Below, one piece after another: positions 1-64,000 of a stretch of 64,000 nt of DNA (positions are counted from its first letter, which is position 1; the number at the start of each line of letters is the position of its first letter). Position numbers and translations under genes: made by a program. Source of the stretch: Methylobacter tundripaludum SV96 (GTDB taxonomy: Bacteria; Pseudomonadota; Gammaproteobacteria; Methylococcales; Methylomonadaceae); contig NZ_JH109152.1 of assembly GCF_000190755.2 (NCBI RefSeq), positions 186,001 through 250,000 on the forward strand, in the 5' to 3' direction. The notes beneath the pieces are model-generated. The model had not been told where the DNA came from. It ran no database searches and saw only the letters and a program-made list of their open reading frames with translations.

Positions 1-1
1 G

Positions 2-349
2 TTAAAAACGATTTTGGAAGGCTATTTGCCCAAACGGCTGGTCAGTAGTTTTCTGTCTGATGATTTGCTGGAAAGGTCATTGCAGGATTTGTCCGACAAA
101 CAGATTCAGCGGGTTGCAGATCAGTTGCACTGTTGGACAATTAAACCTAATGGCACTGAAGGCTATCGCACCGCTGAAGTAACTTCCGGCGGGGTTGACT
201 GCGACGCGGTTTCTTCCAAAACCATGGAAAGCAAGCAGGTTCAGGGGCTTTATTTTGTTGGCGAAGTGCTGGACGTAACCGGTTGGCTGGGCGGCTACAA
301 TTTTCAGTGGGCGTGGTCATCAGCCTGGTGCGCAGGGCAATACTGTTGA
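2..349 (+). CDS. BaiN/HI0933-family flavoprotein, C-terminal part (partial)
   Basis: The reading frame is open from the first full codon of the window to the TGA at 347-349, so the 5' end lies outside. The last residues contain TGWLGGYNFQWAWSS, the glycine- and tryptophan-rich C-terminal FAD-contact motif of the HI0933/BaiN/YhiN family of NAD(P)/FAD-dependent oxidoreductases, preceded by GLYFVGEVLDV, the usual strand that closes the flavin site. Family members are cytosolic flavoproteins, and most have no firm substrate. Only about 115 residues of a protein that is normally near 400 residues are visible. The family call is fairly safe; the substrate cannot be inferred. Confidence 0.8.
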   Translation, partial: LKTILEGYLPKRLVSSFLSDDLLERSLQDLSDKQIQRVADQLHCWTIKPNGTEGYRTAEVTSGGVDCDAVSSKTMESKQVQGLYFVGEVLDVTGWLGGYNFQWAWSSAWCAGQYC

Positions 350-479
350 TTCAAACCGCTCTCAATCGTTCGTCCTGATGCGTCGTGAGTTTGGCGAATA
401 TCAATCAGCACATCATGTGAACTCACTGTAAGCGCAATATAGTAATGTCCTGTTTTAGCAAAGTAGAAATGTCCTCTCC

Positions 480-513
480 GGTGTAAATTTACAGTTTTTT
501 GTAAATTTACACC
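480..513 (+). promoter_or_regulatory. Perfect 13-bp inverted repeat upstream of the transposase
   Basis: GGTGTAAATTTAC at 480-492 and GTAAATTTACACC at 501-513 are exact inverted copies separated by eight bases (AGTTTTTT). Each arm also contains the palindrome GTAAATTTAC. The site lies between the left terminal repeat and the transposase start. It could be an operator bound by the transposase helix-turn-helix, or a hairpin that blocks read-through from outside transcription. Either role is inference. Confidence 0.55.
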
Positions 514-529
514 ATGGATAACGACAGCT

Positions 530-1837
530 ATGCAGGACATCATTACTATGAGCAACAAAGAATTACATCGCATAGAAATTCTACAAAAATTGATTGATAA
601 ACGGCTATTCGAACATGAAGCTGCCAAGCAATTAGGTTTGAGCGTTCGCCAGATCAGGCGGTTAAGAAAAGCGTATAAAGCTAATGGAGCCATAGGTGTT
701 GTCAGCAAGAAACGCGGTAATCCAAGTAATCACAAGTATCCAGACTCGATTAAAGAATTGGCCATAGCTTATGTCAAACAATACTACGTTGATTTTAAGC
801 CAACTTTTGCCTGTGAAAAATTAAGTGAAAACCATGAGCTAACTATTTCTCGGGAAACGTTACGAAAATGGATGATTGATGCGGAATTATGGATACCCCA
901 AAGTAGTCGGTTAAAACGCGTCCACCAGCCTCGTAATAGACGTGAATGCTTTGGTGAGCTAATACAGATTGACGGCTCGCCACATGACTGGTTTGAAGGC
1001 AGAGCGCCTAAATGCACACTTCTTGTTTATATCGATGATGCAACGGGGAAACTCATGGAATGCCAATTTGTAAAATCAGAGTCAACGTTCACTTATTTTG
1101 ATTCCACTCGCCGATATTTAGAGAAGCATGGCAAGCCCGTTGCGTTTTATAGTGATAAACACTGCGTATTTCGTGTTAATAAAACAGGTGAATTAGGTGG
1201 TGATGGTGTCACTCAATTTGGAAGAGCCTTAACCGAATTGAACATTGATATTATTTGCGCCAATACGCCGCAGGCCAAAGGCCGCGTTGAACGTGTCAAT
1301 AGAACCCTGCAAGATCGTTTGATTAAAGAAATGCGGCTTATGAATATTTCTGGTGCCGAACAAGGAAATCAATTCTTGCCGGAATTTATGGATAAATTTA
1401 ACAAACAGTTTGGAGTGGAATCAGTTGATTCCAAGAATATGCACCGTGAATTGCTGCCTCATGAAGAATTAAATGAAATTTTTTCATGGCAGGAAAATAG
1501 AACTTTGTCTAAAAATCTAACCCTGCAATACGACAAGGCACTCTACCTGATTGAGGATTCAATTGATAACAGAAGCCTGGCCCGGAATAAAGTGACCGTT
1601 TATGAATACTTCGATGGCACAATAAAAATCAAATGTGACAATCGCGAGCTCCCCTACCGCATATTCGATAAAATCAAAAAAATCGATCAAGGGGAAATAG
1701 TAAGTAATAAGCGATTGGGAGCGGTTCTAAATTTCATCAAAGAAAAACAGGATAAAAATGATGAAAAACGCAGTGCGGGCGCTCCATCAAGACAACACTT
1801 GGGCGAAGTGAGCACCACAATAATTAGAAATGGATGA
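530..1837 (+). CDS. IS1202/ISNCY-type DDE transposase
   Basis: A 435-residue transposase. Residues about 7-55 form an N-terminal helix-turn-helix of the kind that binds element ends (HEAAKQLGLSVRQIRRLRKAY). The central integrase-like core shows a plausible DDE triad: Asp in LIQIDGSPHDW, Asp in FYSDKHCVF and Glu in KGRVERVNRT. The protein is full length with no frameshift. An alternative start at 548 (residue 7, MSNKELHR) would match the start usual in related proteins. It is the only gene of the element and should catalyse cut-and-paste or copy-out movement of the flanking inverted repeats. Confidence 0.85.
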   Translation: MQDIITMSNKELHRIEILQKLIDKRLFEHEAAKQLGLSVRQIRRLRKAYKANGAIGVVSKKRGNPSNHKYPDSIKELAIAYVKQYYVDFKPTFACEKLSENHELTISRETLRKWMIDAELWIPQSSRLKRVHQPRNRRECFGELIQIDGSPHDWFEGRAPKCTLLVYIDDATGKLMECQFVKSESTFTYFDSTRRYLEKHGKPVAFYSDKHCVFRVNKTGELGGDGVTQFGRALTELNIDIICANTPQAKGRVERVNRTLQDRLIKEMRLMNISGAEQGNQFLPEFMDKFNKQFGVESVDSKNMHRELLPHEELNEIFSWQENRTLSKNLTLQYDKALYLIEDSIDNRSLARNKVTVYEYFDGTIKIKCDNRELPYRIFDKIKKIDQGEIVSNKRLGAVLNFIKEKQDKNDEKRSAGAPSRQHLGEVSTTIIRNG

Positions 1838-1997
1838 AAACCCCACCTCCTCCTGATCGTGAGTAAAATTGGGTAGTGGAAAAAGAAAACCAATACAGGG
1901 GACACTTCTACTTTGCAGCATAGAGGACATTTCTAAATTGCGTTTACACTCACTATAAGAATCTTTTAGTCAAATAGATACCGGGGAAGAATGACTC

Positions 1998-2789
1998 ATG
2001 TTTTATTGGATATATGATATTTCGAACGGATACTTGGCCGGGCTGGTGTGCTTGGTCTGCCTGGGCTATACCTGGCTTGGTCTTCTGGTTTTAAGGCCGT
2101 GGATACGGAAGTGGCTTGGACCTGAACCCGGAGAAAATGAGTTTGTCAGCTACTTTCTTTCCTCGTACGGTGTTTTCTACGGCCTGATGCTCGGCTTGGT
2201 CGCCGTGGCCACATACCAGGACTACAGAGATGTAGACAGTAGCGTGGCAAGGGAGGTGTCGAGCCTTGCCGCGATTTACCGGGATGTTTCCAGCTATCCT
2301 GAGCCGGTCCGGAGCAACTACCAGAACCATATCCGCGAATATGTTCGTTACGTGATCGAGGAGGAATGGCCTGCCCATCAACGAGGGATCATCCCTGCGG
2401 GAGGTACGACGCGTATCACGAATTTTCAGCTAGACCTGTTTGCGTTCCAGCCGAAGACTAAGGCTGAGGAAATTGTGCATGTGGAGGCAATCCGGCAGTT
2501 CAACGTTTTTATCGAAGCTCAATCGGCTCGGCTGCAAAGTGTTACGACCGGATTGCCCGAGATACTCTGGTATGTGGTAGCGATTGGCGCGGCATTAAAC
2601 CTCGCCCTGATCTGGATGTTCTCGATCAACCGGTTCTCGGTTCATCTGGTTTTATCCGGTATTCTCTCGGTGTTCGTCGGTCTGATGTTGTTCTTCATCG
2701 CCTCAATGGACAACCCTTTTCGGGGAGCGGTAAGCATTACCCCCGAGGCTTACCAGATGGTGCAAAAAAGATTGATGATCCCGCAGTAG
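1998..2789 (+). CDS. DUF4239 (bestrophin-like) membrane protein
   Basis: A 263-residue integral membrane protein. Hydrophobic segments lie near residues 9-32, 50-69, 190-213 and 217-240. Between the two pairs is a soluble, mostly helical region starting YQDYRDVDSSVAREVSSLA. This layout and the conserved start of the central region fit DUF4239, a family distantly compared with bestrophin-type channels; no function is established for it. The start at 1998 is preceded by GGGGAAGAA at a suitable distance. The gene stands alone, 50 bp past the insertion sequence, so that element may affect its promoter. The family is likely; any transport role is inference. Confidence 0.7.
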   Translation: MFYWIYDISNGYLAGLVCLVCLGYTWLGLLVLRPWIRKWLGPEPGENEFVSYFLSSYGVFYGLMLGLVAVATYQDYRDVDSSVAREVSSLAAIYRDVSSYPEPVRSNYQNHIREYVRYVIEEEWPAHQRGIIPAGGTTRITNFQLDLFAFQPKTKAEEIVHVEAIRQFNVFIEAQSARLQSVTTGLPEILWYVVAIGAALNLALIWMFSINRFSVHLVLSGILSVFVGLMLFFIASMDNPFRGAVSITPEAYQMVQKRLMIPQ

Positions 2790-2806
2790 CGGTCTGATCT
2801 TTAGTG

Positions 2807-2837
2807 CGATGGGCTTTTGAGGGTACGAAGCCCATCG
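2807..2837 (+). terminator. Stem-loop between convergent genes
   Basis: CGATGGGCTT at 2807-2816 pairs perfectly with AAGCCCATCG at 2828-2837 around an 11-base loop. It lies just after the DUF4239 stop and before the convergent gene that ends at 2916. No T-run follows on either strand, so intrinsic termination is possible but not certain. Confidence 0.45.
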
Positions 2838-2915
2838 ATAGAGTTACAAGCAATGTTTAATAGCCTGTCCGAAGGGAGTGGTTATCAGGCTGGAACCTTG
2901 AGATTCCAGCACGCA

Positions 2916-4127
2916 TCATTTACCTTTCGATGTGAACTTACTATAAAAGCCTTTCAGTTTCCCCGGCGTTTTTTTAGCCTCGTCATCAGGCTGTTGTTTC
3001 GTAGCCGATGGCAGTGTTTCATCCGATTTTGCGTCTGTCCACTGCGGTTCTGTTTTAACCGGTTGTTGTTTTTTACCGAATAGGTTTTTGATTTTTCCAA
3101 GTGATCCTTTCGCGTGAATAACCGGTTGCTGTTCGATGTCCAATGAGGCATACGGCTCTTCTTCGTCCGCCGGTTGTGGTTTTATGTCCGGTCGCACGGG
3201 CGTTGCCGCTTCGACAGTCGTTACCCATTCAATTGGCGTTTCTTCAACTTGCGGCTCTGCATTAATTTGCTCGACTTGTTTATCTTGCGCAGGTTGGGGG
3301 GCAACCAGGGGAGATTCAAACGATGGGCTTTCTACCGCTTGTGTCGGCAGTTGCCAGTCATTAACAGCCCTGAATGTTTCCGGTGTAGGCTCTACTTTGG
3401 GTTCTACTTTAGGTTCTACGGGGGGCGTTGCAGCGGGCTGGAAATTTTTCAGGGTGTCGGACAAAGCCTGTTGGCTATCGTTCTGTTGTTGCAGCATTGA
3501 TTTTTGTTCTTCAAGCGCTTGTTCCAGTTTTGAAAGCTGGCCGGTGTGGTTGTCTAATGTCGATTTCAGGGCATTAAGCAGCGATTCTTTTTCGGCCAGT
3601 TTTGCCGTTGCCTCCTGACAGGTTTGCTGTAACTCGATTTTTGCTTGTTGCTCGGTACGCAGACGCTCTATGAGCTGCATAATGACTTTATCATGTTGCT
3701 GCCACAACGGTTCTGCCTTAACGTCTTCGCTTGCAAGTAACGGCCGTTCGCCAAGATCAAAGCTTGTTGCCAGCGTCTGAATAGTTCCGGCAACCTGCTG
3801 GTTGCGTTGATAAATCAGCTGTTCCAGCGCTAAAGCCCGTTGCGTTTCATCTTGAGCGGCAGATTGGGCTTTTTCCATTTGTTCAACAGCCGCCGCCAAT
3901 TCTTCTTGACTGAGCTGTAGCTGTTGTTGCGCGGCGTTGAGGGTTTTAATAGCGGCTTTTTCACCGGCAATTTGCCCTCTTTTTATGGAAGCAATCCTGA
4001 TACTGTAAAGTATTGCTGTCAGTAGCCAGACAGCTGTCGCTAATACCGCAGCATACAACGCATTATTTAAGGTAAAAAGATACCATTCGGAAAGCATAGC
4101 TTTGATAAGGGGTAGGTATGTTTGCAT
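2916..4127 (-). CDS. Coiled-coil membrane-anchored protein of unknown function
   Basis: A 403-residue protein. One N-terminal membrane helix lies near residues 21-45 (LYAAVLATAVWLLTAILY). It is followed by about 190 residues rich in Gln, Glu, Ala and Leu with heptad-like spacing, suggesting a long coiled coil. After that comes a Pro/Glu/Val-rich linker with a short repeat of VEPK units, and a basic C-terminus. The layout resembles membrane-anchored cell-envelope or division scaffold proteins, but I recognise no named family. It is transcribed alone, convergent with the DUF4239 gene. That it is a real gene is well supported by its length and amino-acid composition; its function is unknown. Confidence 0.6.
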   Translation of the reverse strand: MQTYLPLIKAMLSEWYLFTLNNALYAAVLATAVWLLTAILYSIRIASIKRGQIAGEKAAIKTLNAAQQQLQLSQEELAAAVEQMEKAQSAAQDETQRALALEQLIYQRNQQVAGTIQTLATSFDLGERPLLASEDVKAEPLWQQHDKVIMQLIERLRTEQQAKIELQQTCQEATAKLAEKESLLNALKSTLDNHTGQLSKLEQALEEQKSMLQQQNDSQQALSDTLKNFQPAATPPVEPKVEPKVEPTPETFRAVNDWQLPTQAVESPSFESPLVAPQPAQDKQVEQINAEPQVEETPIEWVTTVEAATPVRPDIKPQPADEEEPYASLDIEQQPVIHAKGSLGKIKNLFGKKQQPVKTEPQWTDAKSDETLPSATKQQPDDEAKKTPGKLKGFYSKFTSKGK

Positions 4128-4552
4128 AGATATTCCTCAATAATAAAATTTTTACATATTGTACTCGGAGCACTGTTAGCGACGCTGATATTTTTACCAA
4201 GGGCGATTTAGGGGGATTGTTTTTTGTGGCTTTGCGATGTTGCTTTCAAGATCGGCTCTTCACCCGTTCAATTTTGGTTTATCAGTGAAAATTGCCATAT
4301 CTTTATGGCTACCCGGACTTGGGGTTTGAGCAGGGAAGGTTGCAGGCGGTGGTTCTAGTCAAGCACATGGATGTGGCAAGGCTTTTCCGGACGCAACGCT
4401 CTGCGTTCGTTATTCTTGGCTAGACTGCTCATCGGCTCGATTTGAGTTATCTGCCGATGTTACACAAGTCGCAAAAGGCACCACGAAGACACGAAGTTTT
4501 ATATTTTTTCTTCGTGTCTTCGTGGTAAAAATTCCCTAGCTATTGCGTAACA
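4128..4552. other. Intergenic region with dispersed hairpin
   Basis: No coding region is supported in these 425 bases. Apart from the hairpin at 4481-4525, listed separately, I see only low-complexity sequence. It separates the upstream end of the coiled-coil gene from the downstream end of the efflux operon. Confidence 0.6.
4481..4525. repeat. Dispersed palindromic repeat, copy 1 (CCACGAAGACACGAAG)
   Basis: CCACGAAGACACGAAG at 4481-4496 is an exact inverted match to 4510-4525, with a 13-base AT-rich loop. The same arm sequence recurs at 39540-39647, and a diverged form at about 41524-41723. Here it lies just past the stop codon of the efflux operon (read on the minus strand) and could act as a bidirectional terminator or mRNA-stabilising stem. 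Confidence 0.75.
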
Positions 4553-6064
4553 TCAATTATCTGTTTTACTCAAATCAATGTTCGATTCCCAGCCGCCGCC
4601 CAAAGCCTTGTAAAGTGCCGCCAGCGCCGTCGCTGTGGCGGTTTGGCTCTGGGCCAGGCGATCCTGGTCTTGCAACAGGCGCAATTCGGTATCCAGTACC
4701 GTCAGAAAATCGCTCACGCCTTCCGCAAAACGCAGATGAGCCAGTTCATGGGCTCTTTCGCTGGCTTGGGCCGCCGAAGTTAGCAACTCTCTCCGGCTTC
4801 GCTCGCGGTTGTAATTCACCAGCGCGTTTTCGGTTTCTTCCAAAGCGCTCAGCACGGTCTGCTCGTATTGAGCCAGACTGGCCTCGGCACGGGCATCTGC
4901 GGCCTTAATGCGGGCATATACGCGGCCTAGATCCAAGGCGGCCCAACTGATCTTCGGGCCAACTGAATAGGCATCCGATCCTACGGCACCGATTCCCGAC
5001 AGAGTGGTGGCTTCAAGGGAGAGGGTGCCCACAAACGTTACACGGGGGAAAAGGTCGGCGGTGGCAACGCCGATGCGGGCGGTAGCCGCTGCCAGCCCCC
5101 GTTCAGCGATGCGGATGTCAGGGCGGCGGCGCAACAGCTCCGCAGGCCGACCGATGTTGATGGTCTTGGGGATTTTAGGCAGCGGCGCGGGCTGCGACAG
5201 CTTCTCGGTCAATGTGCCCGGAAGCTGCCCGGTGAGTACGCTGAGTCGATGCATAGCCTGATGAATGGCGTTATCCAGAGGCGGGATGGTGGACAAGGTG
5301 GAATCAAGTTGAGCGGTTGCCCTCGAAGTGTCGAGTTCGGTTCCACGACCGCCTTCGAGTCTGACGCGAGTTATTTCCAGCGTTTGAGCCTGGTTTCCAG
5401 CGTTCTTTTTCGCCACGGCCAACTGCTGTTGCAGACCCCGCAATTCGAAATAGTTTCTGGCTACTTCAGCGATCAGGCTGACACCGAGATCCCGAAGGTT
5501 AGCTTCCTGAGCATCGACTTCGTCGCTGCTCGCCTCTACATTACGGCGCACCCGGCCAAAGAAATCGACTTCCCAAAAAGCATCGAAACCCGCGCTATAG
5601 AGTTTCAGTTCGCGCGGCGCGTAAGTTAAGTTGTTCAAAGCGCCGACACTGCGTTTCTGCTCCGTATAATTGGCATGCGAGGTCACGGTTGGGGCCAAAT
5701 TCAGCCCTGCATCCAGATATAGGGCCCGTGCCTCACGAAGATTGGCGCGGGCAGCCTGGAGATTGCGGTTGTGCCGCACGGTCTGATCGACAAGCTCGGT
5801 TAGGCCCTTGTCTTCAAACAGCTTCCACCACACCACTTCCACGCCTTGCTCGGAGAATTCCGGATGACCGATATTGGCGAAGGCTTGACCGGCATCGGTT
5901 GCCGGGGTCTTGTAATCGGGACCTACTGCGCAGGCGCTCAGTGCAGCGGCGCAGAGGAAGGCCAGACCCAAAGCGCTGCTTCGTTCAAATGCAATGAATA
6001 AAGCATTGCCAAGTTGCATGACAGGGTGAGATTCTGCGGAGTGCATCTTTATTCCATGGTTCAT
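4553..6064 (-). CDS. RND efflux outer-membrane lipoprotein (NodT/OprM type)
   Basis: A 503-residue TolC-like channel subunit of a tripartite exporter. A hydrophobic leader ends in the lipobox LSAC (Cys near residue 45) followed by AVGPDYKTP, the hallmark of the NodT/OprM/CusC lipoprotein branch. The body has the internal two-fold repeat of the OEP family, seen in the YFELRGLQQQLAVAKKN and NYNRERSRRELLTSAAQ helices. It acts in the outer membrane and periplasm as the exit duct for the pump encoded just upstream. The start overlaps the pump stop by four bases (ATGA), so translation is coupled. Later starts at residues 7 and 16 are possible, as the pre-lipobox region is long. Confidence 0.9.
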   Translation of the reverse strand: MNHGIKMHSAESHPVMQLGNALFIAFERSSALGLAFLCAAALSACAVGPDYKTPATDAGQAFANIGHPEFSEQGVEVVWWKLFEDKGLTELVDQTVRHNRNLQAARANLREARALYLDAGLNLAPTVTSHANYTEQKRSVGALNNLTYAPRELKLYSAGFDAFWEVDFFGRVRRNVEASSDEVDAQEANLRDLGVSLIAEVARNYFELRGLQQQLAVAKKNAGNQAQTLEITRVRLEGGRGTELDTSRATAQLDSTLSTIPPLDNAIHQAMHRLSVLTGQLPGTLTEKLSQPAPLPKIPKTINIGRPAELLRRRPDIRIAERGLAAATARIGVATADLFPRVTFVGTLSLEATTLSGIGAVGSDAYSVGPKISWAALDLGRVYARIKAADARAEASLAQYEQTVLSALEETENALVNYNRERSRRELLTSAAQASERAHELAHLRFAEGVSDFLTVLDTELRLLQDQDRLAQSQTATATALAALYKALGGGWESNIDLSKTDN

Positions 6065-9000
6065 AAATCGTGGCCGGAAGAAGGTTCATGAGGCAACACG
6101 TTCGGAGCCTTGTGCCGGGAGGCTTGCCAGCGTTGCGCCAATGACTGCGCAACCACGTAGAATACCGGCGTTAACAGGAGACCGAACACCGTCACGCCCA
6201 ACATGCCGCTAAACACGGCGGTGCCCAGCAATCGCCGCGATTCCGCTCCCGCCCCTTGGGCGATGACCAGCGGAAACACGCCCATGATGAAAGCGAATGA
6301 AGTCATCAAAATGGGCCGTAGCCGAATCCGCGCCGCTTCCACCGCCGCATCGAAACGGCTAAGGCCTCCCTCTTGACGCCGCTTGGCGAATTCCACAATA
6401 AGAATGGCGTTCTTGCTGGCCAAGCCTACCAGTACAATGAATCCGATCTGGGTGAAGATGTTGTTGTCCATGCCGCTCAGCCATACGCCTGCCAGAGAGG
6501 ACAGAATGCACATGGGTACGATCAGGATCACTGCAAACGGTAACGACCAGCTTTCATACTGGGCCGCCAAGGCCAAAAACACGAAGATCACGCTCAAGGG
6601 AAAAACCAGCAGTGCGACATTTCCGGCCAACACTTGTTGCAGGCTGAGTTCGGTCCATTCAAAGTCGAACCCCGGCGGCAGCTCAGCGCCCAGCAGTTTG
6701 TTCATGACGGTAATCGCCTGGCCGGAGCTGACTCCGGGTAAGGTGCTGCCGTTAATTTCCGCCGCAGGATACATGTTGTAGCGGGTGATTTTGTCGGGTC
6801 CGTTAATTTCCTTAACCGACATCAAAGACCCGAGCGGCACCATGCCGCCTTGAAGATTACGCGTCTTCAGCTTGGCGATGTCCGCCGGTTTCATGCGAAA
6901 CTCCGAATCGGCCTGCGCCACTACCTGGTAAGTTCTGCCAAAGCTGTTGAAATCATTGACATACATCGAACCCAGATAGATCTGCAAGGTGTCGAACACT
7001 TCTTTCAAGGGGACATCCATAGACTTGGCTCGGGTACGGTCCACGTCCAGAAAAAGTTGCGGAACTCCCGCGCGAAAGGTCGTAAACAGCCCGGTCAGGC
7101 CCGGTTGCTGATTGCCTTTGGCGATCAGCTCGTTGACAGTGCCCTGTAACGCGTCAATACCGGCATTGGAGCGATCCTGGATTTGCAGCTTGAAGCCGCC
7201 TACCGAACTCATCCCCCGGATCGGAGGCGGGGCAAATACCGCAATGTGAGCGCCTTCGAGCTGGGCGAGCCGCTGCTGAAGACTTTTGATCACCGCATTG
7301 GCATGAAGCTCCGGGTGTCCCGCGCGCAGGTCGAAATCATCGAGTCGGGCGAACATCGTGGCGACGTTGGACTGACTGGAGCCGCTCAAGATCGAAAAGC
7401 CGGCATAGGCATTCAGATGCTTAACGCCTTTCGTTTCGAGAACGATGCGGGTGGCCTGCTGAACCATTTCCTCGGTGCGCGCCAGCGAGGCTGCGTCGGG
7501 CAGCTGCGCATACAAAATCAGGTAACCTTGATCCTGCTGGGGAATGAAACCCGTCGGCACTTTTTCAAAGGCCAGGAAGTTGAGTCCGTTGAGCCCCACA
7601 TAGAGCACCAGCACCACCGCCGTCATGCGAATCAGCCTGCCGACCAGGCGCGCGTAACCTTCGCTGAACGAATCGAAGAACCGGTTGAAAACGGTGAAAA
7701 AACGGCCGAACAGGCGATCGAAGAGCCGCGTGAACCCATCCTTATCGCCGTGCGCCCGATCCAGCAACAGCGCGCACAGGGCAGGGCTCAGGGTCAACGA
7801 ATTGAACGCCGAGATCACGGTGGAAACCGCGATAGTCAGCGCAAACTGCTTATAGAAGGCCCCCGAAACACCGGTGATGAAGGCGGTGGGTACAAATACG
7901 GCGACCAGAACCAGTGCCGTAGCAATGATCGGGCCTACCACTTCTTCCATAGCCTTCCGGGTGGCATCCCGGGCCGATAATCCCATCGCAATATGGCGTT
8001 CCACGTTTTCTACCACCACGATGGCGTCATCCACGACGATACCGATAGCCAGCACCAGGCCGAATAACGATAAGGTATTCAGCGACAAGCCCATTGCCGC
8101 CATTACCGCGAAAGTGCCGATCAACGAAACCGGCACAGCCAGCAGCGGAATGACGGTGGCGCGCCAGTTCTGCAAAAATAGCACAACCACCAGTACGACC
8201 AGCAGGATGGCTTCGAACAGGGTCTTGGCCACCGCGTCGATGGATTGCTGCACGAACACAACGGTATCGTAGACCATGTTGTAATCAAGGCCTTCAGGAA
8301 AGCGCGTCTTCAGCTTTTCCATCGTGTCGACCACCGCCTTCTTGGTCTCCAGCGCGTTGGAACCCGGCAATTGGAAGATGGCAAGACCTACCGTGGGCTC
8401 CCCGTCCAGGAACAGCCCCGAATTGTAATCCTTGGCGCCCAGCTCGATGCGAGCCACGTCCTTGAGGCGGGTGACCTGGCCGTCAGCCCCTTTTTTTATC
8501 ACGATGTCGGCGAACTGTTCGGCCTCCATAAGCCGACCCAGCGTACTGACCGTGTATTGGAAATCGGTGCTCTCCTTGGTGGGCTGCTGGCCCACCACGC
8601 CCGCCGCTACCTGGATATTCTGTTCCCGCATGGCGTTGACCACATCGGTGGCCGTCAGGTTGCGCGCGGCAACTTTCTCCGGATTCAGCCATAGGCGCAT
8701 GCTGTAGTCGCGGGCGCCGAAAACGATAATGTCACCGACACCGGGCAGCCGCGCCAGGGTATCCTTGATTTGCAGCAGCGCGTAATTGCTCAGATAAACA
8801 CTGTCATAGCGCTTGTCAGGGGAGATCAGGTTGACCACCAGACTCAAGTCAGGGCTGCGTTTCTTGACACTGATGCCTTGTCGGCTCACTTCCTGAGGCA
8901 GCTTGGGTTCGGCCAGAGCCACCCGGTTCTGCACCAATACCTGGGCTTTATCCAGATCGGTACCCGGCTTGAAAGTAATGGTCAGCGCCATGCTGCCGCT

Positions 9001-9261
9001 GTTGGTGGACTGGGAGGACATGTACAGCATATCCTCGACGCCGTTCACTTCCTGCTCGATAGGCGTCGCCAAGGTTTCGGCTACCACCGTGGCGTTGGCG
9101 CCGGGATAGACTGCACTCACTACCACAGTAGGGGGGGCGATCTCGGGATATTGGGCAATAGGCAGGCCAATTAGCGCTAACCCTCCAACCAGGACAATGA
9201 CGATGGATAATACCGATGCGAAAATCGGCCGGTCGATGAAAAAGTGTGTAAATCGATTCAT
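6061..9261 (-). CDS. RND multidrug efflux pump, HAE1 family (AcrB/MexF-like)
   Basis: A 1066-residue inner-membrane proton/drug antiporter of the normal family length. The protein starts with FFIDRPIFASVLSIVIVLVGG, the standard first membrane helix, and has the expected pattern of one helix, a large periplasmic loop, six helices, and then a repeat. The transmembrane-4 stretch GLVLAIGIVVDDAIVVVENVER contains the two adjacent aspartates that relay protons. The hydrophobic-substrate (HAE1) branch rather than the metal (HME) branch is indicated by these motifs and by the MexE-like partner. It sits second in the adaptor-pump-channel operon and should be controlled by the divergent TetR-type regulator. 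The exact substrate range is unknown. Confidence 0.95.
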   Translation of the reverse strand: MNRFTHFFIDRPIFASVLSIVIVLVGGLALIGLPIAQYPEIAPPTVVVSAVYPGANATVVAETLATPIEQEVNGVEDMLYMSSQSTNSGSMALTITFKPGTDLDKAQVLVQNRVALAEPKLPQEVSRQGISVKKRSPDLSLVVNLISPDKRYDSVYLSNYALLQIKDTLARLPGVGDIIVFGARDYSMRLWLNPEKVAARNLTATDVVNAMREQNIQVAAGVVGQQPTKESTDFQYTVSTLGRLMEAEQFADIVIKKGADGQVTRLKDVARIELGAKDYNSGLFLDGEPTVGLAIFQLPGSNALETKKAVVDTMEKLKTRFPEGLDYNMVYDTVVFVQQSIDAVAKTLFEAILLVVLVVVLFLQNWRATVIPLLAVPVSLIGTFAVMAAMGLSLNTLSLFGLVLAIGIVVDDAIVVVENVERHIAMGLSARDATRKAMEEVVGPIIATALVLVAVFVPTAFITGVSGAFYKQFALTIAVSTVISAFNSLTLSPALCALLLDRAHGDKDGFTRLFDRLFGRFFTVFNRFFDSFSEGYARLVGRLIRMTAVVLVLYVGLNGLNFLAFEKVPTGFIPQQDQGYLILYAQLPDAASLARTEEMVQQATRIVLETKGVKHLNAYAGFSILSGSSQSNVATMFARLDDFDLRAGHPELHANAVIKSLQQRLAQLEGAHIAVFAPPPIRGMSSVGGFKLQIQDRSNAGIDALQGTVNELIAKGNQQPGLTGLFTTFRAGVPQLFLDVDRTRAKSMDVPLKEVFDTLQIYLGSMYVNDFNSFGRTYQVVAQADSEFRMKPADIAKLKTRNLQGGMVPLGSLMSVKEINGPDKITRYNMYPAAEINGSTLPGVSSGQAITVMNKLLGAELPPGFDFEWTELSLQQVLAGNVALLVFPLSVIFVFLALAAQYESWSLPFAVILIVPMCILSSLAGVWLSGMDNNIFTQIGFIVLVGLASKNAILIVEFAKRRQEGGLSRFDAAVEAARIRLRPILMTSFAFIMGVFPLVIAQGAGAESRRLLGTAVFSGMLGVTVFGLLLTPVFYVVAQSLAQRWQASRHKAPNVLPHEPSSGHDL

Positions 9262-9264
9262 GGC

Positions 9265-10542
9265 TTATTTTTCTCCATCGCGCCCGGTGAGCGAGATGCG
9301 TTCCGGATTCACCTTGGCGCCCGGCTTGAGCTTTTGAATGCCTTCGATAACCGCCCATTCTTCAGGCTTCAATCCTTCGGTAATCACGCGGGACTGGCCG
9401 ATATGAGCGCCGAGCTCCACTTTGCGATATTCCACCTGGTTTTCCTGATTCACCACCCATATGAAGCGTTGCGCCTGGTCCGTGCCGATGGCCCGATCGG
9501 GAAGCAGGATAGCGGGGTACGGAGCGCTTCCGCGAACCCGCATGCGGGCAAAAAAACCGGGGCTTAACAATTCGTCCGGATTGGCGAACACGCCCCGCAA
9601 CGTTACGGTGCCGGTCGCCGCATCTTCGCGCGGCGATTCATAATCGAGATGGCCTTGATGCGGAAAATTAACTTCATCAGCCACAGCCAACTCCACCGGA
9701 GTCCGTTCGTCGCCCAGACTGCCCCGGCCCCCTTTTTGGGCCTGACGCCGATATTTCAGCGCCGAGCGTTCGTCCGCATCCACGTAAACATAGACCGGGT
9801 CGGTGGAAACGATGAAGGTCAATAATGTTGCATCGCCTCCGCCACCGTTGACCAAATTGCCCGCAGTGATTAATTCGCGACCGATCCGTCCGTCTATCGG
9901 GGAGCGTACTTGGGTAAAGTCCAGGTTCAACCGAGCCGTATAAACATTGGCTTGTGCAGACTGAACTGCCGCAACCGTCTCCCGAAGTCCCTTGCTACGC
10001 GCATCGTGTTCTTCTTCGGAGATTGCTTTGGCGAGAAATAAACGCTCGGCCCGGGCTAAGTCATTTTTTGCCAGTTCGTGCCGGGATTTAGCGCGTTCCA
10101 GTTCGGCTTCGGCAAAGTTAAGTTGGGCTGTAAAGGGTTTCGGATCAACCAGGAATAAAAGATCGCCTTTATGTACTTTGTCCCCAGCCTTGAAATTCAC
10201 TTTCTCCAGATAGCCGCTCACCCGGGCGCGCACGTCTACCGAATTGACTGCCTCGATGCGGCCCGTGTATTCGTCCCATTCAGTGACTTCTTGCGACAGG
10301 GGTTGTGCGATTTTGACCTTGGGCGATTGGCCCTGCTGAGAACCAGGACCGTCATGGTTTCCGCATCCGGTCACTGCCATCAGGGCTATGGTGACCAACA
10401 GGCCGACTCGTGCATGCTGTATTAATGTCCCGTCATTCGAAGGAACGCTTCGAGGCCGCGATCCGTGAAAGACTTCAGGGCTCGGCTTTCTCAATGGACT
10501 TAAACGATGGGGGACAACCGACATGAGAGTTTCTTTTTGCAT
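9265..10542 (-). CDS. RND efflux periplasmic adaptor (MexE-like)
   Basis: A 425-residue membrane-fusion protein. A hydrophobic stretch ends in the lipobox AVTGC, so it is probably lipid-anchored in the inner membrane facing the periplasm. The lipoyl-like half-motifs are clear: VDVRARVSGYLEKVNFKAGD and later DFTQVRSPIDGRIGREL. They flank an alpha-hairpin of about 70 residues (AEAELERAKSRHELAKNDLA). It links the pump to the outer-membrane channel. The assigned start gives an unusually long region before the lipobox; starts at residue 7 (10524) or later are possible. It is the first gene of the efflux operon, three bases from the pump gene. Confidence 0.92.
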   Translation of the reverse strand: MQKETLMSVVPHRLSPLRKPSPEVFHGSRPRSVPSNDGTLIQHARVGLLVTIALMAVTGCGNHDGPGSQQGQSPKVKIAQPLSQEVTEWDEYTGRIEAVNSVDVRARVSGYLEKVNFKAGDKVHKGDLLFLVDPKPFTAQLNFAEAELERAKSRHELAKNDLARAERLFLAKAISEEEHDARSKGLRETVAAVQSAQANVYTARLNLDFTQVRSPIDGRIGRELITAGNLVNGGGGDATLLTFIVSTDPVYVYVDADERSALKYRRQAQKGGRGSLGDERTPVELAVADEVNFPHQGHLDYESPREDAATGTVTLRGVFANPDELLSPGFFARMRVRGSAPYPAILLPDRAIGTDQAQRFIWVVNQENQVEYRKVELGAHIGQSRVITEGLKPEEWAVIEGIQKLKPGAKVNPERISLTGRDGEK

Positions 10543-10573
10543 CCTTTTATACCCGGCTTTTTTTAAGGAAAAA

Positions 10574-10595
10574 AATGGTAAGACATATTACCATT
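10574..10595. promoter_or_regulatory. Palindromic operator candidate for the TetR-type regulator
   Basis: AATGGTAA and TTACCATT are exact inverted copies separated by GACATA. The site lies in the 108-base gap between the divergent adaptor and regulator genes. A 22-base palindrome in this position is the usual kind of TetR-family operator, so the regulator probably represses both directions. I cannot place -35/-10 elements with confidence. Confidence 0.65.
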
Positions 10596-10650
10596 AATTT
10601 AAGGTATGATCACAATAATTTAAGTCAATGAATTTCGTGAGTATTACGCA

Positions 10651-11328
10651 ATGATTAAATGTGGACGACCTCGCAAAGGAGAGGAGCTCCTAAGCCGTGA
10701 TCGCTTACTGGATACGGCCTTCACCCTTTTTCTTGAATTCGGTTACGGCAACCTCAGTCTGGAAACCATTGCTCGGGATGCGCGCGTGTCAATGCGTACC
10801 ATCTATAACCAGTTTGGCGGTAAAGCCGGACTATTCGGTGCTGTGATAAGGCGTTGCAGCGACCAATTCGTCACCGGCCTGTCGGAAGAGTACGCACTGA
10901 AATCCTCTCCGGAAGAAGCGCTGGTCTTTTTTGCCAAGCAGTTTTTGTACAGCATCACGCGGCCGAATGCGGTGCGCATACGTGCCATACTCATTGGCGA
11001 ATCGCTACGCTTCCCCGATCTCGCCACTCAATTCTATGAACAAGGACCGCAGCGCACCCTCGATCATCTCGCCCAGTTTTTCGCCCGGCAGCAGAAAACG
11101 GGCTGTTTTGCCGAAATGGAGCCGCGTTTTCTCGCCGACCAACTTTTGAGTGCATTACGTAATGAACGGTTTCAAAAACTGCAACTCGGTTTGGAACCGA
11201 CGCCGGACGAAGCGGAAATTGATGTCTGGGTGCGACAGGCCATTGGCTTTTTTCTGCGCGGCAGCCTGAAAAACAGGCGGGACGGTACAAACGATATTGT
11301 GGATGAACCGTCCGACCGGAATCGTTAA
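10651..11328 (+). CDS. TetR/AcrR-family transcriptional regulator
   Basis: A 225-residue regulator. Residues about 15-60 form the TetR DNA-binding domain: DRLLDTAFTLFLEFGYGNLSL, then the recognition helix region VSMRTIYNQFGGKAGLFGAVI. The C-terminal part is the variable ligand-binding domain and contains an AefR-like stretch (GPQRTLDHLAQFFARQQKTG). It is divergent from the RND efflux operon with a palindrome in between, so it is most likely the local repressor, released by a pump substrate. The direction of regulation is inferred from family and arrangement. Confidence 0.9.
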   Translation: MIKCGRPRKGEELLSRDRLLDTAFTLFLEFGYGNLSLETIARDARVSMRTIYNQFGGKAGLFGAVIRRCSDQFVTGLSEEYALKSSPEEALVFFAKQFLYSITRPNAVRIRAILIGESLRFPDLATQFYEQGPQRTLDHLAQFFARQQKTGCFAEMEPRFLADQLLSALRNERFQKLQLGLEPTPDEAEIDVWVRQAIGFFLRGSLKNRRDGTNDIVDEPSDRNR

Positions 11329-11358
11329 TTCGTTTGTAGGATTAAGGAATACATCGAG

Positions 11359-11519
11359 CTATGGGCTAAATTTAGGCGTGTTCCTTATTTCCAGAAGCCG
11401 GGAACCGGTGCAAGTTGCAGATTTTCTCCTTAAAGCATTTTTCGACGCTGAAAGCGCAGATGTTGCTTAAGAAAAGTTTGATCCGGTTAAGTATTCTTGA
11501 AGGATTCCATTGCCATCAA
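11359..11519 (-). pseudogene. Relic of a TerB-like gene and downstream flank
   Basis: Bases 11411-11519 match 25122-25232, the first part and leader of the intact TerB-like gene, at moderate identity. Here the start codon reads ATA, and small indels and stops break the frame. Bases 11359-11410 match 24278-24330, which lies downstream of the same operon. The relic therefore looks like a second copy of the 24.3-25.2 kb locus from which about 0.8 kb has been deleted. It ends exactly where the IS1-like element begins, so that element may have caused part of the loss. Confidence 0.7.
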
Positions 11520-11541
11520 GGGTAGTGGGTTAAATCTGTAA

Positions 11542-12012
11542 TTAGGCATGAATATCCAAGCCGAATTCGACCTTGTTAATCAGTAATCCGATGACCGTAT
11601 CATGCATTGTTTCCAACTTTGAGAAACAGATTGTTTTTCGTGTGAGTCGCTTAATCCACGTTCTGAAATTCAAATTTTTACGTTCAATCTTTTGGGTATT
11701 GCGCTTACCCACCTGATGCTTATCGACGTCAAGGTGACGATCATAAGCCCCCCAATCATCGGTGTAATAACGGCTAATGCCAAAGGGCTCAAGCAATGCT
11801 TTCAGCTTTTTGAACACGATATCCTTGCGTTTGCCAAACACATAAGCCAGTACCGTGTTGGTGGCATGATCAACGGCATACCATAGCCAGCGTTGATTGG
11901 ACTTGTTGCCTACAAATGACCATTGTTCGTCCATTTCAGCTTCTTCACAAGCGAGTTCCAGTCTCACGGTCAAATTTCCTGCCGCATTTAAAACCTGAAA
12001 GTTAGGATTCAC
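11542..12012 (-). CDS. IS1-like transposase catalytic part (InsB)
   Basis: A 156-residue frame starting at the ATG that overlaps the InsA stop (ATGA). It holds the IS1-type catalytic core: Asp in MDEQWSFVGNKSNQRW, Asp in RYYTDDWGAYDRHL and Glu in NTQKIERKNLNFRTW. In the IS1 family the active enzyme is an InsAB' fusion made by -1 frameshifting on an A-run. Here eight A's (T-run at 12032-12039 on the given strand) lie just before the InsA stop. A -1 shift there reads straight into this frame (KSSSLVQVNPNFQV). The core looks intact, so function would depend on the damaged InsA part. Confidence 0.85.
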   Translation of the reverse strand: MNPNFQVLNAAGNLTVRLELACEEAEMDEQWSFVGNKSNQRWLWYAVDHATNTVLAYVFGKRKDIVFKKLKALLEPFGISRYYTDDWGAYDRHLDVDKHQVGKRNTQKIERKNLNFRTWIKRLTRKTICFSKLETMHDTVIGLLINKVEFGLDIHA

Positions 12013-12290
12013 CTGGACAAGGCTGCTCGACTTTTTTTTAACGTGCTAATCACTGTGTTTTTGTTGATCTTGAGAACCCGTGCGGTATCACGGATACCAC
12101 TCCCATTGATGGACATGTCCACCACTTGCTCTCTAATGCCCGGCTCGCAAGCCTTATAGCGGTAGAATGTTTTAGTTTTGCATTCCGGGTTGTGACAGCG
12201 GTAACGCTGTGTACCCGCGGCACTACGGCCAGACTTCATGATGAGGTTGCTGCCACAAGCCGGGCCGCTAATTTCTTGATAACAGGTCAT
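12009..12290 (-). CDS. IS1-like InsA (DNA-binding/regulatory part), altered zinc finger
   Basis: A 93-residue protein with the InsA layout: an N-terminal zinc finger, then a helix-turn-helix (SGIRDTARVLKINKNTVIS). Copy 2 starts MTCYQEITCPACGS, whereas this copy reads MTCYQEISGPACGS: the first cysteine of the CxxC pair is glycine. It also lacks the MLA residues present in copy 2 after KTKTF. I used the start that aligns with copy 2; an ATG two codons earlier exists. The A-run used for frameshifting is retained. The protein probably cannot fold a normal zinc finger. Confidence 0.8.
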   Translation of the reverse strand: MTCYQEISGPACGSNLIMKSGRSAAGTQRYRCHNPECKTKTFYRYKACEPGIREQVVDMSINGSGIRDTARVLKINKNTVISTLKKSRAALSR

Positions 12291-12377
12291 ATCCAATATT
12301 ATATAAGCAAATCACATATTTGACCCATTACCCAATAATCTTATAGTCTTTATCTGTCATTTCGATTTCACATCATT

Positions 12378-13309
12378 AGACATCTTTCCTAAATACCGTC
12401 GTAGCGCAAGTTAACAAGAGCTGCCACTAAACGCCATGTTAGCGAGTAATTTTTGTGCTTGCCCCGATAAACATCTTTGACAATCCTGAAAACCTTGCAT
12501 CGACGATTGACATGCTCAATGTAGATGCGTCGTTTTGCTAGCGCCTTATTATGAGCTTTGTCTTCTGCCGATAAGGGCTGGCCTTTTTTCTTTTTAACCG
12601 GCAGGGTCGAATTCTGATGGTGTTTGTGTATCCCTTGATATCCAGAATCTGCTAATAACAAGGCACCGGAATGTAACAATAAGCGGTTGTTTTTAAAGAC
12701 CAAAAAATCATGCTGTTGACCTTTACCCATTACCACGGAGAGAATGGTCAGCGTCAATACGCAGATCACGAGCTGGGCCTTGATCGTGTGGCGTTTTTTT
12801 TCCTGAGTAGTAGGCTTTCTGATTTTTGACAGGGCGCTCGATGGGTTGCTCAGAAACATCAATGGCTAAAGTGGTCGTGGAATCCTCCAGCAACGTTTTA
12901 CGGTTGGGGAGTTTTTCGACCTTGGCTATCATCCTCGCGGTGCGGGTATAAATCTTATGACAGTAAGATTCGCTGATATCAAAGATCGCCCCCAAGTTTA
13001 TCAGGGTCGGATAATGGCGAAGGTAATAGAGGGTCAATAGCAATCGGTCTTCTAAGACTAACTTGGTGTCTTTCCGTCCGCGCATTGTCAGTGGGTTGAG
13101 GGCTTTTTGTGTGGCAATATAAGCTGTTAATTTGTCGTTAAGGACATGGAAATCTTCTTTTGATAAGCCGACAGTCCGCATGAATTCTTCGGGGTTGTCT
13201 GTGGGTAATTGGGCATAAGGTTTCATGGCTATCCGTGTTTTCAGCGGTCGGGCCGCTATTATAACCCTGGCAAGATTAGTCCTATACCGACTATTTAGGA
13301 AAGATGTCT
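12378..13309 (-). mobile_element. IS5-family (ISL2-like) insertion sequence
   Basis: A 932-bp element whose ends are 18-base perfect inverted repeats (AGACATCTTTCCTAAATA at 12378-12395 and its complement at 13292-13309). ATT lies directly outside both ends (12375-12377 and 13310-13312), a 3-bp target duplication of the ANT type known for the ISL2 group of IS5. It cuts off the 3' end of an RHS fragment at 13311, so it removed or replaced that fragment's toxin tip. Confidence 0.85.
12389..13226 (-). CDS. IS5-family transposase, two frames joined by a frameshift
   Basis: The N-terminal frame (13226 down to about 12800) has a helix-turn-helix region (YYLRHYPTLINLGAIFDISE) and the first catalytic Asp in TTLAIDVSEQPIERP. 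The remainder continues in another frame to 12389, with Asp in LLLADSGYQGI and Glu in RRIYIEHVNRRCKVFRI. The switch falls at eight A's (T-run 12794-12801 on the given strand), after NQKAYYSG. A +1 shift, or slippage changing the A-run by one or two bases, gives KKRHTIKAQLV and a complete enzyme. Programmed slippage is known in several IS5 subgroups, but an inactivating indel cannot be excluded. Confidence 0.75.
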
Positions 13310-13310
13310 A

Positions 13311-13790
13311 TTAAGGTAGTCCATATATGGGGTCTATGTCATCGATGGCGCTGGTTTGCCGTCCGGCGGCGTCGTAGCCGTAGTAGCGGCTGTCGGGCAG
13401 TTGGCTTGATGCATCAAAGCCCATGCTGACGATGATGTTGCGTCCGGCGAGATCGTAAAAGCGTTCGTTCTGTTGGTTGTTGCCCAGTTCCAGCCGTTGA
13501 CTTGGCCGTCGGGTTCGTAGCTGATTTGGTTGATGACGGGCTGGCCGTTGCTGGTGATGGCGGTGATGCGGTTGCCGGTCCACTGGTTTCGATGCTTTGT
13601 CCTCCGGGGCTGAGGCTGGCGGTGCGTTGTCCTGCGGCGTTGTAGCTGACGGTTTGGTCGTCATAGGCGATCTGGCTGATGCGGTTGAGGCTGTCGTAGC
13701 TGTATTAGCGGTCTTGCCACGAGCATAGGTGCGGGTCTTGAGGTTTCCGGCTGCACCGTGGCTGGTTTGTTTCAACAAGTTGCCCACTCT
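13311..13790 (-). pseudogene. Displaced RHS fragment, frameshifted and cut by IS5
   Basis: The DNA is close to that of the main RHS gene at about 19433-20050, from the LGNLLKQTS region through NNQQNERFYDLAGRNIIVSM to the DAAGRQTSAIDD repeats. Several indels shift the frame in the middle and some repeats are deleted. Its 3' end is cut off by the IS5-family element, so no core region or toxin tip remains. It is the most downstream relic of the RHS array. It could still act as a recombination donor for the nearly identical repeats upstream. Confidence 0.8.
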
Positions 13791-13797
13791 TTTATGT

Positions 13798-14193
13798 CTA
13801 CTCGACTCTTTCGGGTAATAAATATAGATCAATATCAAAATTGGCACCAAGGTTTGCTATTCCGTCAACTATGTTACTGTCGAAAAATAGAGGAGGAGCA
13901 CTGTCAGTATATATAGCACACCAGACTTCGACGGTATTTCGTTCTGACAGCTTCTTGATTTTTGTAGCAACTGGCTTAGTACGAAGTAGCAACGCCTCTA
14001 AATGCTGATCAAGCGAAGCTTCTTTTTCTAGGCCAGAGAAAAATATGCAGCCAGCGCTTTTCTCAATAATCTTAGTGTTCGGCCTTATATCGCCCTTTGA
14101 CCATACTCGATCTGGGAGAAGTTTATTTAGTTCCTGAATATCTAATGTACTATCGCTATCTAACGTTATTTTGAGTCTAACAAAGCTATCCAT
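13798..14193 (-). CDS. DUF4279-like protein, candidate immunity protein
   Basis: A protein of about 131 residues starting MDSFVRLKITLD. It resembles DUF4279: an N-terminal strand, then DIQELNKLLPDRVWSKGD, then a C-terminal part with EASLDQHLEALLLRTKPVATK. Many DUF4279 genes are found beside RHS and other polymorphic toxins and are taken as immunity genes. The start at 14193 was chosen because AAAGG lies seven bases upstream; an ATG five codons earlier lacks such a site. It lies between an intact displaced RHS tip and an RHS relic, so its original toxin may have been the tip now lost to the IS5 element. Confidence 0.6.
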   Translation of the reverse strand: MDSFVRLKITLDSDSTLDIQELNKLLPDRVWSKGDIRPNTKIIEKSAGCIFFSGLEKEASLDQHLEALLLRTKPVATKIKKLSERNTVEVWCAIYTDSAPPLFFDSNIVDGIANLGANFDIDLYLLPERVE

Positions 14194-14286
14194 CGTATCG
14201 CCTTTCAAAAGTCGTTAATGTTATGACCCGTGGGATCGCCTGGACCAATGCCACTTTTGGGTTTGTATCTTTGGAAATAATCAATC

Positions 14287-14565
14287 TTAGGCTTCAGGCA
14301 TCTTAATAAACTTGGCCTCGAGTTCAATCTTATCTCCTGACTGGATTTCAAGCTTTAGATGATAGTTTCCGTTACTAAGGAGAATTGGGCCAGTAACTTC
14401 ATTAATCGATACACTCTCACCCCATTCCTCACGCTTAGGAATGTGCAAGTTAACCAGCCCATCAGCAATAAGAATCACTTGATTGGATTTATAATTTTTA
14501 AAGGTAATGGTAACTATACCTTTAATCCAATCAACTAATATTGAGACCAGCGTCCAATCGTGCAT
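14287..14565 (-). CDS. Small protein next to an RHS tip, candidate immunity protein
   Basis: A 92-residue soluble protein beginning MHDWTLVSILVDWIKG, with alternating short strands typical of small beta-rich immunity proteins. The HDW start and a downstream LHIPKREEWGESVSI recur in unnamed proteins beside toxins. AGGAA stands at a good distance before the start. It begins 20 bases after the stop of the displaced RHS protein, the usual place for the cognate immunity gene. The immunity role rests on position; no named family is claimed. Confidence 0.55.
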   Translation of the reverse strand: MHDWTLVSILVDWIKGIVTITFKNYKSNQVILIADGLVNLHIPKREEWGESVSINEVTGPILLSNGNYHLKLEIQSGDKIELEAKFIKMPEA

Positions 14566-14585
14566 ATGTAGTTCCTGTAAGTAAT

Positions 14586-16541
14586 TTAATTTAATGGCAG
14601 ATGAGCCTCTGGTGATTCCGGTGAAACCACATTACCATTAATATCAAGCCTTTCTCCAGCCGGATTGTTTACGTGACAGTGAGGTCCAGTGCAGCCACTT
14701 TGGGGATCTGGATGGGTTAGCACGCGCTGTTTGCCCGTAACAGGATCAATATATGCTCCCTTCCCAGATTTAGGATCTCCGGTGGGAATTAATCCCTTAT
14801 CTCTTGCAATCTGATCGATTTGGCTTGGCGTTTTACCAGCTACTTCTTTAGGATCGATATGAGGAGATGAGCCTTCATTAAACATCCGATCAATAGAATC
14901 AAAGCAACCCTGAATTGCTTTCTTACAAGCAGCGGGATTGATTGCACAAATAATAGCCCCTGTAGCTGCGCCAGCGGCTGCACAACTAACCGGACCTATT
15001 CCGGGTATAAAACATAGAGCTGCCGCGCCAGCTGCTTCACCCGTTGGATCGACAAGGTTAACCGGATTCCCCCCAACATATGCATATGTATTAATTCCAC
15101 CCCGCAATCCAATTAGATCACTCTGATCGTATCCTCCTATACTTGGGTTGTAATACCTCGTCATGTTGTAATGCAGGCCAGTTTCTTGGTCGTAATACTG
15201 TCCCGGAAACCGCAGATTAAAAACAAAAGCTCCCAACCCTGAGGGGTTCTGATCCGGCAAACTGTTACCAAAGGCTTCGGATTCCCAACTCCATACTACC
15301 CGATTGTCATTAGGCCGGGTAATTTTTCTGGGTGTGCCCAGATGATCGGCATGGATGTAGTAAATATCCGGCGTTACGGCTGATGTCGCGGGTTTCAGTG
15401 CCGCCACCGGCAGGTCGCCGAGCCAGATGATTTCCTGGATGAGTTGGCCTGACGCATCGTATTCGCCGGTCAGGTGGCCTTGCTCGTCGTAGAAAAACTG
15501 GGTGGTATTTCCGGCGTTGGTTTTGGTTACGCGCTGGCCGATCGCGTCGTAGCCGTAGTTGGTGGTTTGCGCTGTTGTTGTATTGGTGGTTGCGATGCGC
15601 CTTCCTGCGGCGTTGTAGCTGTAGCTGAAGGTGCCGTCACTGGTCAGGTTGCCTGCCGGGTCATAGCTGTAGCTGACGGTTTGTGCGCCGCTCTGGTTTT
15701 GCAGGCGGTTGCTGTTGGGGTCGGTGTTGTAACTGTGTAGGATGGTGGTGTCTTTTATTTTTTCGCTACGGTTGCCGCTGAGGTCGTAGCTGTAGTCGGT
15801 GCGACTGAGTTGTGGTTCGCCGCGCTGGCTACCGGTCAGGCGGTCGAGTTGGTCGTAGTCGTGGCGCTGGTTTAGACTCGGGTCACTATCGGCGATGGCG
15901 CTGGTTAGCCGTCCGGCTGCGTCATAGCCATAGTAGCGGCTGTCGGGCATTTGGCTTTGTGCATCGAAGCCCATGCTGACGATGATGTTGCGCCCTGAGA
16001 GGTCGTAGAAGCGTTCGTTCTGTTGGTTGTTGCCCCAGTTCCAGCCGTTGACTTGGCCGTCGGGTTCGTAGCTGATCTGGCTGATGACGGGCTGGCCGTT
16101 GCTGGTGATGGCGGTGATGCGGTTGCCAGTCCACTGGTATTCGATGTTTTGTCCGCCTGGGCTGAGGCTGTTGGTGCGTTGCCCTGCGGCGTTATAGCTA
16201 TGGCTGACGGTCAGTGGGGTTGCACCGGTGTTTTGGCTTTTTTGGCTTTTTTGGGTGATGCGGCCGTGGCTGTCGTAGCTGTAATTTATGCTGCTGTTGT
16301 TATTGGCTAGGCTGCACAGATGGCTGATGCCGTTGGTGCAGTTGTACCAGGTGTAGTTGACGGTTTGGTCGTCATAAGCAATCTTACTGATGCGGTTGAG
16401 GCTGTCGTAGCTGTAGTTGGCGGTTTTGCCTCGCGCATCGGTGCGGGTCTTGAGGTTTCCGGCTGGGTCGTGGTCGACAGCGGTGACGCCGGTATCCTGC
16501 CCCCCTTTTCGGCCGTTGTGGTTTACTTGCTCAACTGACAT
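14586..16541 (-). CDS. Displaced RHS core and C-terminal toxin tip
   Basis: A 651-residue protein without a signal peptide or N-terminal shell region. RHS YD-repeats run to about residue 370. The RHS core follows (YIHADHLGTPRKITRPNDNR, then GLHYNMTRYYNPSIGGYDQSD) and ends at NPVNLVDPTG. The last 140 or so residues are unique: a glycine/alanine-rich hydrophobic stretch, then GKTPSQIDQIARDKGLIPTG and GPHCHVNNPAGERLDINGN. This tip occurs on other RHS proteins and is a probable toxin of unnamed activity. The gene starts in mid-repeat: its first 15 or so codons come from the neighbouring small gene. It therefore looks like an orphan tip exchanged with the main gene by recombination. Confidence 0.8.
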   Translation of the reverse strand: MSVEQVNHNGRKGGQDTGVTAVDHDPAGNLKTRTDARGKTANYSYDSLNRISKIAYDDQTVNYTWYNCTNGISHLCSLANNNSSINYSYDSHGRITQKSQKSQNTGATPLTVSHSYNAAGQRTNSLSPGGQNIEYQWTGNRITAITSNGQPVISQISYEPDGQVNGWNWGNNQQNERFYDLSGRNIIVSMGFDAQSQMPDSRYYGYDAAGRLTSAIADSDPSLNQRHDYDQLDRLTGSQRGEPQLSRTDYSYDLSGNRSEKIKDTTILHSYNTDPNSNRLQNQSGAQTVSYSYDPAGNLTSDGTFSYSYNAAGRRIATTNTTTAQTTNYGYDAIGQRVTKTNAGNTTQFFYDEQGHLTGEYDASGQLIQEIIWLGDLPVAALKPATSAVTPDIYYIHADHLGTPRKITRPNDNRVVWSWESEAFGNSLPDQNPSGLGAFVFNLRFPGQYYDQETGLHYNMTRYYNPSIGGYDQSDLIGLRGGINTYAYVGGNPVNLVDPTGEAAGAAALCFIPGIGPVSCAAAGAATGAIICAINPAACKKAIQGCFDSIDRMFNEGSSPHIDPKEVAGKTPSQIDQIARDKGLIPTGDPKSGKGAYIDPVTGKQRVLTHPDPQSGCTGPHCHVNNPAGERLDINGNVVSPESPEAHLPLN

Positions 16542-16849
16542 TTGGCCGTTAGGCCATCGTCGATAAGTATCTCAATCAATGGGGCATCTTCTAAGTGAAT
16601 ATCCAATGAAATAATTTGGCTTGCTAGCTCTAAAGCACTACATAGCTCACGAGTCGTGAGTTTTACTGGTCCAGTCTGTACCCGCTGCCAAAGTTCGCCT
16701 AAAATCACAGCCTTAGTGTCAGACAAGGTTTCTATGTCCATCATCACCCAAAGTTGTTCAGGTGTAAATTTCGCACCGAGAAGTGAGCACACAGTTGAGC
16801 CATAAATCGGAAATGAATCTAATGAAGTATTCATAAACATTTTTCTCAT
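16523..16849 (-). CDS. Small protein in the RHS array, candidate immunity protein
   Basis: A 108-residue acidic, helical protein (KFTPEQLWVMMDIETLSDTK, then LCSALELASQIISLDIHLED) with no family I recognise. Its last codons overlap the start of the displaced RHS gene by 19 bases, which is where the RHS homology was joined on. The arrangement suggests the immunity gene of an earlier tip, left in place when the next RHS fragment was added downstream. An internal Met at 16840 may be the real start. The function is inferred only from position. Confidence 0.5.
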   Translation of the reverse strand: MRKMFMNTSLDSFPIYGSTVCSLLGAKFTPEQLWVMMDIETLSDTKAVILGELWQRVQTGPVKLTTRELCSALELASQIISLDIHLEDAPLIEILIDDGLTAKCQLSK

Positions 16850-16870
16850 TACTGAAGAGGCGTTGTTGAA

Positions 16871-16933
16871 GACGGGGGGGGGGGGGGCAGGTCTAGATAC
16901 ATAGGCTATGTGTCTAGACCTGCCCCCCCCGTC
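16871..16933. repeat. Large hairpin with 14-G/8-C run
   Basis: GACGGG...GCAGGTCTAGATACATAG is followed, one base later, by CTATGTGTCTAGACCTGCCCC...GTC. The arms are about 28 bases long with a single T-G wobble. The left arm has 14 consecutive G's, the right eight C's. It lies in the non-coding gap downstream of the TriTu-like gene, 48 bases from the hairpin at 16982. It could be a terminator for the cassette or a cruciform recombination site. Confidence 0.75.
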
Positions 16934-16981
16934 TTTTACTCTACGTGTTCAACTTGGGTCAAGGAATTCATTTTTTTTAAA

Positions 16982-17034
16982 AATAACTGGGGTCAGAGTA
17001 AACTTAGATTAACTTTACTCTGACCCCAGTTATT
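16982..17034. repeat. Long hairpin A bracketing a toxin/immunity cassette
   Basis: Perfect 21-base arms, AATAACTGGGGTCAGAGTAA plus one A and its complement, flank the 11-base loop CTTAGATTAAC. The same hairpin, with one base changed in each arm and one in the loop, recurs at 17819-17873. Together they enclose the TreTu-like toxin tip and its immunity gene. Confidence 0.85.
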
Positions 17035-17066
17035 CCCTGACGCAGTAACCACTATTGATTTGCGAT

Positions 17067-17354
17067 TTACCTTGATAATTGCGTCGTAATCAAATCTTCA
17101 ATAAAAGCTGCAAGTTCCTCCTTAGCATGAAATTCTTTAGTATCCAAAATAATTACATCACCAGATTTACAACTATTGAACTGAAATTCAAAGAGACTTT
17201 TTTCAGGCCAATATGTTATCCCACCGACATACTGACTACTTTCAAGATCAGCTCCACAACTACCATAACAAGGAGCCCTAAAAGACACTTTTATTCCATA
17301 GCGCACCAGCAATTCATCCTTTACTTCCAACGCATCTTTAAGCATGTTGTTCAT
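17067..17354 (-). CDS. TriTu-like immunity protein candidate
   Basis: A protein of about 95 residues beginning MNNMLKDALEVKDELLVRYG, with a central cysteine-containing part (RAPCYGSCGADLESSQYVGG) and a helical C-terminus. The start at 17354 is preceded by AGGAG seven bases upstream; an upstream ATG at 17369 overlaps the toxin end without such a site. It directly follows the TreTu-like toxin tip, the standard order of toxin then immunity. The immunity role is well supported by position. The TriTu family name is my recollection of the usual partner and is less sure. Confidence 0.55.
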   Translation of the reverse strand: MNNMLKDALEVKDELLVRYGIKVSFRAPCYGSCGADLESSQYVGGITYWPEKSLFEFQFNSCKSGDVIILDTKEFHAKEELAAFIEDLITTQLSR

Positions 17355-17358
17355 TGAA

Positions 17359-17820
17359 CTACTCCTCACCTGGTACTCTTATATTTCTTGCATTCGGCAT
17401 TTCGAAGTCGGCAGGATTCCTGCTTGGTACACGCGCATCATAACTATTCGGCCCTGGAATCCTCCCCGTACCTTGCGAATGAGGTAGTACACGGTTAGCA
17501 GGCACATCAAATTCAACATAGCGATCACCTGCTGGAGGATTTCGATAGGCATCTGGATTCGCTGGGTCTGCTACCCTAGTCTGACCACCGCCACCTTCTT
17601 GGACACGTCCAGTTTGTCGCATCTTTGCCAATTCTTCTGGACTCATATGACGACCAACCGTTTTATTTTTAACATCCGAGGTACTTTTATCGTCACTTCT
17701 AACTTTTTTCCAAACCCATTTACATCCATCCCATACTTTCTTAATTACCCATTTAAATACATCGGATTTAGCGCTAAGTCCTTCAGGATCTACGTAATTA
17801 ATCGGATTCCCTCCGACAGA
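17359..17820 (-). pseudogene. Displaced RHS C-terminal tip with TreTu-like toxin domain
   Basis: The frame is open from hairpin B (17820) to the stop at 17359. It begins with the RHS core end YSVGGNPINYVDPEGLSAK, then a basic, tryptophan-rich linker, then the toxin domain from MSPEELAKMRQTGRVQEGGG through DRYVEFDVPANRVLPHSQG to FEMPNARNIRVPG. That domain is common at RHS protein ends and fits the TreTu type, proposed to be ADP-ribosyltransferase-like. No RHS repeats precede it, so it is an orphan tip. An internal ATG at 17646 could give a free 95-residue protein, but no clear ribosome site precedes it. In-frame codons and lack of stops suggest it is kept as a recombination donor. Confidence 0.6.
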
Positions 17821-17873
17821 GTAACTGGGGGCAGAGTAAACTTAAATTAACTTTACTCTGCCCCCAGTTACTC
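17819..17873. repeat. Long hairpin B bracketing a toxin/immunity cassette
   Basis: GTAACTGGGGGCAGAGTAAA at 17821-17840 pairs exactly with 17852-17871, and pairing extends two or three bases further out. The loop CTTAAATTAAC differs by one base from that of hairpin A. On the minus strand the outer arm supplies the TAA stop of the upstream immunity gene, and the inner arm abuts the codons for YSVGGNP of the RHS tip. The cassette junctions therefore coincide with the hairpin. Confidence 0.85.
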
Positions 17874-18269
17874 TTGTTTAAACTGCCTCAAGAGATCTAT
17901 ACCCTGATTTTGTATATCAATCTTCTGCTTGCTATCTAAAATTTCGTTATTTAGATTAGTGTGATTTGGATTGACCAATTTTAAGAGGTATAGAGCTTCG
18001 ACTTCTAATCCTATATTTTTAAACGCCATAGCCGCACCAAACAACGCAAAATTTACCCCCCTTCTTTTGGGGTAACTTTGAGCGTATCTTAGGTAAGCGT
18101 CAATAGCTTCCGCGTCTCGACCCAATTCATACAACGAGTCCGCATAGGCCATCATAAGATCTGGATCCTGCTTATCAGATTCGTTTAGTACTAAATAACT
18201 TTCAATAAACTCTGCATGTTTTTTTGCATTCACATTCTCCAACAGTATTCGTATGTCTTCATCATTCAT
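17868..18269 (-). CDS. TPR-like immunity candidate for the main RHS protein
   Basis: A 133-residue acidic, all-helical protein. Helix pairs such as DPDLMMAYADSLYELGRDAE followed by AIDAYLRYAQSYPKRRG fit tetratricopeptide repeats. I chose the ATG at 18269, five bases after the stop of the main RHS gene; a longer frame would overlap that gene by almost 200 bases. TPR-like proteins in this position are often toxin antidotes. Its last codon is followed by a TAA contributed by hairpin B, so the gene end may have been reshaped by cassette insertion. Confidence 0.6.
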   Translation of the reverse strand: MNDEDIRILLENVNAKKHAEFIESYLVLNESDKQDPDLMMAYADSLYELGRDAEAIDAYLRYAQSYPKRRGVNFALFGAAMAFKNIGLEVEALYLLKLVNPNHTNLNNEILDSKQKIDIQNQGIDLLRQFKQE

Positions 18270-18273
18270 AGAA

Positions 18274-21200
18274 TCACCAGTCTTCTCCTGTAGGGGACGG
18301 GTCACTTCCACCGCGACCACTTCTACCCTTTTTATCATGGTTGTCATTCTTTCGTCTCTCTGCCTCCGCAGGGTCTTTTGGTTTTTCCCTTCGTTCTTTA
18401 TTACGTTTTTCCCTATTCTTGAGTGGGTATTTTTCGGTCGGGCAACTTTCTCCTTCATCCGATACTGAATTCATAACAGCATTCTGCATAATACTGTTGG
18501 TTTTGATTAAAATGCCAATAGTAGTTGCAGGTATTACCGGATAATTTTGTTCACTTGTCGTAGAGTGAAGTCCGAATGGATCGGTTAATCCTATAGGGTT
18601 TTGGGAAGCATACCCATAAGTATTAACCCCACCCTCTAATCCAATCGGATCACTCTCAATATACCTACCCTTAGCTGGATCATAATCCCTGAAGTAATTA
18701 TAAAACAGCCCGGTTTCCACATCGTAATACTGCCCCGGAAACCTCAAATTAAAAACAAACATTCCCAGCCCGGAAGGATTCTGATCCGGCAGACTATTGC
18801 CGAAAGCTTCGGATTCCCAACTCCATACTACCCGATTGTCGTTGGGCCGGGTAATTTTTCTTGGGGTACCCAGATGGTCGGCGTGGATGTAGTAGATGTC
18901 GGCTGTGGCTGCGGGGTTTGCTGGGGTTGTCGGTTTCAGCACCGCCACCGGCAGGTCGCCCAACCAGATGATTTCCTGGATCAGCTGGCCTGTGGCGTCG
19001 TATTCGCCGGTCAGGTGGCCTTGTTCGTCGTAGAAAAACTGGGTGGTGTTTCCTGTGTTGGTTTTGCTGATGCGCTGGCCTAGGGCATCGTAGCCGTAGC
19101 TGGTGGTTTGCGCTGTTGTGGTGTTGGTGGTTGCGATGCGTCTTCCTGCCGCGTTGTAGCTGTAGTTGAAGGTGCCGTCGCCGGTCAGGTTGCCCGCCGG
19201 GTCGTAGCTGTAGCTGACGGTTTGTGCGCCGCTCTGGTTTTGCAGGCGGTTGCTGTTGGGATCGGTGCTGTAGCTGTAGAGGGTGGCGTTGTCTTTTATT
19301 TTTTCGTTGCGGTTGCCACTAAGGTCGTAGCTGTAGTCGGTGCGGCTGGTTTGTGGTTCGCCGCGTTGGCTGCCGGTCAGGCGGTCGAGTTGGTCGTATT
19401 GGTGCTGTTGGTTTAGGCTGGGGTTCAGGTCGTCGATGGCGCTGGTTTGCCGCCCTGCCGCGTCGTAGCCGTAGTAGCGGCTGTCGGGCAGTTGGCTTTG
19501 GGCGTCAAAGCCCATGCTGACGATGATGTTGCGTCCGGCGAGATCGTAAAAGCGTTCGTTCTGTTGGTTGTTGCCCCAGTTCCAGCCGTTGACTTGGCCG
19601 TCGGGTTCGTAGGTGATTTGGTTGATGACGGGCTGGCCGTTGCTGGTGATGGCGGTGATGCGGTTGCCGGTCCACTGGTATTCGATGCTTTGTCCTCCGG
19701 GGCTGAGGCTGGCGATGCGTTGCCCTGCGCTGTTGTAGCTGTGGCTGACGGTCAACGGGGTTGCACCGGTGCTTTGGGTTTTTCCGGTGATGCGGCCATG
19801 GCTGTCGTAGCCGTAACTTAAGCTGCTGTTGTTATTGCTTAAGCTGCACAGCCGGTTGATGCCGTTGGCGCAGTTGTCCCAGGTGTAGCTGACGGTTTGG
19901 TCGTCATAAGCGATCTTGCTGATGCGGTTGAGGCTGTCGTAGCTGTAGTTGGCGATCTTGCCTCGGGCATCGGTGCGGGTCTTGAGGTTTCCAGCGGGGT
20001 CGTGGTCGGCATCGGTGATGCCAGTGTCGGGGCTGGTTTGTTTCAGCAGGTTGCCCAAGCTGTCCACGCTGTAACGGGTGGTGAGGTTGCGTGGATCGGT
20101 GACGCCATTGACTTGTCCCAGGCTGTCATAGCTGATGTCGATTTGTCCTAATGTGCTGCCGATGACGGTCGGATGGGGTTCGAGCTGGCGTACCGGTTGG
20201 TTCAGGGCATCGTATTGGTACTGCCGGATGCGTCCGAGCGGGTCGGTGATCTGGGTCAGGTTGCCGTTGGCGTCGTATTGATAGGTGGTGATGGCCGGTA
20301 CCGAGAAGGTGGCGTTGATTGATTTTGCTTGATTCAGGGTGACGGTGCAGGTGGTTGCTGTGCCGGTGCATGCGCCGAACCAGCCGCCGAAGGTCGAGCC
20401 GGTTGCCGGTACGGCGGTTAGGGTGATTTGGGTGTTTGTTGCGAAACTGACGCTACAGGTCGCGCCGCAGTCGATGCCTGCGGGTGTGCTGGTGATGGTT
20501 CCGGTTCCTGATCCGGCTTTGGAGAAACTTAAGGTTTTAAACGCCGGTGCAAAGTCGGCGCTGACGTTTTGTGCCTGATCCATGGTAACGGTACAGGTGG
20601 TCGTGGTACCGGTGCAAGCGCCTGTCCAGCCTTTGAAGGTCGAGTCGGTTGCCGGTGTGGCTGTCAAAGTGACTGGAGTGCTCCAGTCGTAGATGCCGCT
20701 ACAGGTCGGGCCGCAGTCGATTCCTGCTGGCGAACTGGTGATAGCGCCGGTTCCGCTGCCGGTTTTAGCGGTGGTCAGTGTCATCTGCATCGGCGTAAAG
20801 CTGGCGGTGATGTTTTGGGCCTGGTCCATCGTTACGGTGCAGATGGCCGCCGTGCCGGTGCAAGCGCCGGACCAGCCCGCGAAAGTCGAGCCGGTTGCCG
20901 GTGCCGCCGCCAGGGTAACTGGAGTGCTCCAGTTATAAATGCCGCTACAGGTTACGCCGCAGTCGATGCCGGTCTGCAAGCTGGTGACGGTGCCGCTTCC
21001 TGTACCGGTTTTGGCGACGCTTAGTGTCATCTGCATCGGCGCGAAGTTGGCGGTGACGTTTTGCGTTTGGTTCATGGTCACGGTACAGGTGGTCGCTGTG
21101 CCGGTGCAAGCTCCGGACCAGCCATTGAAGGTCGAACCGGTTGCCGGTGTGGCGGTCAGGGTGACTAATGCGGCCGGTTTATGTGAATGCTCATCGTCCT

Positions 21201-21759
21201 CCTGCGCGTGCTCATGTTCTTTATTTTCATCTTTTCCTGAGTCGGCATGGTGGGATGCAAATTTCGGTGGATAGGTGGCGCTACAGGTGACGCCGCAATC
21301 GATGCCTGCCGGTGCGCTGGTGACGGTGCCCGTTCCTGACCCGGTTTTGTTGACGCTTAGTGTTATCGGCAGCAGTGCGGTTATGGCGGTGACGTTTTGC
21401 GCCTCTTTCATCGTGACGGTGCAGGTGGTGACGCTACCTTTGCAGGCCCCGCTCCAACCTTTGAATACCGACCCTGTCGCGACTGTCGCGGTCAAGGTGA
21501 CGCTGCTTTTGGTTTTGAACCCGGCGCTGCAGGCAGCACCGCAGTTGATGCCTGCAGGCGAGCTGGTGATGATTGCCTCGCCTGCTCCGGCTTTGGTTAT
21601 TTTTAGTTCTGACGTTTTGTCATTCTCTTTTGAATCATGGGTATTGTCATTTTTCTTTGAGTTATGAGTTTTGTCATCCGCCTGTGCAAGGCCGATTGTG
21701 AACAAGGTTGCCAGCAGCAAAACAGCCAACACGAAAACATTTTTTGTAGTCGATTTCAT
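18274..21759 (-). CDS. Secreted RHS protein with N-terminal bacterial-repeat domains
   Basis: A 1161-residue protein from the ATG at 21759, which has GGGAG just upstream and a clear signal peptide (residues 1-27, ending GLAQA). Five beta-repeats of about 75 residues follow (about 50-475), each with a paired-cysteine GIDCG..TCS motif, GW.GACTG and TCTVTM: the divergent InlB-B-like bacterial repeat. The second repeat carries a His/Asp/Glu-rich insert (KEHEHAQEDDEHSHK). YD-repeats then run to about 950, followed by the RHS core (HADHLGTPRKITRPNDN, DYDPAKGRYIESDPIGLEGG) ending at DPFGL. The remaining 90 or so residues are a variable, Lys/Arg-rich tip. A Sec signal and adhesive repeats suggest surface export rather than delivery by a VgrG-type spike. 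Confidence 0.85.
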   Translation of the reverse strand: MKSTTKNVFVLAVLLLATLFTIGLAQADDKTHNSKKNDNTHDSKENDKTSELKITKAGAGEAIITSSPAGINCGAACSAGFKTKSSVTLTATVATGSVFKGWSGACKGSVTTCTVTMKEAQNVTAITALLPITLSVNKTGSGTGTVTSAPAGIDCGVTCSATYPPKFASHHADSGKDENKEHEHAQEDDEHSHKPAALVTLTATPATGSTFNGWSGACTGTATTCTVTMNQTQNVTANFAPMQMTLSVAKTGTGSGTVTSLQTGIDCGVTCSGIYNWSTPVTLAAAPATGSTFAGWSGACTGTAAICTVTMDQAQNITASFTPMQMTLTTAKTGSGTGAITSSPAGIDCGPTCSGIYDWSTPVTLTATPATDSTFKGWTGACTGTTTTCTVTMDQAQNVSADFAPAFKTLSFSKAGSGTGTITSTPAGIDCGATCSVSFATNTQITLTAVPATGSTFGGWFGACTGTATTCTVTLNQAKSINATFSVPAITTYQYDANGNLTQITDPLGRIRQYQYDALNQPVRQLEPHPTVIGSTLGQIDISYDSLGQVNGVTDPRNLTTRYSVDSLGNLLKQTSPDTGITDADHDPAGNLKTRTDARGKIANYSYDSLNRISKIAYDDQTVSYTWDNCANGINRLCSLSNNNSSLSYGYDSHGRITGKTQSTGATPLTVSHSYNSAGQRIASLSPGGQSIEYQWTGNRITAITSNGQPVINQITYEPDGQVNGWNWGNNQQNERFYDLAGRNIIVSMGFDAQSQLPDSRYYGYDAAGRQTSAIDDLNPSLNQQHQYDQLDRLTGSQRGEPQTSRTDYSYDLSGNRNEKIKDNATLYSYSTDPNSNRLQNQSGAQTVSYSYDPAGNLTGDGTFNYSYNAAGRRIATTNTTTAQTTSYGYDALGQRISKTNTGNTTQFFYDEQGHLTGEYDATGQLIQEIIWLGDLPVAVLKPTTPANPAATADIYYIHADHLGTPRKITRPNDNRVVWSWESEAFGNSLPDQNPSGLGMFVFNLRFPGQYYDVETGLFYNYFRDYDPAKGRYIESDPIGLEGGVNTYGYASQNPIGLTDPFGLHSTTSEQNYPVIPATTIGILIKTNSIMQNAVMNSVSDEGESCPTEKYPLKNREKRNKERREKPKDPAEAERRKNDNHDKKGRSGRGGSDPSPTGEDW

Positions 21760-21769
21760 GACGGCTCCC

Positions 21770-24040
21770 TTATTGCGGCAAAACAAGATTTTGCAGACGC
21801 GACAGCGCGTCATAGACTCGACTTTGAGTGCGGGCCAGTTGTCCGCCGGGGTCGTATGCCTCTTCCTTGATCCGGTTGCCCATGGCGTCCAGGGTATAGG
21901 TCAGGGTGTTGCCCAGATTGTCTTGGGTTTTTATCAGGCGATGGGCCGCGTCGTAGCTATAAGCCAGATAGGCGCCATCGGGACGGGTGACACGGGTGAC
22001 TTGGCCTGCGGGGTCGTAGCTGTAGATGGTGGTTTCACCGCCTGCATCGAGTGAGGTGAGCCGTTGGCGAACATCGTAAGCCATTTTCATCACCAGCCCG
22101 TTAGAATCGGTGAGTTCTTCCAGCTGGCCGTTTGCGGAGTAGCGGGTCAGTCGGGTGATGTGACCGAGGGCGTCGGTGATTTGCATGAGTTGACCGCGAC
22201 AGCCTAGCTGTCCGCCTTGGCAAGCCGCATCGGCGGGGTAATAGTCGTAGGTGGTCAGATCGGACACATCGGTGCGCGGGCCGTCTTCGACTTTCTGCAG
22301 TAATACGCCGGGAACGGCGGAATAGGTGTAGGCGGTGTTCCAGCTGCGCGTGGTGTTGGCGGACAAGTCTGTGATGGTCTTTTGGGTGATGTCGCCTTGG
22401 CTGTTATAAGCGTAGGTGGTTTGCTGGTTGCCGTTGGTGATTTGTACCGGCAGGCGGAAGGTTGGGTGCCAGACGGTGGTGATCGTGCGGGTTGCCTGCG
22501 TGGTCGCTCCGCTTGATGTCAGGCCTTCGGTGCGGCTAGTTTCGAGGTTGCGGGTTAAATCATAAGTGTAATTGGTCCGATTGCCGTTGAAGTCGGTGCG
22601 GCTGGCGACATTGCCGTTGGCGTCGTAGGTCAAGTTATTGGCCGCCGCGGCGCAACCTGAGCCGGCCGGCTGGCTTTGGCCGGTGCTCTTGACTACGCCC
22701 AACACGGTCTGGAAAGTCTGGGAGTAGACCGAACCCAGCGGGGCGGTGATGCTGGTGCTAAGCGGGTTACCGTTGACGTCGGTGGAGTAGGTAAGCTGGT
22801 ATTTCTCGACCCCGCCAGCATGCTCAGTGGAAATCGCCTTGCCAGTCGCGTCGTACTGGTAGGTGGCGTAACGCGCACCGTTCTCGTCAATAACGCCGGT
22901 CAAAGCGTTGGGCAAGTCGGCGCCCGCGGTGTTGGAAGGTTCGTTGTAAAGGTAGTTGCGAGCCTTGCTATCAGGGTAGATTACCGAGGTTAGGTTGGAT
23001 ATCTGTGGAAGTTGTCTCAGTGCGTCGTAGGCGTATCTGTAAAGCCCGCCGACCGGATCCGTCAGGGTGACCAGGCGCCCAGCCGTGTCATACGTGAAAT
23101 TCAAACTGTGACCGAAGGGGTCGGCGACCCTGATCAGAAGGTTGGCACGCGGCGCGACGGTCGTCGGGGTAGCAGCGTCGCTGTAAGTCAGCGTCTGAGT
23201 AACACCAGCGCGGCTCTTGATAATAAGCAGCTTGCCGTCGGCGTCGTAAGTCTCCTCTGAGTCGTCTTCGCTGGTGTATCGCCAGCCGGTCAGGCCACCA
23301 ACGCTATCGGTGAGGCGGACGAGGCGCGATACGATGTCGCTGTCGGCTATCCAATTATTTCCAGACTGCACGAAATACAATATGCTCCCGTTCGGGCGGC
23401 TTAGCACCGCAGTACTCCCGGATACGTCGATCCTTTGGAAGTATGCGAATCTCACATGAGCGACATTGTGGGGCTCAAAACTGTTATAGCTTCTGAAGAA
23501 CACCAGACCGGATGACCAATGCCCGGAGTAGTCGGTTGTAGTTTGAAACTTGTTACCTATCCCTGGGTTGACAGGATTGCCAACGGATGTGCATGTTTGG
23601 CCGCGGTTCTTGTCAGTCTTGGGCGACTTGTAAGGGAGACACTTCCAAACTTGATCGACGTAACCTCCACGGTATCCATCAGGACAAGTGGCGGCACGGC
23701 CGAGGGATGCTTCAGCAGGTCCATCTTTATAGAGACACATCGCTCCAGCCGTCGTCTTACTGAAGAGCTGAAGATAACCATCCCACCCGGGCTTGTCGGT
23801 ATAATAATAGACGTGAGGCGCGCAGTCCGCCGCGACTGCGCGCGGCATGTCAGAAAGCAGAAAGCTGATCGCATCTGCGATCGACTGATCCCTCGTGGCG
23901 GCATTTCCTCGGCCTCCGTCGGGTCCTTGCCAAGTGTAGCCTACCGTCACAGGATCAATGATCGGTTCTACCGCCCCGGCAGTGATCTGAAAAAAAGCGC
24001 CAAAAATCAGCAGAATAAATGGTATCCCCCTTAAGCGCAT
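21770..24040 (-). CDS. RHS shell protein with DUF6531-like N-terminal region, no core
   Basis: A 756-residue protein from the ATG at 24040, chosen because it opens a signal peptide (RLRGIPFILLIFGAFFQITAG); an upstream in-frame ATG adds 33 polar residues. Residues about 145-230 (GNPVNPGIGNKFQTTTDYSG, then FFRSYNSFEPHN) resemble the DUF6531 start of RHS/YD proteins. From there YD-repeats continue to the end (YSYDPAGQVTRVTRPDG). It stops at LSRLQNLVLPQ without the RHS core or a toxin tip. The next RHS gene starts ten bases after its stop, so the two are co-transcribed. They may form one shell from two chains, or the gene may be a split ancestor. Confidence 0.8.
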   Translation of the reverse strand: MRLRGIPFILLIFGAFFQITAGAVEPIIDPVTVGYTWQGPDGGRGNAATRDQSIADAISFLLSDMPRAVAADCAPHVYYYTDKPGWDGYLQLFSKTTAGAMCLYKDGPAEASLGRAATCPDGYRGGYVDQVWKCLPYKSPKTDKNRGQTCTSVGNPVNPGIGNKFQTTTDYSGHWSSGLVFFRSYNSFEPHNVAHVRFAYFQRIDVSGSTAVLSRPNGSILYFVQSGNNWIADSDIVSRLVRLTDSVGGLTGWRYTSEDDSEETYDADGKLLIIKSRAGVTQTLTYSDAATPTTVAPRANLLIRVADPFGHSLNFTYDTAGRLVTLTDPVGGLYRYAYDALRQLPQISNLTSVIYPDSKARNYLYNEPSNTAGADLPNALTGVIDENGARYATYQYDATGKAISTEHAGGVEKYQLTYSTDVNGNPLSTSITAPLGSVYSQTFQTVLGVVKSTGQSQPAGSGCAAAANNLTYDANGNVASRTDFNGNRTNYTYDLTRNLETSRTEGLTSSGATTQATRTITTVWHPTFRLPVQITNGNQQTTYAYNSQGDITQKTITDLSANTTRSWNTAYTYSAVPGVLLQKVEDGPRTDVSDLTTYDYYPADAACQGGQLGCRGQLMQITDALGHITRLTRYSANGQLEELTDSNGLVMKMAYDVRQRLTSLDAGGETTIYSYDPAGQVTRVTRPDGAYLAYSYDAAHRLIKTQDNLGNTLTYTLDAMGNRIKEEAYDPGGQLARTQSRVYDALSRLQNLVLPQ

Positions 24041-24139
24041 GACGCCCGCCTTCGGGGTATGGTGCTCATACCAAAGCGAGGAGCAGGACAATAGAGGACA
24101 GTCCACGTTTTTTTGCGCTGATTGATTTCGGATTTTCAT

Positions 24140-24443
24140 TTAAATTCCCAAGCTCTGCCGTTGTTAATCAACATGCAGTTAGGATAAAACATAAAATGGC
24201 CGCTGTATGTCGGTCAAAGCTGAAATATTTGTAAGCCACAAGAGGCTCTCAGCGTAGCGAGCGAGATACGGGATAAATAATGGGGTTAAATTCAGGATTG
24301 TTCCTTATTTTCCGGAGCCGGAATCCGGTAAATAAAAACCCCCTTCAGGGTAGGTGGATGGCCGGCTAAATCAATCGGCTCCGGATGTCTTGGTGAATAA
24401 AGTTTTCAGTAATAAACCATTCACTAAGTCTATGAAGTCTGAA
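24140..24443. other. Intergenic region sharing a repeat with 11.36 kb
   Basis: No gene is supported. Bases 24278-24330 match 11359-11410, the flank of the TerB relic. It lies between the RHS locus and a small membrane-protein gene and probably holds the RHS promoter, which I cannot define. Confidence 0.5.
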
Positions 24444-24749
24444 TCAAATGATTTCAAAAGAGAAAACCACTGTAATTAGTGTCATTGAAATTAACCCTAA
24501 TAAGAAAATCATTTCAGCCCAACGCTCCAGACCTTCAGTGCATCGGTCTAAACGAAGCGATGAAAATGAAAGCAAGGCGCTAATCATGAACAATAAACTA
24601 TCAATAGCTAAAGCTTTATCGATTAAGTAGTTGGCTAGTCCTGGAGCCATGCTTTTAACGATACTGATGACCATGATACAGACACCAACCATGGTCGCAG
24701 AATTCGGTAAGATGTGGTGAGAGAGATCACGGGAATTATTGTTTTTCAT
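24444..24749 (-). CDS. Small three-helix membrane protein
   Basis: A 101-residue protein with three hydrophobic segments (about residues 20-33, 47-62 and 80-98) and a polar loop LRLDRCTEGLERWAEM between the last two. It starts three bases after the TerB-like gene upstream, so the two are probably one operon. I recognise no family. The compact overlap-like spacing and hydrophobic pattern support a real gene. Confidence 0.6.
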   Translation of the reverse strand: MKNNNSRDLSHHILPNSATMVGVCIMVISIVKSMAPGLANYLIDKALAIDSLLFMISALLSFSSLRLDRCTEGLERWAEMIFLLGLISMTLITVVFSFEII

Positions 24750-24752
24750 AAT

Positions 24753-25208
24753 TTAAGATATGGCCGGTTCTAGCCGGTTCTTCGCCATAATAAAAGCGGT
24801 ATGAGGGACATGTAAAAGGTCTGCAATTTTTCGCACCAGGTATTCTTCGTTCATATCCAATACGCCATCAATAAAAGCAATTTTCCATAGCGATTCAATT
24901 AATCGGACTTTTTGCTCCAGACTGTATTCCTTATTGATTAAGGAAGTAAATTGAAAATAATCCGTCGCCTGTTTTCTTTGTTGTTCAGCCAACTCAATTA
25001 AAGAGGTTGCTTGTTCAGCGGTTAAGGAAAAATTCTGATGGACCAAGGATAAAATAACCTCCTGTTCTTTTGGGTCAACTTTATCGTCCATATACATCAT
25101 TTCCAGGAATAAGACGACGGTCGCAAGTTGCAGCTTTTCTTCTAAAGTGTTTTCCGATGCTGAAAGTGCAATATGTTGCGTGAAAAAGAGTTTGATCTGG
25201 TTAAGCAT
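24753..25208 (-). CDS. TerB-like (tellurite resistance/DUF533-like) protein
   Basis: A 151-residue all-helical protein matching the TerB fold. After an N-terminal helix come FLEMMYMDDKVDPKEQEVIL and later IAFIDGVLDMNEEYLVRKIA, the two acidic metal-site helices typical of TerB domains. TerB proteins bind metal at the inner membrane face and are tied to stress and tellurite responses, but many copies have no shown role. A damaged relic of the 5' part of the same gene lies at 11.4-11.5 kb. Confidence 0.8.
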   Translation of the reverse strand: MLNQIKLFFTQHIALSASENTLEEKLQLATVVLFLEMMYMDDKVDPKEQEVILSLVHQNFSLTAEQATSLIELAEQQRKQATDYFQFTSLINKEYSLEQKVRLIESLWKIAFIDGVLDMNEEYLVRKIADLLHVPHTAFIMAKNRLEPAIS

Positions 25209-25238
25209 TTTTAAATAATTCCATTGCCATCACGATAT

Positions 25239-25577
25239 TTACTTCGCTGAATTCATGACATCAAGATTACTTTGTGCCGCAGAATGCCCATGATCTGCGG
25301 CTTGCTGGTATAACTCAAGCGCTTTGGCTTCATCCCTGGGTACGCCCAGCCCATTTTCATAAATATAAGCGAGGTTGTATTGCGCATCAGGATCCCCCGC
25401 TTGAGCTTCTCTTTGCCACTGGGCAATCCTGTCTTCCGACACGATTGCCACAGGGGGCACCGTTTTTTTTGCCTGGATGTTGTCTGCGGCCTTTTCAGTG
25501 CAAGCTGCGAGTGACATCGCAGTTACTGCAACGATGGCAATGGGAATGAGGTTTATGGGTTTGTAAAGTAATGTCAT
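25239..25577 (-). CDS. Sel1-repeat lipoprotein
   Basis: A 112-residue lipoprotein. The leader ends in the lipobox SLAAC at residues about 22-26. One to one and a half Sel1-like repeats follow: DPDAQYNLAYIYENGLGVPR, then DEAKALELYQQAADHGHSAAQ. Such short periplasmic proteins usually serve in protein-protein contacts or envelope stress responses. It is 30 bases upstream of the TerB-like gene in the same direction and may begin that operon. Confidence 0.8.
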   Translation of the reverse strand: MTLLYKPINLIPIAIVAVTAMSLAACTEKAADNIQAKKTVPPVAIVSEDRIAQWQREAQAGDPDAQYNLAYIYENGLGVPRDEAKALELYQQAADHGHSAAQSNLDVMNSAK

Positions 25578-25847
25578 GGTTTAGCTCCGTTAAAGAATCG
25601 AAATCAACACAGTGGAATTTGCCGGTAACTTATTGTTGGGTTTACGGTCTAAATTTAGCGGTATTATTCCTTTTGTTCATATTGGCGAGAATAGGTGTTT
25701 TTGCCTATGTAGCCAAAAGTACAATAGCTTCTCATCGGAAAAGAGAAGCTAATCATACAATGAGTAGAACGCTGGAATCACCGGTTAGATCTGACAAACA
25801 CCTGATTATTACAAAACCTGGAAAATAAGATTGCCAACCTCGCAATA

Positions 25848-26687
25848 CTAAGTCCAGTCGTCACCGCCACCGTCGCTATCGCTGTTCCCATCGTCATCCC
25901 ATGAGGACGCATCGGCGATACCAAAGTCTGTGCCGCCCATATCGTCATTTTCGCTTGCGCTGCTGGGTGTGCTCCATGGAGAGGTGTCATGGTGCGGCGG
26001 TTCGGGGATAACGCTATTCTTATCGCCATCGATAAAGTGATGCATCAGCGCTTCGCCTGCTACGACACCGGCACCCAAAGCGGCTCCCGTTGCCAGATTT
26101 CCCATAATACCTGAACCCATTCCGACTGTAGCGGGTTGACCCATTGCTGAACCGGTTCCATTCGCGCCGACAGGCGGGATGTTTGAGCCGGGACCATTGC
26201 CGGGATAGCTATTGGCGGGAAGCGTATTGGAATTTCGCCGACTCATGAATCCAATTAACACAATGATTAAACCAATGCCCAAGAGCAAAAGAATCGCCGG
26301 CATCCAATCTTTAACGGTGGACGGTATACTCTGACCGCCGGTACTGGGCTGCACGGCTCCATTTGACACGGAAGAAATGCGACTCTTAAGGCTCTTGACT
26401 GCCTCCGGCTTGGCAAAGGGCAATCCAGGCTGTAAGCGTTCAGCGGTATTCAGTTCAACACCTGCACTGCTGAACATGCCTTGTTTTGCCAGTAATTCGG
26501 CTTCGACAAAGTGCGCCTTGGCGCTGTTGGGATGATCGTGCAGCACCTTATCCATCATAGACTGTGCCTCATTAAATTTCCCTGCTTCGGCCGCCAAATA
26601 GACTTGATGCAGGGTGGGATCGTCTTCGGCAAAAGCAGGCGCCGCCAATAACAGCAGTGCGAGGGTAATAATGGAACGTTTTAACAT
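25848..26687 (-). CDS. Exported TPR-like protein with membrane anchor and Asp/Gly-rich tail
   Basis: A 279-residue protein. A signal peptide (KRSIITLALLLLAAPAFAED) is followed by one or two TPR-like helical hairpins (residues about 25-85: HQVYLAAEAGKFNEAQSMMD). A membrane helix (MPAILLLLGIGLIIVLIGF) lies near 128-148, and a Gly/Ala-rich second hydrophobic stretch (MGNLATGAALGAGVVAGEAL) near 195-215. The C-terminus ends in an acidic Asp/Gly/Ser tail. The layout resembles DUF2076-like or TPM-like anchored envelope proteins, but I do not assign a family. Confidence 0.65.
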   Translation of the reverse strand: MLKRSIITLALLLLAAPAFAEDDPTLHQVYLAAEAGKFNEAQSMMDKVLHDHPNSAKAHFVEAELLAKQGMFSSAGVELNTAERLQPGLPFAKPEAVKSLKSRISSVSNGAVQPSTGGQSIPSTVKDWMPAILLLLGIGLIIVLIGFMSRRNSNTLPANSYPGNGPGSNIPPVGANGTGSAMGQPATVGMGSGIMGNLATGAALGAGVVAGEALMHHFIDGDKNSVIPEPPHHDTSPWSTPSSASENDDMGGTDFGIADASSWDDDGNSDSDGGGDDWT

Positions 26688-26791
26688 TGTTCAACTCCTA
26701 ATTCTGGTGAGTGGTTTATAAATTTGGCGCGGCAATGAAAATAATGCCGCTTGCTTATAAGCGATGCGCTAATACTTTCACAGTCCGGCGC

Positions 26792-28732
26792 TTAAGGCAA
26801 AGCTGGAAGCGAAAAGTATTTTTGTAAATCCTTTAAACGCGGCTGATCCAGGTAAACATCATCCGGATAATAACCGATATGATGAACGCCCAGTTTTCTC
26901 AATAATTCCAGCTGTTCAATAAAAAATGGCGAGGGGATTTTCTCCCGCGTCTTCCAATTGACTGTTTGCAACTCAAATACGGATTTCTTCAGCCCTTCGG
27001 GGTAATGAGCCGCAGCCGCAACTAATTCAGTCAACCATTGGTCAGGTTTTTTTGCGTCTTCCATCAACGGCATGGCTTCAATAGCAACGTAATTGTAATG
27101 CGCTAAAAAGGATTTGAACGATTGGGCATACCATTCTTCGCTATCCGGTTTTAACAAGGGCAGGGCATATAAATTTCGCGCTGTTTTTATACCGGGACGA
27201 TTATCCCGTACCCTATTCGCCAGCTCATCGGTAAATTGACTAATCAGCTCGGTTTTGTGCCGAGTCCAAGCCAAGCGCATTTTGGGGCTTGCATGCAATT
27301 TTTCAAATTGATCGGGCAGTCCCCAGACATCACGGCCAAAAGATAACGCTACCGGCGATACGTCTTCATGATCGGATAAAATGCCGTCGTCATGAAATAG
27401 AATCCCATCAACATTGCAATATCGTCCTAAGTCCTCATAGATTTCGGTTACATAATGACGCGCTTCAGGCTGAAAAACCGAAAGCCGCGTGTAAATATGA
27501 CTGGATTTTTGCGCTTTACCGTCTCGCCATTCCTGCACATACCAGGAATCCGGCAGATTGTTCCGGTAAGCAAAAATCGGCAGCCACGCATAGACATTGA
27601 CGCCTGCACGCGTTTTCAGCTGCCAGGCGACGTGGCTAAACAAATCCTGTTTAACCGGCAAATGCCGGTTAGGGAAATACAATGCATCGGCATTGCCGTC
27701 GCCGTCAGAGTCCGAGTAGGCTTGCAGAAAAACGGTATCAATGCGCATGTTTGCAATGCGCTGGATCTCGGCTTCTATATTACGGTCGGTCTGTTTCGGG
27801 TCTTCGTCGTAGAGAAAATCCATGTCCACATGCGCTATCCGCAAAGACCTGTCGGTACGCAGTTTACTCACAATTTCAGTAAATTGACGGACATCCGGGT
27901 TATCAGTCATGATTAAACGACGCAACACATCGATATTGGCCACGGTATTAAAGCCGTCAATCAAACCCATAGTCATCGACATTCCGGCTTCGCGCGACGC
28001 TTCCAGGGCAATATTATTGTATTCCCCATACGGCCAAACCATCACTCTGGGCCATACCCCCGCATGTTGAAAAATGAACTCGGCGCTTTTCCTTAGGGCG
28101 AGATGGATACGCTCCCGATACTGTTCATCGGTTTCATAACGCCCGGTCGTAAAGTCGTATAAACGGGTGACCGTCGCAGCCTGGCTGTCGCCTTGCGGAT
28201 TGGCGACAGCGCTTTTGTGCAGGTCATAAGTATGCGAAGCCATTTCTACCAGGCCGGATTTCACCATTTCTCGCACTTGATCCCAAGTGAGTAATTGCTT
28301 GCCTGCTTCGTCCGGGGTATCAATGCCGTCTATCCAGGTGCCTATCAAAGCGACAGTCGCCGGGTAATGATATTTTTTCAGTATCGGGAAGACTCGGGTG
28401 TAAAAACTCTGATAACCGTCATCAAAAGTTAACAACACGGATTTATCCGGGATCGAATTCTTACCTGCCGCCGCATCAAGCACGTTCTGCACACTGACGA
28501 TTTTATAGCCGTTTTTCTTCAGCCAAACCAAGTGTTCTTCAAAATGATCGACGCTGACATCCATCGAATTTAACGAAGATTTTGCGCTGCCGGCCTTCAC
28601 TATATCGTGGTAATTGAGCACCAAAAAGTGATGTTCTTCGGCGTAAGCCATCCCTGTGATATTCATCAGAAAAATCAATACAAACAGGTTCTTAAACCAC
28701 TGAGGCGCCATAACGATATTTGACTGAAACAT
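26792..28732 (-). CDS. pgaB: PgaB-type poly-N-acetylglucosamine deacetylase
   Basis: A 646-residue two-domain enzyme, close to the length of E. coli PgaB. After a signal sequence, residues about 30-290 form a NodB-type deacetylase: the catalytic base region LLTFDDGYQSFY, metal-binding ASHTYDLH and WPYGEYN. Residues about 300-640 form the PgaB-specific glycoside-hydrolase-like domain (IAHVDMDFLYDEDPKQTDRN, then DGILFHDDG). PgaB partly de-N-acetylates poly-beta-1,6-GlcNAc in the periplasm and aids its export. The usual pgaA, pgaC and pgaD genes are not next to it, so it acts with distant genes or in a variant pathway. An internal Met at residue 8 may be the start. Confidence 0.88.
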   Translation of the reverse strand: MFQSNIVMAPQWFKNLFVLIFLMNITGMAYAEEHHFLVLNYHDIVKAGSAKSSLNSMDVSVDHFEEHLVWLKKNGYKIVSVQNVLDAAAGKNSIPDKSVLLTFDDGYQSFYTRVFPILKKYHYPATVALIGTWIDGIDTPDEAGKQLLTWDQVREMVKSGLVEMASHTYDLHKSAVANPQGDSQAATVTRLYDFTTGRYETDEQYRERIHLALRKSAEFIFQHAGVWPRVMVWPYGEYNNIALEASREAGMSMTMGLIDGFNTVANIDVLRRLIMTDNPDVRQFTEIVSKLRTDRSLRIAHVDMDFLYDEDPKQTDRNIEAEIQRIANMRIDTVFLQAYSDSDGDGNADALYFPNRHLPVKQDLFSHVAWQLKTRAGVNVYAWLPIFAYRNNLPDSWYVQEWRDGKAQKSSHIYTRLSVFQPEARHYVTEIYEDLGRYCNVDGILFHDDGILSDHEDVSPVALSFGRDVWGLPDQFEKLHASPKMRLAWTRHKTELISQFTDELANRVRDNRPGIKTARNLYALPLLKPDSEEWYAQSFKSFLAHYNYVAIEAMPLMEDAKKPDQWLTELVAAAAHYPEGLKKSVFELQTVNWKTREKIPSPFFIEQLELLRKLGVHHIGYYPDDVYLDQPRLKDLQKYFSLPALP

Positions 28733-28868
28733 AACACCCTGCTTTTATGGTTATGAAGCTTACGAACACTTGTTTTATAGGCAAAACGTTGATTTTTCAA
28801 TTCCACATTGAACTGTACGAAGAATCAGCATGGCTAAACGAGTCATTATTATCCAAGTATTCGACTAA

Positions 28869-29216
28869 CTACTTAGACTTTTCCATGGTTTCATGGATGG
28901 CTGCTGCTTGTTGGTGTTCCTTCGACAAGGCTTCATGATGGGCGGCCATCGCTTCGTGGTGCTTTTTTAAATCGGCATGTCCGCCTTTTTCATATTCTGC
29001 AGCCATCAACGATTTATAATGTTCAACCATGGCTTTATGATGCGCCGCTTTTTCCATATGAAGCGCGGCGGCTTCTATATGTGCTGCACTCGATTCGGCA
29101 GGAATAATAATATTAGCAGGCTGCTCAGGAGCAGGTTGAGTCTCCGCCAGTAAGGGTGCAGAAATAACACTCATGCAAGCAGTCAAAGCCAAACCCAGGT
29201 AAGTATTTTTTTTCAT
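28869..29216 (-). CDS. Periplasmic His/Ala/Glu-rich helical protein
   Basis: A 115-residue protein with a signal peptide (cleavage after PLLAE, about residue 25). The mature part is an Ala-, His- and Glu-rich helix with repeated KHHEAM/AHHEAL-like units (LKKHHEAMAAHHEALSKEHQ). The regular histidines suggest metal binding or coiled-coil assembly. Similar short proteins occur in other gammaproteobacteria without a defined role. A 1.3-kb region with gene relics lies upstream. Confidence 0.65.
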   Translation of the reverse strand: MKKNTYLGLALTACMSVISAPLLAETQPAPEQPANIIIPAESSAAHIEAAALHMEKAAHHKAMVEHYKSLMAAEYEKGGHADLKKHHEAMAAHHEALSKEHQQAAAIHETMEKSK

Positions 29217-30035
29217 AATCGTTTTTCCTCGTGATAATCGTTACAAACAATTACTTCTACATTCTTAAAAGTAGCATTTTTATCTCCCTCTTTTCGGTAC
29301 CGGATTGCTTGTATCGGCGTTGTTAAAGGTCAGTTATTGCAAAACCTATTGATTGAGATACGTTTTGTATAAAGCAAATTATAGGCCACTAAAAACAAGT
29401 TAATATAATTCATATAATAAGCAGGTATTTACGATAAATCAGCGCATCCTAAAAGGGGAAAATAAACCAGGCATAGCCAGTTTTACGGTGCAAAACAACC
29501 GGTGGCTAAATTATGAGGCGTATCAAAAACGCTAAAGCATTATTCACTTGAATCAATGACAGCTTTGCAATGGGATGAGTGTCAATCTTGAACCGAAATA
29601 CGCTAAAAGCAGATTTAAGCCCGGTCTATTAAGAAGGCTCAATTCACGGTTATCCTGAGTGAGCGGAAAAGTTGAAATAGGGGGTTTTCAACCAAAAGCT
29701 TTGGTTGATTTAAACAAGGGCGCAAGCAAATTTCTATATTTTTATCCATTTCAAGCCGGTTTAGCCTCAGCAATCTTATCCGAGCAGTGCCACAAACTCA
29801 TTGAGAAAACTTAAGGTTTTCAAAGTCTTTCCACACGCATGAATTAATAAGCGAGCATAGGGATCAATGTCGCCATGTTCTGGCACGGTCTATGCTGTAT
29901 CTACGATATATCGATTTGCAATTCACTCCTTATGAGAGGAATTCGCAGCTTATTAATAACAATGCCGAGGTTAAAACTTAGATTCAACTCATAAGTGCAA
30001 CCGCCACAAATCGGAAAAGAAAAAGGTTAGCTGCT
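29217..30035. other. Long AT-rich non-coding stretch
   Basis: No intact gene is supported over these 820 bases. Frames are short and no conserved motif is visible. Together with the relics directly to the right it looks like decayed sequence. It should hold the promoter of the His-rich gene near 29217-29300, which I cannot define. Confidence 0.5.
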
Positions 30036-30221
30036 ATCTATCGGCACCGCGTACAACCGGTGCGCAACGCCTTAAGGGCGTATACCATTTACCGGTTTTG
30101 CGACATCGGCTTATTGCTGGGTGCCTGGATGAGCCATTTGTTGTTTCACGAAAGCCAGCATTTCAGTCAATTGGCCGATTTATTCAATAATCCGGCCACC
30201 GTCGCGATCTGCGCTGCCTGA
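30036..30221 (+). pseudogene. Relic of a NuoL/DabB-like proton-pump subunit
   Basis: The frame encodes YRHRVQPVRNALRAYTIYRF followed by CDIGLLLGAWMSHLLFHESQ and ends in a TGA at 30219-30221. The RAY..YRF.DIGLLLGAW segment is typical of a transmembrane part of NuoL-family subunits, especially the DabB/NuoL-like partner of DUF2309 proteins in inorganic-carbon uptake. Only about 60 residues of a protein normally over 500 remain. It joins directly to a wrbA relic on the other strand. Confidence 0.55.
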
Positions 30222-30234
30222 TCGAGCTTGGCTC

Positions 30235-30282
30235 CTCGATGTGTCCGTACATGCTGTAGTAAAGAACCAGAATTTTCGCCAT
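30235..30282 (-). pseudogene. Relic of the 5' end of a WrbA-type gene
   Basis: Read on the minus strand, a good ribosome site (AGGAAAT) precedes MAKILVLYYSMYGHIE, the N-terminal flavin-binding strand and loop of WrbA NAD(P)H:quinone oxidoreductase. After these 16 codons the homology ends abruptly at the junction with the NuoL/DabB-like relic. It is a deletion scar: the start of one gene fused to the inside of another. Confidence 0.65.
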
Positions 30283-30583
30283 GTCGTATTTCCTCATTGA
30301 GTGCGGTCTTGCAGTGAACCCTACGTAAAGCTAACCGGGAGTGATCTACGAAAGTTTAAAAATGGTAGTTGGCCCTCTGGCGGCTATCGGTCCCCTAGAA
30401 ATCTATAACATGCAGTAAACCAATGGTATTCGTATCACTACCTATCAACATTCAGGCATAGTTGATCTTAGAATACTGCGACATCAGCTGGTTTGTGAAT
30501 TAACGAATCCAGAAGTCGCGTTTTGAAACGGAACTCTCGCCCCGCACTCAGCTAGCGCCAACCAGCGCTCACTTTTTAGTGTT

Positions 30584-30964
30584 TCAGGTGACTGAAGCGC
30601 ATGTCGGCAGAAAAAATAAAGCGATCCCCGACCATAAAACGCCGAAAACAGATAACAATGCCAGCAACCGCATAATTCCGGCAAAAAACTCTTTCGTGGT
30701 TTCTTGCCTGACCTGATCTCTATCCAGACGCTGCAAAACGTCAGGCTTGATGATTAATGCCAATAACGCCAGCAGCGCCGCAACGGTTATAACAATAATG
30801 GCAGTATGCACCCAAAAGTCGGCGTTGTTTTTGAGCGTGACACAGACAATATGATGAACCCCGTACACAACGCCAAAATGCACGACCCAAATGAACGGTC
30901 CTGCTAATGAAAGCAGCGCTATGCCGATAAATTTTTCAGAAAATAATTGTTTTGATGTCGCCAT
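30584..30964 (-). CDS. Small membrane protein of the cytochrome oxidase operon
   Basis: A 126-residue protein with three hydrophobic segments (about 12-35, 50-72 and 92-118) and the conserved-looking GPFIWVVHFGVVYGVHH motif. It starts two bases after the stop of the fused subunit I-III gene. Similar proteins occupy the last place of other caa3-type oxidase operons and may serve assembly or as a small subunit. The role is inferred from position. Confidence 0.65.
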   Translation of the reverse strand: MATSKQLFSEKFIGIALLSLAGPFIWVVHFGVVYGVHHIVCVTLKNNADFWVHTAIIVITVAALLALLALIIKPDVLQRLDRDQVRQETTKEFFAGIMRLLALLSVFGVLWSGIALFFLPTCASVT

Positions 30965-30966
30965 AA

Positions 30967-33507
30967 TTAAATCATTCTCGGGAAGCCGTGAATTACCAAA
31001 AGACCGATAAGCGCTTGAGCTACGGTGTAATAAGCCAGCAAATTAGTGTTTTCCAGACTGGCCAAGCGTACCCGGTCGAGCTTGCCGGTAAAATGCCGCG
31101 CGATAACAAACAGCGACATCATCAGCACGGCAAAAACCAACTGCCCGTCTAAAACGCAGGCCATATACACTAGCGCTGCATAGCTTGATTTTACGGGGCT
31201 GAGGCCTGTCTGCCATTGACACCGGATTTCCAGGTACACAGCAAACACACTTAATAGTGCGCCAAGCAGCACCAGCAGCGGTGTTAATAAACTCTTCCCG
31301 CCCGGCTCCGGGAGCGTTCCCTTAGCTACTGCAAAAAATGCCGCACTGGCAATAAACAATAATGCGATGACCGCCGGCCACTGTAAACTCGGCAGGTTCG
31401 CAGCATCGGAGGGCCAGACTCCGGGCGATACAGTCCAGGTGTATAGATAAGAAAACAAATAGGCGAAATAAAGCGAACCGGCAACGAGCATCAGTACAAC
31501 CATTGCCCACCAGCCATGACCGACCGGGCCGGTGACATAAACCGGAAGCTTAAACCCTGCGCCGATATCGATCGGCCCCTTGGCCGGACCTTTATCCAAG
31601 TCCCATGCCCAAACCAGAAAGCAGACAATAGCCAGCCCACCGCAAACCAGCGCAGGCGCAACCACCTTGATCGTCAGCAAAAGAAAACAGGCGGCGGTAA
31701 AGACGGCTGCAAAAAAATGCATCCAGCCCGGCCCCAGCATTTGAATGACATATTGCGGCTTGGCTTCAATCGCGGAGGTGACAATAGTCTCTCGTCCGCC
31801 GGTAGGGGCATTGGGCAAATAATGTTCGCCCGACTCGACCTGCTCGGCCAGGTTGGCTTGGTCCCAAAGCGGCTCGCGGCTGGTCACATGCGGAATAGAG
31901 CGAGTGGAATACACATCCGTAGGCAGCCATTCCAGGGTTCCGGCTTGCCAGGGGTTGCTCATGCCGTGCTGCCCGACCCGAAAATTGCGCATCAAGTCGA
32001 TGATAAAAACCAGCACCCCGGCGCCGATGATATAAGCCCCCACCGTTGATACGAAATTATAAGGCCCCCAGCCCGACGCCTCCGAATACGTCCACACCCG
32101 GCGCGGCATGCCGATCAGGCCGGTAATATGCATGTGAAAAAATGTCAGATTAAAGCCGATAAACATCAGCCAAAAACACCACTTTCCGAGCCGCTCGGAC
32201 AGCATTCGCGTACTGACCATCGGCGCCCAATAATAAAAAGTCGCAAACAGCGGAAACACCATGCCGCCGACCAATACGTAATGCAAATGAGCAACGATAA
32301 AATGGGTATCGTGGGCCTGCCAGTCGAACGGCACCATCGCGACCATCACGCCGGTCAGCCCGCCGACGGTAAAAATAAACAGCATACCCAGCACGAAAAG
32401 CGACGGGGTATTCAACTGAAACCGGCCTTTGGCAGAAGCGATGGTAGCGATCCAGGCAAAAACCTGGATACCTGACGGCACCGCCACAGCCATGCTGGTC
32501 GCGGAAAAAAAGGCCAGACTGAGGGACGGAATGCCGGTTGCGAACATATGATGCACCCACAAACCGAAACTGAAAAAACCGGTCGCAATCAGCGCGACGA
32601 CAATCAGTTTGTAGCCGACCAGCGGCGTCCGCGCCATGGTCGGCACGATCATCGACACCAGCCCGGCCGCAGGCAGGAAGATAATGTACACTTCCGGATG
32701 ACCGAAAAACCAGAACAGATGTTGCCATAACAACGGATCGCCACCGCCGGCAGCAGTGAAAAACGGCCAGCCGAAAGAGCGCTCGATCTCCAAAAACATC
32801 GTTGCAAGAATCACCGCCGGGAACGCCACCACAATCATGCCCGCAAAGACCAGCATGGACCAGCCGAAAATAGGCAGCTTATCGAGCGACATGCCGGGCG
32901 GCCGGGTTCGCAAAATACCGACAATAATTTCAATCGCCCCGGCTATGGCAGAGATTTCGATAAAGCCTATGCCTAGAAGCCAGAAGTCGGCGTTATCGCC
33001 CGGTGAATATTCCGTCAGTGTCAACGGCGTATACATAAACCAGCCGCCTTTGGGTGCCAGGTCATAAAAAATGGTGCTGAAAAATACCCCGCCGCCAATG
33101 ATGTAGGCCCAGACCGCAAACGCACTCAGCCGCGGAAACGGCAAGTCCCTGGCAGCCAGCATTTGCGGCAGCAGCAACACTCCCAGCGCCTCCATGGCCG
33201 GGACGGCAAACAAAAACATCATAGTGGTGCCGTGCATGGTAAAAAGCTGGTTGTATAAATCCTGGCTGACCAGATGATTTTCCGGTACGGCCAGTTGAGT
33301 GCGCATAACCAAAGCGACCAGGCCGGCGAGAACAAAAAAAGTGAAGGCGGCGCCGATATAAAGTAACCCTATCGTTGTGTTATTGACCGCTGTGAACCAC
33401 CGCCATCCGGTCGGTTGAGCCCAAATGCGCAGCAGTTGTTCCTCCTCACCCGCGGGGCGCGGCAAGGTATTGGGTAGTGCTTTTTTTTGTTCGGTTATTT
33501 CTGTCAC
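30967..33507 (-). CDS. ctaD: Cytochrome c oxidase, fused subunits I and III
   Basis: An 846-residue inner-membrane protein. The N-terminal 560 or so residues are heme-copper oxidase subunit I: HGTTMMFLFAVPAMEALG, the CuB/Tyr motif GHPEVYI, the CuB histidine pair in WVHHMFATG, and the heme ligands in HFIVAHLHYVLVGG. The glutamate-containing D-channel motif typical of A1 enzymes is not evident to me. The rest, from the GPVGHGWWAM region on, is a subunit III-like helical domain (YMACVLDGQLVFAVLMMSLF). It reduces O2 to water and pumps protons, taking electrons from the heme-c-bearing subunit II. Fusion of I and III is known in several caa3 oxidases. Confidence 0.92.
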   Translation of the reverse strand: MTEITEQKKALPNTLPRPAGEEEQLLRIWAQPTGWRWFTAVNNTTIGLLYIGAAFTFFVLAGLVALVMRTQLAVPENHLVSQDLYNQLFTMHGTTMMFLFAVPAMEALGVLLLPQMLAARDLPFPRLSAFAVWAYIIGGGVFFSTIFYDLAPKGGWFMYTPLTLTEYSPGDNADFWLLGIGFIEISAIAGAIEIIVGILRTRPPGMSLDKLPIFGWSMLVFAGMIVVAFPAVILATMFLEIERSFGWPFFTAAGGGDPLLWQHLFWFFGHPEVYIIFLPAAGLVSMIVPTMARTPLVGYKLIVVALIATGFFSFGLWVHHMFATGIPSLSLAFFSATSMAVAVPSGIQVFAWIATIASAKGRFQLNTPSLFVLGMLFIFTVGGLTGVMVAMVPFDWQAHDTHFIVAHLHYVLVGGMVFPLFATFYYWAPMVSTRMLSERLGKWCFWLMFIGFNLTFFHMHITGLIGMPRRVWTYSEASGWGPYNFVSTVGAYIIGAGVLVFIIDLMRNFRVGQHGMSNPWQAGTLEWLPTDVYSTRSIPHVTSREPLWDQANLAEQVESGEHYLPNAPTGGRETIVTSAIEAKPQYVIQMLGPGWMHFFAAVFTAACFLLLTIKVVAPALVCGGLAIVCFLVWAWDLDKGPAKGPIDIGAGFKLPVYVTGPVGHGWWAMVVLMLVAGSLYFAYLFSYLYTWTVSPGVWPSDAANLPSLQWPAVIALLFIASAAFFAVAKGTLPEPGGKSLLTPLLVLLGALLSVFAVYLEIRCQWQTGLSPVKSSYAALVYMACVLDGQLVFAVLMMSLFVIARHFTGKLDRVRLASLENTNLLAYYTVAQALIGLLVIHGFPRMI

Positions 33508-33841
33508 TAACTCCCCCTCATGGAATTAACAGCCGGGCTATATTCACACTCTAGTTCCTACGCAGCGCGCTCGTCTTTATACACATCTCGACGTAGGCCG
33601 GAATAAGCCTGTCCGCGCGTTAAGCGCAGGACTGGCGTTTCCGGCGCTCCGATTGCCGGAAACGCCACCTCGCGCTACGCGCTCGGATGGCCTTATTCCG
33701 GCCTACGTCCTGCCATTAAGTAAGAGCGCACGACAATGCTTAATCTCATGGCATTTGACTGCATTCCCACGCAGCGCGTGGGAATGAGCCAAACCCGTCC
33801 GAACGCTATCATCCCTATTTTTTCCAGTTTACGCATTGCGA
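33508..33841. other. Gap inside the oxidase operon with a nested hairpin
   Basis: This 334-base gap between subunit II and subunit I-III genes is unusual, since all other genes of the operon overlap or nearly touch. It contains the REP-like element at 33591-33708 and no supported gene. Confidence 0.55.
33591..33708. repeat. REP-like nested hairpin
   Basis: ACGTAGGCCGGAATAAG at 33591-33607 pairs exactly with 33692-33708. Inside it, TGGCGTTTCCGGC at 33633-33645 pairs with 33655-33667. This GTAGGCCGGAATAAG type of extragenic repeat is common in proteobacteria. In an mRNA it could protect or separate the upstream ctaC message from the ctaD message. Confidence 0.7.
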
Positions 33842-34822
33842 TTACTCCAAACTGTCTAAATAACTCGATAAGGCCTGCAACTCGCTTTCAGAAAAAATAT
33901 CGAAAGGCGGCATCAAATTTTCAGGCTTAACCGTTTTATGCTGGCTAATCCATTTGGCAAAGCCTTCCTTAGTATTTGGCAGAATACCTGCACCAAGCGA
34001 CAGTCTGCTGCCGACATGGGTCAAATTCGGCCCTATCTTGCCGTCTGCAGGGATGCCGCGAACCGTATGGCAGCCAGCGCATCCGCTGGATAAAAAGACC
34101 TGTTCGCCTTCATGCGCAAGCGCCGGTTTCGCGTCCATTCGCTCCTTGGCGAGCCAAGCATCATAATCGGAAGGCGTCATCGCTACGGTATAAAACGACA
34201 TCAGCGCGTGCGCACCGCCGCAATATTCTGCGCATTGTCCAGTCACGGTGCCGGGTTTATCGGCAATAAAATGCAAAATATTGGTGCGTCCAGGAACCAT
34301 GTCGACCTTGCCTGCATAGGCGGGTATCCAGAAGCTATGAATCACATCCGCCGTCGATAGCTCGATTTCAATCGGGCGGCCTGTAGGAATCCGCAGTTCA
34401 TTAGCGCTTTCCGTTGTATGACCGTCGTCGTGCCGATAAATAACACGCCACCACCATTGCTCGCCTATTACTGAAATATGCACCGGGTTTTCGGCCTGCG
34501 ACAATGTTCCCCCGGCTTTTAAAACCAAAAATCCGTAAATCAACAAAGCGGTCAAAGTCACTACCGGAAAAACCATCCCTCCCCAAACAATGCTTTTTTC
34601 ACTGGTAAGTTTGTGGCGCCAATCGGCAGGACCCGCTATTGAAATAACTATTAGCGCGCAAATTAAAAGCGTTATAAAGGCCGCTCCGATAAACATGATC
34701 CAGGTCAGCAGCGTGATTCGCGATGAAACCGGCCCTAAAGCGGTAAACGCCGATTGCCGGCCATCACAGCCGGCTATGATCAACAAAGCCATAACACAAA
34801 ATATCATCCAAACCCATTTCAT
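33842..34822 (-). CDS. ctaC: Cytochrome c oxidase subunit II with C-terminal cytochrome c domain (caa3 type)
   Basis: A 326-residue lipoprotein-like subunit (leader with LIIAGC). Two membrane helices (about 38-62 and 79-102) precede the cupredoxin domain. The binuclear CuA site is complete: His in ADVIHSFWIP, then CAEYCGGAHALM. The C-terminal 95 residues are a fused class-I cytochrome c with the heme site CAGCH and the Met ligand in NLMPPFDIF. It accepts electrons in the periplasm and passes them to subunit I. Its start overlaps the stop of the triheme cytochrome gene by four bases. Confidence 0.93.
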   Translation of the reverse strand: MKWVWMIFCVMALLIIAGCDGRQSAFTALGPVSSRITLLTWIMFIGAAFITLLICALIVISIAGPADWRHKLTSEKSIVWGGMVFPVVTLTALLIYGFLVLKAGGTLSQAENPVHISVIGEQWWWRVIYRHDDGHTTESANELRIPTGRPIEIELSTADVIHSFWIPAYAGKVDMVPGRTNILHFIADKPGTVTGQCAEYCGGAHALMSFYTVAMTPSDYDAWLAKERMDAKPALAHEGEQVFLSSGCAGCHTVRGIPADGKIGPNLTHVGSRLSLGAGILPNTKEGFAKWISQHKTVKPENLMPPFDIFSESELQALSSYLDSLE

Positions 34823-35961
34823 TGTCGCAAGCCCTCCCCGGTTTTGTGCTCAGTGCGTTCCGTCGGTGATTGACTTGCAAAGAATGCGGCTGCCGCTCCC
34901 ATTTGTTGCTCGGTCAAGCGCTTTGCAATGGTGGTCATAATCGCGCCGTAAGGTGTTTTTGCGCGTATTCCTCGTTGCAAAACCAGTAACTGCTGTTTGA
35001 TATATTGTTCGGATTGTCCGGCAAGACGGGGATAATCCGGACGTTTGTTAGCCCCGTGGCACGACAGGCAAGCCGGAATCTTGTGCGATAAATCGCCATG
35101 CACCGCCAGCATGGCTCCTTCCGAAGATACATTCTGAGCGGGTTTACTAACTGAAGGCTTTAACGACGCGTAATAGTCCGCCAGATTATTAATATGTTCA
35201 CTATCAAGTTCGACGGCAATAAGCTCCATAAAGCCGCTTTGTCGCAGATCGCTGTGATATTCGTGCAAGGTCCTTTTCAAATAAGCTTTATTCTGACCCC
35301 CAAGGCTCGGTACGTAAGGACTTGTCGGCGGCGCATTGTCTGTATCATGGCAACGGCTGCATGCGGTGATATTAATCTTAGGCCTACCCTGACTGGCAAC
35401 TTCACCAGCTTGAGCTGCGATAATATCTTTGCTATTCCCGCTCGCATATTTCAGGTAATCCACTGTATTCATCGACGGCAGCGCCTCCAAAAACGCAACT
35501 ACCGCCCAAACTTCATCATCGCGACCATCCCCGCTCCAAGCCGGCATACCGGTAAATTGAATGCCGTGACGCACCATCCAAAACAGTTGTTTGCGCGTCC
35601 ACATAGGTGCATGCACTTTCAAGTCTGGGGGCGAAGGCAGCATCTGACCATAAACAGGATTCAACTTTTGCCCCGGCGTCCTATGGCAGGTTGCGCAACC
35701 TCCTTGGAAATGTGCTGCCCCAAGCGGCACCAACCCGGCAATATCCAGATCCGGCACATCAACAGGCTTGCTGTTGACGATAACCGAACGCTCTTTACCC
35801 AGCGTTAAAAGCCACTCGAGCAAAACCGGATGTCCCGCACTGGCCGCGATGTTGAAAATGCCGGAATATGCGATAGCCAGAGCAAGCACAATGCCCCCGG
35901 CAAAAAGCCCAATGGCCCAAGGCAGAAGTTTACGCAAACGTCTTCTTACCGGCTTTGCCAT
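34819..35961 (-). CDS. Membrane-anchored triheme c-type cytochrome
   Basis: A 380-residue protein with an N-terminal membrane anchor (residues about 12-36) and three heme-c attachment sites: CATCH (near 90), CSRCH (near 200) and CLSCH (near 299). Candidate Met ligands include FTGMPAWSGDG in the first domain. Each domain has the cytochrome-c553/c4 look, and the last two resemble a diheme cytochrome c4. Placed between CtaG and subunit II in one translationally coupled operon, it probably feeds electrons to the oxidase from the bc1 complex or a periplasmic dehydrogenase. Confidence 0.88.
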   Translation of the reverse strand: MAKPVRRRLRKLLPWAIGLFAGGIVLALAIAYSGIFNIAASAGHPVLLEWLLTLGKERSVIVNSKPVDVPDLDIAGLVPLGAAHFQGGCATCHRTPGQKLNPVYGQMLPSPPDLKVHAPMWTRKQLFWMVRHGIQFTGMPAWSGDGRDDEVWAVVAFLEALPSMNTVDYLKYASGNSKDIIAAQAGEVASQGRPKINITACSRCHDTDNAPPTSPYVPSLGGQNKAYLKRTLHEYHSDLRQSGFMELIAVELDSEHINNLADYYASLKPSVSKPAQNVSSEGAMLAVHGDLSHKIPACLSCHGANKRPDYPRLAGQSEQYIKQQLLVLQRGIRAKTPYGAIMTTIAKRLTEQQMGAAAAFFASQSPTERTEHKTGEGLRQ

Positions 35962-36608
35962 GAGCTGTTTTCCGCTGCAACCGCCGTAGAAGTAACATTG
36001 CTTTGCGTATCAGACAATGTCTGGAACCAACGGGAAATTAAGACAACCGCAGCAAGCACGTAAGTAATCGGGCAAACAGTAACCATAAGCAGACCGGCCA
36101 ACTGCTGATCGGCGAGTTCAATAGGCATATTGATGGCCGTCATACTGTAAAGCACACGGGGCGCAAATATCAGTAATACGGCCATTAAGCAAAACAGCTT
36201 GCCGGTCAACAACAGGGCAATAACTGCTCGCCATAAATGTTCGCCGGTTTGATTGAATACTGTGAGCCAAAACCATAATGCGGAGAAAAACAGGGTTGCT
36301 TGCATCAGCAAAGTCCCGGCATGCCCTTTCATCGCCAAACCGATACCTAGCGGCGAATGCCATGCAAATAACAAAGCAGCTTGTAGGGTGACAGCCGCGA
36401 ACAGCGTTGAAACACTAGCGGACTTGGAGGATAGCTTTAGCAGTAAACTTGCTAAAACGGGTGCTGCTACGGTCATCAGCGCTATATGTATAATCATGTG
36501 GCGCGAAAAAACGCCTGCATTTTCGACATAGCAAAACCCCAACAATACCAGCACAGCTAAGGCCGCCAGTTCCATAAAGGCAAATGATTTTAATGGATAA
36601 GCTTGCAT
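35946..36608 (-). CDS. CtaG-like cytochrome c oxidase assembly protein (caa3_CtaG type)
   Basis: A 220-residue polytopic protein with about six hydrophobic segments. It has the motifs SRHMIIHIALMTVAAPVLA and LFAWHSP characteristic of the caa3_CtaG/DUF1404-type membrane family, whose members aid oxidase assembly, probably through copper. The family is unrelated to the Cox11-type CtaG. It is the first gene of the oxidase operon and overlaps the triheme cytochrome gene by 16 bases. Confidence 0.8.
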   Translation of the reverse strand: MQAYPLKSFAFMELAALAVLVLLGFCYVENAGVFSRHMIIHIALMTVAAPVLASLLLKLSSKSASVSTLFAAVTLQAALLFAWHSPLGIGLAMKGHAGTLLMQATLFFSALWFWLTVFNQTGEHLWRAVIALLLTGKLFCLMAVLLIFAPRVLYSMTAINMPIELADQQLAGLLMVTVCPITYVLAAVVLISRWFQTLSDTQSNVTSTAVAAENSSWQSR

Positions 36609-36979
36609 TTGCAGTTTCTCCTGGCCTCATCGCCTGCTGGCCGTAAGCCGCTTACTTGTTTATAAATTTCTCAATTAGATCTATCGATATACGACAGGAG
36701 CTGTTACTCATGCCGTGAGATATAATCACACGTGCACTTAAACGTATTAAAGTATATAAAGACTATACCCAGTAGTTAGTTGCGGTCTGTACGGTATCGA
36801 ACATACATTAAGCTCATCACGAGGTAGAAAGCTTCACCAATTTCTAAGTACGTCGCAGGTATAGCTTGGGATTAATAGAGATTAGGTAAATAGCGTGTTT
36901 TTGCCAATGGCTTGTTAGCACTCTAGCCAAATAGGGATTTTACGCATTCATTGACCCCGAAATCACAGCAGGATTAATC
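36609..36979. other. Divergent promoter region, oxidase operon and Mg2+ ATPase
   Basis: These 371 bases separate the divergent oxidase operon and P-type ATPase gene and must hold both promoters. AT-rich stretches are present, but I cannot assign -35/-10 boxes. I see no leader peptide or riboswitch-like stem set of the enteric mgtA kind. Confidence 0.45.
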
Positions 36980-39523
36980 ATGAAAAACGTTTCAAAATCG
37001 GATAAACCTGAAACGCATAACGCATTCTGGAACACTCCTGCTGAACAGCAACTCAAACAGCTGGCTACGACAGTCCAAGGATTAAGCAACGAGGAAGCTA
37101 ATCAACGCATAAAGCGCTACGGTGCAAACCGGCTGAACAACAAAAAGCAGACGGGAAACTTACGTCTGTTTTTGGCCCAATTTAAAAGTTCCATTATCCT
37201 GATACTGCTTTTTGCCACCGGCTTGTCATTCTATTTACATGACCGGCTGGATGCGGCGATCATTTTAACGATTGTACTGATCAGCGGTTTGTTAGGATTC
37301 TGGCAGGAAAAAGGCGCGGCCAGCGCCATAGAAAAACTGCTTGAGATCGTGCAGATCAAGGTCAGCGTGCTTCGAGGCGGAATTGCAACGGAGATTGCCG
37401 CCGAAAGCCTGATTCCCGGCGATATTATATTGCTCAAGGCGGGGGATATTATTCCGGGGGATTGTTTGATTCTTGAATCCGATAACCTGTTTATCGATGA
37501 AGCCATACTGACCGGAGAGACCTATCCGGTCGAAAAACTGCCCGGCGTGTTGCCTACAGAGACCGCATTAAGCCAGCGCACCAACGCCTTGTGGATGGGA
37601 ACGCATGTGCAGAGCGGCGCTGCCACAGCGCTGGTGGTTGCGACCGGGCAAACCACGGAGTTCGGCAAACTTTCCCTGCGCATCAAGTTAAAAGCGCCTG
37701 AAACCGAGTTCGAGCGCGGTATCAGGCGCTTCGGTTATCTGCTGATGGAGATCACGCTGACACTGGTTATGCTGATTTTCGCGGTGAATGTCTATCTTGA
37801 AAAAGCGGTACTGGATTCGTTTTTATTCGCGCTGGCGTTGGCCGTCGGCCTAACGCCGCAATTATTACCGGCAATCATCAGCATCAATCTGGCTCACGGT
37901 GCCAAGCGCATGGCCGAACAAAAAGTCATCGTCAAGCAACTGGCCTCCATTGAGAACTTCGGCAGCATGAACGTGCTGTGTTCGGATAAAACCGGCACCT
38001 TGACCGAAGGCACCGTGCATCTGCACGACGCGTTTGATCTGTCGGGCAATGCCAGCGATAAGGTATCGTTTTATGCCTACCTTAATTCTGCTTACGAAAC
38101 CGGATTTAGCAATCCCATCGACGAAGCGATCAGGCAATATCGGCAGTTCGATTTAAAAGACTGCAAAAAGCTGGCGGAAATTCCCTACGATTTTTACCGC
38201 AAACGGTTAAGCCTGTTAGTTTCAAAACAGGGCGAAAGCATTTTGATCACCAAAGGCGCGCTGACCAATGTGCTGGCCGCCTGCTCCGAAGTGGAAAATG
38301 CCGACGGCACGCTGATGCCTATAGAATCGGTGAGAGACCAAATTCAGCAGCGTTACGAAGATTTCAGCCGCCAGGGATTTCGCACTTTGGGACTGGCCTA
38401 TAAGCCGATGGATTCCAAGGCGCGGATTGATAAGACGGATGAAACCGGCATGCGCTTTTTAGGTTTTCTGTTGTTTTTCGATCCGCCCAAAGCGGACTGT
38501 GCCGAAACGATCAAGCAATTACGCGAACTGGGTGTGACGCTCAAAATTATTACCGGCGACAATCGTTTGGTAGCGGCCACCGTCAGTAAGCAACTGGGAC
38601 TTGCCGAACACGAAATCCTGACCGGCCCGGAAATTGAAAAAATGAGCGGTTCGGCATTGATCAATAAAGTGGCGAATGTCGATTTATTCGCCGAAGTCGA
38701 GCCCAACCAGAAAGAGCGTATTATCATTGCGCTGAAAAAAGCCGGTTTTGTGGTCGGTTATATGGGCGACGGCATTAATGATGTGTCCGCGCTGCATGCC
38801 GCCGATGTCGGCATCTCCGTTGAAAGCGCCGCCGACATCGCCAAGGAAACCGCCGAAATTGTGCTGTTGGAAAAAGACCTGGCGGTACTGGTGCAAGGCG
38901 TTCGCGAAGGACGCATCACCTTCGCCAACACGCTGAAATACGTGTTCATGGCGACCAGTTCCAACTTCGGCAACATGTTCAGCATGGCGGGCGCATCCTT
39001 GTTCCTGCCTTTTCTGCCGTTATTGCCCAAGCAAATCCTGTTGACCAACTTGCTGACCGATTTCCCGGAAATGACCATCGCCTCGGATAATGTCGATGCG
39101 GACATGGTCTCGCAACCCAGGCGTTGGGATATTAAGTTCATCCGTAAATTCATGATCACCTTCGGCTTCGTCAGCTCCCTGTTCGATTTTATGACCTTCG
39201 GCCTGCTGCTGTGGCTGGATGTTTCTGTAGAGCAATTTCGCACCGCCTGGTTTCTGGAATCGGTAGTTTCAGCTGCGTTGATCGTGTTTGTGGTGCGTAG
39301 CAGCAAGCCGTTTTTTGCCACACGCCCCGGCAAATACCTGGTTGCCGCAACGCTGACTATCGTTGCCGTCACCGTAGCGTTACCCTATACGCCGATTGCG
39401 CCGTTAATAGGTTTCGAGCCGCTGCCGCTTCGTTTACTCGGTTTGCTGGGCGTCATCGTCATGCTCTATATCTCAACGGCTGAAATAGCAAAACACATTT
39501 TTTATCGTCTGGTAAAAATGTAA
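36980..39523 (+). CDS. mgtA: Mg2+-translocating P-type ATPase (P3B, MgtA-like)
   Basis: An 847-residue inner-membrane pump. The catalytic landmarks are in order: TGETYPVEK in the actuator domain (near 178), the phosphorylation site CSDKTGTLTEG (Asp near 337), KGALTNVL in the nucleotide domain, and the hinge GYMGDGINDVSAL (near 595). The segment ATSSNFGNMFSMAGASLFLP in the membrane domain is typical of the magnesium branch rather than calcium or heavy-metal ATPases. It should import Mg2+ under low-magnesium conditions. It stands alone, divergent from the oxidase operon; a PhoPQ-type site is not visible to me. Confidence 0.88.
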   Translation: MKNVSKSDKPETHNAFWNTPAEQQLKQLATTVQGLSNEEANQRIKRYGANRLNNKKQTGNLRLFLAQFKSSIILILLFATGLSFYLHDRLDAAIILTIVLISGLLGFWQEKGAASAIEKLLEIVQIKVSVLRGGIATEIAAESLIPGDIILLKAGDIIPGDCLILESDNLFIDEAILTGETYPVEKLPGVLPTETALSQRTNALWMGTHVQSGAATALVVATGQTTEFGKLSLRIKLKAPETEFERGIRRFGYLLMEITLTLVMLIFAVNVYLEKAVLDSFLFALALAVGLTPQLLPAIISINLAHGAKRMAEQKVIVKQLASIENFGSMNVLCSDKTGTLTEGTVHLHDAFDLSGNASDKVSFYAYLNSAYETGFSNPIDEAIRQYRQFDLKDCKKLAEIPYDFYRKRLSLLVSKQGESILITKGALTNVLAACSEVENADGTLMPIESVRDQIQQRYEDFSRQGFRTLGLAYKPMDSKARIDKTDETGMRFLGFLLFFDPPKADCAETIKQLRELGVTLKIITGDNRLVAATVSKQLGLAEHEILTGPEIEKMSGSALINKVANVDLFAEVEPNQKERIIIALKKAGFVVGYMGDGINDVSALHAADVGISVESAADIAKETAEIVLLEKDLAVLVQGVREGRITFANTLKYVFMATSSNFGNMFSMAGASLFLPFLPLLPKQILLTNLLTDFPEMTIASDNVDADMVSQPRRWDIKFIRKFMITFGFVSSLFDFMTFGLLLWLDVSVEQFRTAWFLESVVSAALIVFVVRSSKPFFATRPGKYLVAATLTIVAVTVALPYTPIAPLIGFEPLPLRLLGLLGVIVMLYISTAEIAKHIFYRLVKM

Positions 39524-39539
39524 ATAGATAGATTTAATT

Positions 39540-39647
39540 CACCACGAAGACACGAACGACTGCATGGACGCAGGAGGTAGAGCAATGCAGGAGCAATTGT
39601 CGAGAACACGAAGTTTTTACTCCGCTTTTCTTCGTGTCTTCGTGGTG
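39540..39647. repeat. Dispersed palindromic repeat, copy 2, with internal insert
   Basis: CACCACGAAGACACGAA at 39540-39556 pairs exactly with 39631-39647, the same arm as at 4481-4525. Here 74 bases lie between the arms, including ACGCAGGAGGTAGAGCAATG, which looks like a second kind of dispersed repeat nested in the first. It fills the gap between the Mg2+ ATPase and ppk2. Confidence 0.75.
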
Positions 39648-39680
39648 TAATGCTTTTTCCATTCCTGAGGCGCATTAATC

Positions 39681-40466
39681 ATGACCAAAAAACACGATCA
39701 AAAAACAATCGACAGGAAAGACTACAAAAAGACCCTGACTCAGTTGCAAATCGAACTGGTTAAACTCCAAAATCATTTTATCAAGCATGACGATAAGATT
39801 CTGATCATCTTTGAAGGGCGGGATGCGGGCGGCAAGGACGGCACTATAAAGCGCATTACTCAACATCTGAGTCCTCGTGAAACACGCACGGTGGCGCTCG
39901 GAAAACCTTCCGACCGGGATGTCAGCAGTTGGTATTTTCAACGTTACGTAGTGCATCTTCCCGCCGCTCAGGAAATGGTGTTATTCAACCGCAGCTGGTA
40001 CAACCGCGCGGGCGTGGAACATGTGATGGGTTTCTGTACCGATGAGCAATACCACGAGTTTCTTGAAACCGTGCCCGGCTTCGAGCAGATGCTGGTTCGG
40101 TCCGGCATCAAGTTATTGAAATATTATCTGGATATTAGTCAGGATGAACAAAAGAAACGCCTGAAAGACAGGGAACAGGATCCGCTCAAACAATGGAAAA
40201 GCAGTCCCATTGATAAGTCTGCGCCCAAGCATTGGAAGGAATACAGTCTGGCCCGTAACATCATGCTTGCCAGAACCCATCATTTGACTGCACCGTGGAC
40301 TGTGGTCAGGGCTGACGACAAAAAGATCGCCCGCATCAACGTCATTAAGGACATGTTGTTTCGTCTTGATTACAAAGGCAAGAATGAAGGGCTGGTACTT
40401 CCCGACGCAGACATCATTTTCAATTATGACGAGAGTTATCTGCAAAACGGCATGATTGCGCCGTAA
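39681..40466 (+). CDS. ppk2: Polyphosphate kinase 2 (PPK2)
   Basis: A 261-residue cytosolic enzyme of the P-loop PPK2 family, of standard single-domain length. The Walker A loop FEGRDAGGKDGTIKRI lies near residues 49-64, followed by the Walker B-linked PSDRDVSSWYFQRYVVHLP and the lid segment LFNRSWYNRAGVEHVMGF. It transfers phosphate between polyphosphate and nucleoside di- or monophosphates. The family class (mostly ADP or GDP phosphorylation) cannot be fixed from sequence alone. It ends exactly where the convergent TVP38-like gene ends, so there is no room for a terminator between them. Confidence 0.92.
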   Translation: MTKKHDQKTIDRKDYKKTLTQLQIELVKLQNHFIKHDDKILIIFEGRDAGGKDGTIKRITQHLSPRETRTVALGKPSDRDVSSWYFQRYVVHLPAAQEMVLFNRSWYNRAGVEHVMGFCTDEQYHEFLETVPGFEQMLVRSGIKLLKYYLDISQDEQKKRLKDREQDPLKQWKSSPIDKSAPKHWKEYSLARNIMLARTHHLTAPWTVVRADDKKIARINVIKDMLFRLDYKGKNEGLVLPDADIIFNYDESYLQNGMIAP

Positions 40467-41165
40467 TTATTTAATCTTTATACCCAGTTGCTTTACGGTT
40501 TTACCCGCAATTTTTGCCGCATAGATCAGCACTGCCAGGGAAATAGCTAAACCCAATGTCAGCAGCGGATAGGAAACGGTACTCTGCGGCGAAGCTTCAC
40601 TGAGCAACCCGGACAGGTGTTTGGCGGTATAGCCGAAATAAACCAGACTGATGTTGTAAATTAAAATACCGCTGGTAGCGGCCAGATAAGGCCGGAACTT
40701 GACCTGAGTCACCGAAAAAGCGTAACTCAGCATTGCAAACGGCAAAGGTGTCAGGCGCAATAAAAACATCAGCTTAAATTCGTTGCCCTTGATGACCTCG
40801 TTGAGTCCGGAAAAATGCTTATGTTCGGCAAGATACGTAAGGACTCTAGCACGCAATAAATAGCGGCCCAGAACAAAAATAAGTGCCGATGCCAGATAGG
40901 TTGCGATGACGATATAAAATGCCCCGGCACCGATTGGAAATAATAAGCCTGCCGCAAAACAGAGCGCATCGACTGATACAAAAAAAGGCGTCAGAGCGGC
41001 AAACAACGTAATAAAGCCTAACGGCGCAAAAGCGCCCAACTCCTGAATTCCGACTTCCAAATCAGGAAGATAAAGTTCCAGTTCATGTCCAATAAGCAAT
41101 ACCAGCCCAACAAAAATCAAAGCTATAGCTAATTTTTTTAAAAGTCCTATGTCTTGCAGCTGCAT
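40467..41165 (-). CDS. TVP38/TMEM64 (DedA-superfamily) membrane protein
   Basis: A 232-residue inner-membrane protein with five or six hydrophobic segments. The SNARE-associated (VTT) domain is seen in GAFAPLGFITLFAALTPFF and in the re-entrant FLLRLTPLPFAMLSYAFSV, with the conserved LRLTPLPF arginine-proline motif. DedA/TVP38 relatives are linked to lipid flipping and membrane-potential maintenance. It is convergent with ppk2 and shows no operon partner. Confidence 0.82.
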   Translation of the reverse strand: MQLQDIGLLKKLAIALIFVGLVLLIGHELELYLPDLEVGIQELGAFAPLGFITLFAALTPFFVSVDALCFAAGLLFPIGAGAFYIVIATYLASALIFVLGRYLLRARVLTYLAEHKHFSGLNEVIKGNEFKLMFLLRLTPLPFAMLSYAFSVTQVKFRPYLAATSGILIYNISLVYFGYTAKHLSGLLSEASPQSTVSYPLLTLGLAISLAVLIYAAKIAGKTVKQLGIKIK

Positions 41166-41755
41166 GGCTTGTTTGCTCCCTGAAAAAAGTATCAGTCATT
41201 ATTCGATAGTGAATAGTACTCGCTTACTTTGCACGGAGTTTGATTTCCTAGGGTTATTCGTTTTGAAAGGAGGGGTATTGATCGCCCACGCTATTTGCAA
41301 TGGGCAAACAACCCACCACGGAGTTGCTTTCATCAGCAAACTTCCGGCCAAAGATTGCGTGACCGATCCGCCCAGTGACAGTGCGGTAGGTTCGGATAAA
41401 TACGCTTACAAACTGGACTGGCTCATTAAAATAAAGGAATTCGTTCGGGAAGAACTGGTCCGGTACCCGCGTTTCAGCAGAGTTCCGAAAGTGAGGGTGC
41501 ATGCAACTGTCGTTTCGCCGGTCCACGAAATACACAAAAAGCACGAAAATATTCAATAGATATTAAGCGGTAGATTGTACCCAAAATGGCACTGCTATTA
41601 AGTTAAAGGCTTAATAAATTCGCGCCCACGGCATTCAACCCTAACTATTTTTGGCTTAACTTGGTGGGCAGTGACCCAAAAGCTGGATAGCTGGTAATAG
41701 ACTTATTTCGTGTTTTTCGTGGATCAAATGATTTTTCTGGTTTTTTATGGAAAGC
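41166..41755. other. Intergenic region with diverged CACGAAA repeats
   Basis: No convincing gene. GTCCACGAAATACACAAAAA at 41521-41540 is a diverged inverted match to the stretch near 41703-41723 (TTTCGTGTTTTTCGTGGAT), a looser member of the dispersed CCACGAAGACACGAAG family. It lies just past the lon stop codon. Confidence 0.5.
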
Positions 41756-44176
41756 TTATGTTTCAGGATCATTTTCCACGGCGCTTTTTAACGCGTCATC
41801 GACCTTTTCCAACCAGACAAACTGGAGCTGGTTTCTGACCGCTTCGGGTATTTCTTCAAAGTCTCTTTGGTTACGCGCAGGCAGCATGACGGTTGTTATG
41901 CCAGCCCTGGCCGCAGCAATGACTTTCTCTTTAATGCCGCCGACCGGTAATACCAGTCCGCGCAGGCTGATTTCTCCGGTCATGGCGACATCGTTTTTGA
42001 CAATCTTTTCAGAAAAAGCGGAATAAAGTGCGGTAAACATCGCAACACCGGCGCTGGGGCCGTCCTTAGGAATGGCGCCCGCCGGTACGTGGACATGGAT
42101 GTCGCTTTTTTCGAATATTTCCGGCTGCAAACCCAGCTCATGGGCGCGCGATTTCACCAGGCTCAACGCGGCCTGAGCGCTTTCTTTCATGACCTCGCCC
42201 AACTGGCCGGTCAGGATCAGCTTGCCGTTGCCGGGCAAACGGGTGGCTTCAATAAACAGAATATCGCCGCCGACCGGCGTCCAGGCCAGTCCTGTGGCAA
42301 CGCCCGGAACGCTGGTGCGCATCGCGACGTCGCTGTCGAATTTTTTCGGTCCCAGAATGCCCGGAATGTGCTCACTGTCGATCTGCTCGTTAACGACTAG
42401 ACTTTCGGCAATGCGCATCGCGACATGACGAAATACCGACCCGATTTCACGCTCCAGATTCCTGCAACCGGCTTCACGGGTGTAGTCCTGAATAATGGTT
42501 AGTATGGCGTTTTCGGTGATTGCGCATTGCTCCGGGGTCAAACCGCTACTTTCCAGTTGTCTTTGCACCAGATAGCGCTTGGCTATCTGGAGTTTTTCAT
42601 CAGTGGTGTAACCGGTCAACTCGATCACTTCCATCCGGTCGCGCAAAGGTCCGGGTATGCTGTCCAGCACATTGGCCGTTCCGATAAACATGACATGGCT
42701 CAAATCGAACGCGACAGCCAGATAATTATCCCGGAAGGTTGAGTTCTGCTCGGGGTCCAAGACTTCCAGCAAGGCTGAAGAGGGATCGCCCTGAAATCCC
42801 GAGCCGAGCTTGTCCATTTCATCCAGCATAAAGACCGGATTATTGGTGCCGGCCTTGCGTATGGACTGAATAATGTTGCCCGGCAGCGCGCCGATATAAG
42901 TGCGCCGGTGACCGCGAATCTCGGCTTCGTCATGCGTACCGCCGAGGCTTGCGCGTATAAACTCACGCCCGGTTGCACGGGCTATGCTGCGTCCCAATGA
43001 GGTTTTTCCGACGCCGGGCGGCCCGACAAAGCAAAGAATAGGGCTCTTGCCATTCGGGTTGAGCTTGCGCACCGCCAAAAATTCCAAGATGCGCTGCTTG
43101 ATTTTCTCCAGGCCGTAATGATCTTCGTTAAGGATTTCGCGGGCTTTTGTTATATCGATAACGCCTGCGCTTGCGACCGACCAGGGCAGTTCGGTCAGCC
43201 AATCAAGGTAGGTGCGAATCATCGAATATTCGCCGCTGGCATCGGGCATGTGCTGCAAGCGACCGAGCTCCTTGCGCGCCTGTTTTTCCACTTCTTCCGG
43301 CATCTTGGCGGCAGTGATGGCGTTGCCTATTTCCTCAATTTCGGCAGCGCCGCCTTCCTCTTCACCCAATTCTTTTTGGATGGCCTTCATTTGTTCCCGC
43401 AACACGAATTCGCGTTGCCGTTGCCCCATGGTTTCCTGGGTTTGTTCGTTAATCTTGTTGGAAAGTTTTAATACTTCTACTTGGTAATTGAGCAATTCCA
43501 GAATCTTGTCGATACGTTCCTGTATATCAAACAGTGCCAGTATCTCTTGTTTCTCGGTAGCTTTTGAAATCAGGTAGCTGGCAATCAGGTCGGCCAGCAT
43601 CGGCGGCGAACCGATAGATCGAATAGCATTAACCAGTTCATCAGGCGGTTGCTTCGATTGAGCCAGCACTTCCAGCGCTTTTTGCTTGAGCGTAATGACG
43701 CGCGCTTCAACATCCTTGGAGCTCAGTTCAGGCTCTTCGTAACGTTCAATGCGGGCGACAAGAAACGGATAGCCCGGCAAAAACGCCTGCACGCGAAAGC
43801 GTTGCATACCCTGACAAACGACATGATGGGTGCCGTCAGGCGCGGTTATGTAGCGTAAAATTTCCGCCACGGTACCGACCGGGTAGAGATCATCCGGGTT
43901 GGGTTCTTCATCTTTGTCCCGCAATTGCATCAGCAAGCCGATCGGTTTCTCGGAACGCACCGCCTCCTGCACGGCCGCAATGGAAAGTTTACGGCCTATC
44001 ACCAACGGAGAAACGTTTTGCGGGAAAAGCACAGTTCCGCGCATCGGCACAATGATTAGCGCATCATTGGGAACAGGCGGATATTGCAACGGAGCCTCCT
44101 GCTTTATCTCTGAAGAGGACTCTTCCGTACCCGCCGTTGATCCCAGAAGTATGTTTTTCAGATCCTTGATTTGCAT
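41756..44176 (-). CDS. lon: ATP-dependent Lon protease (LonA)
   Basis: An 806-residue cytosolic protease of normal LonA length. The N-terminal substrate domain starts near residue 38 (ALIIVPMRGTVLFPQNVSPL). A coiled-coil follows (RQREFVLREQMKAIQKELGE). The AAA+ module has Walker A GPPGVGKTSLGRSIA (near 390) and Walker B-containing NPVFMLDEMDKLGSGF. The C-terminal Ser-Lys protease domain has PKDGPSAGVAMFTAL (catalytic Ser) and GIKEKVIAAARAG (catalytic Lys). It degrades misfolded and regulatory proteins. It follows the hsp20 gene by nine bases, forming a heat-shock operon. Confidence 0.97.
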   Translation of the reverse strand: MQIKDLKNILLGSTAGTEESSSEIKQEAPLQYPPVPNDALIIVPMRGTVLFPQNVSPLVIGRKLSIAAVQEAVRSEKPIGLLMQLRDKDEEPNPDDLYPVGTVAEILRYITAPDGTHHVVCQGMQRFRVQAFLPGYPFLVARIERYEEPELSSKDVEARVITLKQKALEVLAQSKQPPDELVNAIRSIGSPPMLADLIASYLISKATEKQEILALFDIQERIDKILELLNYQVEVLKLSNKINEQTQETMGQRQREFVLREQMKAIQKELGEEEGGAAEIEEIGNAITAAKMPEEVEKQARKELGRLQHMPDASGEYSMIRTYLDWLTELPWSVASAGVIDITKAREILNEDHYGLEKIKQRILEFLAVRKLNPNGKSPILCFVGPPGVGKTSLGRSIARATGREFIRASLGGTHDEAEIRGHRRTYIGALPGNIIQSIRKAGTNNPVFMLDEMDKLGSGFQGDPSSALLEVLDPEQNSTFRDNYLAVAFDLSHVMFIGTANVLDSIPGPLRDRMEVIELTGYTTDEKLQIAKRYLVQRQLESSGLTPEQCAITENAILTIIQDYTREAGCRNLEREIGSVFRHVAMRIAESLVVNEQIDSEHIPGILGPKKFDSDVAMRTSVPGVATGLAWTPVGGDILFIEATRLPGNGKLILTGQLGEVMKESAQAALSLVKSRAHELGLQPEIFEKSDIHVHVPAGAIPKDGPSAGVAMFTALYSAFSEKIVKNDVAMTGEISLRGLVLPVGGIKEKVIAAARAGITTVMLPARNQRDFEEIPEAVRNQLQFVWLEKVDDALKSAVENDPET

Positions 44177-44185
44177 AAGAAGCCC

Positions 44186-44587
44186 TTATATTTTCCGCAG
44201 TGAAATTAACAAGCAACCGTTCACAAGTTCATTAGTGCCGATTTCAAAACGCCCGGCGGGCAGTTCAATGCGCCGCTCAAAGCGTCCATAGGGAATTTCC
44301 AGGCGTCGAATAGTCGCCTCGGCACTGTTCGGTAGATGCCGCTGTCCGTTAATAATCAAATGATCGTCTTCCAGTACGACTTTCAAATGTTCCGGGGCAA
44401 CACCCGGTAGCGCGATCATGATTTTGAATTCATAACCGGTTTCGTAGACATCGATCGGCGGCTCCCAAGTCGGCCGTTTGGCGTTCATAACCGCCGGTCT
44501 AAAAAACTGTCGATGCAATCGGTCGGCTCGATCCAATATTTCACAAGCTTCCGCCCACATCCATGTTTCAAGATCACGTAATGGCAT
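44186..44587 (-). CDS. Hsp20/alpha-crystallin small heat-shock protein
   Basis: A 133-residue holdase chaperone. The alpha-crystallin domain runs from about residue 45 (PPIDVYETGYEFKIMIALPG) to LLISLRK at the end, with VVLEDDHLIINGQRH and the strand RFERRIELPAGRF. The C-terminal IxI anchor is nearly absent, as the protein stops at LRKI. It is first in an operon with lon, which links holding and degradation of damaged proteins. A sigma-32 promoter would be expected upstream of 44587, but I cannot define one. Confidence 0.9.
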   Translation of the reverse strand: MPLRDLETWMWAEACEILDRADRLHRQFFRPAVMNAKRPTWEPPIDVYETGYEFKIMIALPGVAPEHLKVVLEDDHLIINGQRHLPNSAEATIRRLEIPYGRFERRIELPAGRFEIGTNELVNGCLLISLRKI

Positions 44588-44739
44588 AATGTGTTATTCC
44601 AGATTGTTGCAGTTTAACTATTCCAGCCGCGTCATGGGTTTGTCCGGGTCAAAAGCAAACTCGGCTGCTATGACAAATAAAGCTTTTTAGCCGATTAAAA
44701 GTTTCAGGCTGCCTGCCTTAAAGATGATCGTCGTTCAAT

Positions 44740-45255
44740 TTATTCCGCAATGGTTGAATGGTGTTGACTGTGTTCCGGTATGACGTCGCTGCCGTGATCC
44801 TTTAGCTGGGCATCGAACCACATATGAAGCGCCTGAACATACTGGGGATACTCGGTTGAATAATGAATCTGCGCACCGTTCGGTAACGCTTTATATTCAA
44901 ATTTTATATCGTCGGTTTCCGCCTTTTTTAACTGAGCCAGACCCGGCATATCAGGACCGTGGACACGTTCAGTCGTAGAAAAATCACCTTTCCTGAAGGC
45001 ATCGGCAACTTTAAGTAGATGTTCCTGAACCAGTTTGATCTGCTTGGTATTGTCTGCCGATTTGACGACAACATGCTGGACACCGCCATGAACGGTTTTG
45101 GTAAACGTTTGCAGGGTTTGGTCCAGTGCATAGGGCACCACTCGCTGTACGCGGTGATGCACTTCCTCAACCTGCTTGGGGGCGGCTTGTTCAATAGCCG
45201 ACGCTGTCGCAGAAAAAAGCAAAAGTCCAACCACTATTAATGGGTAATTTTTCAT
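44740..45255 (-). CDS. Periplasmic protein of unknown function
   Basis: A 171-residue protein with a signal peptide (KNYPLIVVGLLLFSATASA). The mature part is helical and contains HHRVQRVVPYALDQTLQTFT, FRKGDFSTTERVHGPDMPGL and YSTEYPQYVQALHMWFDAQL, with a His-rich end (DVIPEHSQHHSTIAE). Similar proteins annotated only as hypothetical aspartate carbamoyltransferase-like or unknown are common; I do not assign a function. It is monocistronic upstream of hsp20-lon in the same direction. Confidence 0.65.
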   Translation of the reverse strand: MKNYPLIVVGLLLFSATASAIEQAAPKQVEEVHHRVQRVVPYALDQTLQTFTKTVHGGVQHVVVKSADNTKQIKLVQEHLLKVADAFRKGDFSTTERVHGPDMPGLAQLKKAETDDIKFEYKALPNGAQIHYSTEYPQYVQALHMWFDAQLKDHGSDVIPEHSQHHSTIAE

Positions 45256-45423
45256 AATCGCACTTCCCGTTTAGTTAAGACGCAATGAAAATATCTTATG
45301 AGAACACCTAAAAACTCATAGTGAAGTATCTCTTGCTTACGCCCCCTGATAAATCCGTACGACTACTTACAACTAAAGTTTCGGAGTTCATTTTTAACCA
45401 CATAACAGCCACAAGCCTCTGAT

Positions 45424-45771
45424 TTACGAAGCCTCAAGCCGTAAAGTCCTAGGGTCAAGTTGCAGGACTTGCACAAATAGGCACTGTATGTGCCTATCAA
45501 TGGTTTCCATGACCAAGGCAACTGCATCGCCCAATACGGCTTTTAATTCATCTAAGGCGCCGGTGACCTTCCCGCGCAAACATACCAATCGATTCCTTTT
45601 TCTACCACAGCCAGAGCAGCAAGGTATAAACCACTTCACGAATCGGTATACCCGAACGTTTATGAAAAACCTGCTCGACTCAGGATGGTCTTCATGCCAA
45701 TTTGTTGCCGGAGGTTGGCAAATACGTTATCGATTAAAAGACCGCTTGCTTGCAGAAGGTCAATGGTAGTG
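45424..45771 (-). pseudogene. Relic of an IS4-like transposase, internally deleted
   Basis: On the minus strand the sequence from about 45771 encodes IDLLQASGLLIDNVFANLRQ, then MKTILSRAGFHKRSGIPIRE and VVYTLLLWLW, the N-terminal start typical of a group of IS4-like transposases, and then a stop. After a short gap a second frame encodes LRGKVTGALDELKAVLGDA through LDPRTLRLEAS, resembling the C-terminal end. The catalytic middle is missing, so this is a deletion relic. Confidence 0.55.
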
Positions 45772-46258
45772 CGGTCATTTTTGTGGCAGGTTGCATGAGC
45801 GTCCTATTGGGATACTATTTTGCTTTCAATGTACTCAGAATTATATATCTAAAGGTATAATTAATTTATTGTATATCAATTACTTATTGTGTTTTTTCAG
45901 CTCAGAAGCTTTAGTCGGTAAGTATTTGTACTTATTTTTTTTATTTTTACTTTCCGTTCTAATACCACTGATTGAGTTATTGCCCTATGTTGTTCGATAA
46001 GGTAATAACACTGCAATTTAACAAAAAATTGGCTATGTCACCCACCATTAAAAAAGCAAAAATGAAGCAAGTTCAAATCCTGAAGGGTTCAGCATGACGA
46101 TATATCTTCAGGATATTGGCAACAGTTCATTGAGTAACAAAATCGCGCTAGGAATTAGATAATCCGCAAGACTTTATCCGACTCCTGATTTTGCTCTGAA
46201 ACATCGCTCGTAACTTACCTTACCTTATCCCTTTGATAAGCAGGCAGCTGTATCAACC
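45772..46258. other. AT-rich intergenic region
   Basis: No gene is supported. The stretch is markedly AT-rich compared with its neighbours and follows a transposase relic, so it may be decayed mobile DNA. A 69-codon hydrophobic frame at 45791-46000 lacks a ribosome site and recognisable features. Confidence 0.45.
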
Positions 46259-46972
46259 ATGTGCTCTATGAACCGTACCCACAATTTAAAAAATACATCT
46301 AAACTAGTCCATCAAGAAATTAGCAGGAAAATAGCTATCCATGAAGCAGGACATGCAGCCGCGATTTATCTTGGCAACCAACAAAAAGGGCTGCCGCCGG
46401 TTTTTTTTCTGATTTTTATTAAACCGTTGAACAATGACGTTCAGTCATCCGAGTTTTTAGGCAATCCCTCTGATCACTATATCGCTAAAGTAGAAGGCGG
46501 TCGCTTGATTCATACCCTGCCGTCATCGCTTGATGAGGCCACAAAAGACTTTTCCGCTGCACAGAAACATGCTTATCAACACGCCTTCGAAGCCGATATA
46601 ATCAATCTGCTCGTCGGGCCTTTAGCCGAAGCTAGATATCTCGCACTGCGTGACAACGAACCGATTAACCCGGAACTGGTGAATGTCAATGCACTGCAGT
46701 ATTACGGCGGCTCATCCGATTTGAAGGTTGTCAACGAGTATCTTGAGTGCTTTATCGACAGTGATGAATTGAGGGAAAGAAAAATGACTGAGTTATTTCT
46801 GGCGGCATTCAATTTTGTCAGTGAGCGGTCGAATTGGCTCGCGATTACCGCGTTGGCTGACTCTCTTTTGGCGCATCAGGAAAATATCATTGAATGCAAT
46901 GAAATTATTGACGTACTTGAATCCGGCAGATGCCGGATGGCTACTTCGCAAAGCATAGCGAGCTTCGGGTAG
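46259..46972 (+). CDS. M41-like HEAGH metallopeptidase-related protein
   Basis: A 237-residue soluble protein. ISRKIAIHEAGHAAAIYLGN near residues 22-41 is the zinc-binding HExxH helix in the form seen in FtsH-type M41 peptidases, but there is no AAA+ module or membrane segment. A later helix, HAFEADIINLLVGPLAEARY, resembles the M41 stretch preceding the third zinc ligand, which may be the Asp in GGSSDLKVVNEYL, as in FtsH. It may be a stand-alone M41-type protease or a zinc-binding relative of the kind found near phage or stress genes. An ATG at 46268 is an alternative start. Confidence 0.65.
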   Translation: MCSMNRTHNLKNTSKLVHQEISRKIAIHEAGHAAAIYLGNQQKGLPPVFFLIFIKPLNNDVQSSEFLGNPSDHYIAKVEGGRLIHTLPSSLDEATKDFSAAQKHAYQHAFEADIINLLVGPLAEARYLALRDNEPINPELVNVNALQYYGGSSDLKVVNEYLECFIDSDELRERKMTELFLAAFNFVSERSNWLAITALADSLLAHQENIIECNEIIDVLESGRCRMATSQSIASFG

Positions 46973-47167
46973 GTAGAGATTGGCTGTAAAACAACGCTCA
47001 ACATTCAATCGAGGCCAACATGCACGACTCACAATAGCCATCGCTGATAAAGCTTATGAAACATTTCTGTCGTTTGTTTAAACTCACCCCTATTACGAGC
47101 TCATCGTCGCAAAACCTATGGTTTTCCATGCCTGACATCGCCCTATAGCCCAGAGGGCATATCTCAA

Positions 47168-50100
47168 GTGATAGACATAACAACAAAAAATAAACCGCAG
47201 GGCGTGCCTAAACTGGGCAATTACATCGTTACCGAAAAGCTTGGAGAAAGCTTGCAGGCCTTGGTATTCAAGGGCTACCACAAAGACGTCCCCGACCAGC
47301 CGTTGATCATCAAACGGCTAAAACTGCTGTCGAGCTGGGACGACCAGTCCCGGCATCTGCGCCAGAAAATTGAACGCCTGAAAGTGCTGCATGATCCGAG
47401 GGTTTGTACGCCGATTGCCCTGGAGTCCTACGGCGACCAGCAATTTATCGTTCAGCCCTGGTTCGCCGGACAACCGCTGAACTGTTGGGTAAAACAGCAA
47501 GACAAACTCGATCTCAACGATTTTTTTACGCTGGCCTGCACACTGGCCGATACGCTGCAAGCGGTACACGATGCCGGCATTACTCACGGCGGCATCAAAC
47601 CCCACAATATTCTGCTACAGCCGGGAACGCTGACCCTGCGGCTGACCGATTTCATCACTCCGCTCGATATTCGCGATGTCAGCCATTTTATCTACGACCC
47701 GGAATTCGTACGCCACACTTTGGCCTACACCTCGCCGGAACAGACCGGCCGCATCAACTATAGAGTTGATTTTTCCACCGATTTGTATTCATTGGGAATC
47801 GTATTTTATGAACTACTTACCGGCCAGTTGCCGTTTTTTTCCAGCGATCCGCTGGAGCTGATTCACTCGCATCTGGCCGAAGAAACGCCTAAAGTCAATC
47901 AGCTCAATCCGCAGCTTCCGCAAGCCTTGGCCGATATTATTGCCAAACTCACGGTCAAGCAGCCGGAGAAGCGTTACCAGAGCGCATCGGGTTTGCTGGC
48001 CGACTTGATCCGCTGCAAGAATGAATACAGCGCCACCGGCAACGTATCGGCGTTTACAGTTGGCCAGCACGATCGCAGCCGCCGGGTCATCTTTATTTCG
48101 AAAATGGTGGGCCGCCAGACCGAAAGCCTGTTGATACAGCAGCAATACAACGAGGTTATCGACGGCAAATTCCGTTCGGTATTTATTTCCGGCCTATCCG
48201 GCATCGGTAAAACCCGGCTGATTCAGGAACTGCAAAAACCATTGGTCAAAAATCGCGGCTACTTCACTTCCGGCAAATTCGACCAATACCAGAAAAATAT
48301 CCCCTACAGCTCGCTGATACAGGCCTTGCGCAATCTGATCCGCATCTTTTTGACCGAAAGCGACTCACAGGTTCAGCAGTGGCGGGCCAAAATACTCGAC
48401 GTCGTAGACAGCAACGGCAGCGTCATCAGTGACGTGTTGCCGGAACTGGAATTCATCATCGGCCCCCAGCCGGAAGTGCCGCATCTGCCGCCGGTGGAAG
48501 CCCGCAACCGTTTCAACAATTTGTTCGGCCGGTTCCTGGCCTGCCTGGCCAGCGAAGACAATCCGCTGGTGCTGTTTATCGACGACCTGCAATGGTGCGA
48601 CAGTGCAACTTTCGATTTTCTACAAAACCTGTTCGACAGCCATCATGAGCATCCTTTCCTGTTTTTCATGGGTGCCTATCGACACAATGAAGTCGACAGC
48701 AGCCATCCGCTCAGCAAACTGATCCGCAAGATTCAGGAAAACAACGGCCCGTTCGCGGAAATTCGCGTGGAGGCGCTAACCGACGCCGACTGCCACGAGA
48801 TGGTCGCCTATATCCTCGATTCCTCGCTGGAAGCCACGGCCAATCTGGCGGAGTTTATCGCCCACCTCACCGAAGGCAACCCGCTGTTCGTCAGCGAAAG
48901 TTTGGCCTGGCTGTATAACGAGGATTTGCTGAATACCGACGCCGAACAACACTGGCATTGGGACATCAAGCGGATTCGCGACACGCAGATGCCGACCTCG
49001 GTAGTGGAATTGTTCAGCTCCAAGGTGGGCAAATTACCGGTTAAAACCCTGCATATCCTCGACCACTGCGCCTGCATGGGCAACCGTTTCAGCGTAGAAG
49101 ATGTGGCGCTGGTGCTGGATATTCGCATCGAACAGCTGTTTGAAGATTTGAAGCCGGTATTGAATCTGGGCATGCTGCTGGAAAACAAATCCGACTTGCA
49201 GTTCGTCCACGACCGGGTCCAGGAAGCGGTGCTGCGCCAAGTCGATTCCCAAGCCAAACCCGCTATCCACTGGCGCATAGGCAACCGCCTGCTGCAAGCG
49301 GTGCCGACAGGAACCGATCTTGAAAGCCTTGACAACTTGTTCACCATTGCCGCCCACCTCAATCTGGGCCGCCCGGCTGACCTGGATCAGGAACTGGCTT
49401 ATCGGTTGGTCAATATCAACTTCCATGCCGGAAACAAGGCGCTGGATGCACTGGCCGGCGATGCCGCCAACGATTTTTTCCAGAAAGCCCACGACTACCT
49501 GCCGGACGATTGCTGGCAACAGGCTTACGACCTGACTTTTCGCATTTACCAGCGTCTGGCCAAGACGGAGCTGATGTGCGGCCGTTACGAAAAATCGGAA
49601 GTGCTGCTTAATCATCTGATCGAATACGCCGCCAGCGACCTGGACAAAGCCGAAGCCCTGGCGGAACAGACCACGTCGTTGTCCTCGTTCGGCAATTTCA
49701 ACAAGGCGATAGCGACCGCCAACCGCGGCTTGGCCTATTTCGGCAAAGCGATTCCCGAACAGCCCGAGACGGCCCAACAGCGTATGCTGGCGTTAATGGC
49801 GCAAATCGAACAGCAAGACGACGTCTGGACGACTATCCTGCACATGCCATTTACTAAGGACCGGAAAAGCAAGATCGAGCTGGCGTTTTACAGCGAACTA
49901 ATCCCCGATCTCTATATGTCCGGCCTAGTGCCGCAGTTGTATCTGTCAGCGGCGCAATCGACGCTGCATTGCCTGCAGGGCGGCATGGATGAATCGGTGA
50001 TTTATTCGTTTTCTATCATGGGGCTCAATCTCGGCGAACAGGGCAAGTTCGAACCGGCATTCCTGTACCAGGATCTGGCCCACGATCTGTGTGCAAAACA

Positions 50101-52300
50101 CCCCAATACTTTTGGCGCCACCCGCGGTATGAACGGCATTGTCTGGTGCAACATGCATTCGCGCAGCCATCCGGCCGAGATTGTCGATTACTGCCACAAA
50201 GGCATACAGTGCGGCAAGAATTGCGGCGATTTGTATAACGCCGGCTTGTCCTACGGGCCGTTGATGTGGAATTTGCAGGTGCAGGGCAAAAACCTGCGTT
50301 GGGTTGAAGAAGCCGCCGAGGAATGCCTGAATTTTTCCCGCAAGAACCAGCTGTTGTTCTCGGTCGGCCTCGCCGAAGCCGTGCTGGCCGGCTGGGTGGC
50401 GCCGATGAAAGCCGATTACCAGCCGGTGGACATGACCGAAACGCTGGCGCGCTGGGAAGCCGACAATTATGTCTCCGCTTCCGGCAGTTATTTTGCGTTG
50501 CTGGGTTTCGCCCAGCATTATCTGGGCGATTACGCTGCTGCGGCTGTGTCCTTGCAGACGGTGGAACGCTATCTGCACGGCCTGACCGATAACGTGCTGA
50601 AACGCCTCTGGTATGTGTTCCGTATTGTCAATCGCCTGCGCTGGCCGGAGGGTGCCGATTGGCCGACGCTTGAAGCGGAAATCGCGCCGTTGCTGGCCGA
50701 GCTGGAAACCTGGGCCCGTCTCGGACCGCTGCTGCAACCCTTCCTGGCCTTTATTCATGCCGAGATCGCCCGCGCCCGAAACCAAATGCGCGACGCCCGC
50801 AACTTGTATCTGGATGCCATCGCGATCGCCCAGGCACAAAACTACGACCTGCTTACCGGCCATTTATACGAAGCGTTGGCCGAGGTGCTGACAGCCGGCA
50901 ATCTAGGCGACGCCGAACTTTACTACGGCGCGGCGCGGCGCATGTACGGGATGTGCCGCGCCGATCGCAAAAGCGAACTATTGCAGCAGCGTCACCCTTA
51001 CACCGCCCCCGACAACGCAGTTCGCGCCGAAAAAACCGTTGCCCTCGACGCGCCGGCTACCCTGCCGAATCTCGATTTCAATTACCTGATCAAATCGGCA
51101 TTGGCGCTATCGGCGGAAGTCGATCTGAATCGGCTCATGCAAAAAATCATGACCGTAGTGCTGGAAAGCTCAGGGGCACAGCACGGCTACTTGCTGATCA
51201 AGGAGGCGGATGAACTGCTGATCGCCGCGGAATACCATGTCGGCAAAAAACACGTCGTTAACCGCCGGCATCTCAACCTTAACCAGACCTCTGGCAGCAT
51301 TAGCCGCGCCATCGTCAATTACGTGTTGCGCACGCGTAAAAAAGTGTTACTGCACGATGCGATGACCGAAGGCGAGTTTCAGAATACCCCTGAGGTACAG
51401 GCGCTAAGACTGCGTTCGGTGCTGTGCCTGCCGGTCATTAAGCAAAAGGAACTCATCGGCCTGCTCTACCTGGAAAACCGGCTGTCGACCGGTGTGTTTA
51501 CCGCCGAAAAAACCGATATGACCGAACTATTGACCGCCCAGGCTGCGATTTCCCTGGAAAACGCCCGCCTGCTGGAACAAACCCTGCTGGCCTACACCAA
51601 ACTACAGGAAAACCAGGAGCACATGCTGCAAATGGAAAAACTCTCTGCATTGGGGACGCTGGTCGGCGGCGTGGCGCATGAGATCAACAACCCGCTGATG
51701 GGAATAATGAATTTTGTCGAATTCGCCGCAGACAGAAGTACTGATGAAAAATCAAAGGAAGTTCTCGATCAGGCGCTACAGCAAATTCACCGCATCAAGA
51801 AGATTGTCAGCAACATGCTGCTATTTATCCACACCAGATCGGTCCCAAGCGGCAACTGTCAGGTCGCGGAGGTAATCAAACAAACTCAGTTACTGCTGGA
51901 AGGCGAATTGAGCAAAAACGGCATAGCCGTTGAGGTCGATGCCGCCAACGATCTGCCGGCCATCCGCTGTAGCGCCGACAGCCTGCAGCAGATTCTGGTC
52001 AATCTGATCATTAACGCCCGCGACGCGCTAGCCGACAGCCGGCAACCACAAATCAAAATCATAGTTAGGCCCATGGAGGAGATGCTGGAACTAAGCGTGA
52101 CCGATAACGGTCCCGGAATCCCACAAGACATACAAAGCAAAATTTTCGATCCATTTTTTACCACCAAGCCTCCCGGAAAAGGTACCGGCCTGGGCTTGTC
52201 AGTCATCCGCCGTCTAGTTCAGGATGTCGGGGGCAATATACAGGTGGAGAGTATATATGGACACGGCTGCTGCATGCGGCTACGATTTCCCCCTATTTGA
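47168..52300 (+). CDS. Kinase-like/AAA ATPase/GAF/histidine kinase multidomain sensor
   Basis: A 1710-residue protein of the family that joins a Ser/Thr-kinase domain, an AAA-type ATPase, TPR-like helices, GAF and a histidine kinase. Residues about 15-275 are kinase-like: Lys49 is kept in LIIKRLK and the [20 protein letters not shown] segment is normal. The catalytic loop, however, reads HGGIKPHN (Gly142 where HRD has Asp) and DFG is DFI (161-163), so it is probably a pseudokinase. Walker [11 protein letters not shown] is near 340 and Walker [11 protein letters not shown] near 468. GAF spans about 1305-1475. The H-box [11 protein letters not shown] has His1504; the N, G1 and G2 boxes of HATPase_c follow near 1610, 1644 and 1671. 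The frame starts with ATG at 47168. Confidence 0.88.
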
Positions 52301-52334
52301 GCATTTAAATCCTAATACACAAGAGACACTCTAT

Positions 52335-53036
52335 ATGGCAAGCAACATTCTGGTAATAGACGACGATCCTGCGGTGCGCAGTGCCTTCAAACTGATTCTG
52401 GAAGATGACAGTTTCTCGGTTCGTGAAGCCGAGAACGGTTTGCAAGGCATCGAAATGACCCTAGCCGAACGTCCCGATCTGATTTTTCTCGATCTGCGCA
52501 TGCCCGGCATCGATGGCGTGGAAACCTTGCGCCGCCTGAAAGCCATTGATGAAACACTGAACGTTTATATCGTCACCGCTTTTGCCACCGAATACATGGA
52601 GCAGCTGAAAAGCATACATGAGGAAGGCTTTCAGTTCGAACTGGCCAGCAAGCCGCTGTCTTCCGAACAAATTCGTAATATCGCCCAGATCGCCCGTACT
52701 GCCCTTTCTCAGGAAGCACCGCGCGTAACGCCGCACAAACTGGTCCTAACTCTGTACGTGGTATCGCTGAACAGCGAAACCCGCGGTCTGGTCGAGCAGA
52801 TTACCGCTGCGCTCGCCAACCTCTACGATCCCGGATACTGGGTTTTAAACGTCGTCGAAGTATTGGGCATGCCGGAAAAAGCCCTGGAAAAAGACGTGTT
52901 TGCAACGCCGATGCTGGTGCGCGATGTGCCGGAACCCGTACTGAAACTGCTCGGCGACCTGTCGCGGATACCTTCCGTCATAGCGGCCATTACCACCGAA
53001 GCTAGAGGAGTCGGTTCACAAACCATCATCGTTTAA
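52335..53036 (+). CDS. Receiver domain fused to a KaiB-like domain
   Basis: A 233-residue protein from ATG 52335, which begins MASNILVIDDDPAV; a longer frame starts inside the kinase gene. Residues 1-120 are a receiver domain with acidic DDD, phospho-acceptor Asp53 (FLDLRMPG), a Thr switch (IVTAF) and Lys in ASKPLS. From about residue 134 the protein has the KaiB fold signature: HKLVLTLYVVSLNSETRGLV, then YWVLNVVEVLGMPEKALEKD and ATPMLVRDVPEPVLKLLGDL. This matches KaiB and SasA-type thioredoxin-like domains. It lies 34 bases after the kinase-like sensor and 15 bases before a hybrid kinase, so it is probably their phosphorylation target with a KaiB-type output. Confidence 0.85.
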   Translation: MASNILVIDDDPAVRSAFKLILEDDSFSVREAENGLQGIEMTLAERPDLIFLDLRMPGIDGVETLRRLKAIDETLNVYIVTAFATEYMEQLKSIHEEGFQFELASKPLSSEQIRNIAQIARTALSQEAPRVTPHKLVLTLYVVSLNSETRGLVEQITAALANLYDPGYWVLNVVEVLGMPEKALEKDVFATPMLVRDVPEPVLKLLGDLSRIPSVIAAITTEARGVGSQTIIV

Positions 53037-53051
53037 GTAAACTTACCGGCT

Positions 53052-54911
53052 ATGACCACTCACAACCCCAAGTTCGACCTGATTCTCGACACTATCACCG
53101 ACGGCGTTTTGGTTGTGGATAGCCAGGGCGTCGTACTCTATGCCAACCAAGCTGCCGAAATCCTGCTGGCACGCAGCCCGATAATCGGTCAATCGCTGGC
53201 GATTCCAGTCAATCCTGATAAAAACAGCTATCAGGACATTAATCTGATCCGTCCGAACGGACTCGTCTGGGCAGAAATGCGTTCCTCGCCGCTGGAGTGG
53301 GACGGACAACCCGGCTACGTCATCGCCTTGCGCGACATTACCGAACGCAAGCACATGGAGCTGGAACGGCAAAAATTCGTTTCGCTGGCCGATAACAGCA
53401 TGGAGTTCATCGGCATGTTCGACATGAAATTCCTTCCGTTCTATATCAACGAAGCCGGCATGCGCCTGATCGGCCTCGACAGCCTGGAGCAGTGCATCCG
53501 AACGCCAGTCCAGGAGTTTTTCTTCCCCGAAGATCAGCGCTTCATCCTTGATGAATTCTTCCCGCGCGTTGTGCGCGAGGGTCACGCCGATGTGGAAATC
53601 AGGTTTCGTCATTTCAAGAGCGGCGCGGCCATCTGGATGCTCTACAACGTGTTTTTCATCAAAGACAGTGCCGGCGAGCCAGTGGGTATCGCCACCGTGA
53701 GTCGTGATATCTCCGCGCGCAAACAGGCCGAGGCGGCCCTGCATGAGGCCGACCGACGTAAGGATGAATTTCTTGCCATGCTGGCTCATGAACTGAGAAA
53801 TCCACTGGCTCCCATCAGCAACGCAGCCCATATTTTAGATATGCTGAAGCTGGAGGATCCGCGGCTCAGCTGGGCTAAGGAAATCATTAAGCGGCAAGTG
53901 ATGCACCTCACTCACCTGGTGGACGATCTGCTGGATATTTCCCGTATCGCGCGTGGAAAAATTTCGCTGAAGAAAGAGCGGCTCGACCTTGTAGAAGTGA
54001 TTAAATCAGTGTTAGATACGGCGCGCGGCCCTATCTTGGCCAAACAACAACATCTCGATGTCCATCTGCCTGAACAACCGATACTGTTGGAGGGCGATTC
54101 CGTGCGCCTGTCCCAAGTGTTACTTAACCTGCTCGACAATGCCGGCAAATACTCCCTGGAAAACGCTCAAATCGAGGTTGATGTCCAACTGTACGGAACC
54201 GAAGTTGAGATTCAGGTGAGGGACAACGGCACCGGCATCTCGGCGGGACTATTACCGACCATTTTCGACCTATTTCAACAGGGTGCGCGCACCCTGGATC
54301 GGTCTCAGGGCGGATTAGGCATTGGGCTTACCCTGGTAAAGCGGCTGGTGGAACTACACGGCGGAAAGGTAACGGCATCAAGCCCCGGCGCCGGGCTGGG
54401 CTCCACCTTCAGCATTCGGTTGCCGACGATTGCCGAAGCGGCCGGCTTTCCTGCCGCCGAGACACCAACGCCATCGCCTAACGCAGGCATGCGGGTGCTG
54501 GTGGTGGACGATGATGCCGACGTAAGGGAGAGTACAGCACTCCTTCTGGAGCTGAATGGCTACGAGGTTAAAATGGCTGATTCCGGCGCGCACGCCATAA
54601 CGCTGATCGAGGCATTCCATCCCGACGTGGTGCTGCTGGACATCGGAATGCCCGTAGAGAATGGCTATCAGGTGGCTCAGCGGATCAGGAAACTGCCCAA
54701 CGGGGGCGATTTGCTGCTGGTAGCATTAAGCGGCTATGGGAGGGCGGAGGAATTAGCCCGTTCGCAAGAGGCGGGTTTCGATCATCACCTAATCAAGCCA
54801 TTGAATTTCAATACGCTCCGCGACCTGCTTTCAGAATGGGAGGTTAGGCTGGGCCGCCGCGTTGCAGATTCCCGGTTATTTGACCCGAAATGTGCAAACA
54901 AGCTGAATTAA
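53052..54911 (+). CDS. PAS-PAS hybrid histidine kinase with C-terminal receiver
   Basis: A 619-residue cytosolic hybrid kinase. PAS domains lie at about 8-105 (DTITDGVLVVDSQGVVLYAN) and 115-230 (FVSLADNSMEFIGMFDMKFL). The dimerisation domain has FLAMLAHELRNPLAPISNA with His246. HATPase_c follows with NLLDNAGKYS, VRDNGTGIS and GGLGIGLTLV. The C-terminal receiver starts near 476 (RVLVVDDDADVRES), with Asp530 in VVLLDIGMP and Lys in LIKPLN. It has no membrane segment. It follows the receiver-KaiB gene by 15 bases and should belong to the same operon. Its last residues may have been altered, since the next frame begins inside its 3' end with a transposase-like segment. Confidence 0.92.
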   Translation: MTTHNPKFDLILDTITDGVLVVDSQGVVLYANQAAEILLARSPIIGQSLAIPVNPDKNSYQDINLIRPNGLVWAEMRSSPLEWDGQPGYVIALRDITERKHMELERQKFVSLADNSMEFIGMFDMKFLPFYINEAGMRLIGLDSLEQCIRTPVQEFFFPEDQRFILDEFFPRVVREGHADVEIRFRHFKSGAAIWMLYNVFFIKDSAGEPVGIATVSRDISARKQAEAALHEADRRKDEFLAMLAHELRNPLAPISNAAHILDMLKLEDPRLSWAKEIIKRQVMHLTHLVDDLLDISRIARGKISLKKERLDLVEVIKSVLDTARGPILAKQQHLDVHLPEQPILLEGDSVRLSQVLLNLLDNAGKYSLENAQIEVDVQLYGTEVEIQVRDNGTGISAGLLPTIFDLFQQGARTLDRSQGGLGIGLTLVKRLVELHGGKVTASSPGAGLGSTFSIRLPTIAEAAGFPAAETPTPSPNAGMRVLVVDDDADVRESTALLLELNGYEVKMADSGAHAITLIEAFHPDVVLLDIGMPVENGYQVAQRIRKLPNGGDLLLVALSGYGRAEELARSQEAGFDHHLIKPLNFNTLRDLLSEWEVRLGRRVADSRLFDPKCANKLN

Positions 54912-55240
54912 CCGCCGAAGAGTGGCGTACGATTTATAAATTGCTACGGCTAAACCAACGGATCTTTGCAGGTTCAGTGGAAAAATGCCGGCGCTTTTTC
55001 AACGCGGTTCTGTGGATTTTACGTAGCGGAGAACATCGGAGTGTTTTTCTGATCCATAACCTGGATGATATTTTAGTTTCTGCGGAAGATGTAGCCTATC
55101 TGGAGAAGGTCTTCGACAAGTGTGCGACGGTTTATCCTCGCGGCGGCCATTTGGGCAATCTGTGGTACCCGGAGAATAAGGAACACCTATTGGACGTGTT
55201 CAAACCGCTGTTGCAAGGCTCGGCACAGCCCCATCTTTAA
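54890..55240 (+). pseudogene. Chimeric relic: transposase start joined to a hydrolase end
   Basis: An open frame of 116 codons made of two unrelated parts. The first 45 or so residues (LTAEEWRTIYKLLRLNQRIF, then FFNAVLWILRSGEH) look like the N-terminus of an IS5-family transposase. The rest (VFLIHNLDDILVSAEDVAYL, then VYPRGGHLGNLWYPENKEHL) is the C-terminal end of an alpha/beta-hydrolase, with the late Asp and the catalytic-type His in GGHLGN. The junction is near base 55033. It is most easily explained by an insertion followed by deletion. The open frame across the join is probably chance. Confidence 0.55.
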
Positions 55241-55533
55241 TACTTTTGAGCGGATCCCCGGAAAGGGCCGCCACAAAGCGATGATGTCTTCATGACAAAC
55301 ATTGAGTGAGTATAGCTGACGGGTCATAACACTTAATAGATTGAAAAAGTTGAACTTAACGCCTCAATACTATTAATACAGGATCGGCCCTGACTGTATG
55401 TTCGTTACCGTACCGACTGCGGCTGGTTATGCGGTTACAGTGCTTTCAAGGTTTTGACAAGTCCCGGTTCTATCCGAAAGCCTGGTGCTTGATCGAGATG
55501 ACTTGCCATCTTTAGCCACGCTTGTTTTTACCT
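55241..55533. other. Left copy of duplicated non-coding segment
   Basis: Bases 55331-55532 are nearly identical to 59837-60038, which is the upstream region of the DUF326-like gene. No gene is encoded here. The segment marks the start of the left duplication unit. Confidence 0.8.
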
Positions 55534-56020
55534 TGAACCCGGCAGCGATCTGGTTCCGGATTACCTGACGTCGGTTCCCGACGGCAGCTTCTTCGGCCGG
55601 CCTTACAGCTACTTTGGCCGGCATCTTGACGAACGTGTGCAACCCCAGCAACCGGAGTTGGTCATCAAGGCCCGAGTGCCTGATTATGCGCTCGGGCCGC
55701 ACACCGCGCCACTCGGCCTGGCTTTTTCCAGGAGCAGCGCATGGCCTGCGCCGTTCGATAACGGCGTGTTCATCGGCCAGCACGGTTCGTGGAACCGTAA
55801 GCCGCACAGCGGCTACCGGGTCATCTTTGTCCCTTTCAAAGCTGGCCAACCTTTCGGCGATCCGATCGATGTGCTGACGGGCTTTCTTAACGCCGATGGC
55901 GATGCGTTCGGGAGGCCTGTGGGCGTAGTGCTCGACACGCACGCGGCGCTGCTGGTCGCCGATGAGGTAGGCAACATCGTCTGGCGCGTAACGGCGCCGA
56001 CGCAGGGTTTACGGAGGTAG
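55534..56020 (+). pseudogene. 5'-truncated copy of the sorbosone-dehydrogenase-like gene
   Basis: This copy matches 61239-61721 at about 97 percent identity and keeps the same stop. It holds only the last 160 or so residues ([20 protein letters not shown] onward). The join at about 55533 connects the upstream region of the DUF326-like gene directly to the middle of the dehydrogenase gene, so about 1.2 kb present in the right copy is deleted. Changes such as Trp to Arg in [10 protein letters not shown] and Trp to Leu in QPELVIK suggest loss of constraint. Confidence 0.85.
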
Positions 56021-56023
56021 GAC

Positions 56024-56236
56024 ATGCCCTATAAAGCGTTAAGCGATTTGCCCAACAGCGTGCGGGAGCATTTACCGAAACACGCCCAGGAGATTTACCA
56101 AGCGGCTTACAACAATGCTTGGGACGAATATGGGCACGAAGAAGAACGGGCGCACCGGGTGGCTTGGAGTGCGGTCAAAAAGAAATATGAGAAAGATGAA
56201 TCCAGCTGGAAATGGAAAGCCAGGGATATGGACTAA
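56024..56236 (+). CDS. ChaB-family protein, left copy
   Basis: A 70-residue protein with the ChaB fold: LSDLPNSVREHLPKHAQEIY, then AYNNAWDEYGHEEERAHRVA and WSAVKKKYEKDE. ChaB was named beside the ChaA cation antiporter but its function is unclear. Its start lies four bases after the stop of the truncated dehydrogenase copy. It is a duplicate of 61725-61928 with a different last ten residues. The frame is intact, so it may still be expressed. Confidence 0.85.
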   Translation: MPYKALSDLPNSVREHLPKHAQEIYQAAYNNAWDEYGHEEERAHRVAWSAVKKKYEKDESSWKWKARDMD

Positions 56237-56544
56237 GACGGGCAAAGTTCAAGTAAGTGACCGTCGGGGGTTCTCAAAAAGAAGAACTCTTGGGCAAACT
56301 CTATAGCGGGTGCCGTTCGCCAGACCATGGCTAAATTGGATTCGCTCAAAGGCCGGCATGCGTAACAAATAACGCAAACAGGCTTTGGAATATCAGAGTC
56401 GTCTGTTTTTCGAGCTTGTATGGGTATTCGTACATATTGTATGTAGTTCGTAATATTGTAACCTCGTAATGGGTGGGTTTTAGAATCAGTCGAGTTCGGT
56501 CAAGAACAATTTAACTCAAGCTATGACAGAAGGAAGGTGACTCT
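56237..56544. other. Tail of left duplication and promoter region
   Basis: Bases up to about 56403 are a diverged match to 61929-61993, so the duplication ends here. The rest is AT-rich and should hold the promoter for the small-gene island that follows. No gene is seen. Confidence 0.55.
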
Positions 56545-56673
56545 ATGTATGTCAATGAACAAGCGCTGCTCTCGCTTATTGCCGGGATTTTGATACTGAT
56601 TCGTCCCGCCTTGTTGAATTACATCATCGCCATTTATCTCATTATCGTCGGCGTTTTGGGGTTGGTCAGATGA
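56545..56673 (+). CDS. DUF3096 small membrane protein, copy 1
   Basis: A 42-residue protein: MYVNEQALLSLIAGILILIR, then PALLNYIIAIYLIIVGVLGL and VR. It is almost entirely two hydrophobic helices with the GILIL.RP.LLNYI.AIYLI.VG pattern of DUF3096. GGAAGGTGA lies just upstream of the start. A paralogue is at 58847. Such proteins often sit among osmotic or general stress genes, as here. Confidence 0.8.
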   Translation: MYVNEQALLSLIAGILILIRPALLNYIIAIYLIIVGVLGLVR

Positions 56674-56787
56674 TTCTCCACAATATCAAAAAAGCCAATG
56701 ATATTTCGGATTTTCATCAAAACTACCTATACGCCAATCCGCAACCTGGGTTCTTGTGAATCCGTAGACCAACAGAAGGTACATATC

Positions 56788-57177
56788 ATGTTTACAGTTA
56801 ACACGTTCTTTAGATCAGGGTCCTCGGCAATATTGACAAGCTTATTGCTGTTCCTGCCGGGCTGCAGTTCGACGCCGCCGAAAGAGGTGCTTTCGCAGGC
56901 CGAAACAGCCATTCAGAATGCAGACCGGGCAGGGGCCTCGCAGTACGAACCGCAATTGTTAAGCAGCGCCCGCACCAAACTCAGTCGCGCCAACAAGGAG
57001 ATGGCTGATGAAGAAAATGACGAGGCACGTAGAATGGCCGAAGAAGCATTTTCCGAAGCGGTTTTGGCCAATGCTAAAGCCGAGGCGGCAAAACAGGCGA
57101 AGGAAACGGATGACATGAAGAAAGCGATTCAAGCCTTGAAACAGGAAGCTTCGCGAGAAAGCGAAAGCCAACAATAA
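56788..57177 (+). CDS. DUF4398-type lipoprotein
   Basis: A 129-residue lipoprotein from ATG 56788, which has AGAAGG upstream; a longer frame has no such site. The signal ends in the lipobox LPGC. The mature part is helical and rich in Ala, Glu and Lys (LSQAETAIQNADRAGASQYE, then LSRANKEMADEENDEARRMA), fitting DUF4398. Such lipoproteins are often encoded before an OmpA-family protein that carries the same domain, as here 22 bases downstream. It probably acts in the periplasm at the cell envelope. Confidence 0.8.
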   Translation: MFTVNTFFRSGSSAILTSLLLFLPGCSSTPPKEVLSQAETAIQNADRAGASQYEPQLLSSARTKLSRANKEMADEENDEARRMAEEAFSEAVLANAKAEAAKQAKETDDMKKAIQALKQEASRESESQQ

Positions 57178-57199
57178 CCAGCCCTTTTGGAGGCGTACC

Positions 57200-58000
57200 A
57201 TGCGACCACAAACCCCTTTCCAACCATCATGGTTGAGCAGAATCCCCCTTGTCCTATTGAGTGCATTGATGACAGCTTGCGCACCAAGCGTCAATATGAG
57301 CCTTGAGAGAGCGCGTTCGGACTATCAGCAAGCGGCAAATGATCCGGCAGTAAAAGCCGATGCTTCCGCGGATTTGTTTGCGGCGGAAAAACTGCTGCAA
57401 AAAGCAGAGACATCCTGGCAGGAAGATGAGGATTCGGAAGAAATAGATCATCTTTCCTACCTGACCAGCCGAAAGGTGGATTTAGCACGAGCCACCGCGA
57501 GTCAGACCGCATCGAAAAGAGCTTTTGAAGAATTAAGCGCCAAAAGAGACGAGATTCGCCTGAAAGCCCGCGATGCAGAAATTGCGCGGTTAAAGGCCAA
57601 AAAAGTCCCGCAAGGTATTCTGGTGACATTAGGCGATGTGCTGTTCGATACGGCGCGCTCCGATCTGAAGGCTGGAAGTCTTCAGAATATTTATCCCCTG
57701 GTGGAATATTTAAAAGTGCATGCCGACACCATGGTGAAGATCGAGGGCCACACCGACAACCAGGGATCTTCGGACTATAACGCCCAGCTTTCACAGAGAC
57801 GGGCCGAGGCCGTCAGAAATTTCCTGGTTACCAACGGTGTCGCACCTGAACGCATCACGGCACAAGGCATGGGTAAGGATTACCCTATCGCAACAAACTC
57901 AAGCGCCGCAGGGCGTCAGCAAAACCGGCGCGTCGAAGTGACCATAACCGACGCACCCAAAACAATGACGACGCCCGCTTTGCCCGGCAAAGGCCAGTGA
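57200..58000 (+). CDS. OmpA-family lipoprotein with DUF4398-like N-terminal part
   Basis: A 266-residue envelope protein. The leader ends near the lipobox LMTAC. A helical DUF4398-like part follows (SLERARSDYQQAANDPAVKA), then a coiled segment. The C-terminal OmpA peptidoglycan-binding domain runs from about 148: ILVTLGDVLFDTARSDLKAG, VKIEGHTDNQGSSDYN with the binding Asp, LSQRRAEAVRNFLV and GRQQNRRVEV with the binding Arg. It tethers the outer membrane to peptidoglycan. GGAGG precedes its start. Confidence 0.88.
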   Translation: MRPQTPFQPSWLSRIPLVLLSALMTACAPSVNMSLERARSDYQQAANDPAVKADASADLFAAEKLLQKAETSWQEDEDSEEIDHLSYLTSRKVDLARATASQTASKRAFEELSAKRDEIRLKARDAEIARLKAKKVPQGILVTLGDVLFDTARSDLKAGSLQNIYPLVEYLKVHADTMVKIEGHTDNQGSSDYNAQLSQRRAEAVRNFLVTNGVAPERITAQGMGKDYPIATNSSAAGRQQNRRVEVTITDAPKTMTTPALPGKGQ

Positions 58001-58100
58001 TGAAATAATCAGGTCATTGCTTTGTTTCGAGACATCGGCGCTATTGGATCGGCGCCGAGTTTTCAAGGTGCTGACCTGCAATCCGTCAAGGAGAAAAATC

Positions 58101-58385
58101 ATGAACAAGAAAGAAGCCTATCAAGAGAAATTCGATGCCCAACTGAGGGAGTGGAGCGCCAAGATCGATGAATTAAAAGCCAAAGCGGATCAGGCGAAAG
58201 CGGAAGCCAAAATCGAATATTACGAGCAGATCGAGGCATTACGCACCAAACAGGCGGCTGCGCAAACGAAATTACAAGAGCTGTCGACATCCGGAGAACA
58301 GGCATGGGAGGAACTCAAGCCAGGACTGGAACATGCCTGGAATGATCTTAAAACCTCCGTGGAAGAACGCTATGTCCAAATTTAA
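58101..58385 (+). CDS. Coiled-coil stress protein (sll1863-like)
   Basis: A 94-residue charged helical protein from ATG 58101, preceded by AAGGAG. The sequence MNKKEAYQEKFDAQLREWSA, then IDELKAKADQAKAEAKIEYY and KPGLEHAWNDLKTSVEERY, matches the sll1863-like stress-response family: a long heptad helix then a short amphipathic end. Its role is unclear; relatives are induced by stress. It lies in the same direction as the OmpA-family and HiPIP genes. Confidence 0.78.
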   Translation: MNKKEAYQEKFDAQLREWSAKIDELKAKADQAKAEAKIEYYEQIEALRTKQAAAQTKLQELSTSGEQAWEELKPGLEHAWNDLKTSVEERYVQI

Positions 58386-58480
58386 GTAGAGACTTACCTG
58401 TTTTACTTCCATTTTTGGACGTTTTGCAGTTGAGCAAGACACCGTACCGACTCTATTGTTTTGCGAAAGGAGAATCCGTC

Positions 58481-58759
58481 ATGTCAACTCATAATCATCC
58501 CCGTCGAATTGTATTACGCAGTTTGCTTGCTACCGGATGCGCATGGTGCCTGCCACGTTTGAGTCTGGCCCAGTCGGGCAAGATGACCAAGGCGCAAGCG
58601 CAATACCAGAATCAACCGAAAGGTGATCAGAAGTGTGGTAACTGCATGCATTTTATCCCGCCTGATTCCTGCCTGATAGTCGAAGGAAGCATCAGCACCG
58701 ATGCATGGTGCAAGCTTTGGATCAAGAAGCCTGCTGAAGAGCCCGTCGGCAAAATGTGA
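58481..58759 (+). CDS. High-potential iron-sulfur protein (HiPIP)
   Basis: A 92-residue exported protein from ATG 58481, with AAAGGAGAA upstream. The leader contains RRIVLRSLLATGCAW, a Tat-like start as in other HiPIPs. The mature part has the four cluster cysteines in CGNCMHFIPPDSC and, later, AWCKLW, with the usual spacing. HiPIPs carry a [4Fe-4S] cluster and move electrons in the periplasm to a photosynthetic centre or, in aerobes, to a terminal oxidase. A link to the caa3 operon at 31-36 kb is possible but unproven. Confidence 0.9.
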   Translation: MSTHNHPRRIVLRSLLATGCAWCLPRLSLAQSGKMTKAQAQYQNQPKGDQKCGNCMHFIPPDSCLIVEGSISTDAWCKLWIKKPAEEPVGKM

Positions 58760-58846
58760 TGTCCATCCCCGGAGCTGTGTAATGCGCCACGGCTCCGTGG
58801 GGAACAATAACCGCGCTTCGCCAATCAGTAAACCGAGGATATGCTT

Positions 58847-58999
58847 ATGAAAATAAACTTCTCTTTAAGCAATATGGAACCAATTCTGGCCTTGATTTCC
58901 GGCATTCTCATCTTGATTATGCCTCAGCTTTTAAATCTTATCGTGGCCATTTACCTGATCGTGATCGGTGCTCTGGGGTTAACCTCTTATAGGCGTTGA
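58847..58999 (+). CDS. DUF3096 small membrane protein, copy 2
   Basis: A 50-residue protein: MKINFSLSNMEPILALISGI, then LILIMPQLLNLIVAIYLIVI and GALGLTSYRR. It is a paralogue of the 56545 gene with a slightly longer N-terminus. CCGAGGAT lies upstream. The IS1-like element begins 13 bases after its stop, so the element may have separated it from later genes. Confidence 0.8.
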   Translation: MKINFSLSNMEPILALISGILILIMPQLLNLIVAIYLIVIGALGLTSYRR

Positions 59000-59032
59000 A
59001 CATGAAAACGAGGGTAGTGGTTAAATCTGTAA

Positions 59033-59464
59033 TTAAGCATGAATATCCAAGCCAAACTCGACCTTGTTAATCAGCAATCCGATAACCGTATCATGCAGGG
59101 TCTCAACTTTCGAAAAGCAAATTGTTTTTCGTGTGAGCCGCTTAATCCAGGTTCTGAAATTCAGATTCTTGCGTTCAATTTTTTGGGTATTACGCTTGCC
59201 TACCTGATGCTTATCGGCTTCAAGGTGACGTTCATAAGCGCCCCAATCATCGGTGTAATAACGGCTAATGCCAAAGGGCTCAAGCAATGCTTTCAGCTCT
59301 TTGAACACCTCGTCCGTGCGTTTGCCAAACACATAAGCCCGTACGATATTCGTCGCATGATCAACGGCATACCAGAGCCGGCGTTGATTGGACTTGTTAC
59401 CGACAAAAGACCACTGTTCATCCATTTCAGCGGCTTCACACGCGAGTTCCAATCTCACCTCCAT
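59033..59464 (-). CDS. IS1-like transposase catalytic part (InsB), copy 2
   Basis: A 143-residue open frame from its first internal ATG. In the same frame it continues upstream without a stop to the A-run (T's at 59523-59530), giving KSNRLVQVNPNIQTLNSGG before MEVRLELACEAAEMDEQW. A -1 shift on the A-run would therefore join InsA to this frame, as in IS1. The catalytic residues in EMDEQWSFVGN, YYTDDWGAYE and QKIERKNLNF are intact. It differs from copy 1 by scattered substitutions. Confidence 0.87.
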   Translation of the reverse strand: MEVRLELACEAAEMDEQWSFVGNKSNQRRLWYAVDHATNIVRAYVFGKRTDEVFKELKALLEPFGISRYYTDDWGAYERHLEADKHQVGKRNTQKIERKNLNFRTWIKRLTRKTICFSKVETLHDTVIGLLINKVEFGLDIHA

Positions 59465-59508
59465 ATTTCCTCCTGAATTTAAGGTCTGAATGTTGGGATT
59501 TACCTGGA

Positions 59509-59790
59509 CTAAACGGTTCGACTTTTTTTTAACGTGCTAATGACTGTGTTTTTGTTGATCTTGAGAACTCGCGCTGTATCACGGATGCCACTACCGTTAA
59601 TAGCCATGTCCACAACTTGCTCCTTGATGCCCGGCTCGCACGCCTTATAGCGGTAAGCCAGCATGAACGTTTTAGTGTTGCAATCCGGATTTTGACAGCG
59701 GTAACGCTGTGTACCCTCTGCACTACGGCCAGACTTCATAATTGGGTTGCTGCCACAAGCCGGGCAGGTAATTTCTTGATAACAGGTCAT
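59509..59790 (-). CDS. IS1-like InsA, copy 2
   Basis: A 93-residue protein with an intact zinc finger (CYQEITCPACGS, then YRCQNPDCNTKT) and a helix-turn-helix (SGIRDTARVLKINKNTVIS). It ends KKSRTV at a TAG just after the eight-A slippage site. It binds the element ends and represses when made alone; fused to InsB it transposes. It is the healthier of the two copies in this window. Confidence 0.87.
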   Translation of the reverse strand: MTCYQEITCPACGSNPIMKSGRSAEGTQRYRCQNPDCNTKTFMLAYRYKACEPGIKEQVVDMAINGSGIRDTARVLKINKNTVISTLKKSRTV

Positions 59791-60051
59791 AGGGGTATTA
59801 TACGGGCAAATTACATATTTAACCCATTACCACATCAGTTAATAGATTGAAAAAGTTGAACTTAACGCCTCAATACTATTAATACAGGATCGGCCCTGAT
59901 TGTATGTTCGTTACCGTACCGACTGCGGCTGGTTTTGCGGTTACAGTGCTTTCAAGGTTTTGACAAGTCCCGGTTCTATCCGAAAGCCCGGTGCTTGATC
60001 GAGATGACTTGCCATCTTTAGCCACGCTTGTTTTTACTTTAGGAGAATCCT

Positions 60052-60385
60052 ATGAACAAACCAGCCCACACTAAACACGCCATGCAAGCCTGTATAGAAG
60101 CTTGTAGTCGTTGCCATCAAGTCTGTCTGCAAACCGCCATGAACTATTGCCTCAATACCGGCGGAACACTTTCGTCTGATGATGAACTGTGCCGAGATCT
60201 GCCAGACATCGGCCAACTTTCAGCTCAGTGGCTCTCATTTTCAGCATCGTCTTTGCGAGGTCTGCGCCGAAATCTGCGAGGCATGCGCGGCGAATTGCGA
60301 GAGGATCGGCGCTATGGATGAATGCGTCAAGGCCTGTCGAGACTGCGCCGAGAGTTGCCGGGAAATGGCTAGCGCCCATCACTAA
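60052..60385 (+). pseudogene. DUF326-like four-helix copper-binding protein with frameshift
   Basis: AGGAGAAT precedes the ATG at 60052. The first frame encodes KHAMQACIEACSRCHQVCLQ, then TAMNYCLNTGG, and then loses similarity. From about 60163 the +1 frame continues the family sequence: [20 protein letters not shown], then [20 protein letters not shown] and [20 protein letters not shown]. The repeated CxxxC pairs are those of Cys-rich four-helix copper-storage-like proteins (DUF326). One indel near the GGCGGA at about 60163 splits the gene; it may be a true mutation or a sequencing error. Both halves are otherwise well kept. Confidence 0.75.
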
Positions 60386-60389
60386 ACGC

Positions 60390-61721
60390 ATGGACATCTA
60401 TCCAAGATACTTGTTATTCGCGGTGCTGGCGATAGCGCTAACGGCGTGTGGCGAGGAGGCGCGGTTGCCGCTTTCGGCGGGCGTCGGCGCTCATCCCCAG
60501 CTGCCGCGGCCCAACCCGACGCTGATTCCCACGGTGAACATCGCCCTGGCCAAGGGCTGGCCTGAAAATGGAAAACCGGTGGCGGCTGCAGGGATGAGCG
60601 TAAACGCCTTTGCCGACCGGCTCGATCATCCGCGTTGGCTGTATGTGCTGTCCAACGGCGACGTATTGGTCGCCGAAACCAATGCGCCGCCCAAGCCCGA
60701 GGACGGAAACAGCATTAAAGACTGGATCACGGAGTGGGTCATGAACGAGGCCGGTGCAGACGTACCCAGCGCCAATCGCATCACCTTGCTGCGCGATGCC
60801 GATGGCGACGGCGTCGCGGAGATACGCTCGACCTTCATCGAAGGGTTAAACTCGCCGTTCGGCATGGCGCTGATAGGCAATGATTTCTACGTGGCCAACT
60901 CGGATGCGGTGGTGAAATTTCCTTATACGGAAGGTGCAATCCGGATCACTCAGCCGGGGACCAAGGTGATCGATTTACCGGCGGGCCCAAACAATTACCA
61001 CTGGACCCGAAATCTCCTGGCCAGTCGGGACGGGGCGCGGCTTTACGTGACGGTGGGGTCGAACAGTAATATAGCCGAGAACGGCATGGACGAGGAGGTC
61101 GGCCGAGCCGCCATCTGGGAAGTGGATCCGAAGCATGGAAGTTACCGCATCTACGCGTCCGGTCTGCGCAACCCCAACGGACTGGCGTGGGGGCCGGATG
61201 GCGGTGCGCTTTGGACCGTGGTCAACGAGCGCGATGAACTCGGCAGCGATCTGGTTCCGGATTACCTGACGTCGGTTCCCGACGGCAGCTTCTTCGGCTG
61301 GCCTTACAGCTACTTTGGCCGGCATCTTGACGAACGCGTGCAACCCCAGCAACCGGAGTGGGTCATCAAGGCCCGAGTGCCGGATTATGCGCTCGGGCCG
61401 CACACCGCGCCACTCGGCCTGGCTTTTTCCAGGAGCCGCGCATGGCCAGCGCCGTTCGATAACGGCGTGTTCATCGGCCAGCACGGTTCGTGGAACCGTA
61501 AGCCGCACAGCGGCTACCGGGTCATCTTTGTCCCTTTCAAAGCAGGCCAACCTTTCGGCGATCCGATCGATGTGCTGACGGGCTTTCTTAGCGCCGATGG
61601 CGATGCGTTCGGGAGGCCCGTGGGCGTAGTGCTCGACACGCACGCGGCGTTGCTGGTCGCCGATGATGTAGGCAATATCGTCTGGCGCGTAACGGCGTCG
61701 ACCCAGAGTTTACGGAGGTAG
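60390..61721 (+). CDS. Sorbosone/PQQ-type dehydrogenase-like lipoprotein
   Basis: A 443-residue protein from ATG 60390, which starts a lipoprotein signal ([14 protein letters not shown]). The body is a six-bladed propeller of the glucose/sorbosone dehydrogenase family: [20 protein letters not shown], then [40 protein letters not shown] and [20 protein letters not shown]. Members are periplasmic and some bind PQQ, but most have no shown substrate. It follows the DUF326-like gene closely and precedes chaB by three bases. The 3' part is duplicated at 55534-56020. Confidence 0.85.
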
Positions 61722-61724
61722 GAC

Positions 61725-61928
61725 ATGCCCTATAAAGAGTTAAGCGATTTGCCCAACAGCGTGCGTGACCATTTACCGATACACGCTCAGGAGATTTACC
61801 AAGCGGCTTATAACAACGCTTGGGACGAATATGGGCACGATGAAGAACGGGCGCACCGGGTGGCTTGGAGTGCGGTCAAAAAGAAATACGAGAAGGATGA
61901 ATCCAGCGGACAATGGCAAGCCAAGTAA
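61725..61928 (+). CDS. ChaB-family protein, right copy
   Basis: A 67-residue protein of the ChaB family (LSDLPNSVRDHLPIHAQEIY, then AYNNAWDEYGHDEERAHRVA). It overlaps nothing but starts three bases after the dehydrogenase stop, so the two are translated from one message. It differs from the left copy mainly at the C-terminus (SSGQWQAK). The coupled pair appears to be the original arrangement. Confidence 0.85.
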   Translation: MPYKELSDLPNSVRDHLPIHAQEIYQAAYNNAWDEYGHDEERAHRVAWSAVKKKYEKDESSGQWQAK

Positions 61929-62358
61929 AAGGACCCAGAAGGCCGCGTGCGTAACATCAATAACATAAACAGGCTCCGGAATATCGGAGCGGCTTGCGTT
62001 TCGTGCTTTTCGCGGATAACGCCTTCCCTGGACAGCTGAGAAGGCACACACGGCGCGGCCGCTAAGTATTTGTACGAGTATTTTTCTCTCCTTTCCCTAC
62101 ATAGAATGGCTACAAGTGCTTGTATTTCATGTGCGAATAAAAAGATTTAAGACCGGTAACAGGGAGAGGAATGGTTGCAATCAAAGTAAAAACTTAAATC
62201 CTAACTGATGTTACGCATTGCCCGTGAAAATAGATGAACGTGTCTTAACTGGATGACCGTGACGAGGTGGTAGTGAGCAGGGCGCGCCATGTTGCGCGCC
62301 TTAGAGAAATCAAAGCCAAACCAAGGCGCGCACGGCACGCCCTACAGAGAATATTCCT
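61929..62358. other. Intergenic region with stem-loop
   Basis: GCTCCG at 61973-61978 pairs with CGGAGC at 61985-61990, a short stem that may end the chaB message; a diverged form occurs near 56385-56400. I see no gene in the rest. The treZ promoter should lie toward 62200-62350. Confidence 0.5.
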
Positions 62359-64000
62359 ATGCCAACCGTACATCGCTGCCATCCCATGCCTTTCGGAACT
62401 CATATACTGGATGACGGCAGGGTCAGTTTTCGATTATGGGCGCCTGGAGCCGATAAGGTTGAATTGTGCCTGCAAGGGCATGCGCCCGAAATCAGCTTGA
62501 CCATGGCGGCGGAAGCCGGTGGCTGGTACGGCATTACGACCGGACTCGCCGGTAGCGGATTTTATTACCAGTACCGGATCGATGGCAGGCGCTATGTGCC
62601 CGATCCTGCATCCCGCTATCAGCCGCAGGACGTCGAGGGCTCCAGTCAAATTATCGATCCCGATTCATGGCAATGGCATGACGCGGCCTGGAAAGGACGG
62701 CCCTGGGAAGAGGCGGTGTTTTATGAGCTGCATGTGGGCACCTTTACTGAACAAGGCACTTTTGCCGGGGTAAAGGAACGTCTGGATTATCTGGTCGATT
62801 TGGGCGTGACTGCAATCCAGTTGATGCCCATTGCCGATTTTCCCGGTCGCCATAATTGGGGCTACGACGGCGTGTTGCCGTTTGCGCCTGACAGCCGTTA
62901 CGGTACGCCCGATGAGCTTAAAGACCTGATTGAAACCGCTCACGCCAAAGGCCTGATGGTCTTTAACGATGTGGTGTACAGCCATTTCGGCCCGGAAGGC
63001 AATTACCTGCATTTGTACGCGCCGGAATTTTTTACCGACCGTTTTCATACGCCCTGGGGCGATGCCATTAATTTCCATCCTGAACAGAGTCATTGGGTGC
63101 GTCGGTTTTTTATCCACAATGCTCTGTATTGGCTGGAGGAATATCATTTCGACGGTTTGCGCTTCGATGCCGCACATGCCATTTTCGATGACTCGTCTCC
63201 GGATATTCTGGAAGAACTGGCCGAAGCGGTTCGGCTGGGGCCTGGATACGATCGCCATGTCTATTTGGTGCTGGAAAACGACAATAATGCCGCCCGTTAT
63301 TTAAGGCACGATCCCTCCTTGCCGCAGCGTTATTTCGATGCGCAATGGAATGACGATATGCATCATGCCCTGCATGTCCTGTTAACCGGGGAAAGTACCG
63401 GTTATTACCGGGATTATAGTCAGCAGCCTATCCACCAACTGGGTCGTTGTTTAACCGAAGGTTTCGCTTATCAGGGCGAAGTCTCCGCTTATCGGGACGG
63501 AAAACATCGGGGCGAGTCCTGTTCGGATTTGCCATTGACGGCTTTCGTCTCCTTTTTACAAAATCATGACCAGGTAGGCAACCGGGCATTGGGCGAGCGC
63601 ATCTCAAATCTTTGCCCACCGGAAGCCCTGCGAGCGGCGACAGCGATATTATTGCTGTCGCCGTCGCCACCCTTGCTGTTTATGGGGCAGGAGTGGGCCT
63701 GTAGCCAGCCATTCACCTACTTTGTGGATTTTCCCGAAGCGTTGGGCGAGAAAGTGAACGAGGGGCGATTACAGGGATTCGCCAAGCTCGCGGCGTTTAA
63801 CGATGTTGAAATGCGCCGAAAAATACCGTTACCCAATGCCATTGAAACCTATCAAGCGGCCAAGCTTGCATGGGACGAATTAGAACGGGAGCCGCATCAA
63901 CAATGGTTCGACTATCACCGGGAGTTATTGCGTATTCGTCACCGTCAGATAAGCCCAAGGCTAAAGGCAATGGCCCCAGGATCAGCCCAGTACCGGGTTT
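62359..64000 (+). CDS. treZ: Malto-oligosyltrehalose trehalohydrolase, 3' end outside window
   Basis: The frame is open from ATG 62359 to the window edge, 547 codons. The N-terminal E-set domain (FGTHILDDGRVSFRLWAPGA) is followed by the GH13 barrel. The first barrel motif is VFYELHVGTFTEQGTFAG. The nucleophile region is DGLRFDAAHAI, the acid region is YLVLENDNNA, and the late Asp motif is FLQNHDQVGNR. The HVGTFTEQGTF and N-H-D-Q-V-G motifs and the domain order fit TreZ rather than the glycogen-branching or debranching enzymes. TreZ releases trehalose from maltooligosyl-trehalose made by TreY; treY may lie downstream. Confidence 0.9.
   Translation, partial: MPTVHRCHPMPFGTHILDDGRVSFRLWAPGADKVELCLQGHAPEISLTMAAEAGGWYGITTGLAGSGFYYQYRIDGRRYVPDPASRYQPQDVEGSSQIIDPDSWQWHDAAWKGRPWEEAVFYELHVGTFTEQGTFAGVKERLDYLVDLGVTAIQLMPIADFPGRHNWGYDGVLPFAPDSRYGTPDELKDLIETAHAKGLMVFNDVVYSHFGPEGNYLHLYAPEFFTDRFHTPWGDAINFHPEQSHWVRRFFIHNALYWLEEYHFDGLRFDAAHAIFDDSSPDILEELAEAVRLGPGYDRHVYLVLENDNNAARYLRHDPSLPQRYFDAQWNDDMHHALHVLLTGESTGYYRDYSQQPIHQLGRCLTEGFAYQGEVSAYRDGKHRGESCSDLPLTAFVSFLQNHDQVGNRALGERISNLCPPEALRAATAILLLSPSPPLLFMGQEWACSQPFTYFVDFPEALGEKVNEGRLQGFAKLAAFNDVEMRRKIPLPNAIETYQAAKLAWDELEREPHQQWFDYHRELLRIRHRQISPRLKAMAPGSAQYRV

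Follow-up and report, generated by a model that had tools for sequence, protein, structure and literature searches.

Gene Organization of the Locus

The stretch of DNA analyzed here (hereafter the window, 64,000 nucleotides of Methylobacter tundripaludum SV96) carries a gene whose product joins a receiver (REC) domain to a domain of the KaiB family, placed between two genes for histidine kinases that are read in the same direction (table 1). The KaiB half matched PF07689 with 36.4 bits over residues 143–210, against a curated cut-off of 27, and the receiver half has the residues expected of PF00072 (the acidic pair, the acceptor Asp, Thr and Lys). An earlier note, made from the letters alone, had proposed such a union of an intact receiver, with Asp53 as phospho-acceptor, and a KaiB-like region, and our searches bear it out. 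In the window protein and 13 homologs, Pfam recognized both domains in all 14 proteins (E ≤ 0.001 for KaiB), and the acceptor set D9-D11, D53, T81 and K106 is invariant in the same 14. The window protein is real and conserved, a response regulator whose output domain is a KaiB; a chance match or a generic thioredoxin match was ruled out by the Pfam score, by the 14 of 14 proteins and by the structure ranking given below. The linker between the halves is variable, with 19–31% identity across five pairwise comparisons. A longer protein starting at 52224 was considered, since the frame is open there, but the homologs align from the ATG at 52335. The order of the domains, REC and then KaiB, is not that of SasA, in which a KaiB-like domain lies N-terminal to a histidine kinase.

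Table 1. Features of the REC-KaiB locus, in positions of the window
Feature	Position	Strand	Basis
Upstream histidine kinase, 1710 aa, His1504	47168-52300	+	Pfam
REC-KaiB fusion, 233 aa	52335-53036	+	Pfam, two domains
Receiver domain, residues 5-115	52347-52679	+	Pfam Response_reg, 84.2 bits
Codon of phospho-acceptor Asp53	52491-52493	+	Within receiver domain
Variable linker, residues 119-134	52689-52736	+	Invariant positions 0/16
KaiB domain, residues 135-233, with fold-switch prolines P192, P199 and P201	52737-53033	+	Pfam, AF2, Foldseek
Downstream hybrid histidine kinase, PAS-PAS-HisKA(His246)-HATPase-REC, 619 aa	53052-54911	+	Pfam
PAS1, part common to the kinase and GGDEF-EAL versions	53052-53363	+	Identity across the swap

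Only 34 nt separate the upstream kinase gene from the fusion and 15 nt the fusion from the hybrid kinase gene, and the operon-like layout with kinases suggested in the earlier note is thereby upheld. A scan of named genomes returned 41 loci, 39 of them with a REC-KaiB fusion, and a co-directed HisKA gene lies upstream in 36 of these 39 (a 134-aa open reading frame intervenes in L081). Thirty-one of the 36 upstream genes are of the 1710-aa type, three of them partial or split, and five are shorter kinases. The sensory part of the upstream protein changes entirely among lineages, from the 1710-aa type with Ser/Thr-kinase-like, AAA and GAF domains to CHASE3 and PAS. In the window protein, Pfam placed the Ser/Thr-kinase-like domain at residues 19–272, AAA_16 at 313–498 and GAF at 1318–1464, followed by HisKA and HATPase_c.

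Two features of this upstream region may be recorded in their own right. Within the Ser/Thr-kinase-like domain (47222–47983), the HRD motif reads HGG in 28 of 28 homologs of 1600–1800 aa and the DFG motif reads DFI in 27 of the 28. We take HRD and DFG to be the Ser/Thr-kinase motifs and the HGG reading to lack the catalytic aspartate, so that the domain is predicted to be a pseudokinase; the adjoining AAA domain has a P-loop motif in all 28, and the 1710-aa protein probably carries a conserved pseudokinase beside an AAA domain. Ahead of the kinase gene, at 46259–46972, lies a gene for a 237-aa protein with an HEAGH motif, which is presumably metallopeptidase-like. This protein gave no Pfam or NCBIfam match, and a counterpart 87% identical to it occupies the same position in L036.

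Fold and Sequence Signature of the KaiB Half

The KaiB half was modeled with AF2 from 72 KaiB sequences, with mean pLDDT 83 and pTM 0.77 for the best of five models, the other four having mean pLDDT of 56–65. The 72 rows of the alignment comprise 36 fusions and 36 ordinary KaiBs drawn from 86 KaiB domains: ten ordinary KaiBs, partial or on long branches, and five fusions (near-duplicates or the window protein itself) were left out, and the window protein was then added. In the model the elements follow the order beta-alpha-beta-alpha-beta-beta-alpha, with a short C-terminal strand. Its first 17 PDB matches in Foldseek, the best at E 6.6e-6, are all KaiB or the SasA N-domain, namely fold-switched or complexed KaiB of T. 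elongatus, Legionella KaiB, KaiC-bound KaiB-RS, KaiBTV-4 and the SasA N-domain, and other thioredoxin-fold proteins begin at E 1.7e-3. By sequence profile, the best PDB KaiB is 5jyt, a KaiB stabilized in the fold-switched form. The KaiB fold is thus given by the AF2 model, confident in one case out of five, and by Foldseek. When the whole fusion was modeled from 14 fusion sequences alone, the receiver came out well and the KaiB half with low confidence, and this model was not used for claims on the fold.

The fold prediction and the profile search proposed in the earlier note thus both place the C-terminal half in the KaiB family. The counter-reading raised there, an unrelated thioredoxin fold, does not hold: a thioredoxin-like fold is proper to fold-switched KaiB and to the SasA N-domain, and plain thioredoxins are poorer matches to the model than either of these. 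The profile, the prolines and the fold agree on KaiB-family membership.

The three fold-switch prolines are present in 40 of 40 fusion KaiB domains, inside the constant string FATPMLVR[DE]xPxP[VI]L. In KaiB-RS, cis-trans isomerization of the corresponding P58, P65 and P67 is reported to limit fold switching (PMC11185700). With positions numbered on T. elongatus KaiB, four residues are replaced in all 40 fusions: K58 by D, E or N, R74 by L, G89 by A, S or T, and D91 by T or S. Ordinary KaiBs (n = 46) vary at these positions too: G89 is G in 28 and D91 is D in 25, the position of R74 holds R or K in 35 and that of K58 holds K or R in 15. We take positions 58 and 74 to face KaiC, and from the replaced positions we infer an altered partner surface on the fusion KaiB. 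The replacements at 89 and 91 suggest that the KaiB half is biased to the fold-switched form, as the pair G89A and D91R is the one published as stabilizing fold-switched KaiB (PMC6378743).

Distribution, Origin and Selection

We found the fusion in 14 of 101 related genomes (that of the window and 100 relatives), the 13 other homologs being 64–86% identical to the window protein. The hosts of the 39 named loci, a set that overlaps in part with the 101 genomes, include Methylobacter, Methylomonas, Methylomicrobium, Methylocaldum and Crenothrix, besides metagenome-assembled genomes labeled Gallionella, Gallionellales, Comamonadaceae and others. The remaining two of the 41 loci hold stand-alone KaiBs, one of which (L094) precedes a KaiC recognized by Pfam.

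In a tree of 93 columns, the 40 distinct fusion KaiB domains were separated from 46 ordinary KaiBs by a single branch with support 100/99; either side can be called a clade only when the root falls outside it. The ordinary KaiBs were mostly from Gammaproteobacteria, cyanobacterial KaiB and SasA being left out, and in the tree as in the signature comparison the fusion and ordinary labels were set by locus number. As the fusion KaiBs all lie on one side of this branch, one origin is the simplest reading.

Both domains are under purifying selection: in the four comparisons for which dN/dS could be obtained (a fifth was saturated), it is 0.12–0.30 for REC and 0.11–0.25 for KaiB, and with such values in the KaiB half the open frame is not there by chance. 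Invariant positions number 41 of 99 in the KaiB half and 54 of 118 in the receiver.

Some loci depart from this pattern. In G018 a tandem duplicate of REC-KaiB lies between the kinase gene and the PAS-GGDEF-EAL gene (L045, 8854–10288), the second copy being 55% identical to the window protein. In G044 only a kinase fragment (161 aa) and a receiver fragment (51 aa matched) were found (L049, 10610–11092; L021); this genome has KaiC and an ordinary KaiB, and the fragments look as if the module had been lost there.

When receiver fusions were looked for elsewhere, no receiver was seen by eye ahead of KaiB in the long frames of L186, L193, L197, L110, L121, L128, L134 and L136. On plasmid pOJF2_1 of Aquisphaera giovannonii (L198, 4882–8236), a hybrid kinase with a receiver at its end is encoded by a gene that shares 4 bases with kaiB, and kaiC follows, a layout that is a possible route to a receiver-KaiB fusion. 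The Aquisphaera KaiB itself is not claimed as the direct ancestor of the fusion: among the KaiBs of our set, those that score best against it are ordinary ones, and the best fusion ranks 26th among the 30 matches listed.

KaiC and KaiA

The window genome has one KaiB domain. The absence of KaiC and KaiA, remarked in the earlier note for the surroundings of the gene, now extends to the whole genome: KaiA gave no match, and the sole match to the KaiC model, of 25.8 bits, falls in RadA as identified by NCBIfam. Matches to PF06745, the KaiC-type ATPase family, are likewise confined to RadA, RecA and DnaB there. The fusion of the window genome stands outside any KaiABC or KaiBC clock, KaiA being in any case not required in KaiBC systems.

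Among the 14 carriers, KaiC of at least 288 bits occurs in four (G001, G006, G050 and G055), each with an ordinary KaiB adjoining it, and G009 has a weak two-domain ATPase that scored 62.5 bits in the KaiC search. The other nine, that of the window included, have KaiC-model matches of at most 29.2 bits, the level of RadA, and G090 has none at E ≤ 0.001; seven of these nine genomes are at least 99% complete.

As a control we searched for KaiC in all 27 other genomes with a KaiB over the cut-off in a class-wide sample of 369. At E ≤ 1e-15, a KaiC match was found in 25 of 27 controls and in 5 of 14 carriers (p 2.3e-4), and by full-length single matches in 20 of 27 and 4 of 14 (p 0.008); at a threshold of at least 275 bits the two sets do not differ (11 of 27 and 4 of 14, p 0.5). 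Within the 101 relatives the same threshold gives 4 of 14 carriers and 8 of 87 others (p 0.06), KaiC being here somewhat commoner in carriers; all of these Fisher tests ignore shared ancestry. As the contrast varies with the threshold, we make no strong statistical claim that carriers lack KaiC, and limit ourselves to the statement that KaiC is dispensable for them, not that it is avoided. Since KaiC is somewhat commoner in carriers than in other relatives, binding of the fusion to KaiC may occur where both are present.

The Downstream Gene and Its First PAS Domain

That the fusion lies between two histidine kinases, as the earlier note had it, is true of the window, but this is a lineage variant. 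The third gene of the 39 loci encodes a PAS-GGDEF-EAL protein in 27 and a PAS-histidine kinase in eight, while three loci have no co-directed gene and one ends with its contig; for this reason we do not regard a two-kinase operon as the defining layout. Among the PAS-GGDEF-EAL loci, small open reading frames intervene in L081, L084 and L085, and a second copy of the fusion in L082. No adjoining PAS1 gene was found in three fusion loci (L066, L091 and L093).

The constant element of the third gene is its N-terminal PAS domain, PAS1, a partner that had been overlooked in the earlier note. This first PAS domain, of about 100 residues, is common to 35 of 35 downstream proteins and is 52–70% identical between the window type and the rest, whereas the second (PAS2) is at background between types and was discarded as the common part; the median alignment score between types is 289 for PAS1 and 45 for PAS2. 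The kinase version of L055 has lost PAS2 and kept PAS1. In the 28 proteins not of the window type, which include L086, a kinase by Pfam placed there by the motif filter, the GGDEF motif was found in 26 and the EAL motif in 27.

A search of the 101 genomes with PAS1 alone gave 17 matches in 16 genomes at E ≤ 1e-8, every one of them near KaiB or a remnant of it. Of these, 14 are found close behind the 14 fusions, on their downstream side and at most about 0.7 kb away. Two follow kaiB-kaiC directly, in G012 (43% identity, in a PAS-GGDEF-EAL protein) and in G055 (39%, in a PAS-GGDEF protein); of the 12 relatives whose KaiC reaches 275 bits or more, only 2 have PAS1 in this position. The last, in G033, is beside a decayed fusion, recognized by a tblastn match to residues 179–231 (E 5.8e-5) directly upstream of PAS1, and the same frame begins like a receiver. 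When PAS1 and PAS2 were searched jointly, the gene of the operon ranked first in six of eight genomes; in the other two, G001 and G006, it came second to a match that covers only residues 94 or 95 to 232. PAS1 is genomically linked to KaiB, the link being a co-location of genes, which is not the same as a contact.

Three further observations concern the surroundings of these genes. In G012 a gene with a protoglobin domain directly precedes kaiB-kaiC-PAS-GGDEF-EAL (L217, 3815–9114), a layout that suggests a coupling of gas sensing to the kai operon. In G026 the beginning of a truncated KaiC continues in the same frame into the end of a KaiB (L136, 1207–1746), apparently through an internal deletion between kaiC and kaiB. 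In the window, a weak match to DUF4096 (of the IS4/5-type transposase family), below the cut-off, overlaps the end of the hybrid kinase gene at 54890–55240.

A Proposed Kai-Type Module Working without KaiC

We propose, with a probability of roughly one half, that the operon encodes a Kai-type signaling module which works without KaiC, in which phosphorylation of the receiver governs a contact between KaiB and PAS1 and, through it, an output enzyme. Asp53 would be phosphorylated by the upstream histidine kinase, and possibly by the downstream hybrid kinase too. Phosphorylation would then alter the packing of the receiver on the attached KaiB domain, or the dimerization of that domain, which in solution is probably held in the fold-switched, thioredoxin-like form that binds partners. 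So disposed, KaiB may contact PAS1 of the protein encoded by the adjoining gene and set its activity. That phosphorylation may gate a contact of KaiB type was suggested in the earlier note as well. The output would be synthesis or breakdown of c-di-GMP in most lineages seen and a histidine kinase in the lineage of the window, the catalytic end behind PAS1 being exchangeable. Fold-switched KaiB is reported to bind a receiver-type domain, the pseudo-receiver of CikA (PMC6378743, PMC12632262), which makes a contact between receiver and KaiB in cis plausible; the contact with CikA is made in trans and by a pseudo-receiver, whereas here it would be made in cis and with a receiver that can be phosphorylated.

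The receiver would thus occupy the place that KaiC has in the kaiB-kaiC-PAS1 operons. We suggest, more tentatively, that control of KaiB has passed from KaiC to a phospho-receiver, so that a two-component kinase sets the contact with a dedicated PAS1, mostly with c-di-GMP as output. PAS1 could instead sense a signal common to the operon rather than bind KaiB.

It is rather unlikely, in our estimation, that KaiB does not dock on PAS1 but feeds back on the kinases of the operon through a SasA- or CikA-like contact, in a kinase-regulating loop. The neighbor most often seen is a HisKA kinase (36 of 39 loci), and in the window the downstream gene also encodes a kinase; a HisKA partner is, however, expected for any receiver, and the sensory part of the upstream kinase is swapped among lineages, whereas every PAS1 match lies near KaiB or a remnant of it.

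We consider improbable the reading in which the KaiB half binds a KaiC-type ATPase in trans, either KaiC where it is present or a relative of the RecA superfamily such as RadA, despite the match of the modeled fold to the KaiC-binding form of KaiB and the somewhat higher frequency of KaiC in carriers than in other relatives. RadA is the sole KaiC-model match in the window genome, and matches of the same size are the sole ones in seven other carriers. Nine of the 14 carriers, however, have no match above 29.2 bits, G090 having none at all at the threshold used; the four carriers with KaiC have an ordinary KaiB beside it; and residues 58 and 74 are replaced in 40 of 40 fusions, with the reservation that ordinary KaiBs also vary at 58.

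The same low degree of credence applies to a KaiB half that is a dimerization or stabilizing module with no specific partner, the receiver serving as a single-domain phospho-relay between two kinases. The position of the window gene between two kinases, the hybrid one with a receiver of its own, would suit such a relay, but the KaiB half is conserved nearly as well as the receiver, and the third gene in 27 of 39 loci encodes a GGDEF-EAL protein and not a kinase. A redox role, in which the thioredoxin-like fold of the model acts on disulfides, is very improbable because the KaiB half of the window protein has no cysteine.

Relation to Known Kai Systems

The nearest known counterparts of the fusion are Kai systems. 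The fusion shares with the KaiB of KaiABC and KaiBC clocks (of cyanobacteria and, as KaiB-RS, of Rhodobacter) the fold family, the fold-switch prolines and the ATPxL...PxP...GDLS motif, but it is fused to a receiver, is found in many carriers without KaiC and has positions 58, 74, 89 and 91 replaced throughout. KaiBTV-4 (PDB 8ubh) and Legionella Lpp1115 (PDB 4kun), both stable in the fold-switched state and both matched by the model, are stand-alone proteins, whereas here KaiB is fused and lies in a kinase operon; Legionella KaiB was reported to be related to stress and not to circadian rhythm (PMC10808063). The SasA N-domain, a structural match, puts a thioredoxin fold of KaiB type into a two-component protein. 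In SasA, however, a kinase has a sensor that binds KaiC, whereas in the fusion KaiB stands on the output side of a receiver, and in identity the fusion KaiB is closer to T. elongatus KaiB (30–32%) than to SasA chains (22–29%).

Non-cyanobacterial kaiC-kaiB clusters followed by genes for histidine kinases or GGDEF/EAL proteins have been described (PMC3164672). These have the same types of output, and the operons of G012 and G055 carry a PAS1 relative with 39–43% identity, but the operon of the fusion has a receiver fusion and no KaiC. A survey reports bacterial and archaeal KaiB only together with full-length KaiC (PMC5520375); as that survey kept only genomes with KaiC, cases of KaiB free of KaiC would be missed by it.

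The earlier note also named, as a case against it, a fusion that is common and already characterized; the fusion is not rare in methanotrophs, but we found no characterization of it in the literature. A receiver-KaiB fusion was not described in the titles and opening lines of abstracts searched, a body of literature to which subscription papers mostly do not belong, and domain databases may list the architecture without comment.

What is known of KaiB is its role as the fold-switching partner of KaiC; here a conserved KaiB subfamily, joined to a receiver that can be phosphorylated, persists in genomes without KaiC, and this suggests the rewiring of a circadian component into an ordinary kinase pathway. 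With the fusion one can ask if a KaiB contact is open to control by an aspartyl phosphate and if the PAS domain accompanying it is a KaiB receptor, and cultured methanotrophs such as Methylomonas and Methylobacter offer a natural case for the role of KaiB without a clock. If the receiver has indeed taken over from KaiC, KaiB would be a signaling module whose range extends beyond the clock, and PAS1 would be a KaiB receptor not recognized before, in operons both with and without KaiC.
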